From positions 1 to 38,379 of the forward strand of contig JAFVRC010000010.1 of NCBI GenBank assembly GCA_017504485.1: a stretch of 38,379 bases of DNA, written 5' to 3'. This DNA is from Alistipes sp. (lineage in GTDB: Bacteria > Bacteroidota > Bacteroidia > Bacteroidales > Rikenellaceae). Position 1 is the first letter of the stretch; each line of letters begins with the position of its first letter. The position numbers and the translations under genes are program-made. Shown here piece by piece: positions 1 to 38,379 of this stretch. A model generated the notes under the pieces. That model was given only the letters and a program-made list of their open reading frames with translations. It ran no database searches and was not told where the DNA came from.

Positions 1-2
1 GT

Positions 3-1535
3 GAGTATGGCGGTCTGCTGGACAACCGCTCGTTTGGTGGTGCGCAGGTATCGCGTACATTCTATGCTCGCGGTCAGACCGGCCAGCAGCTGCTGCTTGG
101 TGCATACTCGGTGCTCAACAAGGAGATCAGCCGCGGCACCGTTAAGTCGTACACGCGCCACGAGATGCTCGATATCGTTATCGAGGATGGCGAGGCAAAG
201 GGTATCATCGCCCGTAACCTCGTGACCGGAGAGATTGAGCGCCACGGAGCACACGCCGTGGTTATCGCTACGGGTGGTTACGGTAACGTATTCTTCCTCT
301 CGACCAACGCTATGGCCTCGAATGGCTCGGCAGCGTTCCAGTGCTACCGTAAGGGTGCAGGTTTTGCAAACCCTTGCTTCACGCAGATTCACCCTACATG
401 TATTCCGGTTCACGGCACGCAGCAGTCGAAGCTGACGCTTATGTCGGAGTCGTTGCGTAACGATGGCCGTATCTGGGTGCCAAAGAAGTTGGAGGATGTG
501 GAGGCTATCCGCAAGGGCACGAAGATGCCGTCGGATATCGCCGAGGAGGACCGCGACTACTACTTGGAGCGTCGCTATCCGGCATTCGGTAACCTCGTGC
601 CTCGTGATGTTGCCTCGCGTGCTGCGAAGGAGCGTTGCGATGCAGGCTATGATGTGAATGAGACAGGCTTGGCTGTATTCCTCGACTTCAAGACGGCTAT
701 CGAGCGTCTGGGTAAGGATGTTATCAAGCAGCGTTACGGCAACCTCTTCGATATGTACAAGGAGATTACCGACGTAAATCCATACGAGCAGCCAATGCAG
801 ATTTTCCCTGCTGTGCACTATACGATGGGTGGTATCTGGGTGGACTACAACCTGATGACCACAATCCCGGGTCTGTATGCTATCGGCGAGGCGAACTTCT
901 CGGATCACGGTGCTAACCGCCTCGGCGCTTCGGCTCTTATGCAGGGCTTGGCTGACGGTTACTTTGTGTTGCCTTACACCATTGGCGACTACCTTGCAAA
1001 GAAGATTCAGGCTCCGAAGGTTTCGACCGATACGCCTGCATTCGACGAGGCAGAGAAGGCTGTGAAGGCCAAGATTGAGAAGCTCCTCTCGATTAACGGC
1101 TCGAAGTCGGTAGATGATATCCACAAGCAGCTCGGCCACATTATGTGGGAGAACGTGGGTATGGCCCGCACGAAGGAGTCGCTCGAGAGAGCTATCGTCG
1201 AGATTCAGGCTCTGCGCAAGGAGTTCTGGAAGGATGTCAAGGTTGTAGGTACGGCCGACTCGTTCAACGTCGAGTTGGAGAAGGCTCTGCGTCTGGTTGA
1301 TTTCTTGGAGCTCGGCGAGTTGATGGCTCGCGATGCCTTGAACCGCGAGGAGTCGTGCGGTGGTCACTTCCGCTCGGAGCACCAGACCGAGGAGGGCGAG
1401 GCTCTGCGTCACGACGACGAGTTCTCGTATGCAGCCGTTTGGGAGTACAAGGGTGAGAACGAGGCTCCGGAGCTTACGAAGGAGGCTCTCGACTACGAGT
1501 TTACTCACCGCGCACAGCGTAACTACAAAGACTAA
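3..1535 (+). CDS. frdA: Fumarate reductase/succinate dehydrogenase flavoprotein subunit (5' truncated by window)
   Basis: Catalytic FAD subunit of complex II (fumarate/succinate interconversion at the inner membrane). The frame is open from base 3 and starts inside the protein, so about 130 N-terminal residues including the dinucleotide-binding motif lie outside the window; 510 residues are present. Recognisable blocks are [20 protein letters not shown] near the beginning, the HPTCIP block, and the active-site/FAD block [20 protein letters not shown] around 890-945. The C-terminal part has the [12 protein letters not shown] stretch (FRSEHQ) typical of the family. The iron-sulfur subunit follows after 32 nt, and the cytochrome b subunit is expected just upstream, outside the window. 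Bacteroidetes use this enzyme mainly as a quinol:fumarate reductase in anaerobic succinate production, so frdA is preferred over sdhA, but sequence alone does not settle direction. Confidence 0.95.
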
Positions 1536-1567
1536 TTTTTGACGTTAATATTTTAAGAGTTTAGACT

Positions 1568-2311
1568 ATGAATTTCACATTGAAAATATGGCGTCAGAAA
1601 GACGCCAAGTCGAAGGGTGCATTCGTGGAGTACAAGGTGGAGAATGTATCTTCGGATACCTCGTTCCTCGAAATGCTCGACATCCTGAACAACGACCTCG
1701 TACACAAAGGCGAGGAGCCGGTGGCTTTTGACCACGACTGCCGCGAGGGTATCTGCGGTATGTGCTCGTTGCATATCGACGGCCACGCACACGGCCCGGA
1801 GCAGGGCGTTACCACCTGCCAAATCTATATGCGCCAGTTCAAGGATGGTGCAACCATTACGGTGGAGCCTTGGCGCTCGGCAGCCTTCCCTGTAATCAAG
1901 GACCTCGTTGTGAACCGTGGTGCTTACGACCAGATTTTGCAGGCCGGAGGTTTCGTGTCGGTGCGTACCAACTCGGTGCCTGACGGAAACGCTATTCCTA
2001 TTCCGAAGGCCGACGCCGATGAGTCGATGGATGCTGCTGCCTGCGTAGGTTGCGGAGCTTGCGCCGCAACGTGCAAGAACGGTTCGGCAATGTTGTTCGT
2101 CGCTGCGCGTGTGTCGTCGCTCGCAAAGCTGCCGCAGGGCCGCGTTGAGGGTGCTCGCCGCGCAAAGTCGATGGTCGCCAAGATGGACGAGCTGGGCTTC
2201 GGTAACTGCACCAATACGGGTGCTTGCCAGGCCGAGTGTCCGAAGCAGATCAGTATTGCCCACATCGCTCGCCTCAACCGTGAGTTCTTGTGCGCAAAAC
2301 TGGAGGACTAG
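1568..2311 (+). CDS. frdB: Fumarate reductase/succinate dehydrogenase iron-sulfur subunit
   Basis: Electron-transfer subunit of complex II, 247 residues, full length for the family. Cysteine ligands are visible for all three clusters: Cys58, Cys63, Cys66 and Cys84 for [2Fe-2S] (core CREGICGMC), Cys159/162/165/169 ([11 protein letters not shown]) for [4Fe-4S], and Cys214/220/224 ([11 protein letters not shown]) for the [3Fe-4S] centre. It sits 32 nt behind the flavoprotein gene and is surely co-transcribed with it. The ATG at 1568 gives the usual N-terminus ([10 protein letters not shown]). Two hairpins follow before the next gene, consistent with the operon ending here. Confidence 0.96.
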
Positions 2312-2321
2312 CACTTTTGCA

Positions 2322-2345
2322 GATGCATATTTAACAATGTGCATC
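2322..2345. other. Stem-loop after frdB
   Basis: GATGCATAT (2322-2330) pairs with ATGTGCATC (2337-2345) around a 6-nt loop, 9 pairs with one G-U. There is no T-run after it, so it is a 3'-end stabilising or processing hairpin rather than a classic intrinsic terminator. Confidence 0.5.
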
Positions 2346-2368
2346 GAGAAGTATCTATAATAACGAGA

Positions 2369-2413
2369 GAGGGAGTGTGCGACTTGGTGTAAGCCGATGT
2401 GTGCCGCTCCCTC
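2369..2413. other. Inverted repeat spanning the first possible start of the barrel gene
   Basis: GAGGGAGTG (2369-2377) can pair with CGCTCCCTC (2405-2413), with one G-U, around a 27-nt loop. The upstream-most ATG of the next gene (2397) lies inside this structure, which argues that translation starts downstream at GTG 2445. It may help end frdAB transcription, but no T-tract follows. Confidence 0.4.
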
Positions 2414-5372
2414 ATTTCGTAAGAAATGCCCTAACCCCGACTTCGTGAGAAGACTATTATATATAATAGGTATCTTTGTGATTGTCGCCTTGGCCGTTCC
2501 GGTCGAGGCGTATGGGCGTATTGGTGCAGCTGTCACCGGTCGTCTGATTGATGCAGAGACGCAGGAGGGTGTAATTGGTGCGGTAATCGAAGTGACCTCG
2601 GTTGCGGCACCGGAGCAGCGACGGCACTTCACCTCGGAGTTCAAGGGCGAGTTCGTGTTGCACTCGTTGGCAGAGGGCAACTATCGCGGTGTGGCGACGT
2701 TTGTCGGCTATCGCGATGTGGAATTTACATTCTCGGTTAGCGGCCTTGCGAAGGATATAGGCCGCATAATCATCCATCAGGCGCCGATTGATGTGGCTCC
2801 TGTTGTTGTGGAGGCCGTGGGGCCGCGTGCTACGATTGTGGGCGACACGCTACGCTACCGTGCCTCGAACTTCAAGGTGGCGGCCGATGCAGAGGTCGAT
2901 GCGCTGCTTACGAAGATGCCGGGTATCTCAATCCACAATGGTAAGATTGAGGCACAGGGCGAGGTTGTCAATAAGGTCTATGTCGATGACCAGGAACTCT
3001 TTGGCGGTAATATACAGCAGGTATTGCAGAGTATTCCGGCGCAGCTTGTCGATCGCATAGAGGTCTACAACCGCCTAAGCGAGTCGTCGCAGATTACGGG
3101 TGTGGACGATGGTGAAGGCGGCAAGGTGATAAACATCATTACGAAGGGCGGCCTTTCGCATAGCGAGTTCGGAAAGATGCACGCTGGTGTGGGTTACGAG
3201 CCGACGGCCAAGCCCGATATAACAAGTAAATTGAAATATACGGCCGGTGGCTCGGTGAACATCTTCCGTGGCGACCGCCGCATCTCGATAATGGCGTTGG
3301 CCAACAATATGAACAAGCAGAATCTCTCGGACGATGGAGTGTCGGTATCGGGAAGCACGAGCAGCGGTAACGCCTCGCGCCAATTCTCGGTCAATCGTCA
3401 GTCGGGTGTATCCGAGGCGCAGGTGGCAGCCATCAGCTATATGGATGTGTGGGGTACGCGTCGCCGTGCGCGTTTCGAAGGTAACGTCTTCTACAACCAC
3501 AACGATGCCAAGAACGAATATACGATAGATCGCTGGTATAACGCTCCGTCGAAGCTCGACACTCTGCATCAGGAGAGCTATTCGAACCCCGATAACCATA
3601 CGTTGCGCTTCCGCGGTCGTCTGCGTTGGAAGGTGGCACGTCGCCACGAACTTACTATAATACCTTCGGGTAACTTCCGCTGTAATGAGAATCTCTATCG
3701 TGCCGACTCAATTTCGCGATGGGGAAAGTCCGCTCCGTTTGATAATCCGATACTCAACCCTAATGGCAATCAGAGTGGTGGCACCTCCCTCACGTTGGGC
3801 CTCTATGCGCAGTACTACTATCGTTTCGTGAAGGATGGGCGCAAACTGATGTTTGTGACCGATGTCAACCGAAGTACGTCGGACAACGACCGCACGAACT
3901 ACTCGGCCTCGAGCAAGGCTCCTATCCCCGACTCGAAGTGGTCCTACTCGCGTACATTCACCGACCAGGCGACGACCAATATGCGCTTCCAGACGACCTT
4001 TCAGGAGCGTATAGGCCGCCACGTTATGCTCAATATGACTTACCGTCTGCAGGGGCAGTGGCGCGACCGCGATGTGCTGAACTATGTGACAAAGTCGGAC
4101 TATGAGGTATCCAATTTCGAAGATTATCGCGTGCGCACCTCGTCGTTGTATAGCGGTAGTCATATATACCATCAGGTGGGCGCCGGTATGCGTTACGGCA
4201 AGCGACGTAATTGGTTCTCGGTGAATATGATGTACCAATACTCCGAGATTACGACGACCGACCGCCGCACGGATAAGAGTTCGATGACCAAGCATCACCT
4301 CCCTGTGTTCAACGCGACGCTCAACTGGGCCTTCGACAAGAGTAACTCGTTGCGCGTGAGTGCCAATTCGCATCTGCGCGTGCCGGGTTTGTGGGATAAG
4401 GTCGACGCCTACAACCTCAATAATACGAGCTACATATCGGTGGGTAATCCCGACTTGAAACCATATACCGAGTACAACGCCTTTGCACGCTATACTAATG
4501 TGTCGCATAAGCATGGCACAACGCTGATGCTTATGGCCAAGGCAGAGTATATCGACGACTATATCGGTATGAAGGTGGTCTATTCGCCCGGAAAAATAGC
4601 GATTGATGGCAATAATTACAGCCCGTTGCAGCTCTCGCAGCGTGTGAACCTCCCGGGGCGCAGCCTCTACGAGGGGCGCATCAGTCTCGGTATGCCGGCT
4701 ACTGCTATCAAGTCAAATCTGAATTTCACGGTCGGAGCCTCCTACTCGGATACGCCAATCGAGGTCATCGACTCGGAGACAACACCTCTGCTCGACGAGA
4801 GTGGTGCTTTCGTGGCTCGAGGAAGTGTGGAGAAGATGGGTGCGCTGACAGGGCATGCACAGGTGACGCTCGGCAGTAATATCTCCGAGAATGTCGATTT
4901 CACGCTGACGTGGCGCGGCTCGTATAGTCGCAACACCAGCACGGTCGAGATGCTCAACAACGATTTCTTTACGCACTATGCGCGACTGCGTATGAAGGTG
5001 GTGCTGCCACTCGGCTTCACCATCTCAACTTTGGCTACGTTCACCCACTTTATGGCTATCACCAATAAGTATCAAGACTACTTTACGCTCTGGGATTTGT
5101 CGATAGGCAAGAAGGTGCTCAAGAAGAAGGGCGAGGTGGAGCTCTGCGTGAATGACTTGCTCAATCAGAATACCTCGTTCAGCCGCGGTGTGTGGATTTC
5201 GCATTCGCAGGTGCGCTACAACTCGGTGTTGGGGCGCACGTTCATGGTGCGCTTCACCTATAACCTCCGCAATCTTTCGCGTAATATACGAGGTGACGTG
5301 CCGGGATTCCGCCGCGCGAAGTACGACCCTCTGGTCGGTGTGCAGCGCAAACTCAATGCTTTGAGATTCTAG
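2397..5372 (+). CDS. Outer-membrane beta-barrel protein, TonB-receptor-like, with carboxypeptidase-regulatory N-domain
   Basis: Large outer-membrane protein, 991 residues from ATG 2397. A hydrophobic signal peptide (RRLLYIIGIFVIVALAVPVE) begins only around residue 18, so GTG 2445 is an attractive alternative start (975 residues) giving a textbook signal peptide. After it comes a CarboxypepD_reg-like beta-sandwich (VTGRLIDAETQEGVIGAVIE), then a TonB plug-like region (VDALLTKMPGISI, VYVDDQELFGGN, IPAQLVDRIEVYN, GEGGKVINIITKGG), then a long aromatic-rich alternating region typical of a C-terminal barrel of the OMP_b-brl_3 type. No TonB box or SusD partner is visible, so the substrate is unknown; it is probably a receptor or transporter rather than a SusC. 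It stands alone between the frd operon and clpA. Confidence 0.85.
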   Translation: MCAAPSFRKKCPNPDFVRRLLYIIGIFVIVALAVPVEAYGRIGAAVTGRLIDAETQEGVIGAVIEVTSVAAPEQRRHFTSEFKGEFVLHSLAEGNYRGVATFVGYRDVEFTFSVSGLAKDIGRIIIHQAPIDVAPVVVEAVGPRATIVGDTLRYRASNFKVAADAEVDALLTKMPGISIHNGKIEAQGEVVNKVYVDDQELFGGNIQQVLQSIPAQLVDRIEVYNRLSESSQITGVDDGEGGKVINIITKGGLSHSEFGKMHAGVGYEPTAKPDITSKLKYTAGGSVNIFRGDRRISIMALANNMNKQNLSDDGVSVSGSTSSGNASRQFSVNRQSGVSEAQVAAISYMDVWGTRRRARFEGNVFYNHNDAKNEYTIDRWYNAPSKLDTLHQESYSNPDNHTLRFRGRLRWKVARRHELTIIPSGNFRCNENLYRADSISRWGKSAPFDNPILNPNGNQSGGTSLTLGLYAQYYYRFVKDGRKLMFVTDVNRSTSDNDRTNYSASSKAPIPDSKWSYSRTFTDQATTNMRFQTTFQERIGRHVMLNMTYRLQGQWRDRDVLNYVTKSDYEVSNFEDYRVRTSSLYSGSHIYHQVGAGMRYGKRRNWFSVNMMYQYSEITTTDRRTDKSSMTKHHLPVFNATLNWAFDKSNSLRVSANSHLRVPGLWDKVDAYNLNNTSYISVGNPDLKPYTEYNAFARYTNVSHKHGTTLMLMAKAEYIDDYIGMKVVYSPGKIAIDGNNYSPLQLSQRVNLPGRSLYEGRISLGMPATAIKSNLNFTVGASYSDTPIEVIDSETTPLLDESGAFVARGSVEKMGALTGHAQVTLGSNISENVDFTLTWRGSYSRNTSTVEMLNNDFFTHYARLRMKVVLPLGFTISTLATFTHFMAITNKYQDYFTLWDLSIGKKVLKKKGEVELCVNDLLNQNTSFSRGVWISHSQVRYNSVLGRTFMVRFTYNLRNLSRNIRGDVPGFRRAKYDPLVGVQRKLNALRF

Positions 5373-5448
5373 AAAAAAAGAGATACGGCTATTCGGTCGT
5401 GTTGTTATTGCCTCATACGATTTAACATAATAAATTATTATACATAGG

Positions 5449-5486
5449 CGTTCTCTATTCGTAATTTTGAAAAATAGAGGAGAACG
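5449..5486 (+). promoter_or_regulatory. Stem-loop that can cover the clpA Shine-Dalgarno
   Basis: CGTTCT and CTATT (5449-5459) pair with AATAG (5473-5477) and AGAACG (5481-5486), 11 pairs with a 3-nt AGG bulge (5478-5480). The AGGAG ribosome site (5478-5482) lies in the right arm and would be partly hidden when folded, 4 nt before the ATG. Possible translational control; prediction only. Confidence 0.4.
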
Positions 5487-5490
5487 TACT

Positions 5491-7758
5491 ATGTATAGCA
5501 GAATATCGAAAGCCTTGGAGGGGTTGCTTGCGCGTACCACCTTCGAGACGGCAAAGGTGGGTGCGCGACACCACCTGAAAGATTGGTTGATGTTGAACAT
5601 TATGCGCGACGATGGGGCGCTGGCCTCACGCATATTGGAAGAGTATCTCGAAGACTGGCAACGCTATCAGATTGCGCTACGCATCGAGCGGATGTTGGGC
5701 GGCGAGGGTGGCGTGGAGTTGGCTCCGGAGGCCTTCTATGCCGACTATGCCGAACAACTGGCATTGCGCTTCTTCGAGGCTCGCCGCGTATCGACACTTC
5801 ATGCGGCTACAGATGTGTTGGGCGATGTGACAACACTCTCATCGAAGGTCTTTGCGCTCTATGGCGTTACGGCCGATATGCTTGCGGCGCGCATCGATGA
5901 TGGCGATGCGGAGCGAAGTGTTGAGGCGAAGGCCGAAGAGCCGGTGCAGCCCGCTGAGCCGACGGATGGTGGCGGCACGACCGACGGACTCGTCGCTCGT
6001 TTCGGTTGCGACCTCACGGCTCTGGCACGCGAGGGACGACTCGACCCCGTGATAGGGCGTAGCCGCGAGATAGAGCGTGTGGTGCAGATTCTCTCGCGCC
6101 GCAAGAAGAACAATCCGATATTGGTCGGCGAGGCGGGTGTGGGCAAGAGTGCCGTGGTTGAGGGACTTGCGCTACGCATCGTTGCCGGTGACGTGCCGCA
6201 GGCAATTGCGGGGCGCAAAGTGGTGTCGCTCGACGTGTCGTCGCTCGTTGCCGGCACGAAGTTCAGGGGTGAGTTCGAGGAGCGTATGCAACAACTGCTC
6301 GACGAATTGCGCCGCTCGCGCGATACGATAATATTTATCGATGAGATACACACCATCGTCGGTGCCGGAGCTACGCAGGGCTCGCTCGATACGGCCAATA
6401 TCCTAAAGCCGGCCCTTGCACGAGGTGAGGTGCAGACCATTGGTGCTACGACGCTCGATGAGTATCGCGAGTGCATCGAGCGCGATGCGGCCCTTGAACG
6501 GCGCTTTCAGCGCGTCATGATTGAACCTACAACACCGGCCGAGACATTCGATATTTTGCTACATATAGCCTCGGCCTACGAACAACACCACGGCGTGCGC
6601 TACTCGCCCGAGGCGTTGCGTGCGTGTGTCGAACTTACGCGTCGCTACATCACCGACCGCAACTTCCCCGACAAGGCCATAGACCTGATGGATGAGGCAG
6701 GCTCACGTGTTGGCCATACGTTGCGTGAGCGTGGTACGGAGGTGAACGCAGAGGATGTGGCGCAGGTTCTGACGTCGATGACGGGCATCGCTGTTGAGCG
6801 TATCACATCAACCGAGGCCTCCCGTCTGCGTGCTCTCGAAGCGCGTCTTCAGAGGGATGTCATAGGGCAGCAGGAGGCGGTGCGGTGTGTAGCGCGGTCG
6901 ATACGTCGCTCGCGTGCTGGCTTGAAGGACGAAAACCGACCAATCGGAGTCTTTCTCTTCGCCGGCCCTACAGGCGTAGGCAAGACGCTCCTGGCCAAGA
7001 GCCTTGCACGCTATCTCTTCGATGAGCGCGACGGTTTGGTGCGTATCGATATGTCGGAGTATGGCGAGGCGCATAATGTGGCGCGACTCATAGGCTCGCC
7101 GCCCGGGTATGTAGGCTATGGCGAGGGCGGGCAGCTCTCGGAGGCGGTGCGCCGCCACCCCTACTCGGTGGTGCTACTCGATGAGATAGAGAAGGCACAT
7201 TCGGATATCTACAATACGCTGTTGCAGATATTCGACGAGGGAAGACTCACCGATGGCTCGGGGCGCACGATCGATTTTCGCAACACGATTATCATCCTCA
7301 CCTCGAATGTTGGCTCGCGCGAGTCGGTAGGGCGGAGCGCAACCGTGGGCTACAATACGCTCTCGAAGAGTGAGGTAGAGAACAATGCCGTGCAGTGGCA
7401 GTTCCGTCGAGCCTTGGAACAGCACTTTGCGCCCGAGTTCCTGAATCGCATAGACGAAGTAGTGCTCTTCCGTCGCCTCGACCGCAAGGATGCCGAGCGT
7501 ATCGTGGGACTCGAACTCAAAGGGTTGCTTGCACGAGTTGCCGCGCTGGGCTACAAGATGCGGGTGACGCAGGGAGCACGACGTGCGCTTGCCGCGCTGG
7601 GCTTCGAGAGTCGCTACGGCGCACGGCCGCTCAAGCGTCTGCTTGCGGAGCGTGTCGAGGTGCCTGTCGCCAATATGATTATCGACGGCGAGGTGGGCGA
7701 GGGCGATACTATCGTGGTCGAGAAGTCGGGCGAAGGAGTGGTGCTCAAAGTGGCCTAA
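5491..7758 (+). CDS. clpA: ClpA-type AAA+ ATPase, Clp protease unfoldase subunit
   Basis: HSP100 double-AAA+ unfoldase expected to feed proteins to ClpP. From ATG 5491 (AGGAG eight bases upstream) it has 755 residues. Domain 1 carries Walker A GEAGVGKS (213-220) and Walker B IIFIDEIH (280-287). Domain 2 carries GPTGVGKT (492-499) and VVLLDEIE (560-567). The D1-D2 junction is short ([10 protein letters not shown]), so there is no ClpB/ClpC middle coiled coil, which fits ClpA. The N-terminal 150 residues are only distantly Clp-N-like. At the place of the ClpP-binding [IL]GF/L loop I read VGY (619-621), so ClpP docking is plausible but atypical. A further in-frame TTG lies eight codons upstream and is rejected because of the well-placed ribosome site. 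The MATE gene follows closely. Confidence 0.9.
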
Positions 7759-7786
7759 TTGAGTGTGATGATTGGGGATTTTTTAG

Positions 7787-7794
7787 TATCTTTG
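7787..7794 (+). promoter_or_regulatory. -7 box of MATE gene promoter
   Basis: TATCTTTG, exact Bacteroidetes -7 consensus, ending only 9 nt before the ATG at 7804. The transcript should start at or within a few bases of the start codon. No convincing -33 TTG at 19-23 nt spacing. Confidence 0.6.
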
Positions 7795-7803
7795 CAGCCG
7801 CTT

Positions 7804-9162
7804 ATGAGTTTGAAGTCGAAATATCTGTCGAGAGTGGGCGAACTGTTGCGTCTTGCGCTACCCGTGATGCTGGCGCAGCTGGGCTATATCGCCGTGCAGA
7901 TGGCCGATAGTGCGATGGTCGGGGCATACGGTGGCGAGGATGCTGTGCCTCTGGCTGCTGTGGCCTTCGGTACGGGTATCTCGTGCCTCTTTTTCTTCCT
8001 CTGCATAGGCGTAACGGTGGGTCTCACGCCCGTCGTTGGCGAACTCTTCGTGCAGCTGCGCAGGCAGGAGATGGCCCACTATCTGCAAACGTCGCTATGG
8101 CTCTATCCGCTCCTCGGAGTGGTGTGTATGAGTGTGCAGATTGCCACCGAGCCGATGCTCTATCTGCTCGGGCAGCCCGTGGAGGTGGTAGATATGGCTC
8201 GGCCCTACTACCGATTGATGGCCTATTGCCTCCCGTTTGTGATGGTCTATGGAGCCTTCAAGCAGTTCTTGGAGGGTGTCGGCAATACGCGCTCGGCGAT
8301 GATTGTGGCCATCATCACCAATGTCATAAACATTATCCTCAACTATATCTTTATCTTCGGCAAGTGCGGCCTCGAGCCTATGGGTGCCTATGGCGCGGGC
8401 TTGGCAACGCTTATTTCGCGCATACTCAATCCGATACTTCTCGGCGGTTACTTCGCCGCTTCGAAGTGTTATCGCGAATACCTCGCGCTCTTTTCGCGCG
8501 GGCAGAAGGCTCTGCGCAATGCGCTATATCTGCTACGCCTCGGATTTCCGATTGCCGGTCAGATGGTATTGGAGGCGTTGGCTTTTATCGTGACGGGAGT
8601 GATGATGGGGTGGTTCGGTGCCGAGGCAATCAGCGCAAATCAGGTTGGTAACACATACGGCAACTGCACCTTTATGCTTATATTGTCGCTCGGCTCGGCT
8701 ACGACAATATGTGTGTCGCATGCCTTCGGTCGCCGCGATATCAACGAGATACGCGAGGTGGTGCGTTCGGCTCTCGCGATGGCAGTGGTGTGGGGCGTGG
8801 GAGTGATTGTAGCTTTCGTGTCGCTCCGCAATATTATGCCGCGCCTCTTCTCGTCGAATGAGGAGGTGGTGGCTCTCGCCTCGCAGATGTTGATACTCTA
8901 TGCTACATACCAACTCTCGGATGCTGTGCAGTGTGTTATGGTCGGCATATTGCGCGGTATGCAGCAGGTCAAGAGCATCGCAGTCGTGGCCTTCATCGCC
9001 TATATAGTGCTGAATATTCCGGTGGGTTATATCGTGGCCTTCCCTCTCGGTATGGGAGCCACGGGACTCCTGGTCGGCTATATTGTCGGTCTCTCGACCG
9101 CCGCAATACTCTACGGTGTGCAAGTGGCTCGTTATATGCGCTATTTGCGAAAAATATCGTAG
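7804..9162 (+). CDS. MATE family efflux transporter
   Basis: Multidrug and toxin extrusion family exporter of the inner membrane, about twelve hydrophobic segments, 452 residues, the usual length. N-terminal family features are visible: LALPVMLAQLGYIAVQMADSAM, a membrane-buried helix with the MATE-typical Asp after an Ala/Met-rich stretch, then the internal repeat beginning around LRLGFPIAGQMVLE. Substrates are cations or drugs driven by Na+ or H+, and cannot be told from sequence. ATG 7804 is chosen over an in-frame TTG at 7759, which abuts the clpA stop, because a -7 promoter box lies between the two. This makes the gene independently transcribed even though clpA is just upstream. Confidence 0.92.
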   Translation: MSLKSKYLSRVGELLRLALPVMLAQLGYIAVQMADSAMVGAYGGEDAVPLAAVAFGTGISCLFFFLCIGVTVGLTPVVGELFVQLRRQEMAHYLQTSLWLYPLLGVVCMSVQIATEPMLYLLGQPVEVVDMARPYYRLMAYCLPFVMVYGAFKQFLEGVGNTRSAMIVAIITNVINIILNYIFIFGKCGLEPMGAYGAGLATLISRILNPILLGGYFAASKCYREYLALFSRGQKALRNALYLLRLGFPIAGQMVLEALAFIVTGVMMGWFGAEAISANQVGNTYGNCTFMLILSLGSATTICVSHAFGRRDINEIREVVRSALAMAVVWGVGVIVAFVSLRNIMPRLFSSNEEVVALASQMLILYATYQLSDAVQCVMVGILRGMQQVKSIAVVAFIAYIVLNIPVGYIVAFPLGMGATGLLVGYIVGLSTAAILYGVQVARYMRYLRKIS

Positions 9163-9212
9163 TTTTTTCGCAGTTTTCCGGTCTGTAGTTTTTCGCTTTC
9201 CGTTTTATTTTA

Positions 9213-9220
9213 TATCTTTA
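9213..9220 (+). promoter_or_regulatory. Weak -7-like box before the RicT-like gene
   Basis: TATCTTTA differs by one base from the TAnnTTTG consensus and lies 27 nt before the ATG at 9248. No -33 TTG at the right distance. Tentative. Confidence 0.35.
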
Positions 9221-9247
9221 CGCGAAATATTGACTCATTGCAGGATT

Positions 9248-10561
9248 ATGGATTATACGAAATATATCAAACCTGATATTGGTCGCGGCGCGGCATTCTC
9301 GCAGGATGAGAATGGCGAGGCTACGGCAATGGCCGTCGAGGGGTGCTACAAACTCCACACTACGCCGTGGCTGGCTGACTATCCGGTGAATACGCCTACC
9401 GATATTTTCGAGGTGCGTTTCAAGAATACACGTCGCTCCTACTACCGCAATGTCAACGACTTACAGTTGCAGATAGGCGACATCGTGGCGGTTGAGGCCT
9501 CGCCGGGCCACGATATAGGTATCGTCTCGATGACGGGCGATATGGTGGCCAAGCAGATGCGTCGCGTGGGCTTCAATCCGTTCAATGGCGAGTTCAAGAA
9601 GATATACCGCAAGGCACGCCCTTACGACATCGAGAAGTGGCAGGAGGCAATAGCCCTCGAGCACGAGACGATGATTCGTGCGCGGCAGATTGCGGCCGAT
9701 ATGGGGCTCGATATGAAGATTGGCGACGTGGAGTATCAGGGCGACAAGATTAAGGCCATATTCTACTACATAGCCGATGGTCGTGTCGATTTCCGCGAGC
9801 TCATCAAGGTCTTTGCCGAACAGTTCCACATACGAATCGAAATGAAGCAGATTGGTGCTCGTCAGGAGGCCGGCCGTATCGGCGGTATCGGAGCTTGCGG
9901 TCGTGAGTTGTGTTGTGCATCGTGGGTGTCGAGTTTTACGAGCGTGACGACGGGTGCTGCGCGTGTGCAGGACTTGTCGCTCAATCCGCAGAAGCTGGCC
10001 GGGCAGTGTTCGAAGCTCAAATGCTGCTTGATGTACGAGTACGATGTGTATGCCGATGCTCGCCGCTCGATGCCGCGTGTCAAGGAGCCGTTGCAGGCCA
10101 TAGATGGTGAGTACTATCTGGTCAAGAGCGATGTTCTGGCGCAGACGATGATGTTCAGCAGCAGCAAGGATGCGATGGCCAACTTAGTGACACTTCCTGT
10201 GGAGCGTGTGCGCGAGATTTTGGCGGCAAACCGTGCCGGGCATAAGGTGGAGTCGTTGCCGGGTGCTGATGCCGAGCCGCGTGTAGAGGAACCTACATAT
10301 CGCACCGAGGAGGATAGTATTACCCGTTTCGATAAGGCCAAGAAGCGCAAGAAGCGTAACCGCAATAAGGGGGGCGAGAAACCGCAAGACGGTCAGGGGG
10401 AGAAGCTGCAAAATGCAAAGCCGCAAGGTGGTCAGGGTGAAAAGCCGCACGGCGAGCGACCTCGCCACGAGGAGCACGGTGGGCAGAACCATCGCCGCCG
10501 CGACAACCGCCACCGTCATCGCGATAATCGTCCGGCCGATAAGTTGCCAAAGAGTGAGTAG
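9248..10561 (+). CDS. ricT: PSP1/RicT (YaaT)-like protein with a basic disordered tail
   Basis: 437 residues. The PSP1 C-terminal domain is clear: IGDIVAVEASPGHDIGIVS, then the cysteine-containing core RIGGIGACGRELCCASWV, and KLKCCLMYEYDVY. Characterised relatives (Bacillus RicT/YaaT) belong to a Fe-S protein complex that influences RNase Y-dependent mRNA maturation. The role in Bacteroidetes is not established. The last ~75 residues are highly charged and repetitive (KKRKKRNRNKGG, repeated GGQGEKP, then HRRRDNRHRHRDNR), predicted disordered and likely to bind nucleic acid. ATG 9248 starts the family-like part (MDYTKYIKPDIGRG); an open frame continues upstream but crosses the promoter-like region. 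The stop overlaps the gldH start by one base. Confidence 0.85.
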   Translation: MDYTKYIKPDIGRGAAFSQDENGEATAMAVEGCYKLHTTPWLADYPVNTPTDIFEVRFKNTRRSYYRNVNDLQLQIGDIVAVEASPGHDIGIVSMTGDMVAKQMRRVGFNPFNGEFKKIYRKARPYDIEKWQEAIALEHETMIRARQIAADMGLDMKIGDVEYQGDKIKAIFYYIADGRVDFRELIKVFAEQFHIRIEMKQIGARQEAGRIGGIGACGRELCCASWVSSFTSVTTGAARVQDLSLNPQKLAGQCSKLKCCLMYEYDVYADARRSMPRVKEPLQAIDGEYYLVKSDVLAQTMMFSSSKDAMANLVTLPVERVREILAANRAGHKVESLPGADAEPRVEEPTYRTEEDSITRFDKAKKRKKRNRNKGGEKPQDGQGEKLQNAKPQGGQGEKPHGERPRHEEHGGQNHRRRDNRHRHRDNRPADKLPKSE

Positions 10562-10998
10562 TGGCTATGGTACGCGGTAGGGTCTGTGTGATGTTGCTGG
10601 TGTTGCTCGTTGTGTCGCTTGGCTCGTGCATTGCGCCGCAGAGCAGCTACATGCAGTGCATCAAGGGGCGCGAGTGGAAGCAGAGCGTGGAGGTGCGCTA
10701 CCCGAATAGCGACACGCTGTCGCTGCGCCGTCTCTCGATTGCCATGCGCTACAACTCGAAATTCAAGGCCGATACGCTTGCCGTTGTCGTGCGCATTACG
10801 GCCCCCGATGGACGGTGGTTTGAGGAGCCCGTTGTGCTGCATCTGTCACGCCCCTATACCTCCGCCTCGGTTGCCTCGGTCGAGAGTGCGCTCTATCGCG
10901 TAGATAACAGATTGTTGCAGTATGGCGACTATACATTTAGCATAACCCCGCTTGTGGCCGTCGAGGGAGTCGAGGCCGTGGGCGTAGAGATTGAATAG
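10561..10998 (+). CDS. gldH: Gliding motility-associated lipoprotein GldH
   Basis: 145 residues with a lipoprotein signal ending in the lipobox LGSC (Cys23), then a beta-rich domain (RYPNSDTLSLRRLSIAMRYN, GDYTFSITPLV). Size, lipobox and position directly after the PSP1 gene match the GldH family. In gliding Flavobacterium GldH is required for motility and for the GldKLMN/type IX secretion-linked machinery, but orthologues are widespread in non-motile Bacteroidetes, where the role is unclear. GTG 10561 gives translational coupling with the upstream stop; ATG 10567, two codons later, is equally possible. trmB follows with no gap. Confidence 0.85.
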   Translation: MAMVRGRVCVMLLVLLVVSLGSCIAPQSSYMQCIKGREWKQSVEVRYPNSDTLSLRRLSIAMRYNSKFKADTLAVVVRITAPDGRWFEEPVVLHLSRPYTSASVASVESALYRVDNRLLQYGDYTFSITPLVAVEGVEAVGVEIE

Positions 10999-11742
10999 AT
11001 GGGAAAAGATAAACTGAAACGCTTTGCCGAGAACCGCACATTCAAGTGCTTCGTGCAGCCTGAGTTCGAGGAGATGTTCCGCTGCGACCATCCGCTGAAA
11101 GGACGTTGGCATAGCGACTTCTTTCATAACGACAACCCGATAGTCCTGGAACTCGGATGCGGCAAGGGCGAATACACCGTGGCGTTGGCCGAGCGCGAGC
11201 CCGACAAGAACTTCATAGGTATTGACATCAAGGGTGCGCGTATGTGGCGCGGTGCCAAGACGGCCACCGAGCGTAATATGGCGAATGTGGGCTTCCTGCG
11301 TGCGCGTATTGAGTTCATCACGTCGCTTTTTGCAGAGGGCGAGGTTGCCGAGATATGGATTACCTTCCCCGACCCACAGCTCAAAACGCGTCGCGCGAAG
11401 AAGCGTCTTACGTCGCCGATATTCCTCGAATACTATGCGCAACTGCTCGCTTCGGATGGCTGGATAAACCTCAAAACCGACTCACAGCACCTGTTTAACT
11501 ATACGGCCGAGGTGGTTCGCCGCTTCGACTTGCGTTGCGAGGTGGCCAACAACGATATCTATGGCACGGGCTATGCCGACGAGGTGCTCTCGGTCAAGAC
11601 AGCCTATGAGCAGGCCTACCTCAAGCGAGGTCTGCCGATAACCTATACGCGCTTTTCGCTCGGCGGTCGCCGAGAGTTCGAGATGTTCGAGTGGGAGGGC
11701 GACGATGTGTTGGAGAAGGATGCGGAGGAGGCCCGCGCCTGA
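10999..11742 (+). CDS. trmB: tRNA (guanine-N7)-methyltransferase
   Basis: Adds a methyl group to G46 in the tRNA variable loop using SAM, in the cytoplasm. 247 residues, near family length. Visible are the SAM-binding motif LELGCGKGEYTVALA (motif I), the acidic strand FIGIDIKGARMW, and the TrmB signature WITFPDPQLKTRRAKKRL. A C-terminal acidic tail (EWEGDDVLEKDAEEARA) extends the protein. ATG is directly after the gldH stop, so the three genes from 9248 form one transcription unit ending at the terminator at 11771-11807. Confidence 0.95.
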   Translation: MGKDKLKRFAENRTFKCFVQPEFEEMFRCDHPLKGRWHSDFFHNDNPIVLELGCGKGEYTVALAEREPDKNFIGIDIKGARMWRGAKTATERNMANVGFLRARIEFITSLFAEGEVAEIWITFPDPQLKTRRAKKRLTSPIFLEYYAQLLASDGWINLKTDSQHLFNYTAEVVRRFDLRCEVANNDIYGTGYADEVLSVKTAYEQAYLKRGLPITYTRFSLGGRREFEMFEWEGDDVLEKDAEEARA

Positions 11743-11770
11743 AGCGGCCCGAAGCAGCCTCGGTAGAATG

Positions 11771-11807
11771 GCGTGCCCCGAATCAACGCGGGACGCGTCT
11801 TTTTTTT
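11771..11807 (+). terminator. Intrinsic terminator of the ricT-gldH-trmB unit
   Basis: GCGTGCCC (11771-11778) pairs with GGGACGC (11790-11796) with one bulged G, followed by GTC and eight T (11800-11807). Confidence 0.75.
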
Positions 11808-11947
11808 GATTTGAATGGGGTGCTCCGCGTGGTCGTCAAATCTTATTTTTTTGATGAGAGTGAGCTCGTTTGAGTGATAAATGATGTGCAAAAGAGTCAA
11901 ATTGTGAAAAATATTGCAGGAAATAGTACGAATTGAATAAATTTCAC

Positions 11948-11955
11948 TATATTTG
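11948..11955 (+). promoter_or_regulatory. ppdK: -7 box of the ppdK promoter
   Basis: TATATTTG within an AT-rich stretch, 72 nt before the ppdK ATG. There is no TTG at 19-23 nt upstream; a TTG lies 12 nt upstream. The rest of 11808-12027 is AT-rich leader with nothing else recognisable. Confidence 0.55.
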
Positions 11956-12027
11956 TTATTCGGAAAATAGACAATTAAGATTCGACAATTTACAGTAATA
12001 AATTTTTTAACCAAAAATCAAATTGTT

Positions 12028-14757
12028 ATGACAAACGTAAAGCGCGTCTATTTCTTCGGTAACAAAGAGGCCGAGGGAAATGGCAAGATGAGAGAGTTGC
12101 TCGGTGGTAAGGGTGCAAACCTCGCCGAGATGAACCTTATCGGTATTCCGGTACCTCCGGGATTTACCATCACAACCGATGTATGTACCGAGTATTACAA
12201 GCACGGCCAGGCAGCTATCATCGAGCTGCTCCGTCCGGATGTCGAGGCCGCTATCAAGCGCGTCGAGGCTTTGACGGGCCGTAAGTTCGGCGACAAGGAA
12301 CTTCCACTGCTCGTGTCGGTACGCTCGGGTGCCCGTGCGTCGATGCCTGGTATGATGGACACCATCCTCAACCTCGGTATGAACGACGAGGCTGTTGAGG
12401 CTGTAGCTCAGCTCTCGGGCAACCCACGCTTCGCTTGGGACTCGTACCGCCGTTTCGTGCAGATGTACGGTGACGTGGTGCTCGGTATGAAGCCGGTATC
12501 GAAGGAGGATCAGGATCCATTCGAGGTTATCATCGACGAGATGAAGGAGTCGCGCGGTGTGGCTATGGATACAGACCTTACGACCGACGACCTGAAGGAA
12601 CTCGTAGTGAAGTTCAAGGCTGCCGTTAAGGAGCAGACCGGCTCGGACTTCCCTGTAAATCCTTGGGATCAGCTCTGGGGTGCTATCTGCGCCGTGTTCG
12701 GTTCGTGGATGAACGAGCGTGCTATCCTCTATCGTAAGCTCAACAATATTCCTGCCGAGTGGGGTACTGCCGTGAACGTGCAGGCCATGGTATTCGGTAA
12801 TATGGGCGACAGCTCGGCAACGGGTGTTGCTTTCTCGCGTGACGCTGCTACGGGTGAGAACATCTTCAATGGTGAGTACCTCGTAAACGCACAGGGCGAG
12901 GATGTGGTTGCCGGTATCCGCACGCCACAGCAGATTACCATCGAGGGCTCGCGCCGTTGGGCCAAGGCACAGAATATCTCGGAGGAGGAGCGTGCTTCGA
13001 AGTACCCTTCGCTCGAGGAGGTTATGCCTGAGGTTTACAAGGAGCTCAACGAGATTCAGCACCACCTGGAGGAGTACTTTACCGATATGCAGGACATCGA
13101 GTTCACGATTCAGGACGGTAAGCTCTGGATGTTGCAGTGCCGTAACGGTAAGCGTACCGGTGCCGCAATGGTCAAGATTGCTATGGATATGTTGGCCGAG
13201 GGCCTTATCGACGAGAAGACCGCAGTTCTGCGCTGCGAGCCTGAGAAGCTCGATGAGTTGCTCCACCCGGTATTCGACAAGTCGGCTATCAAGAACGCCA
13301 AGGTCGTAGTTAAGGGTCTGCCTGCTTCGCCGGGTGCCGCTACGGGTCCGGTAGTATTCTTTGCTGACGATGCCGAGAAGATATTTGCCGAGACGGGCCA
13401 GAAGGCTATCTTGGTTCGTATCGAGACCTCGCCGGAGGACTTGAAGGGTATGCTCGACGCTGCCGGTATCCTCACGGCTCGCGGTGGTATGACTTCGCAC
13501 GCTGCCGTTGTTGCCCGTGGTATGGGTAAGTGCTGCGTGTCGGGTGCCGGAGAGCTCGATATCGACTATAAGACTCGCACAATCAAGATTAACGGTCTGA
13601 CCATCAAGGAGGGCGATTGGATTTCGCTCAACGGCTCGACGGGCGAGGTTTACCTCGGTCAGGTAGCTACGAAGGAGGCTGCACTCGATGGCGACTTCGG
13701 TAAGCTCATGGAGCTGGCCGGCAAGTATGCTGTTCTGAAGGTTCGTGCCAACGCTGATACGCCGCGCGATGCCGAGCAGGCATTCCGCTTCGGTGCCGAG
13801 GGTATCGGTCTCTGCCGCACAGAGCATATGTTCTTCGAGGGCGACCGTATCAAGGCTATCCGCGAGATGATTTTGGCTGACGACGAGGATGGCCGCCGCG
13901 TGGCTCTTGCCAAGTTGCTCCCTATGCAGCGTGGTGACTTCGAGGGTCTGTTCAAGGTTATGAACGGCTATCCTGTGATTGTTCGTCTGCTCGATCCACC
14001 ATTGCACGAGTTCGTTCCGCACACCGAGAAGGAGCAGAAGGAGCTTGCTGCCGAGCTCGGCGTTCCATATGAGAAGGTTGCTGCCAAGGTTGAGTCGCTG
14101 CACGAGGTGAACCCAATGCTCGGTCACCGTGGTTGCCGTCTCGGTAATACCTATCCGGAGATTACCGAGATGCAGGCTCGCGCTATCATCGAGGCTGCAA
14201 TGAACGTTAAGGCTTCGGGCACGCCGGTTAAGGTGGAGATTATGGTGCCTCTCGTGGGTAACCACAAGGAGCTCCGCTACCAGAAGAACGTTATCGACAA
14301 GACGGCTAATGAGGTATTCGCCGAGCGTAACGATAAGATTAACTACCTCGTAGGTACGATGATTGAGGTTCCTCGCGCTGCCGTTACGGCTAACCAGATT
14401 GCTGAGGTTGCCGAGTTCTTCTCGTTTGGTACTAATGACCTTACGCAGATGACTCTCGGTTTCTCGCGCGACGATATCGCCAAGTTCCTCCCAGTATATC
14501 TCGACAAGAACATCATCAAGGCCGACCCATTCAAGGTCCTCGACCGCAATGGTGTTGGTCAGCTCGTGCGTGAGGCCGTGATGAAGGGCCGCTCGACGCG
14601 CCTCGACCTGAAGTGCGGTATCTGCGGTGAGCACGGTGGTGAGCCATCGTCGGTAGAGTTCTGCCACTTCGCAGGTCTGAACTACGTCAGCTGCTCGCCA
14701 TTCCGTGTGCCTATCGCACGTCTGGCTGCGGCTCACGCTGCGTTGAAGGAGAAGTAG
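12028..14757 (+). CDS. ppdK: Pyruvate, phosphate dikinase
   Basis: Reversible conversion of pyruvate, ATP and Pi to PEP, AMP and PPi in the cytoplasm. It serves glycolysis or gluconeogenesis in anaerobes. 909 residues, full length. The N-terminal ATP-grasp domain opens with [20 protein letters not shown] and [18 protein letters not shown]. The swivelling phosphohistidine domain has [20 protein letters not shown] with the catalytic His. The C-terminal TIM barrel has [37 protein letters not shown], and the catalytic-Cys region [11 protein letters not shown]. Codon choice is strongly biased (GAG, AAG, TCG, GGT) as in a highly expressed gene. It has its own promoter and a strong terminator, and faces gapA tail to tail. 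Confidence 0.98.
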
Positions 14758-14764
14758 TAGGTGG

Positions 14765-14785
14765 TGTGCCGCTCACTGCGGCACA
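14765..14785. other. Short hairpin just after ppdK stop
   Basis: TGTGCCGC (14765-14772) and GCGGCACA (14778-14785) form eight perfect pairs around a TCACT loop. No T-run follows; it stands directly before the real terminator. Confidence 0.6.
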
Positions 14786-14798
14786 TTGGCTCAATAGC

Positions 14799-14836
14799 AG
14801 GAGGCTTCGGATTTCCCGAGGCCTCCTCTTTTTTTT
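14799..14836 (+). terminator. Intrinsic terminator of ppdK
   Basis: AGGAGGCTTCGG (14799-14810) pairs with CCGAGGCCTCCT (14816-14827), 12 pairs with one G-U and a 5-nt loop, followed by CT and a T-run to 14836. Confidence 0.92.
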
Positions 14837-14877
14837 GTGGCAACCCGCGACCTGCAATTGCGTGCATTGCCGCTCAC

Positions 14878-14912
14878 AAAAAAAGATATCGTCGGGAAGT
14901 CCGACGATATCT
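14878..14912 (-). terminator. Intrinsic terminator of gapA
   Basis: On the minus strand AGATATCGTCGG (14912-14901) and CCGACGATATCT (14895-14884) form 12 perfect pairs around a 5-nt loop, followed by seven T (14884-14878). A second inverted repeat, TATTGGCC/GGCCAATA (14921-14945), lies between it and the gapA stop. Confidence 0.92.
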
Positions 14913-14952
14913 CTTTGGATTATTGGCCACGGAGCGCGGCCAATAACGAATC

Positions 14953-15993
<1,041 letters not shown>

Positions 15994-16034
15994 TTAGAAA
16001 ACCTAAATATCCTTCTGTTATTTTTTTAACGCTG

Positions 16035-16066
16035 CAAAGGTATATACTTTGTATATATTTAGCAAA
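16035..16066 (-). promoter_or_regulatory. gapA: gapA promoter with palindromic spacer
   Basis: Read on the minus strand: TTTG (-33; 16066-16063), 20-nt spacer, TACCTTTG (-7; 16042-16035). It matches the Bacteroidetes consensus fully. The spacer holds a perfect inverted repeat, TATATAC-TTT-GTATATA (16041-16057), a possible operator. Confidence 0.85.
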
Positions 16067-16130
16067 TTTTTTGCCGACTTTTTTTGAAGTTGCTTTTATG
16101 ACAATAAATGCCATTCGTAAAAAGCAACGT

Positions 16131-17531
16131 TCATCGCTTTTTTAGTCCTCTCTCTTCGGCGAGGCGCTCCATTAAGGCGTGGGCAGCATCGTAGTCGTTG
16201 GGTATCTCGCCATCGAGAATGGCATTTTTGATAATCTCCTTTATCTCGCCCAGAATGGCACAAGGCTCGACGTCGTACTCGCGCATAATAATGTCACCAT
16301 TGATTGGCGGCTGAAAGTTGCGGATACGGTCGCGCTCCTCCAAGTCGCGCATCTTCTCGCGCACCAATTCGAAGTTCGCCAAAAATCTCTTAACCTTGCT
16401 CTCTATGCCCGATGTGATATCCGCCTCGCAGAGGGTCATCAACTTCTCGACATCGTCGCCGGCCTCAAAGAGCAGTCGGCGCACGGCCGAGTCGGTAACC
16501 ATATCTTCCGAAAGGATGATGGGACGCAGGTGCAAGAAGACCATCTTCTGCACAAACTTCATCGTCTCGCCGAGCGGCAGTTTCAGGCGCCGGAAGATCG
16601 GTGGCACCATCTTCGAGCCCAAGACCTCGTGGCCGTGGAACGAGAAGCCCGTGCGCGGGTCGTAGGACTTGCACTTCGGCTTGGCGATGTCGTGCATCAC
16701 AGCGGCCCAGCGAAGCCACAAATCGTCACTCTTACGAGCCACATTATCAAGCACTTTCAGTGTATGTTTGAAGTTGTCCTTGTGGGCGTGATTACCCCTG
16801 CGCTCCACACCGCAGAGGGCGTGCATTTCGGGGAATATAATCTCCAACAAACCGGTCAATTCGAGCAACTCGAAGCCAATCGACGGAACGGGCGATGCGA
16901 CAATCTTGTTCAGTTCGGTAATGATGCGCTCTTGTGACACGATTTTGATACGCTCACGGTTGCGCTTCATCGCCTCGAAGGTCTCGTCCTCGAGTTCGAA
17001 GCCGAGCTGCGAAGCGAAGCGTATGCCGCGCATCATGCGTAGAGGGTCGTCCGAGAAGGTTACATCGGGGTCGCACGGCGTGCATATAATGCAATCTTCG
17101 AGGTCGTACATGCCGTCAAACGGATCGACCAGCTCGCCAAAAGTTGCCGCGTTGAGCGACCACGCCATAGCATTTATCGTGAAGTCGCGGCGGCGTTGGT
17201 CGTCCTCGATGGTGCCATCCTCGACGTGAGGCTTGCGCGAGTCGGGCGAGTAGGATTCTTTGCGGGCACCGACAAACTCCACCTCGTAGCCGTCGGCGTG
17301 GAGCATCGCCGTGCCGAAGGTCTTGAATACCGATACCTTGGTTTTAAGTTCGCGCCCGAGAGCCTCGGCAATCTCGATGCCGCTGCCCACAACCACCACG
17401 TCTATATCGGTGCATGGGCGACGCAGGTAATAGTCGCGGACATAACCGCCAACAACATACGCCTCGACACCTCGCTCATCGACAAGGCGCGAAATGCGCT
17501 TGAAAATAGGCAACTGCAACGGGTTCTTCAT
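16131..17531 (-). CDS. cca: CCA tRNA nucleotidyltransferase / poly(A) polymerase family with HD domain
   Basis: Adds or repairs the 3' CCA of tRNAs, which is needed because the tRNA in this window does not encode CCA. 466 residues from ATG 17531. The head domain has VVGGYVRDYYL (27-37) and the metal ligands TDIDVVV (DxD 42-44), then RRRDFTINAMAW. A C-terminal HD phosphohydrolase domain shows KHTLKVLDN and WAAVMHDIAKP, as in many bacterial CCA enzymes. Start: an AAGGAG element directly precedes ATG 17531. ATG 17552 is also in frame and would overlap pdxJ by 13 nt. Downstream gene of pdxJ, separated by 8 nt. Confidence 0.9.
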   Translation of the reverse strand: MKNPLQLPIFKRISRLVDERGVEAYVVGGYVRDYYLRRPCTDIDVVVVGSGIEIAEALGRELKTKVSVFKTFGTAMLHADGYEVEFVGARKESYSPDSRKPHVEDGTIEDDQRRRDFTINAMAWSLNAATFGELVDPFDGMYDLEDCIICTPCDPDVTFSDDPLRMMRGIRFASQLGFELEDETFEAMKRNRERIKIVSQERIITELNKIVASPVPSIGFELLELTGLLEIIFPEMHALCGVERRGNHAHKDNFKHTLKVLDNVARKSDDLWLRWAAVMHDIAKPKCKSYDPRTGFSFHGHEVLGSKMVPPIFRRLKLPLGETMKFVQKMVFLHLRPIILSEDMVTDSAVRRLLFEAGDDVEKLMTLCEADITSGIESKVKRFLANFELVREKMRDLEERDRIRNFQPPINGDIIMREYDVEPCAILGEIKEIIKNAILDGEIPNDYDAAHALMERLAEERGLKKR

Positions 17532-17539
17532 CTCTCCTT

Positions 17540-18253
17540 CTATTTGAGACATCGGCGGTATAGCTGCACCGTGTTTTCGAGGCCGTAGTAGAGCGCATCG
17601 CTGATGAGCGCGTGGCCTATCGACACCTCGTCGCACCACGGTATCTGCTCAGCAAAATACTCGAGATTTTCGAGCGACAAATCGTGCCCCGCATTGAGGC
17701 CGAGACCGCAGCGGCGAGCCTCCTCGGCAGCGGCGATATACGGCGCAATGGCGGCCTCTCTATCTGCTTTATAGTTAGCGGCATAGGCCTCGGTGTATAG
17801 CTCTACGCGGTCGGCTCCGCAGGCGGCAGCTCCGGCAACCATTTCGGGCTGCGGATCGACAAAAATCGAGACGCGGATTCCCCTCTCGTGAAAGCGTCGT
17901 GTGATGTCGGTCAGAAACTCCTTGTTGGCAATGGTATCCCAACCGGCATTAGAGGTTATGGCATCTGCCGCATCGGGCACGAGAGTTACCTGTGCCGGTA
18001 CCACCTCCAATACAAGGTCGATGAAGCTGCCGATGGGGTTGCCCTCGATGTTCAGCTCGGTGTGGATAACACGCTTTAGCTCTCGCACATCCGAGTAGCG
18101 GATATGGCGTGCATCGGGGCGGGGATGCACGGTAATTCCCTCGCCTCCAAAGCGTTCAATATTGAGTGCTGCCTCGATGACATCTGGCACATTTCCGCCG
18201 CGCGAATTGCGAATTACGGCAATCTTATTGATATTTACGCTTAACTTTGTCAT
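17540..18253 (-). CDS. pdxJ: Pyridoxine 5'-phosphate synthase
   Basis: Last step of the DXP-dependent vitamin B6 route: condenses 3-amino-2-oxopropyl phosphate and deoxyxylulose 5-phosphate to pyridoxine 5'-phosphate. 237 residues, family length. It begins [20 protein letters not shown] and continues [16 protein letters not shown], both typical active-site blocks. C-terminal blocks are [15 protein letters not shown] and [17 protein letters not shown]. It is first in a two-gene unit with cca and divergent from nadK across 84 nt. Confidence 0.97.
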
Positions 18254-18261
18254 AAAATCGC

Positions 18262-18269
18262 TATATTTG
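18262..18269 (+). promoter_or_regulatory. nadK: -7 box of the nadK promoter
   Basis: TATATTTG followed by GC, 68 nt before the nadK ATG. A TTTG at 18246-18249 is only 12 nt upstream, short for a -33 element. The box lies just outside the pdxJ start, so both divergent promoters share the 84-nt gap. Confidence 0.55.
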
Positions 18270-18337
18270 CAGAGTTATAGGCAAGGCTTGTGGTTGCTTT
18301 GCCGTTGTAAAGTTAATCAAATTTCGTAACACAGAGG

Positions 18338-19213
18338 ATGAAAATCATACTTTTTTCTCGTAAAAGTGTAACATTGCGCCCCGCGGATATCGACGAAATA
18401 TTCGCAGCCATAGCGAGTTATAGGCTCGACTACACGATAAATCGCGAGTTTGCAGAGGCTATACATCAGCATACCGCGCACCGTATCTCCGATTCGTGCA
18501 TCTACGAAGGTAATGTGCCGCTGCAGAGTGGCGATGCGGTGATGGTCTGCTATGGAGGCGACGGAACACTCCTCGAAGGGGTGCATCGCCTCGCCGGTGC
18601 CGATGTGCCGGTCGTGGGTATCAACTCCGGCCACCTCGGCTTCCTTGCCCTCGCTCCTCGTAGCGAAATTAGTGCCGTTTTTGAGGCGGTGGCTACGCAT
18701 TCGCTATCGCTGGAGCGTCGTCGAATGCTCGCCATCGATGGTGAATTTGAAGGTTGCCGCCGCACGATGTATGCCTTGAACGAAGTGGCTGTGCAGCGTC
18801 TTGGTGCGACTATGATTGCTATCGAGGCGGAGATTGACGGGCAACGCGTATCGACCTACTGCGGTGATGGCATAATCGTCTCTACACCAACAGGTTCGAC
18901 AGCCTACTCGTTGAGTGCCGGCGGCCCTGTCATTGCGCCGTCGTGCCGCTGCATGGTGCTCACACCGCTCACACCTCACAACCTTACGATGCGCCCTATT
19001 GTAGTGCCCGACTCGGTGGAGGTTGTGCTGCGCATCAATACGCGCGGAAATGCCGCCTCGGTGTCGGCCGACAATCGCACCTGCGAGATTGAAGATGGGG
19101 CTGTTATCCGCATAAAATCGGCTGAAAATGGGGTGTTGCTCGCCGTGCCGCACAATATCTCGTACTTCGACACGTTACGCAATAAGATGATGTGGGGAAT
19201 TGATGTGAGATAG
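18338..19213 (+). CDS. nadK: NAD kinase
   Basis: Phosphorylates NAD to NADP in the cytoplasm; the sole route to NADP in most bacteria. 291 residues. The diagnostic GGDGT motif is at 73-77 (VMVCYGGDGTLLEGVHRLAG). Other family blocks are PVVGINSGHLGFLA, the catalytic-region ALNEVAVQR (NE/D motif), and GDGIIVSTPTGSTAYSLSAGG (glycine-rich NAD site). The start at ATG 18338 gives the usual short N-terminus (MKIILFSRKS). uppS follows after 69 nt with its own promoter box. Confidence 0.97.
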   Translation: MKIILFSRKSVTLRPADIDEIFAAIASYRLDYTINREFAEAIHQHTAHRISDSCIYEGNVPLQSGDAVMVCYGGDGTLLEGVHRLAGADVPVVGINSGHLGFLALAPRSEISAVFEAVATHSLSLERRRMLAIDGEFEGCRRTMYALNEVAVQRLGATMIAIEAEIDGQRVSTYCGDGIIVSTPTGSTAYSLSAGGPVIAPSCRCMVLTPLTPHNLTMRPIVVPDSVEVVLRINTRGNAASVSADNRTCEIEDGAVIRIKSAENGVLLAVPHNISYFDTLRNKMMWGIDVR

Positions 19214-19265
19214 CGAGATTTTGATTATTATCTTCGATAATTCTGTGTATTTCCCGAAAAAATCG

Positions 19266-19273
19266 TATATTTG
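19266..19273 (+). promoter_or_regulatory. uppS: -7 box of the uppS promoter
   Basis: TATATTTG ending 9 nt before the uppS ATG (19283), the same spacing as at the MATE gene. The mRNA leader should be nearly absent. A small hairpin (ATTATC-TTC-GATAAT, 19227-19241) lies upstream. Confidence 0.6.
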
Positions 19274-19282
19274 CACCCTATT

Positions 19283-20002
19283 ATGGAGAATAAGATAGGC
19301 ATACCTACGCACATCGCAATCATTATGGACGGTAACGGTCGCTGGGCAAAGGCGCACGGCAAGGAGCGTTACGAAGGTCATATTGAGGGCGTTGTGTCGG
19401 TCAAGGAGGCTATACGCTCGGCCGTGAGAAGGGGTGTTCGATACCTGACGCTCTACGCCTTCTCGACCGAGAATTGGGGCCGCCCCATCGAGGAGGTAGA
19501 TGCGCTGATGGAGCTCTTCTGCCGCAGTGTCACCAATGAGACCGACGAGTTGGTGGCCGAGGGTGTGCGTGTGAGGATGATAGGTCGCCGCGACCGCTTC
19601 TCTGAGCGAGTGCGTGAGCATCTGCTCTCGATTGAGGAGCGTACGGCCGCTGGTGAGAAGCTCACGTTGCTGTTGGCCTTCGACTACTCATCGCGCGAGG
19701 AGATAACTCGCGCCGCGAAGTGCATCGCCGAGCGTGTAGCTGCGGGCGAGATTGCCGCCTCGGAGGTATCGGAGCAGATGGTTGCCGAGTCGCTATATAC
19801 GGCCGGTGTGCCCGACCCCGACCTCGTTATTCGCACAAGTGGCGAGTGTCGCTTGAGCAACTTCCTGCTCTGGCAGGCCTCGTATGCCGAGTTCTATTTT
19901 CCGGAGGTTATGTGGCCCGATTTTCGGGCCGATGAGTTCGACCATGCGCTGGAGGTATATGCCTCGCGCAATCGCCGTTTCGGGCTTGTTGCAAAGGAGT
20001 AA
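19283..20002 (+). CDS. uppS: Isoprenyl transferase (undecaprenyl diphosphate synthase)
   Basis: Cis-prenyltransferase making the C55 lipid carrier for peptidoglycan and glycan export. 239 residues from ATG 19283. The catalytic block IAIIMDGNGRWAKAHG holds Asp16. Other blocks are LTLYAFSTENWGRP, TLLLAFDYSSREEI (family: YGGR region, here YSSR), and the C-terminal PDLVIRTSGECRLSNFLLWQ with ELYF-type AEFYFPEVMWPDF. An in-frame TTG at 19271 lies inside the promoter box and is rejected. bamA follows after 15 nt, a common arrangement in Bacteroidetes. Confidence 0.96.
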   Translation: MENKIGIPTHIAIIMDGNGRWAKAHGKERYEGHIEGVVSVKEAIRSAVRRGVRYLTLYAFSTENWGRPIEEVDALMELFCRSVTNETDELVAEGVRVRMIGRRDRFSERVREHLLSIEERTAAGEKLTLLLAFDYSSREEITRAAKCIAERVAAGEIAASEVSEQMVAESLYTAGVPDPDLVIRTSGECRLSNFLLWQASYAEFYFPEVMWPDFRADEFDHALEVYASRNRRFGLVAKE

Positions 20003-20017
20003 GATTTTAGAGTTTTG

Positions 20018-22639
20018 ATGAAGATATTTTTTAAGACATATATGCTTGTTGTGGTGCTCGCCTTTGCCGCATTGCTGCTTGTTGCCGAGAGTGCCTCGGC
20101 TGGTGAGCGCAAGCGCAAGGCGACTGCATCCAAGGAGAGCCCGCTCGACACGGTGCGCAAGGCGCAGCACAAAATAGACTTCCAGGCTGCGAAGAGCGAC
20201 TCGTTGGAGTTCGTGTTTCCGAAGGATGCACCATACTTAAGTGAGGCAGACGAGCGACTCTACTACCTGCGCAGCGTCAATATCCATGGCGCGAAGCATA
20301 TCAACCACGATATGATACGTTCATCGTCGGGCCTTGTGCCGGGCGACTCGATATACCTGCCAAGCTCGTTTATTCAAAATGCAATGAACCGCCTGTGGTC
20401 GCAGCGATACTTTGCGGATATTCAGGTAGGTGCAGTTATCGAAGGTGATAATGTGGATTTGGAGGTGACGCTTGTCGAGAGGCCGCGCGTGATGAATTGG
20501 GCGATTGTGGGTGTGCCGAAGAGTAAGTCGAAGGACTTGATGGAGGAGCTGAAGCTCAAGCGAGGCCACGAACTCTCGGAGCACGTCATCGACCGCAATA
20601 CGAAGCTCATCAAGAAGCACTTTGCCGACAAAGGCTTTCTGGATTGTGAGGTGGAGGTGAAGATTGAGAACGACTCGGTGATGAAGCAGGGTGCGAATGT
20701 GACCTTCAATGTCATCAAAAATCCGCGAGTGCGAATAGGCGAGATAAACTTCTCGGGCAACAATAACTTCGAGGATAAGCGTCTGCGCCGCACGTTCAAG
20801 AAGATACACAAGGTGAGCCCGCTCTTCTGGCAGAATACGAAGTTCAAGGAGGAAGAGTATGCCGAGGATAAGGAGCTCTTGATAGACTTCTACAACTCGA
20901 AGGGCTACCGCAATGCCAATATCGTTTCGGACTCGATATATCGCGTGAAGCCGAACCGTCTGGGAATACATATCAACTTGTCGGAGGGAAACAAATACTA
21001 TATCCGCAATGTGACGTGGATTGGTAACTCGCGCTACGATACCGAGATGTTGCAGCGTCTGCTCTCGGTCAATAAGGGCGATACGTACGATAAGAAGTCG
21101 ATACACAAGCGACTCGGCGTAGGCAAGGAGCAAAATCCTGACGATATGTCGGTGCAGTCGCTCTACCAGAATGAGGGCTACCTGATGTCGCAAATCGAGC
21201 CGGATGAGGTTATCGTAGGTGCCGACTCGCTCGATCTCGAAATCAAGATTTTCGAGGGCAAGCAATTTACCATCAACAATGTGGGTATCTCGGGCAATAT
21301 GCGCCTCGACGATGAGGTTATACGTCGTGAACTCTACACCCGCCCGGGTGAACTCTATAACCGCTCGCTGCTCATGCAGACCATCCGTACTCTGGCCGGT
21401 ATGCAGCACTTCAACGAGGAGACACTGATACCCGATATTCAGCCTGTGTCGAATGACCTTGTCGATATAAATTGGCCTCTCGAGGAGAAGGCCTCAGACC
21501 AGTTCAATGTGGCGGCAGGTTGGGGCTCCGGTACGTTTGTCGGCTCGATAGGTGTTACGCTCAACAACCTCTCCATTCGCAATTTCTTCAAGAAGGATGC
21601 GTGGAAGCCGTATCCGATGGGCCAAAATCAGCGACTCTCGATCTCGGGACAGACCAACGGTACATACTACAAGGCGTTGGCAATCTCGTTCCAGGATCCG
21701 TGGCTCGGTGGCCGTAAGCCTAACTCGCTCACCGTGTCGGGACATATCTCGGAGCAGAACGATGCGTACTATATATGGCAGAGTGCAACGTCGTACTTCC
21801 GCTCGTATGGTCTGTCGGTCGGTCTGGGTAAGCGTCTGTCGTGGCCCGATCCGTACTTCTCGTTCTATGGCGAACTGGCCTACCAGCGTTACGACTTGAA
21901 GGGCTACAACTCGTTCATTATGACCGATGGTGCAGCCAATACGCTCTCACTCCGCCTCGTGCTCGGCCGTAACTCCACCGACCAGCCAATCTATCCGCGT
22001 CGCGGCTCGGATATATCGCTCTCGGTGCAGCTCACGCCGCCACACTCGCTCTTCGATGGCAAGGATTACTCGAATAGGGCGATGTCTGACCACGAGCGTT
22101 ACAAGTGGATCGAATTCCACAAGTGGCAGTTCAAGGCGCAGTGGTTCCAGTCACTCACGCCTGACCAGAAGCTTGTGCTGATGGCCAAGGCGGAGATGGG
22201 ATTCCTCGGCCACTACAACAAGAATAAGATATCGCCATTCGAGCGTTTCCAGGTCGGTGGCGACGGAATGTCGGGATATAATATATATGGTGTCGATATC
22301 ATCGCACTGCGCGGTTACGAGGATGGTGACCTCGACCCTGTGGGCGAGTCCTACTCGATGGCCTACAACAAATATACGGTCGAGCTGCGCTACCCGGTAA
22401 TCCTCAAGCCGTCGTCGCAAATCTATGTGCTGGGCTTCCTCGAGGCGGGTAACGGCTTCTCGTCGTGGCGCGAGTTCTCGCCGTTCAAGGTCAAGCGTTC
22501 GGCGGGTGTCGGTGTGCGCCTCTATCTGCCTATCGTCGGTATGCTCGGTATCGACTGGGGTTGGGGCTTCGACCCTCCTGCCGGCTCTACGCGACGCAGT
22601 GGCAGCCAGTTCCACTTCGTTATTGGTCAGAACTTCTAA
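20018..22639 (+). CDS. bamA: Outer-membrane protein assembly factor BamA
   Basis: Core of the outer-membrane beta-barrel insertion machine. 873 residues from ATG 20018. A signal peptide runs to about ESASA|GER. Repeated POTRA-like units follow from about residue 80 to 470 (for example VNIHGAKHINHDMIRSSSGL, INFSGNNNFEDKRLRRTF, VTWIGNSRYDTEMLQ, VGISGNMRLDDEVIRREL). The C-terminal barrel ends in HFVIGQNF with terminal Phe. The family RGY/F-type barrel motif is visible as ALRGYEDGDL. It is encoded right after uppS and right before two Skp-like chaperones, a coherent envelope-assembly unit. Confidence 0.95.
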   Translation: MKIFFKTYMLVVVLAFAALLLVAESASAGERKRKATASKESPLDTVRKAQHKIDFQAAKSDSLEFVFPKDAPYLSEADERLYYLRSVNIHGAKHINHDMIRSSSGLVPGDSIYLPSSFIQNAMNRLWSQRYFADIQVGAVIEGDNVDLEVTLVERPRVMNWAIVGVPKSKSKDLMEELKLKRGHELSEHVIDRNTKLIKKHFADKGFLDCEVEVKIENDSVMKQGANVTFNVIKNPRVRIGEINFSGNNNFEDKRLRRTFKKIHKVSPLFWQNTKFKEEEYAEDKELLIDFYNSKGYRNANIVSDSIYRVKPNRLGIHINLSEGNKYYIRNVTWIGNSRYDTEMLQRLLSVNKGDTYDKKSIHKRLGVGKEQNPDDMSVQSLYQNEGYLMSQIEPDEVIVGADSLDLEIKIFEGKQFTINNVGISGNMRLDDEVIRRELYTRPGELYNRSLLMQTIRTLAGMQHFNEETLIPDIQPVSNDLVDINWPLEEKASDQFNVAAGWGSGTFVGSIGVTLNNLSIRNFFKKDAWKPYPMGQNQRLSISGQTNGTYYKALAISFQDPWLGGRKPNSLTVSGHISEQNDAYYIWQSATSYFRSYGLSVGLGKRLSWPDPYFSFYGELAYQRYDLKGYNSFIMTDGAANTLSLRLVLGRNSTDQPIYPRRGSDISLSVQLTPPHSLFDGKDYSNRAMSDHERYKWIEFHKWQFKAQWFQSLTPDQKLVLMAKAEMGFLGHYNKNKISPFERFQVGGDGMSGYNIYGVDIIALRGYEDGDLDPVGESYSMAYNKYTVELRYPVILKPSSQIYVLGFLEAGNGFSSWREFSPFKVKRSAGVGVRLYLPIVGMLGIDWGWGFDPPAGSTRRSGSQFHFVIGQNF

Positions 22640-22651
22640 CGGTTTTGGCAG

Positions 22652-22659
22652 TATATTTG
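22652..22659 (+). promoter_or_regulatory. Possible internal promoter before skp genes
   Basis: TATATTTG lies 13 nt after the bamA stop and 36 nt before the first skp ATG. No good -33 element. It would give the chaperones extra expression relative to bamA. Confidence 0.45.
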
Positions 22660-22695
22660 AGAAAATTGATGTTGAACAAAAAAGAGATAGCGATT

Positions 22696-23202
22696 ATGAA
22701 ACGATCTATTGTGACACTCCTGCTTGCCGTGGTTGCGTGCGGAGTGGTGTCGGCACAGAAGTTCTTTGTTATCGACAGCGAGAAGGTTTTCAAGTCGGTT
22801 GCGGCCTACAATGAGGCTATGGCCTCGCTCGAGAACCTCTCGAAGGAGTATCAGCAGACCGTCGAGGCGAAGTATCAGCAGGTGGAGACGCTCTATAACC
22901 AATATCAGGCACAGAAGGCTTCGCTTTCGGCCGAGGCACGTCAGAGTGCCGAGCGCACGATTCTCGCGCAGGAGCAGGAGGCGCAGCAGTTACAACAGTC
23001 ACTCTTCGGCACCGAGGGGCAGCTTATGAAACGCCGTAAGGAGCTTATCGAGCCGGTGCAGAAGCGAGTCTTTGCTGCCATCGAGAAGTTTGCCAAGCAG
23101 GGCGGCTACGACTTGGTGCTCGACAAGGCCTCGAATACTACAATGCTCTACTCGTCGCAGGCTGTGGATCACACGCAGCAGATTATTGAGATGCTTAAAT
23201 AA
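22696..23202 (+). CDS. OmpH/Skp family periplasmic chaperone (copy 1)
   Basis: Periplasmic holdase expected to escort unfolded outer-membrane proteins to BamA. 168 residues. Signal peptide MKRSIVTLLLAVVACGVVSA, then Skp-like KFFVIDSEKVFKSV and a long Gln/Glu-rich helical hairpin (QQVETLYNQYQAQKASL, EQEAQQLQQSLFGTEGQL), ending with the strand-forming GGYDLVLDKASNTTMLY. An alternative ATG nine codons upstream (22669) would add a charged MLNKKEIAI extension before the signal peptide and is less likely. It lies 56 nt after bamA and 25 nt before copy 2. Confidence 0.9.
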   Translation: MKRSIVTLLLAVVACGVVSAQKFFVIDSEKVFKSVAAYNEAMASLENLSKEYQQTVEAKYQQVETLYNQYQAQKASLSAEARQSAERTILAQEQEAQQLQQSLFGTEGQLMKRRKELIEPVQKRVFAAIEKFAKQGGYDLVLDKASNTTMLYSSQAVDHTQQIIEMLK

Positions 23203-23227
23203 TTACCAATAAAAATAGAAAAACAAG

Positions 23228-23761
23228 ATGAAAAAACTGATTAAACTGACCCTTCTCATCGCACTGACGATGAGCGTATCGGAGCTCTATGCCCAGAAGT
23301 TTGCCCGCGTGAATACGCAGGAGTTGTTCGCCCTTATGCCTGAAACGGCCGAGATGCAGAAGAACCTCGAGGCTTTCGGCAAGGATCTTAACGAGCAGCT
23401 CGAGCAGATTCAGGTGGAGTTCAACAATAAGGCTGCCGATTTCGAGAAGAATCAGGCTACGATGGCCGCCTCGGTTAAGCAGATGAAGCAGCAGGAGTTG
23501 CAGCAGTTGCAGAGCCGCTATATGGAGTTCCAGCGTATCGCGCAGGAGGATTTCCAGAAGAAGCAAGCCGAGCTCGCCGAGCCTATCGACAAGAAGTTGA
23601 AGGATGCAATCGCCAAGGTTGCCAAGGCTGCGGGCTACCACGGAGTGTTCGACTCGGCAATGCCTGCGCTCGTCTATTTCGATGCTACGCATATGGTTGA
23701 TATCGCTGCAGCGGTGAAGAAGGAGCTCGGTATCGCCGAGAGCGCTACGCCGGCCAAATAG
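23228..23761 (+). CDS. OmpH/Skp family periplasmic chaperone (copy 2)
   Basis: Second Skp-like protein, 177 residues, with a signal peptide (MKKLIKLTLLIALTMS.., cleavage near LYA|QKF). It shares the layout of copy 1: KFARVNTQELFALMPE, a long coiled-coil arm (EQLEQIQVEFNNKAADFEKN, KQMKQQELQQLQSRYMEFQ), then GYHGVFDSAMPALVYFD. The two have diverged clearly in sequence, so the duplication is old. It is the last gene of the run from nadK/uppS, ending at the terminator at 23781-23820. Confidence 0.92.
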   Translation: MKKLIKLTLLIALTMSVSELYAQKFARVNTQELFALMPETAEMQKNLEAFGKDLNEQLEQIQVEFNNKAADFEKNQATMAASVKQMKQQELQQLQSRYMEFQRIAQEDFQKKQAELAEPIDKKLKDAIAKVAKAAGYHGVFDSAMPALVYFDATHMVDIAAAVKKELGIAESATPAK

Positions 23762-23780
23762 TCGGGTGCCTAAAATAGCA

Positions 23781-23820
23781 AAAAAATAGATTGTCAAGAC
23801 CTTGACAATCTATTTTTTTT
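23781..23820. terminator. Bidirectional intrinsic terminator (skp genes and tRNA-Leu)
   Basis: A 17-pair perfect stem (AAAAAATAGATTGTCAA 23781-23797 with its complement 23802-23818) and a GACC loop. The A- and T-rich arms give a T-run in both directions, so it can stop the skp transcript on the plus strand and the tRNA transcript on the minus strand. Confidence 0.93.
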
Positions 23821-23821
23821 G

Positions 23822-23902
23822 TGCCCAGAATAGGAGTCGAACCTACACGTCTCTCGACACTCGCACCTGAAACGAGCGCGTCTACCATTTCGCCATCTGG
23901 GC
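23822..23902 (-). tRNA. tRNA-Leu (anticodon CAG)
   Basis: Minus-strand cloverleaf of 81 nt. The acceptor stem GCCCAGA/TCTGGGC has discriminator A, the D-arm carries TGGTAGA, the anticodon stem is CTCGT/GCGAG with loop TTCAGGT giving CAG (reads CUG), the extra arm is long (class II, as expected for Leu), and the T-loop is TTCGACT. CCA is not encoded, so the cca enzyme in this window must add it. A promoter lies directly upstream and the shared terminator directly downstream. Confidence 0.95.
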
Positions 23903-23915
23903 ATCGTTGCGGATG

Positions 23916-23948
23916 CAAAGGTAATAAAAAAATATGAATAACCTACAA
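23916..23948 (-). promoter_or_regulatory. tRNA-Leu promoter
   Basis: On the minus strand: TTG (23948-23946), 22-nt spacer, TACCTTTG (23923-23916), 13 nt before the mature tRNA 5' end. Confidence 0.75.
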
Positions 23949-23974
23949 TTATGCGAAAATAATTTTCGAAATTG

Positions 23975-23995
23975 TGCCTCTGCCTCTGCCTCTGC
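23975..23995. repeat. Hexamer microsatellite (TGCCTC x3.5)
   Basis: Three full copies of TGCCTC plus TGC, about 20 nt beyond the stop codon of the minus-strand nuclease gene. Non-coding; copy number could vary by slippage. Confidence 0.85.
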
Positions 23996-24013
23996 GAATA
24001 TCTCCTCGCTCCG

Positions 24014-24808
24014 CTATTTGAAGAACTTATTGAGCACCTTCGCCAGGCGGTAGCCAGCCTTCTGCGCTTGCGACTCGGCCAGCGGGTAGCCCCACGCCAT
24101 AAACTCGTCGCCGAGCTTGTCGCCGCGCTTCACCTTGTGAATCGTCGGGCGAACGACGCGACCCGACTCCTCGAGCCAATCCTCTACCCATCCGCGCGTG
24201 ATGCGCTTGGCTTTGCCTTTCGGCAGTGTGTCGAGCTTCGCGGCGTAGTCCTGATATTTCCATCCGCGGTGGCTGCGAGTCAGCGCGGCGGTGTCCCATA
24301 TGCTGTGCATCGTGGTCTTCTTGCCGTAGAGTCTCACGGGGAACTTACCCTGATTCTCGAAGTCGGTGAAGCGAATGTGTGCCGGGCAGTGCATATCGCC
24401 CACCATATGAACTATGCACTTTATGGCGAACAGCACCACCGAGTCGCTCATCTTCTCGCGCTGCTTGAACACACGCTCGAACTCCAGCAGGCCGGTCACC
24501 GCGTCGCGGCCGTTGCGATGCTTGTCGCGTATCTCCTGCGACGTGCGACACTTGTCATCTACTATCGAGGCGTGCCAACCGCGCATCGCCTTCTTGACGT
24601 GCTCGGGGTTCTTCTTCGAGTCCATCCAGGTCGAGTAGTCGGCCAGCGGTGTGCCACCCGTGTATCGCTCAATGTTTGCTTTGGCCTTTGGAGTGAGGTT
24701 GCGCTCGGCAATTTCTGCCACCGTGCGGTGCGCAAAGCCGCCCCACGCCCACGCCTGGCCCATCGTAAAGAGCACCAATAGCGCCGTAAGAAATCTCTGT
24801 TTTCTCAT
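24014..24808 (-). CDS. Secreted S1/P1 family nuclease
   Basis: Trinuclear-zinc nuclease (phospholipase C/P1 fold) that degrades single-stranded nucleic acids or 3'-nucleotides, exported from the cytoplasm. 264 residues. The signal peptide ends AWA|WGGFAH, so the mature protein would start with Trp22, the N-terminal zinc ligand of this family. Other ligands visible are His27, Asp63 (STWMD), His79, the block HMVGDMHCPAH with His134, Asp138, His140/144, and His168/Asp172 in HSIWD. Ligand set complete. Single-gene unit with a good promoter, divergent from galK. Likely role: scavenging nucleotides or phosphate. Confidence 0.94.
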   Translation of the reverse strand: MRKQRFLTALLVLFTMGQAWAWGGFAHRTVAEIAERNLTPKAKANIERYTGGTPLADYSTWMDSKKNPEHVKKAMRGWHASIVDDKCRTSQEIRDKHRNGRDAVTGLLEFERVFKQREKMSDSVVLFAIKCIVHMVGDMHCPAHIRFTDFENQGKFPVRLYGKKTTMHSIWDTAALTRSHRGWKYQDYAAKLDTLPKGKAKRITRGWVEDWLEESGRVVRPTIHKVKRGDKLGDEFMAWGYPLAESQAQKAGYRLAKVLNKFFK

Positions 24809-24840
24809 ATTATCAGTCGTTGTTTGTTGGTTATACTACG

Positions 24841-24870
24841 CAAAGGTACCACTATTTGTCAGCATTACAA
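24841..24870 (-). promoter_or_regulatory. S1/P1 nuclease promoter
   Basis: On the minus strand: TTG (24870-24868), 19-nt spacer, TACCTTTG (24848-24841), 32 nt before the start codon. Consensus promoter. Confidence 0.8.
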
Positions 24871-24925
24871 GGCGTGTTATCTATTTTTTTTGCCCGCGAG
24901 ATGGTTAAGTAACGAAAAAAATTAC

Positions 24926-24933
24926 TACCTTTG
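24926..24933 (+). promoter_or_regulatory. galK: -7 box of the galK promoter
   Basis: TACCTTTG, 41 nt before the galK ATG. No TTG at the usual -33 distance, suggesting an activator-dependent or weak promoter (inference). Confidence 0.6.
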
Positions 24934-24974
24934 ACTAAATAAACACAACACTAAACCTAAAATATAATTTGACC

Positions 24975-26111
24975 ATGGATGTAGATATTGTAAAAAAGGC
25001 GTTTGCTGACCACTTCGAGGGCCAGTGTGCAGTGTATGCCTCGCCGGGTCGTATCAACCTTATCGGCGAGCACACGGACTACAACGGCGGATTCGTATTC
25101 CCGGGAGCGGTGGATTGCGGTATCGTGGCGGCTATCCTGCCTAACGGGCTTGACAAGGTGCGCGCATACTCGGTGGATATGAACGAGTCGGCCGAGTTTG
25201 GCCTTAAGGAGGAGGACGCTCCGCAGCAGGGCTGGGCCAAGTATATCTTCGGCGTATGCCGCGAGATGGCAAAACTCGGCGTTGAGGTCAAGGGCTTCGA
25301 CTGCGCCTTTGCGGGTGATGTGCCGCTCGGAGCGGGTATGTCGTCGTCGGCAGCCTTGGAGAGCACCTTCGCTTACGCCATCAACGACCTCTTTGCCGGC
25401 AACAAGATTGACAAGTTTGCGCTTGCGAAGGTGGGCCAGATGACCGAGCACCACTACGTCGGTGTGAATTGCGGTATTATGGATCAGTTCGCTTCGGTAT
25501 TCGGTAAGAAGGGCAACCTTATGCGCCTCGATTGTCGCTCGATGGAGTTCGAGTACTTCCCATTCGACCCGCAGGGTTACAAGCTCCTCTTGGTGAACTC
25601 GGTGGTTAAGCACGAGTTGGTTGATTCGCCATACAACAAGCGCCGTGAGTCGTGCGAGCGCGTAGCCAAGGCACTCGGTGTGGAGACCTTGCGCGATGCG
25701 GAGGCCGAGGACCTGGAGCGCATCAAGGACGAAATCTCGGAGGAGGACTACAAGCGTGCCAAGTACGTCATCGGCGAGAAGCAGCGTGTGCTCGACGTGT
25801 GCGACGCTCTCATCAAAGGTGACTATGAGACCGTAGGTGCGCGTATGTACCAGACGCACTGGGGTATGTCGAAGGACTATGAGGTGTCGTGCGAGGAGCT
25901 CGACTTCCTGGCCGAGCTGGCCGAGAAGTGCGGCGTAACGGGTGCGCGCATTATGGGTGGCGGCTTCGGTGGCTGCACCATCAACCTCGTTAAGGAGGAG
26001 CTCTACGACGACTTTGTGTCTGCCGCCAAGCGCGAGTTTGCCGCCAAGTACGGCCACGAGCCGAAGATTTATGATGTTGTTATCTCGGACGGTGCCCGCC
26101 GCCTCGAGTAG
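24975..26111 (+). CDS. galK: Galactokinase
   Basis: First step of the Leloir pathway: phosphorylates galactose to galactose 1-phosphate with ATP. 378 residues from ATG 24975. The galactokinase signature GRINLIGEHTDYNGG is at 25-39, the GHMP ATP-loop PLGAGMSSSAALE at about 117-129, and the C-terminal GHMP motif GARIMGGGFGGCTINLV is present. The catalytic Asp lies in NCGIMDQFASVFG. An in-frame TTG two codons upstream is rejected. No other gal genes are adjacent; a glycosyltransferase gene follows 72 nt downstream. Confidence 0.97.
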   Translation: MDVDIVKKAFADHFEGQCAVYASPGRINLIGEHTDYNGGFVFPGAVDCGIVAAILPNGLDKVRAYSVDMNESAEFGLKEEDAPQQGWAKYIFGVCREMAKLGVEVKGFDCAFAGDVPLGAGMSSSAALESTFAYAINDLFAGNKIDKFALAKVGQMTEHHYVGVNCGIMDQFASVFGKKGNLMRLDCRSMEFEYFPFDPQGYKLLLVNSVVKHELVDSPYNKRRESCERVAKALGVETLRDAEAEDLERIKDEISEEDYKRAKYVIGEKQRVLDVCDALIKGDYETVGARMYQTHWGMSKDYEVSCEELDFLAELAEKCGVTGARIMGGGFGGCTINLVKEELYDDFVSAAKREFAAKYGHEPKIYDVVISDGARRLE

Positions 26112-26122
26112 CTGTGATATTG

Positions 26123-26151
26123 ACCTGCTCGGCCTGATACGTCGGGCAGGT
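26123..26151. other. Stem-loop between galK and the glycosyltransferase gene
   Basis: ACCTGCTCG (26123-26131) pairs with CGGGCAGGT (26143-26151), nine pairs with one G-U, 11-nt loop. No T-run follows. It may attenuate or stabilise the galK message rather than fully terminate. Confidence 0.5.
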
Positions 26152-26183
26152 TGCTACCCCCACAAGTTGCGCCCAAACCTATT

Positions 26184-26963
26184 ATGAGAGTATCCCTCGT
26201 TATATCTACCTACAATTGGCCGGCGGCTTTGTCGCTGTGTCTGCAAAGTGTTATGCGGCAGAGCCGTATGCCCGACGAAGTCGTTATCGCCGATGATGGC
26301 TCGCGGAGCGATACGCGCGAGCTTATCGAACAGGTTGCGGCAAAATTTCCTGTGCCGTTGCGTCACATTTGGCACGAGGACGAGGGTTTCCGCCTGACGG
26401 TTATCCGCAACAAGGCGATGGCTGCCGCTACGGGCGACTATATCATTCAGATTGATGGTGATTTGCTGCTGCATCGCGACTTTGTGAAGGAGCATCTGAT
26501 GCGTGCTGAGCGTGGATACTACCTTGTCGGCAGTCGTGTAATCCTCGGCGAGGAGCTGTCGCGGAGCATCCTCGAGCGTGGCACCTCGGGCAAGATATTC
26601 TTCTGGTCACGCGGCCTGCGCAACCGCCTCAACTCGTTGCATATCGCCTTGCTCTCGCTGCTCTTTAGGACCAAGCGCGTGTTGGCGCGAGGTTGCAATA
26701 TGAGCTTCTGGCGCGACGATATTGTGGCCGTAAATGGTTACAACGAGTCGATGACGGGCTGGGGCTCGGAGGATGCCGAGATGGCGATACGTCTGCACAA
26801 CAGTGGCGTGAAGTCGCGCCCACTGAAGTTCGCCGGCATAGTATATCACCTATTTCACAACGAGCGCGAGCGCGATAGCGCATCGGCCAACTTCGCTATA
26901 CAGCAGCAGACCCAGCGCGAGCACCTGACGCGCTGCGAGAACGGAATCTCGAAATACTTATAG
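26184..26963 (+). CDS. Glycosyltransferase family 2 with galactosyltransferase-type C-terminus
   Basis: 259 residues from ATG 26184. GT-A fold: VSLVISTYNWPAALSLCLQS at the N-terminus, VVIADDGSRSDT, DxD-like IQIDGDLLLH, then the family-2/7C block GWGSEDAEMAIRL with acidic catalytic residues. Cytoplasmic, no transmembrane segment evident. Probably adds a sugar to LPS, capsule or a glycan; acceptor and donor are unknown, though the galK neighbour is compatible with a galactose link (weak inference). Its stop overlaps that of the convergent gene by six bases. Confidence 0.85.
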   Translation: MRVSLVISTYNWPAALSLCLQSVMRQSRMPDEVVIADDGSRSDTRELIEQVAAKFPVPLRHIWHEDEGFRLTVIRNKAMAAATGDYIIQIDGDLLLHRDFVKEHLMRAERGYYLVGSRVILGEELSRSILERGTSGKIFFWSRGLRNRLNSLHIALLSLLFRTKRVLARGCNMSFWRDDIVAVNGYNESMTGWGSEDAEMAIRLHNSGVKSRPLKFAGIVYHLFHNERERDSASANFAIQQQTQREHLTRCENGISKYL

Positions 26964-27725
26964 CTTGATTATCGTGCGCCAAAAGCGATACATCTTCGGC
27001 TTCGTCCAGCTGTGACAGCCGAAGGGTAACTTGTTGCCCATCAGTCGGTAGCAGTAGCGCGGATTAGTATCGAATGCAAAGGCGAGAGCCTCCCTTTCAG
27101 TCGGGTATCGGAACTCGCTTGGCATGGTAGCCCAAAAGACATCCTCGTTGTAGATATGGTGGCGGTGCGAGAGGAACTCTTCGATGATGGCGGCGTACTT
27201 CGTGCAGGCGTTACGGCACGACTCTACGCGGCGCAGTGATAGGCCTCCGTTGCCCACCTTGCCGTAGAGCAGCTGCCGGTCGGTCGGGCCGCATAGGCGG
27301 CGGCGCAGGGCCATAAACTGCTTGATGAGCGGCAAATCGTATATCGCGCGGCGCACCCACGGCGCACCTACATAGTCGTAGCCCTTCGCGCACCACTCGG
27401 ATAGCTCGTCGCGGAATATCCATGCGTCGGTCTGGCAGATGAGTATATACTCACAGTCGTCGAACAGCTCGTAGAAGGCGGCCGACAGGCACATACGGTT
27501 GTATCCCGCAATGCCGTTGGCGCGCCCAAGCCACTCGGCGCTTACACCTAAGGTTTCGAGCGACGGGTATTCGGTCGTGAAGCCCGACATATCCATCTCC
27601 TTGGGGTGTAGCAGTACGATAGGGTAGCGCGACAACATCTTCGCGCTCTGCGCCAACGATGCCTGCTCCAACTTGTCGAGTGGGCGATAGATTGGGATTA
27701 CTACCTTTACGAGTGTCGGTTTCAT
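26958..27725 (-). CDS. DUF5672 family protein, probable glycosyltransferase
   Basis: 255 residues, no signal peptide. The N-terminus VKVVIPIYRPLDKLEQASL resembles GT-A proteins. The diagnostic DUF5672 centre is YILICQTDAWIFRDELSEWC followed by YDYVGAPW, then GNGGLSLRRVE and NEDVFWA. The QTDAW segment occupies the position of a DxD metal site. Function of the family is not established; capsule or LPS glycosylation is inferred from fold resemblance and neighbours. It is third in the minus-strand unit adk - GT2 - DUF5672, 3 nt after the preceding stop, and converges with the plus-strand glycosyltransferase. Confidence 0.8.
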   Translation of the reverse strand: MKPTLVKVVIPIYRPLDKLEQASLAQSAKMLSRYPIVLLHPKEMDMSGFTTEYPSLETLGVSAEWLGRANGIAGYNRMCLSAAFYELFDDCEYILICQTDAWIFRDELSEWCAKGYDYVGAPWVRRAIYDLPLIKQFMALRRRLCGPTDRQLLYGKVGNGGLSLRRVESCRNACTKYAAIIEEFLSHRHHIYNEDVFWATMPSEFRYPTEREALAFAFDTNPRYCYRLMGNKLPFGCHSWTKPKMYRFWRTIIKL

Positions 27726-27728
27726 GCT

Positions 27729-28613
27729 CTATTGGCTATGTGCGCGGCGTGCCGCACGGAGTTTGTACTTGTGGTATTGGAACAAGAGTCGCCACGCACC
27801 GATGCGCCAAGGATGGCGACGCAGATAGTCGATAACCTCGCTGTGGCCACACACATCGAAGAGCCCCTTCTGCATCAGGATGCGCATCGCTTCGGCCTCG
27901 CCCTCACGCTCGGCACGCTCGCGCTCCGTCGCCGAAGCCTCGAAGGCGTAGAGCGGAAGTCGTTCGCGCCACTTGTCGTGCAGCTGCTCCATCGCTTCGT
28001 ACCATCCGGCCGAGTAGGCGCCTGTCGAGAAGTGCTCGATGAGCACCGTGTGGCAGACGTAGTTCGCAAGGCCTTCGGATGCGGCCGCTATGGTTATATC
28101 GAGGTCGTAGCAATGGAATCCCGTCAGGCGTTGCTCGTCGAAGCCCACGCGCTGCCATACGCGGCGGTGCATGCAGAGGGCCATTCCGTCGAGTGTCACT
28201 ACGCGCGAAAACTCTTCGCCAAGCGGATTAACGCGCTTCGGGTGGTCGCCTCCGCGCATATACTGAACGTAGTTGCAACGCATATATCGCTTGGCCGTGT
28301 TCCACGCCGTCGTGCGGCGCAACTTCACGGTGCTGCCGGCGAAGCCTATCACGCCACACTGCTCTTCGGCAGCCTTTGCGGCGATGATGGTGCCCCATCC
28401 TTCGGTCAGAAACTCGATATCCTCATGCAGGAAGCAGAGCGTGTCGTAGCGGGCTTGCGCTGCCGCCTCGTTATATACGCGGCAGATCCCCTTGTTCGTA
28501 CCGCGATTATCCACGACAATCATCTCGAAGGGTACGCCGGCCGTAGCTTCGACATTCTTGCGAAGCGAGGCGGCCTTTTGTGGATCAATCGAGCAGACGA
28601 TTATCGAGAGCAT
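27729..28613 (-). CDS. Glycosyltransferase family 2 protein
   Basis: 294 residues. MLSIIVCSIDPQKAASLRKN, FEMIVVDNRGTNKGICRVYN and the DxD-like LCFLHEDIEFLTEGWG are a GT-A fold of the Glyco_tranf_2_5 type. DGMALCMHRRVWQRVGFDE and GFHCYDLDITIAAASEG supply later acidic motifs. No membrane segment in the body; the basic C-terminus (YHKYKLRAARRAHSQ) could touch the membrane. Starts 18 nt after the adk stop, in an intervening region that contains a 14-bp copy of the adk 3' end. Likely co-transcribed with adk and the DUF5672 gene; sugar and acceptor unknown. Confidence 0.82.
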   Translation of the reverse strand: MLSIIVCSIDPQKAASLRKNVEATAGVPFEMIVVDNRGTNKGICRVYNEAAAQARYDTLCFLHEDIEFLTEGWGTIIAAKAAEEQCGVIGFAGSTVKLRRTTAWNTAKRYMRCNYVQYMRGGDHPKRVNPLGEEFSRVVTLDGMALCMHRRVWQRVGFDEQRLTGFHCYDLDITIAAASEGLANYVCHTVLIEHFSTGAYSAGWYEAMEQLHDKWRERLPLYAFEASATERERAEREGEAEAMRILMQKGLFDVCGHSEVIDYLRRHPWRIGAWRLLFQYHKYKLRAARRAHSQ

Positions 28614-28614
28614 A

Positions 28615-28654
28615 GCGGTCGATGACGGGTGTTAGATGTGGCGGTCGATGACGG
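28615..28654. repeat. 14-bp direct repeat at the adk / glycosyltransferase junction
   Basis: GCGGTCGATGACGG occurs at 28615-28628 and again at 28641-28654. The second copy encodes the last residues of Adk; the first lies between the adk stop and the next ATG. It looks like a partial duplication of the adk end. Confidence 0.85.
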
Positions 28655-29207
28655 CCGATATGCGGTCGAATACTTCGTCGATGGTGCCGAGGCTCGGCAC
28701 GGCTTCGTACTTACCTTGTGCCTTATAGTAGTCGGCCACAACGGCTGTCTGTGCGTTATAGACCTCGATGCGGTTACGGATAACATCCTCCGACGCGTCG
28801 TCGGCGCGGCCCGAGACTTTGCCGCGCAGCAATATGCGCTTCACAAGCTCCTCCTCGGGCACGTCCATATATATCATCAGGCTTACCGATTCGCCCATCT
28901 CGGCGAGCAGTTTGTCGAATGCCTCGGCCTGTGCCGTGGTGCGAGGGAAGCCGTCGAAGATGGTTCCGCGGGCATCGCTATGCTCGGCCATATACTTTCT
29001 GATCATATCGACAACGAGTGAGTCGGGAGCAAGCTCGCCGCGCTCGATGCAGGCCTTCATCTGTAACCCGAGAGGGCTCTCGGAGGCTATTTCGTTACGG
29101 ATAATCTCGCCCGTCGAGATGTGGTTGAGCGAGTACTTCTTCTCCAAAAGCTCGGACTGCGTTCCTTTGCCGCAGCCGGGAGCTCCAAATAATACGATAT
29201 TGTACAT
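28632..29207 (-). CDS. adk: Adenylate kinase (short-LID form)
   Basis: Interconverts ATP + AMP and 2 ADP. 191 residues from ATG 29207. P-loop GAPGCGKGTQ (8-17), AMP-site ISTGEIIRNEI, DGFPRTTAQAEAF, and the LID region reduced to KRILLRGKVSGRADDASEDV, with no four-Cys zinc finger. This is the short variant common in Bacteroidetes. An in-frame ATG 18 codons upstream lies beyond the -7 box at 29232-29239 and is rejected. It leads a minus-strand unit with two glycosyltransferase-like genes. Confidence 0.95.
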   Translation of the reverse strand: MYNIVLFGAPGCGKGTQSELLEKKYSLNHISTGEIIRNEIASESPLGLQMKACIERGELAPDSLVVDMIRKYMAEHSDARGTIFDGFPRTTAQAEAFDKLLAEMGESVSLMIYMDVPEEELVKRILLRGKVSGRADDASEDVIRNRIEVYNAQTAVVADYYKAQGKYEAVPSLGTIDEVFDRISAVIDRHI

Positions 29208-29231
29208 CTTTCGTGTGAATGAAAATCTGCG

Positions 29232-29261
29232 CAAAGATAACGATTTTCGAAGAAACGACAA
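29232..29261 (-). promoter_or_regulatory. adk: adk promoter
   Basis: On the minus strand: TTG (29261-29259), 19-nt spacer, TATCTTTG (29239-29232), 24 nt before the adk ATG. Full consensus. Confidence 0.82.
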
Positions 29262-29278
29262 GAGAAAAATGTAGATAG

Positions 29279-29313
29279 TTTGGTGAGATTCTCACATTTT
29301 ATTGCTATCTTTG
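29279..29313 (+). promoter_or_regulatory. thiL: thiL promoter
   Basis: TTTG (29279-29282), 23-nt spacer, TATCTTTG (29306-29313), 16 nt before the ATG at 29330. The adk and thiL promoters are back to back in a 122-nt gap. Confidence 0.75.
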
Positions 29314-29329
29314 TCAAAAATTGAATAGT

Positions 29330-30364
29330 ATGGCAGAGAAGCAGAAAAAACGTACCGAGATTGCCGAGTTGGGAGAGTTCGGCCTGATTGATAAACTGAC
29401 GGCTTTTGCCAAGCCGTCGCGTAAGACAACCCTCTGCGGCGTGGGCGACGATGCGGCGGTTATCGAGGCCTCGCGCGATACGGCTATTGTCGTATCGACC
29501 GACTCGATGCTCGAGGGCGTGGATTTCGACCTTACATACTTCCCACCCAAGCACCTCGGCTACAAGGCCGTGACCAAGGGTATCAGCGATATCGTGGCAA
29601 TGAACGCTACGCCCGAGCAGGTGACGCTTGCTCTCGGCATATCGTCGAAGTTGTCGGTCGAGTTTCTGACCGACTTCTATGCGGGTGTCGAGTTTGCGTG
29701 CCGCGAGGCGAATATTGATTTGGTGGGTGGCGATACGTCGGCTTCGCTGACGGGCTTCATCATAAACATAACGGCCGTGGGGCGCGCCAAACGCCGCAAT
29801 GTGGTCTATCGCAGCGGTGCCAAGCCTAACGACCTGATATGTATCACGGGTAATCTCGGTGCTGCGTATATGGGATTGCAACTACTCGAGCGTGAGCGTT
29901 ATGTGCTCTCCGACGTGAAGCACCAGCAACCAAAGTTCGAGGGCTACGAGTATCTGCTCGAGCGATATCTCAAGCCGCGTGCCCGTTATGATATCATCGA
30001 GTCGCTCGCGGAGGAGAAGGTTGTGCCTACCTCGATGATTGATATTACGGATGGCCTGGCCTCCGACGTGTTGCAGATATGCAAGTCGTCGAAGTGTGGT
30101 GCCCGCATCTATCTTGACCGTATGCCGTTTGCCAAGCAGACCTCCGAGTTGGCCGAGGAGATGAATACCGACCCCGTGGTGGCGGCTCTCAATGGTGGTG
30201 AGGACTACGAGCTGCTCTTCACGCTGCCGCTCGAAGCACGCGATAAGATTGCCGCGCTCGGCTGTATAGATGTCATAGGCCACATTACGGCCGAGTCGGC
30301 CGGAGCAGTGCTGGTCACTCCCGATGGCTCGGAGATAGCACTGCGAGCGCAGGGCTTCCGTTAG
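29330..30364 (+). CDS. thiL: Thiamine-monophosphate kinase
   Basis: ATP-dependent phosphorylation of thiamine phosphate to the active cofactor TPP. 344 residues from ATG 29330. PurM/ThiL fold with GVGDDAAVIEASRDTAIV, VSTDSMLEGVDFDL, GYKAVTKGISDIVAMNATP, and the second-half IDITDGLASDVLQI and NGGEDYELLFTL. No TPP riboswitch was recognised before the gene. An in-frame TTG three codons upstream is not favoured. The next gene starts 49 nt downstream with no visible promoter, so read-through into the 30414-37937 block is possible. Confidence 0.96.
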   Translation: MAEKQKKRTEIAELGEFGLIDKLTAFAKPSRKTTLCGVGDDAAVIEASRDTAIVVSTDSMLEGVDFDLTYFPPKHLGYKAVTKGISDIVAMNATPEQVTLALGISSKLSVEFLTDFYAGVEFACREANIDLVGGDTSASLTGFIINITAVGRAKRRNVVYRSGAKPNDLICITGNLGAAYMGLQLLERERYVLSDVKHQQPKFEGYEYLLERYLKPRARYDIIESLAEEKVVPTSMIDITDGLASDVLQICKSSKCGARIYLDRMPFAKQTSELAEEMNTDPVVAALNGGEDYELLFTLPLEARDKIAALGCIDVIGHITAESAGAVLVTPDGSEIALRAQGFR

Positions 30365-30413
30365 ACTGCACGAAATCAACGATTTATAAACTCAATAAAC
30401 CTCAAATCAGAGT

Positions 30414-31100
30414 ATGACAAATCAACCTCTTCGCGAAAAGATACTCTCGGCCATCGTCGAGAAATCGAACCTCAAACAGCGCGTCTTTGATAACACCTTC
30501 TCGGTGTTCAACGAGCTGAAAGATACGTTGCTCGAAATGGCATCGGAGATTGACGATGCCCTCGATGGTCGTCTCGACCGCCGTGTGCGTATCGAGTATC
30601 GCGACCGCGGCAAGTTCGAGGCGCAGTTGCAGATAGCCTCCGATATCCTGATATTCCGTATGCACACCGATGTCTTTGAGTTCGACTCGAACCACCTCGT
30701 GTGGCAAAACGAGTATGTGCAGAGCAATCGCGCCAACTCCTACTGCGGAATTATCGACATTTACGACTTCCTCTCCGACTCCTTCAAGTTTAACCGCTCG
30801 GCCGACGAGGGCTACCTCATAGGGCGTATCTTCATCAACCGTGAGCGTATGTTCTTTGTCGAGGGCAAGCGTCAAACCTCGATGCGCGTGATGAACTTCG
30901 GCCGCGAGCCACTTTCGCGCGAGGCCCTTATCGTGGTGTTGGAGACAGCTCTCAACTATGCCCTCAACTTCGACCTGCTCACGCCGCCTTACGAAGAGAA
31001 CAAGCGCGTGACGGTCGAGCAGTTCAATACGAAGATGGATAATTCGAAGTTCGTGACGGGCAAACGTCTTGATTATGAGTTTAATGTCGATGATATTTAG
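30414..31100 (+). CDS. Conserved-looking protein of unknown function
   Basis: 228 residues, no signal peptide or membrane segment, so probably cytoplasmic. I do not recognise a named family. The N-terminal half is helical (REKILSAIVEKSNLKQRVFD, FNELKDTLLEMASEIDDALD); the middle is mixed alpha/beta with many aromatic and charged residues (FEFDSNHLVWQNEYVQ, YCGIIDIYDFLSDSFKF); no cysteine motif, P-loop or HTH is evident. Length and codon use match neighbouring real genes. It starts 49 nt after thiL, and its 3' end overlaps the start of the peptidase gene, so the two are translationally coupled. Its tie to the secreted-enzyme block is by position only. Confidence 0.75.
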   Translation: MTNQPLREKILSAIVEKSNLKQRVFDNTFSVFNELKDTLLEMASEIDDALDGRLDRRVRIEYRDRGKFEAQLQIASDILIFRMHTDVFEFDSNHLVWQNEYVQSNRANSYCGIIDIYDFLSDSFKFNRSADEGYLIGRIFINRERMFFVEGKRQTSMRVMNFGREPLSREALIVVLETALNYALNFDLLTPPYEENKRVTVEQFNTKMDNSKFVTGKRLDYEFNVDDI

Positions 31101-33210
31101 CCGACTGCGATGGCTGTTGGCCGTTGCGGCGATTGTTGTAGCGGAAGTTGCGCAGGCGGCCGATGAGTATGCCGACGTATTGCACACGCGAAATGCCAAT
31201 CGGGGTATTGCGATGTTGCGCTCGATGGCCGACGGATGTCACTACACCACCTGCGAGGGAAACTCGATATATCGCCACTCCTATGCGCGGCGTGGTGAGA
31301 AAGAGCGGCTGCTTGCGGTCGATTTTAAGGTTGCCGACTACACCTTTTCGCCCGACGAGCAGCGCGTGTTGCTCTCGGATGCCGCCTCCGTGAAGCCTAT
31401 CTATCGCCACTCGGCTACGGCCGACTATTGGCTTGCGGATGTGAAGGGTGCGGCCGAGTGTGTGCTGCGCGGAGTGCGCGACGTGAGCTTTACGCCCGAT
31501 GGTCGCAGGCTCCTCTATGCCAAGGAGAATAACCTATATATCTATGATATATCGTCGCGCAGTGAGAGTGCTATTACGCAGGATGGTCGCTGGAACGAGG
31601 TAATCAACGGAACAAGCGATTGGGTGTATGAGGAGGAGTACGGCTTCACGCGAGCCTATGCTATCTCGCCCGATGGAGGGCAGGTGGCCTATCTGCGCTT
31701 CGATGAGCGGCGTGTGCCACTTTTCGAGATGATGCGCTACGACAACTCGCTCTACAACAAGGCCTACACCTTCAAATACCCGAAGGCGGGCGACAAAAAC
31801 TCGAAGGTCGAATTGTGGCTCTATGACCTTGCTGCGCAGAGTGGCCGTAAGGTCGATACGGGAGAGTGTGACGACCAATATATCTTCAACCTCGGTTGGA
31901 CACCCGCGGGCGAACTCTACTTCTACCGCGTAAATCGGCTGCAAAACCACTTCGAGGTGCTCCTGTTGCGGCGTGACGGTACGCAGCGTGTCATCTATGA
32001 TGAACGCTCGCCACGCTACGTCGAGCGACCAAACGGCTCGACCATCAGCTTTGTGGATGGCGAGCGATTTGTCGTGCGCGAGGAGACCACAACGGGGTAT
32101 ATGCACCTCTATCTGCATTCGGTGTCGAAGGGGAGAATACGCCCTCTGACGGCCGGTAAGTGGGAGGTGGCGCAGGTGGTGGCCGTAACGCCGAAGAGCG
32201 TATATTTGCTCTCGACCGAGCGGTCGCCTCTCAACCGCGACCTTGTAGTGTGTGACTACCGCGGTCGCTGCCGCCGACTCACCTCGCAACCGGGCTTCTA
32301 CTCGGTGCAGCCGTCGTGCGGTGCGAAGTTCTATGTGCAGAGTTTCACGAATGTCGATACGCCGAATGTCATCACCGTGCATCGTGCCGATGGCTCGGTA
32401 GTCGATACGCTGGCCGATAGACGTGCCGACGTGGCCGCTACGGGCCGCTGGGCTCGCAAGGAGTTCCGTCAGTTTACGACCGAGCGTGGCGATACGCTCA
32501 ACTACTATGTGCAGCTGCCCGAGGACTTCGATGCCTCGAAGAGATACCCCGTGCTGTTGACGCAGTACTCGGGCCCGGGTTCGCAGTCAGTGCGTAACCG
32601 TTGGTCGCTCGATTGGGAGGATGCCATGGTGCGCAAAGGGTATATTGTGGCCTGCTGCGATGGTCGTGGCACGGGCTTCCGTGGCGAGGCCTTCAAGAAG
32701 GTGACCTATGCCGACCTCGGCCGCAAGGAGGTGGAGGATCAACTCTCCTTTGCTCGCTATTTAGTCTCGCAGAGTTGGGTTGATGCCGAGCGTATAGGTA
32801 TCTACGGTTGGTCGTATGGCGGCTTTATGGCGCTCAATTGCGCTCTGCACGGCGAGGGCCTGTTCCGTATGGCAATCGCTGTCGCGCCGGTCACTTCGTG
32901 GCGGTATTACGATACGATTTACACCGAGATATACAATGGCCTGCCGCAGGATAACCCCAAGGGTTATGACGACAATTCGCCGCTGTACCACGCTGCGAAG
33001 CTCTCGCCTCGCACGCGCTTGCTGATAATCCACGGCACGGCGGACGACAATGTCCATTTTCAGAACTCGATGGAGATGTGCCGCCGGCTCAACGAGGCGG
33101 GCAAGCAGTACGATATGATGGTCTATCCCGACCAAAATCACTCTATGCGCCCCTCGGCAACGTCACTCGTGCGTCAAAAGATGATTGACTATACAACCAA
33201 AAACTTATAA
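31084..33210 (+). CDS. Dipeptidyl peptidase IV (S9B serine peptidase)
   Basis: Exported exopeptidase that removes X-Pro (or X-Ala) dipeptides from peptide N-termini. 708 residues from ATG 31084; ATG 31075 or 31090 are alternatives, all overlapping the upstream gene. Signal peptide (RLRWLLAVAAIVVAEVAQA), then an eight-blade beta-propeller with the N-terminus-binding DWVYEEE motif. The alpha/beta hydrolase domain has catalytic Ser577 in GWSYGG, Asp in HGTADDNVHF (around 654-655) and His686 in DQNHSM. Complete triad, family length. The next gene begins 4 nt downstream. Confidence 0.94.
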   Translation: MSMIFSRLRWLLAVAAIVVAEVAQAADEYADVLHTRNANRGIAMLRSMADGCHYTTCEGNSIYRHSYARRGEKERLLAVDFKVADYTFSPDEQRVLLSDAASVKPIYRHSATADYWLADVKGAAECVLRGVRDVSFTPDGRRLLYAKENNLYIYDISSRSESAITQDGRWNEVINGTSDWVYEEEYGFTRAYAISPDGGQVAYLRFDERRVPLFEMMRYDNSLYNKAYTFKYPKAGDKNSKVELWLYDLAAQSGRKVDTGECDDQYIFNLGWTPAGELYFYRVNRLQNHFEVLLLRRDGTQRVIYDERSPRYVERPNGSTISFVDGERFVVREETTTGYMHLYLHSVSKGRIRPLTAGKWEVAQVVAVTPKSVYLLSTERSPLNRDLVVCDYRGRCRRLTSQPGFYSVQPSCGAKFYVQSFTNVDTPNVITVHRADGSVVDTLADRRADVAATGRWARKEFRQFTTERGDTLNYYVQLPEDFDASKRYPVLLTQYSGPGSQSVRNRWSLDWEDAMVRKGYIVACCDGRGTGFRGEAFKKVTYADLGRKEVEDQLSFARYLVSQSWVDAERIGIYGWSYGGFMALNCALHGEGLFRMAIAVAPVTSWRYYDTIYTEIYNGLPQDNPKGYDDNSPLYHAAKLSPRTRLLIIHGTADDNVHFQNSMEMCRRLNEAGKQYDMMVYPDQNHSMRPSATSLVRQKMIDYTTKNL

Positions 33211-33214
33211 GACC

Positions 33215-34315
33215 ATGAAACGAATCATTGTAGCTTTTGTTGCGCTTGCAACTCTGCTCGGTGTGCAGCCGCTCTCGGCAGCCGAGAAACGGCAGTTTAA
33301 GTATGTCGATGCCACGACGCTCACGATTGTAAATCGTGCGCAGGAGGGCGGCTTCCTGCTCAACCGCATCGAGACGGAGAAGTATCCGCAACTACCCGGG
33401 CCGTCGATGCGTGCTCTGCGTATGTCCACGGGTTTGGCGGTGGTGTTCCGCACTAACAGCCGCGTGGTAAGTGCTCGTTGGACCAACGTGCCGCGCCGCT
33501 ATGGTAATAATATGACTCCGATTCTCCAGCGAGGCCTTGATCTCTATGTCGATGTTGAGGGGCGTTGGGTATTTGCCGGCGTGGGGCGCCCGAGCTCGCG
33601 CGAGGATGTTACCAAACACTCCTATACGATAGTCGATAATATGGCCGAGGGCGAGCATCTGTGCCTGCTCTATCTGCCTATGTGGTCGGAGCTTACGAGC
33701 CTCGAAATAGGTGTCGAGGAGGGCGCTTCGATAGTTGCTGCGCCGTCGCCATTCAAGCATAAGGTGGTGGTTGTCGGCTCGTCGATTACGCACGGCGCTT
33801 CGGCTACGCGCTCGGGTATGTGTTATGTGTCGCGTCTGAACCGCTCGCTCGGTGTCGATATGCCGAATATAGGTATCAGCGGTCGTTGCAAGCTTGATGA
33901 TTATTTCGCAGATATCATCTGCGATACAAAGGCCGACGCCTTCCTGTTCGACGCCTTCTCGAACCCTACGGCCGAGCAGATTGACGAGCGACTCTACGGT
34001 TTTGTAGCCAAGATTCGCAAGGCGCACCCCGAGACCCCACTCATCTTTATGCAGACAGGTGCACGCGAGACGGGAAACCTCGACCTTGTTCGTCATGAGC
34101 GGTCAACCACAGTGCGTGAGGCGGCGGCGCGCGGAATGGCCAAGGTGTGCAAGGATTTCAAGAACGTCTATTTCATCAATCCGGGCCTCGATACGGGTGC
34201 CGATCAGGATGGTACGATAGACGGCGCACACCCTTCGGACCTCGGCTTCGATCGTGCGCTGAAAATCGTCGAGCCAAAAATTCGTAAAATTCTAAAAAAG
34301 CATGGTATAAAATAG
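33215..34315 (+). CDS. SGNH/GDSL hydrolase with GxDLY N-domain (tandem copy 1)
   Basis: 366 residues from ATG 33215. Signal peptide to about PLSA|AEK. An N-terminal beta-sandwich carries RGLDLYVDVEGRWVFAGVGR (the GxDLY domain, 106-125), then an SGNH hydrolase domain. Block I GSSITHG (Ser190), block II in GISGRCK, Asn in FDAFSNPT, and block V DGAHPSDLG with the Asp-x-x-His pair are all present, so it should be active. Members of this architecture are carbohydrate-active or lipid esterases; deacetylation of a glycan is the best guess. First of three tandem paralogues, all ending in KKHGIK. It is the most divergent of the three (VPRRYGNNM, no FLQTIKRD block). Confidence 0.9.
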   Translation: MKRIIVAFVALATLLGVQPLSAAEKRQFKYVDATTLTIVNRAQEGGFLLNRIETEKYPQLPGPSMRALRMSTGLAVVFRTNSRVVSARWTNVPRRYGNNMTPILQRGLDLYVDVEGRWVFAGVGRPSSREDVTKHSYTIVDNMAEGEHLCLLYLPMWSELTSLEIGVEEGASIVAAPSPFKHKVVVVGSSITHGASATRSGMCYVSRLNRSLGVDMPNIGISGRCKLDDYFADIICDTKADAFLFDAFSNPTAEQIDERLYGFVAKIRKAHPETPLIFMQTGARETGNLDLVRHERSTTVREAAARGMAKVCKDFKNVYFINPGLDTGADQDGTIDGAHPSDLGFDRALKIVEPKIRKILKKHGIK

Positions 34316-34333
34316 TCTAATACATATATTGTT

Positions 34334-35416
34334 ATGAAGAGAGTAATTGTAGTTGCGGCACTCGTTCTTGTCGCTGTTGCGAGTTATGCAGCCCCCAAGG
34401 TATCGCGAAAGTATGTCGATGCCTCGACACTGACCGTAATCAACAAGGCACAGCCGGGTGGTGGTGCTTTTGAGCGTCTTGACGTGGCGCGCTATACGCT
34501 GACGGATGGTGCAGATAAGGTCTTTCGCCAATCGACAGGTCTGGCTGTCGTATTCCGTACCAATAGCAGCTCTATTTCGGCCCGCTGGACCACCGACTAT
34601 CGCACCCCGCGACCTATCACGACCGATGTCTTTGAGGATGGTCTTGATCTCTTTATTCGCCACGAAGGCGAATGGGTATTTGCAGGCATTGCCCGTCCGG
34701 TGCTCAAAGGCGATAGGTATGAGTTTGTGATTGTCAAGCATCTGCCTGAGGGCGAGAAGGAGTGTATGCTCTATATGCCGATGTATTCGCGCGTCAGCTC
34801 GCTCGAGATAGGCATTGATAGAGATGCTGCAATCGAGGCTGCGTCATCGCCCTTCAAACATAAGGTGGTGTTTGTAGGCTCGTCGCTCACGCATGGTGCT
34901 GCCGCTTCGCGTCCGGGCATGAGCTATGTTGCGCGTGTTGGCCGAATCATAAATGCCGAAACGCCTAATTTCGGCCATAATGGTCAGTGCCGTTTCCAGC
35001 AACATTTTGTCGATATCGTCTGCAATACGGAGGCTGATGCCTTTGTCTTTGACGCCTTCTCGAACCCGACGGGCAAGGCTATCGAGGAGAATCTCTACGA
35101 TTTTGTGCGTAAAATTCGTACCAAGCACAAGGATACGCCACTCATCTTTTTGCAGACCATCAAGCGTGACAACGGCATCTTCGATGCAAAGGGCCGAGCC
35201 AATAATGACTATCGACTCAGAGCAGCCACGCAGGGTATGGCCCGCGTATGCAAGGACTTTAGAAATGTATATTTCATAAATCCGGCCTTTGATGTAGGCG
35301 ATGACCATACGGGTACCATCGATGGCTTGCATCTGAACGATATAGGCGTGGAGCGCATGTTGAAGGTCGTAGGTCCACGCCTCAAGAGTATTCTCAAAAA
35401 ACACGGAATAAAGTAA
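34334..35416 (+). CDS. SGNH/GDSL hydrolase with GxDLY N-domain (tandem copy 2)
   Basis: 360 residues, 18 nt after copy 1. Signal peptide MKRVIVVAALVLVAVASYA|A. N-domain with DGLDLFIRHEGEWVFAGIAR (the GxDLY Tyr is Phe here), then GSSLTHGAAASRPGMSY (nucleophile Ser), NFGHNGQCRF, FDAFSNPTGKA, and DGLHLNDIG with Asp and His. Complete SGNH set. Closest to copy 3, with which it shares the FKHKVVFVGSS, QQHFVDIVC and TPLIFLQTIKRD segments. Exported, probably periplasmic; substrate unknown, acetylated glycan favoured. Confidence 0.9.
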   Translation: MKRVIVVAALVLVAVASYAAPKVSRKYVDASTLTVINKAQPGGGAFERLDVARYTLTDGADKVFRQSTGLAVVFRTNSSSISARWTTDYRTPRPITTDVFEDGLDLFIRHEGEWVFAGIARPVLKGDRYEFVIVKHLPEGEKECMLYMPMYSRVSSLEIGIDRDAAIEAASSPFKHKVVFVGSSLTHGAAASRPGMSYVARVGRIINAETPNFGHNGQCRFQQHFVDIVCNTEADAFVFDAFSNPTGKAIEENLYDFVRKIRTKHKDTPLIFLQTIKRDNGIFDAKGRANNDYRLRAATQGMARVCKDFRNVYFINPAFDVGDDHTGTIDGLHLNDIGVERMLKVVGPRLKSILKKHGIK

Positions 35417-35436
35417 CTATTAACCAATAACCAACT

Positions 35437-36528
35437 ATGAAAAAAATTATTGCTATCGCAGTGTCGTTGCTCGTTGTGGCAACCGCTGTCGCTGCTCCGA
35501 AGAACACGAAAATGAAGTATGTCGATGCCTCGACACTTACGATTATCAACAAGGTGCACAATGCCGGCAAGCCGCTTGCACGCCTCGATGTCGAGCGTTA
35601 TAAGCTCACGAAGAGTGCGATAAATGCATTCAGCCAATCGACGGGCCTGGCCGTAGTGTTCCGCACCAACAGTAAGAACATCTCGGCACATTGGGTTACC
35701 GATGCGCGTTACATGGGCACCAACTCGTCGGCCACCTTCCAGCGTGGTCTCGATATCTTCATCCGCCACAATGGCGAGTGGGTATTTGCAGGTGTGGGCC
35801 GTCCGAAGTCCAACCCGAGAGTTGGCGAGCATGAGTTTACTCTCGTACGTCGTATGGATGAGGGCGAGAAGGAGTGTATGGTCTATCTGCCTATGTTCTC
35901 GCGTGTTGAGTCACTCTCGATAGGTGTCGATAAGGATGCTACGATTGAGGCCCTGCCGTCGCCTTTCAAGCATAAGATTGTGTTTGTCGGCTCATCGATT
36001 ACACACGGAGCCTCGGCCGGTCGTCCGGGTGCTTCGTATGTGGCCGCTCTGGGCCGTGCCCTCAATGCCGAGACGCCAAACCTCGGTCATAGCGGTCAGT
36101 GCAAGCTTCAGCAGCACTTCGTCGATATCGTATGCGACACGGAGGCCGATGCTTTCGTCTTCGATACTTTCTCCAACTCGACGGACAAGATTATCGACGC
36201 ACGTCTCTACGACTTTGTGAAGGATATCCGTGCCAAGCATAAGGATACGCCGCTTATCTTCTTGCAGACTATCAAGCGCGATATCGGCTTCTTCGACCTC
36301 GGTGCACGCAAGCGTAACGACGACCAGCGTGCTGCGGCCGAGCGAGGTATGGCCAAGGTGATGGCAGATTTCAAGGGGGTATATTTCCTCAATCCGGGCC
36401 TCATTTTGGGCGATGACCATGCGGGTACTATCGATGGTACGCACCTGAACGACCTCGGAGTCTATCGCACGGTGCAGTATCTCACCCCGAAGATCAAGAA
36501 GATTCTCAAGAAGCACGGCATTAAATAG
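35437..36528 (+). CDS. SGNH/GDSL hydrolase with GxDLY N-domain (tandem copy 3)
   Basis: 363 residues, 20 nt after copy 2. Signal peptide MKKIIAIAVSLLVVATAVA|A. N-domain RGLDIFIRHNGEWVFAGVGR (GxDIF variant), then GSSITHGASAGRPGASY, NLGHSGQCKL, FDTFSNSTDKI, and DGTHLNDLG with Asp-x-x-His. All catalytic blocks intact. Shares long blocks with copy 2 (QQHFVDIVCDTEADAFVFD), showing a recent duplication, and the KKHGIK end with both. The GH28-like gene starts 8 nt downstream, so the four form one message. Confidence 0.9.
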   Translation: MKKIIAIAVSLLVVATAVAAPKNTKMKYVDASTLTIINKVHNAGKPLARLDVERYKLTKSAINAFSQSTGLAVVFRTNSKNISAHWVTDARYMGTNSSATFQRGLDIFIRHNGEWVFAGVGRPKSNPRVGEHEFTLVRRMDEGEKECMVYLPMFSRVESLSIGVDKDATIEALPSPFKHKIVFVGSSITHGASAGRPGASYVAALGRALNAETPNLGHSGQCKLQQHFVDIVCDTEADAFVFDTFSNSTDKIIDARLYDFVKDIRAKHKDTPLIFLQTIKRDIGFFDLGARKRNDDQRAAAERGMAKVMADFKGVYFLNPGLILGDDHAGTIDGTHLNDLGVYRTVQYLTPKIKKILKKHGIK

Positions 36529-36536
36529 TAGGTAGC

Positions 36537-37937
36537 ATGAAGCGATTACTGATTCTCTTGGCGGTGGTGGCCGGTGTGCTGACCGCCTCGGCACGCGAGC
36601 ACTACAACGTGCGCGACTTTGGTGCCAAGGGTAATGGCAAGAGCAACTCTACGGAGGCCATCAATAAGGCTATTACGCACTGCAACGAGCAGGGTGGCGG
36701 CGTGGTGGTAGTGCCCGAAGGCCGCTACCTTTCGGGGACCATTCACCTGAAGAGCAATGTCGAGTTGCGCCTCGAAAAGGGTGCAGTGCTGATGGGTGTC
36801 GAAGACCCGAAGCAATATACGGGCTACGTCTGCCGACGTGAGGGCTTCGAGAAGTACAAGGTGGCCTATGCCGAGTATTGGAACCATACGTTTATTCTCG
36901 GTGTCGGGTGCCGCAACGTCGCCATCACGGGCGATGGAGTGATTGATGGCCGCCACATCTACGACCCCGAGGGCGAGGCTCACTTCCGCGGGCCGCACGC
37001 AGTGCTGTTTGCCGAGTGTGACGGCGTGACGTTGCGAGGTGTGCATATCACTCGCGCTTCGAACTACGCGGTTATGGCCTATGAACTCGAAAATGCGGTT
37101 ATCGAGAATGTGAAGATTACCGAGGGTTGCGACGCAGTGCATATCCGCGGTGCGAAGAACCTCGCCATCCGCGATTGCTCATTTGAGACGGGTGACGACT
37201 GCATCGCCGGTGGCTATTGGGAGAATGCGGTTATCTCGCGTTGCTACCTGAACTCCACCTGCAACGGCATACGCATACTCTTCCCCGTTACGAACTGCGA
37301 GATTGCGCACTGTCGTATCGAGGGCCCGGGCCACTATGTGCAGCGACATCTCGCCAAACTTACGGGTCGTATGTTGGCCGCCGTCATTGTTCAGCCGGGT
37401 GCGTGGTGGCCGGCCGTGGGGCCTGTGAAGAATCTCTATCTGCACGACCTCGAGATCGACAACTTAAAGTGTGCCTTTGCCTGCGACCTGAAGATGAACA
37501 CTTGGTCGGAGGGTATCCGCTTGGAGCGCATCAAGGCTACGCGCATCTACGACTCGGCGTTGCAGATTGAGGCGTGGCGCGGCGGCATTCACGAGGATGT
37601 CGTGCTGCGCGACGTGAGTGTCGAGTATGTGGGGCGCACGGACGACAAGGCTCGCAATGCTGTGTTGAAAACCCCTCGCCGCGAGGCTCGCGTAGTGCCG
37701 TATTGGGCGCTTTTCGTACGCAATATCCGCAACCTCACGCTCGAGAATCTCAACTTCACCTATACGGGCGAGGAGTGCCGCTCGGCTATCGGCATCCACA
37801 ATGTCTTTAACCTGACGCAGCAGGGTGTCGAGGCGCAGAGTGTCGAGGGTTGTCCGACTATCCACGCCGAGGAGTGTCCTCTGGTTCCCGAGTCGCAGAC
37901 CAAGAATTACGTTCCGGGCGTATCGCCCAAGAGGTAG
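36537..37937 (+). CDS. GH28-like right-handed beta-helix protein (polygalacturonase superfamily)
   Basis: 466 residues, signal peptide to about LTASA|REH. N-terminal YNVRDFGAKGNGKSNSTEAI and GGGVVVVPEGRYLSGTIHLK are the start of the pectinase/GH28 helix. The catalytic region reads EGCDAVHIRGAKN, then ETGDDCIAGG (the DD pair), then STCNGIRILFP. The family motifs NTD, (G/Q)DD, GHG and RIK are therefore only partly kept: the first Asp and the DD pair remain, but I find no GHG histidine. It may be an active outlier on a modified uronan or a beta-helix with changed specificity. Last gene of the secreted-enzyme operon, followed by a terminator. Confidence 0.82.
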   Translation: MKRLLILLAVVAGVLTASAREHYNVRDFGAKGNGKSNSTEAINKAITHCNEQGGGVVVVPEGRYLSGTIHLKSNVELRLEKGAVLMGVEDPKQYTGYVCRREGFEKYKVAYAEYWNHTFILGVGCRNVAITGDGVIDGRHIYDPEGEAHFRGPHAVLFAECDGVTLRGVHITRASNYAVMAYELENAVIENVKITEGCDAVHIRGAKNLAIRDCSFETGDDCIAGGYWENAVISRCYLNSTCNGIRILFPVTNCEIAHCRIEGPGHYVQRHLAKLTGRMLAAVIVQPGAWWPAVGPVKNLYLHDLEIDNLKCAFACDLKMNTWSEGIRLERIKATRIYDSALQIEAWRGGIHEDVVLRDVSVEYVGRTDDKARNAVLKTPRREARVVPYWALFVRNIRNLTLENLNFTYTGEECRSAIGIHNVFNLTQQGVEAQSVEGCPTIHAEECPLVPESQTKNYVPGVSPKR

Positions 37938-37964
37938 GTGACTACCATACGCATCTCTCTTCGA

Positions 37965-38010
37965 AAAGAGGATGTGCCCCGGTATCGATGGGCGCATCCT
38001 CTTTGGTTTA
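37965..38010 (+). terminator. Intrinsic terminator after the GH28-like gene
   Basis: AAAGAGGATGTGCCC (37965-37979) pairs with GGGCGCATCCTCTTT (37990-38004), 15 pairs with one G-U, 10-nt loop, followed by a modest T-rich tail (GGTTTA). Confidence 0.8.
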
Positions 38011-38023
38011 CATAGGTGTAAAG

Positions 38024-38054
38024 TTGCATTTTTACGAAATTTTTCATATCTTTG
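38024..38054 (+). promoter_or_regulatory. Promoter of the terminal lipoprotein gene
   Basis: TTG (38024-38026), 20-nt spacer, TATCTTTG (38047-38054). The leader to the ATG at 38205 is about 145 nt, AT-rich, unusually long for this window. Confidence 0.8.
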
Positions 38055-38204
38055 TCGAAACAGGGTTGTATGCCCCTCTGAGGCCGATTTTTCGTGGGGA
38101 GGGGTAGGTACTTCTCTAAAAATTGGCATTTTTTTGTTTTATAATGTAAAACAGAGTAAAATTTTTACAAAAAAATACACAACCAAATCAAAATCCTAAA
38201 CAAG

Positions 38205-38379
38205 ATGAAAAAAATTGCTAAACTAGCGTTGTTGTTCGCTGCCGTCGGCCTTGCCGCCTGTACGAATGACACGACGGAGGATCTGGTGACATCGCCGGAC
38301 TTCGTGGGGGGGGGGTAGTGTCAAGACTCTCTCCATTGCTCTCGACACCGATACGAAGGTGGCGTTGGGCGAGAAGACA
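38205..38379 (+). CDS. Lipoprotein, frame broken at a G10 tract, 3' truncated by window
   Basis: ATG 38205 opens a lipoprotein signal: MKKIAKLALLFAAVGLAAC, with lipobox LAAC and Cys19, then acidic TNDTTEDLVTSPDF. After Val34 comes a run of ten G (38306-38315), and the frame hits TAG at 38316-38318. With nine G the frame would continue GGGSVKTLSIALDTDTKVAL and stay open to the window end. The restored start (short linker, then a beta-rich segment with DTKVALGEKT) resembles the N-termini of Bacteroidetes surface lipoproteins such as fimbrillin-like proteins; that family guess is weak. Either a phase-variable gene in the off state or a homopolymer length error. It has a good promoter and stands apart from the operon upstream. 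Confidence 0.7.
38306..38315. repeat. Homopolymer G10 tract in a coding region
   Basis: Ten consecutive G, the longest G-run in the window, placed 16 codons after the lipobox cysteine. Change of one G switches the frame between stop (G10) and open (G9). Confidence 0.85.

Follow-up and report, generated by a model that had tools for sequence, protein, structure and literature searches.

The window, by which we mean the whole stretch of DNA that was analysed, is one entire contig (C7; 38,379 bases) of a 1.92 Mb draft Alistipes genome in 48 contigs that is 82% complete. At its 3′ end, on the forward strand, lies the head of a lipoprotein gene, seen in an out-of-frame state as an ORF of 37 codons closed by a TAG (38205..38318; ATG at 38205). 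The head carries a lipoprotein-type signal ending in LAAC, which we take to be a lipobox motif, with the Cys codon read by eye at 38259..38261 on the same strand. Codons 34-37 fall in a tract of ten G (38306..38315, + strand), the TAG follows directly at 38316-38318, and the head frame is shut after VGGG. Another frame is open from the tract start to the end of the contig, a distance of 25 codons. The start of the gene body (38316..38379, + strand), which is in a different frame from that of the head, is truncated by the contig end 64 nt 3′ of the tract. As the edge of the window is the edge of the contig, the complete frame is not readable from the window alone. This anatomy is as the initial annotation had described it: ten G running straight into a stop codon, a lipoprotein signal ahead of them, and a tract so close behind the lipobox that the OFF state yields a short peptide.

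Upstream of the head, a gene encoding a GH28/pectate-lyase-like protein (36537-37937) is followed by a hairpin between the two genes (37965..38004, + strand), with 15-nt arms that are 93% complementary and a predicted fold of -27.3 kcal/mol (z -5.0). A promoter-like element, TTG-N20-TATCTTTG, is found at 38024..38054 on the + strand, 150 nt upstream of the head, and has the form of what we take to be the Bacteroidetes-type promoter consensus. Because this element lies downstream of a hairpin that comes after the upstream gene, the lipoprotein gene probably has a transcript start of its own. The initial annotation spoke of a strong promoter, although its own coordinates (38205..38379) do not reach the element. 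A strong promoter here is plausible but unproven, given that mononucleotide shuffling of the 268 nt upstream yielded a match of this type in 1.35% of 2000 trials and that such an element lies within 300 nt upstream of just 3/8 sister heads. The whole window contains two matches to the promoter-like pattern on the + strand and six on the - strand. Three inverted repeats were found in the 530 nt around the locus (37850-38379), none of which has one arm on each side of 38024-38054, and an invertible promoter was therefore rejected. Conserved synteny was also considered: the GH28-like gene has relatives in Alistipes, yet in six stretches reaching about 1.4-1.5 kb beyond the match (L256-L261) no member of the lipoprotein family follows it. 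On its other side, the GH28-like gene is flanked by two adjacent tandem GxDLY/GDSL esterase genes (34334-35416 and 35437-36528), with a prolyl-oligopeptidase (DPP-IV-like) gene at 31069-33210 upstream of the esterase pair.

The window's genome contains 14 protein-level matches to a family of giant lipoproteins. One sister gene, on contig C32, has a head that is 98% identical to that of the window over 175 nt; the two agree at every one of the 65 nt before and 64 nt behind the tract, but C32 has nine G where the window has ten. With nine G the C32 gene is in frame and open for 262 codons, to the end of its contig, in agreement with the earlier prediction that removal of one G would open the frame. 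Nine G, again in frame, are also found in two family copies on C44 (1289 and 1192 codons) and in a copy of 1385 codons on C24 whose 5′ end is missing, whilst the nine-G head on C45 continues for 17 codons from the tract start before it is truncated. In the remaining sister genes the G-runs are interrupted or absent. Contig C2, read in reverse, starts inside a G-run, and its first 68 nt consist of four G followed by the last 64 nt of the window, after which a frame of 1615 codons is open. C2 is probably the body of the window's gene, the link between the two being 68 shared bases that are common to C32 too. One and the same family head stands at the ends of two contigs (C6:6469-6791 and C45:9832-10154; L042 and L040), with 98% identity over 323 nt; their G-runs at the position of the tract are interrupted differently, and they may be recent duplicates or strain variants.

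G-runs of at least eight were counted across the 1.92-Mb genome, giving 25 runs (six of eight, 15 of nine, three of ten and one of twelve). Runs of at least nine numbered 19 versus six runs of eight, where about 27% of the 25 would be expected to reach nine (P = 5e-7), an expectation that assumes independent bases with 27% G, as measured on 228 kb. Nine of the 19 were judged intergenic from their ORF context and ten coding, the latter lying on the sense strand no more than about 80 codons from the start of genes for exported proteins. Six of these ten tracts are in the giant-lipoprotein family and four in genes that are unrelated (two on C13; a DUF3575 gene at C20:32309; a fibronectin-III lipoprotein at C20:126127). 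Nine of the ten have nine G and stay in frame for as long as their contigs last, and the G10 of the window alone is out of frame. Measured from the start of the tract, both wrong frames of the nine in-frame copies close after 3-68 codons; in one case it is a contig end that limits the figure. The window and the in-frame copies thus share a homopolymer in the 5′ part of the coding sequence, a change in the length of which closes the frame, as in a contingency locus.

Nor does the use of glycine or of its codons account for the tract. GGG makes up 246 of 4734 Gly codons (5.2%). Resampling of synonymous codons in 113 ORFs, which come from loci chosen around tracts, produced a mean of 0.02 runs of at least nine G and a maximum of one in 100 trials, compared with seven observed. 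Extrapolated to the whole genome, which has at most 641,000 codons, some 0.2 tracts would be expected versus the nine in-frame tracts present. Moreover, the start of the tract falls on the first, second or third codon position depending on the gene, and its length is nine G in 9/9 in-frame copies. With three codon phases and a single length, it is the DNA run, not a glycine linker, that looks conserved. Runs of at least nine G are not rare, however, there being 19 in 1.92 Mb and at least one in each of 180/180 genomes of the genus, and a run alone is therefore weak evidence. We rejected chance as the sole cause. With G-runs occurring in many contexts across the genus, little weight was placed on the run itself and more on its position, which is not chance-like, and on frame and relatives.

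The family was also found in named genomes at 13 loci, 10 from Alistipes MAGs and three from Rikenellaceae MAGs. The records of 9/13 mention sheep, yak or water buffalo, and the host habitat of the window's Alistipes is probably the animal gut. Sixty relatives, themselves chosen among the matches listed, were compared at their heads; they include the genes L067 and L068 and two from the window's genome, and 49 heads were readable once ten relatives without a head and one misread (L161) had been dropped. No coding tract is present in 47 of the 49, and all 47 are open to the end of the fetched stretch. In L067 an in-frame run of nine G lies past the lipobox, where L063 of the same MAG has no tract; L068 has nine G at a different place, inside the signal peptide, and again in frame. 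Across the genus, then, a minority of family members have the tract, though it is common in the window's genome. Noncoding G-runs of at least eight lie upstream of 6/60 relatives; these, along with the 9/19 intergenic runs of the window's own genome, were left out of the switch counts, being in part hairpin-like pairings of a C-run with a G-run when read by eye. Noncoding G-runs of 9-12 at L122, L129, L133, L160 and L164, and on C14, C35 and C43 of the window's genome, are situated 60-240 nt upstream of lipoprotein genes, often with a C-run before them and a (T)ATTTTG-like stretch after them, and some look by eye like terminator or attenuator hairpins.

Genomes of the genus were surveyed for a lipoprotein-like start followed by the tract. 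The pattern used (at least nine G, a short gap after TGY) misses eight-G tracts and the window's own gene; no completeness limit was set within the genus, and genomes at least 85% complete were used in the order-wide survey. The genus gave 49 rows in 30/180 genomes, the window's own included, and the reversed pattern gave six. These reduce to 44 distinct sites, one of them from the window's genome (L279), of which 26 are in frame, nine are out of frame with a long frame elsewhere, six are noncoding or stopped before the tract and three are ambiguous. Out-of-frame heads therefore make up 9/35 genic tract sites versus 0/47 tractless family heads (Fisher P = 2e-4), the gene families on the two sides of this comparison being different. 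Of the nine sites that are out of frame in relatives, six are G9, their state having been read from the frame and not from an unusual length.

Differences in length were seen in SusC-type TonB-dependent receptors, in which the G-run is just 3′ of the signal peptide (L297, L271, L299; L277, L281, L283, L286, L288, L290; domains checked in L297 and L277). In one such receptor, with TonB plug, barrel and CarboxypepD domains, the tract is G9 in G013, G10 in G016 and G11 in G012, three different species. The G013 copy is in frame and the two with longer tracts are out of frame, their bodies matching that of G013 at 386/400 and 323/399 positions. A second group has G9 in frame in five genomes and G9 out of frame in G134, with pairwise body identities of 146/366 to 357/397; the frame state of a further copy, in G139, is ambiguous, its twelve G lying at a contig end. 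Similarly, a lipoprotein that is in frame in G037 has an out-of-frame homologue in G021 (body identity 175/347). L269 and L298 (from G013 and G016) are homologues (72/143) that are both out of frame, a pair that might represent a fixed state, and L309 (G013) is an out-of-frame head that appears by eye to be glycosyltransferase-like. Differences in tract length, with in-frame and out-of-frame states, are thus present both between sister genes and between species.

G-runs were also inspected more widely in three other Alistipes genomes. Sites with at least nine G number 119 in G013, 48 in G005 and 191 in G004, and 90 of them (30/119, 30/48 and 30/191) were inspected. Three proved to be in-frame N-terminal tracts of exported proteins (L169, L195, L253), as judged by eye; the script behind this figure covered in-frame heads and was blind to out-of-frame ones. 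Since most runs in these three genomes are elsewhere, a G-run in the genus is by itself no mark of a switch. Outside the genus, the order (393 genomes including the window's own) gave 10 sites in nine other genomes, and one row for the reversed pattern; one site is in frame, three are out of frame and six are noncoding or ambiguous. Such sites are rare outside the genus, and many genomes of the order there have a lower G+C content, which may contribute to the scarcity. On the 3.79-Mb contig G013:C5, the runs among the 100 listed of 119 are mostly on one strand up to about 1.2 Mb and mostly on the other up to about 3.0 Mb, as if following the direction of replication. At G005:C2:769061-769200, dense G-runs up to 20 long stand beside Ns and have the look of a sequencing or assembly artefact.

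We consider it likely, reading from sequence, that the gene in the window is a poly-G contingency locus governed by slippage and caught in its OFF state. The nine-G sister on C32, the closing of the wrong frames and the variation in tract length among SusC-type orthologues all lend support to the phase-variable lipoprotein that was first proposed. Under this scheme the gene product would be a giant lipoprotein of the outer surface, probably resembling an adhesin and carrying long GLUG-like repeats, and the G-run past the lipidation site would gain or lose a G, reversibly, by slipped-strand mispairing during replication. At nine G the head and the body would share a frame and the protein would be made (ON); at ten G ribosomes would stop at once, and all that could remain once the signal is cleaved is a lipopeptide of some 19 residues (OFF). 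As several sister genes share the tract, each cell might display a random subset of the sister lipoproteins, and such variation may help in avoiding phages, antibodies or competitors.

Some points speak against a switch. The window is one consensus sequence, and its tract sits near the end of a contig, a region more prone to error; among the ten coding tracts of the genome it alone is out of frame. The true tract could instead have nine G and be in frame, the tenth being a sequencing or assembly error; the locus might still be slippery, but the window's copy would then have no OFF state. The short distance from tract to contig end, the start of C2 within the G-run and the nine other coding tracts, all G9 and in frame, fit such an error, as does the clustering of the ends of C7, C45, C24 and C2 around a tract stretch that the sister genes have in common. 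However, out-of-frame copies occur away from contig ends as well, in G013 and in other genomes. L269 and L309 sit inside the 3.79-Mb contig, so that contig ends offer no explanation for them, and the orthologous receptor sites of two species have G10 and G11. On balance we think an error at this tract unlikely, although it is the foremost alternative.

The gene could also be decayed, a family member that is surplus and has lost its switching through a frameshift now fixed, and a paralogous family as large as this one, with its 14 matches, would tolerate single losses. Against such decay, the start and signal are intact, the promoter-like element is present, the body is open for 1615 codons if C2 is indeed that body, and the length of the tract is the sole lesion seen; we regard it as very unlikely. 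Alternatively, the tract stretch could be a recombination point at which sisters swap heads and bodies, the length of the tract being secondary. The nine-G head on C45 points in this direction: the 41 nt after its tract are of the body type shared by C7, C32 and C2, but the last 41 nt before it equal the start of C24, whose own body diverges from that type 4 nt after the tract. This pairing of head and body is either sister recombination or an assembly chimera in the shared stretch, and other species have similar G-runs in genes that are unrelated. We hold crossover as the main role of the tract to be highly improbable. Long homopolymers can cause transcriptional slippage. A run of ten G that tunes output, RNA polymerase or ribosome slippage yielding some full protein, is barely credible to us, for although transcriptional slippage is described on A and T runs (PMC1088944), the nine in-frame genes keep exactly nine G, at which slippage is needless.

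Returning to the slippage switch, a broader version of it would have a poly-G switch set across the genus, taking in lipoproteins, SusC-type receptors and at least one glycosyltransferase, with the tract serving also, in the window's species, as the crossover point between heads and bodies of the giant lipoproteins. We hold this combined scheme to be quite unlikely; if it were true, slippage would set whether, and recombination which, surface protein shows.

Poly-G contingency loci are well documented in other phyla, as the initial annotation had pointed out for Campylobacter and Neisseria. Cells of C. jejuni vary between eight and nine G in cgtB (PMC6437147), and hmbR and hpuAB are described as poly-G contingency genes of Neisseria meningitidis (PMC3786947). 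The Alistipes locus resembles these in having an intragenic G-run in a surface-related gene that a change of one base opens or closes. It differs in belonging to another phylum, in that the gene is for a giant lipoprotein and its tract comes shortly after the lipidation site, and in being known here from sequence alone. Among gut commensals, the nearest parallel is the sortase-pilus of Bifidobacterium breve, a surface structure that is controlled by slippage during replication at a G-tract within the gene; the switch is reported to have been tested by Maximum Depth Sequencing and in mice (PMC9187656). It too is from another phylum, and it concerns pilus genes.

Within the phylum, the phase variation reported for Bacteroides is ascribed to inversion where a mechanism is named (PMC11868660, PMC12355684, PMC3090145), which agrees with the earlier statement that inversion is the usual route. 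Invertible promoters there control capsules and, by way of an invertase, SusC/SusD proteins (PMC11868660, PMC12355684). The candidate switch in Alistipes would likewise turn surface molecules on and off stochastically in the same phylum; however, inversion relies on a recombinase, whereas the Alistipes promoter-like element has no flanking inverted repeats in 530 nt. PMC3090145 also offers slippage as a speculation, for a polysaccharide locus of B. fragilis that has four C in a row. In PMC2831843, which analysed 99 prokaryote genomes, poly-G runs of more than two are described as generally under-represented; its main text has no words beginning Bacteroid, Porphyromonas or Flavobacter. Among the matches listed, no title or abstract opening in the open-access literature mentioned slippage switching in Alistipes or Bacteroidales. 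Most likely, then, the switch would be of a kind already known in other bacteria, in a genus that has no report of it among the literature matches listed. The initial annotation had presented the locus as one odd gene with an unusual mechanism; inversion is indeed the mechanism named in these Bacteroides papers, but the view of a single gene was too narrow, as the genus has many sites.

Searches for inversion would miss changes in the length of a G-run, and out-of-frame annotations of tract genes may be states and not pseudogenes. If Alistipes does switch lipoproteins and SusC-type receptors in this way, heterogeneity within a clone would be expected in phage sensitivity, immune recognition and diet use. 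If slippage is at work, existing metagenome reads could measure switching directly by tract length.

Lastly, the proteins of the family were compared with known domains. Fimbrillin-like and GLUG-repeat proteins are presumably surface proteins of Bacteroidales, and the family resembles both in its lipoprotein N-terminus and in weak Mfa_like and GLUG matches. GLUG (PF07581) scored 17.3 and 14.1 bits in 2/4 own-genome proteins, under the curated Pfam cut-off of 20.5, and was not detected in the other two, which sets the family apart from established GLUG-repeat proteins. Weak matches to an M26 N-terminal region, below the Pfam cut-off, were present in 2/4 own-genome proteins, and we read the family as a repeat-rich surface protein rather than a protease. 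Mfa_like_1 (PF13149) gave no match at E <= 0.1 in the four own-genome proteins and a weak one in 1/10 N-terminal domains of relatives (E = 0.0015); three other unrelated families also each weakly match one of the same ten domains. The N-terminus of the C32 sister scored 18.9 bits against the NCBIfam model PG1828_fam_lipo (cut-off 50). No match to the N-terminal profile was found among solved structures, a further difference from the fimbrillin-like and GLUG-repeat proteins, nor was the 25-base pattern of head and tract found in the viral collection. A small ORF of about 45-54 codons follows the giant lipoprotein gene in 5/6 own-genome genes checked (L041:4180-4320; L045 after 15634, and after 1154 on the - strand; L043 after 1129 on the - strand; L044 after 4919 on the - strand), and all five end in GFGNSLGLGDLETEEGELYY. 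In relatives a small ORF follows in 4/5 genes checked (L062, L063, L068, L069), ending in EED(N/E)LVY or EEDDLIY.
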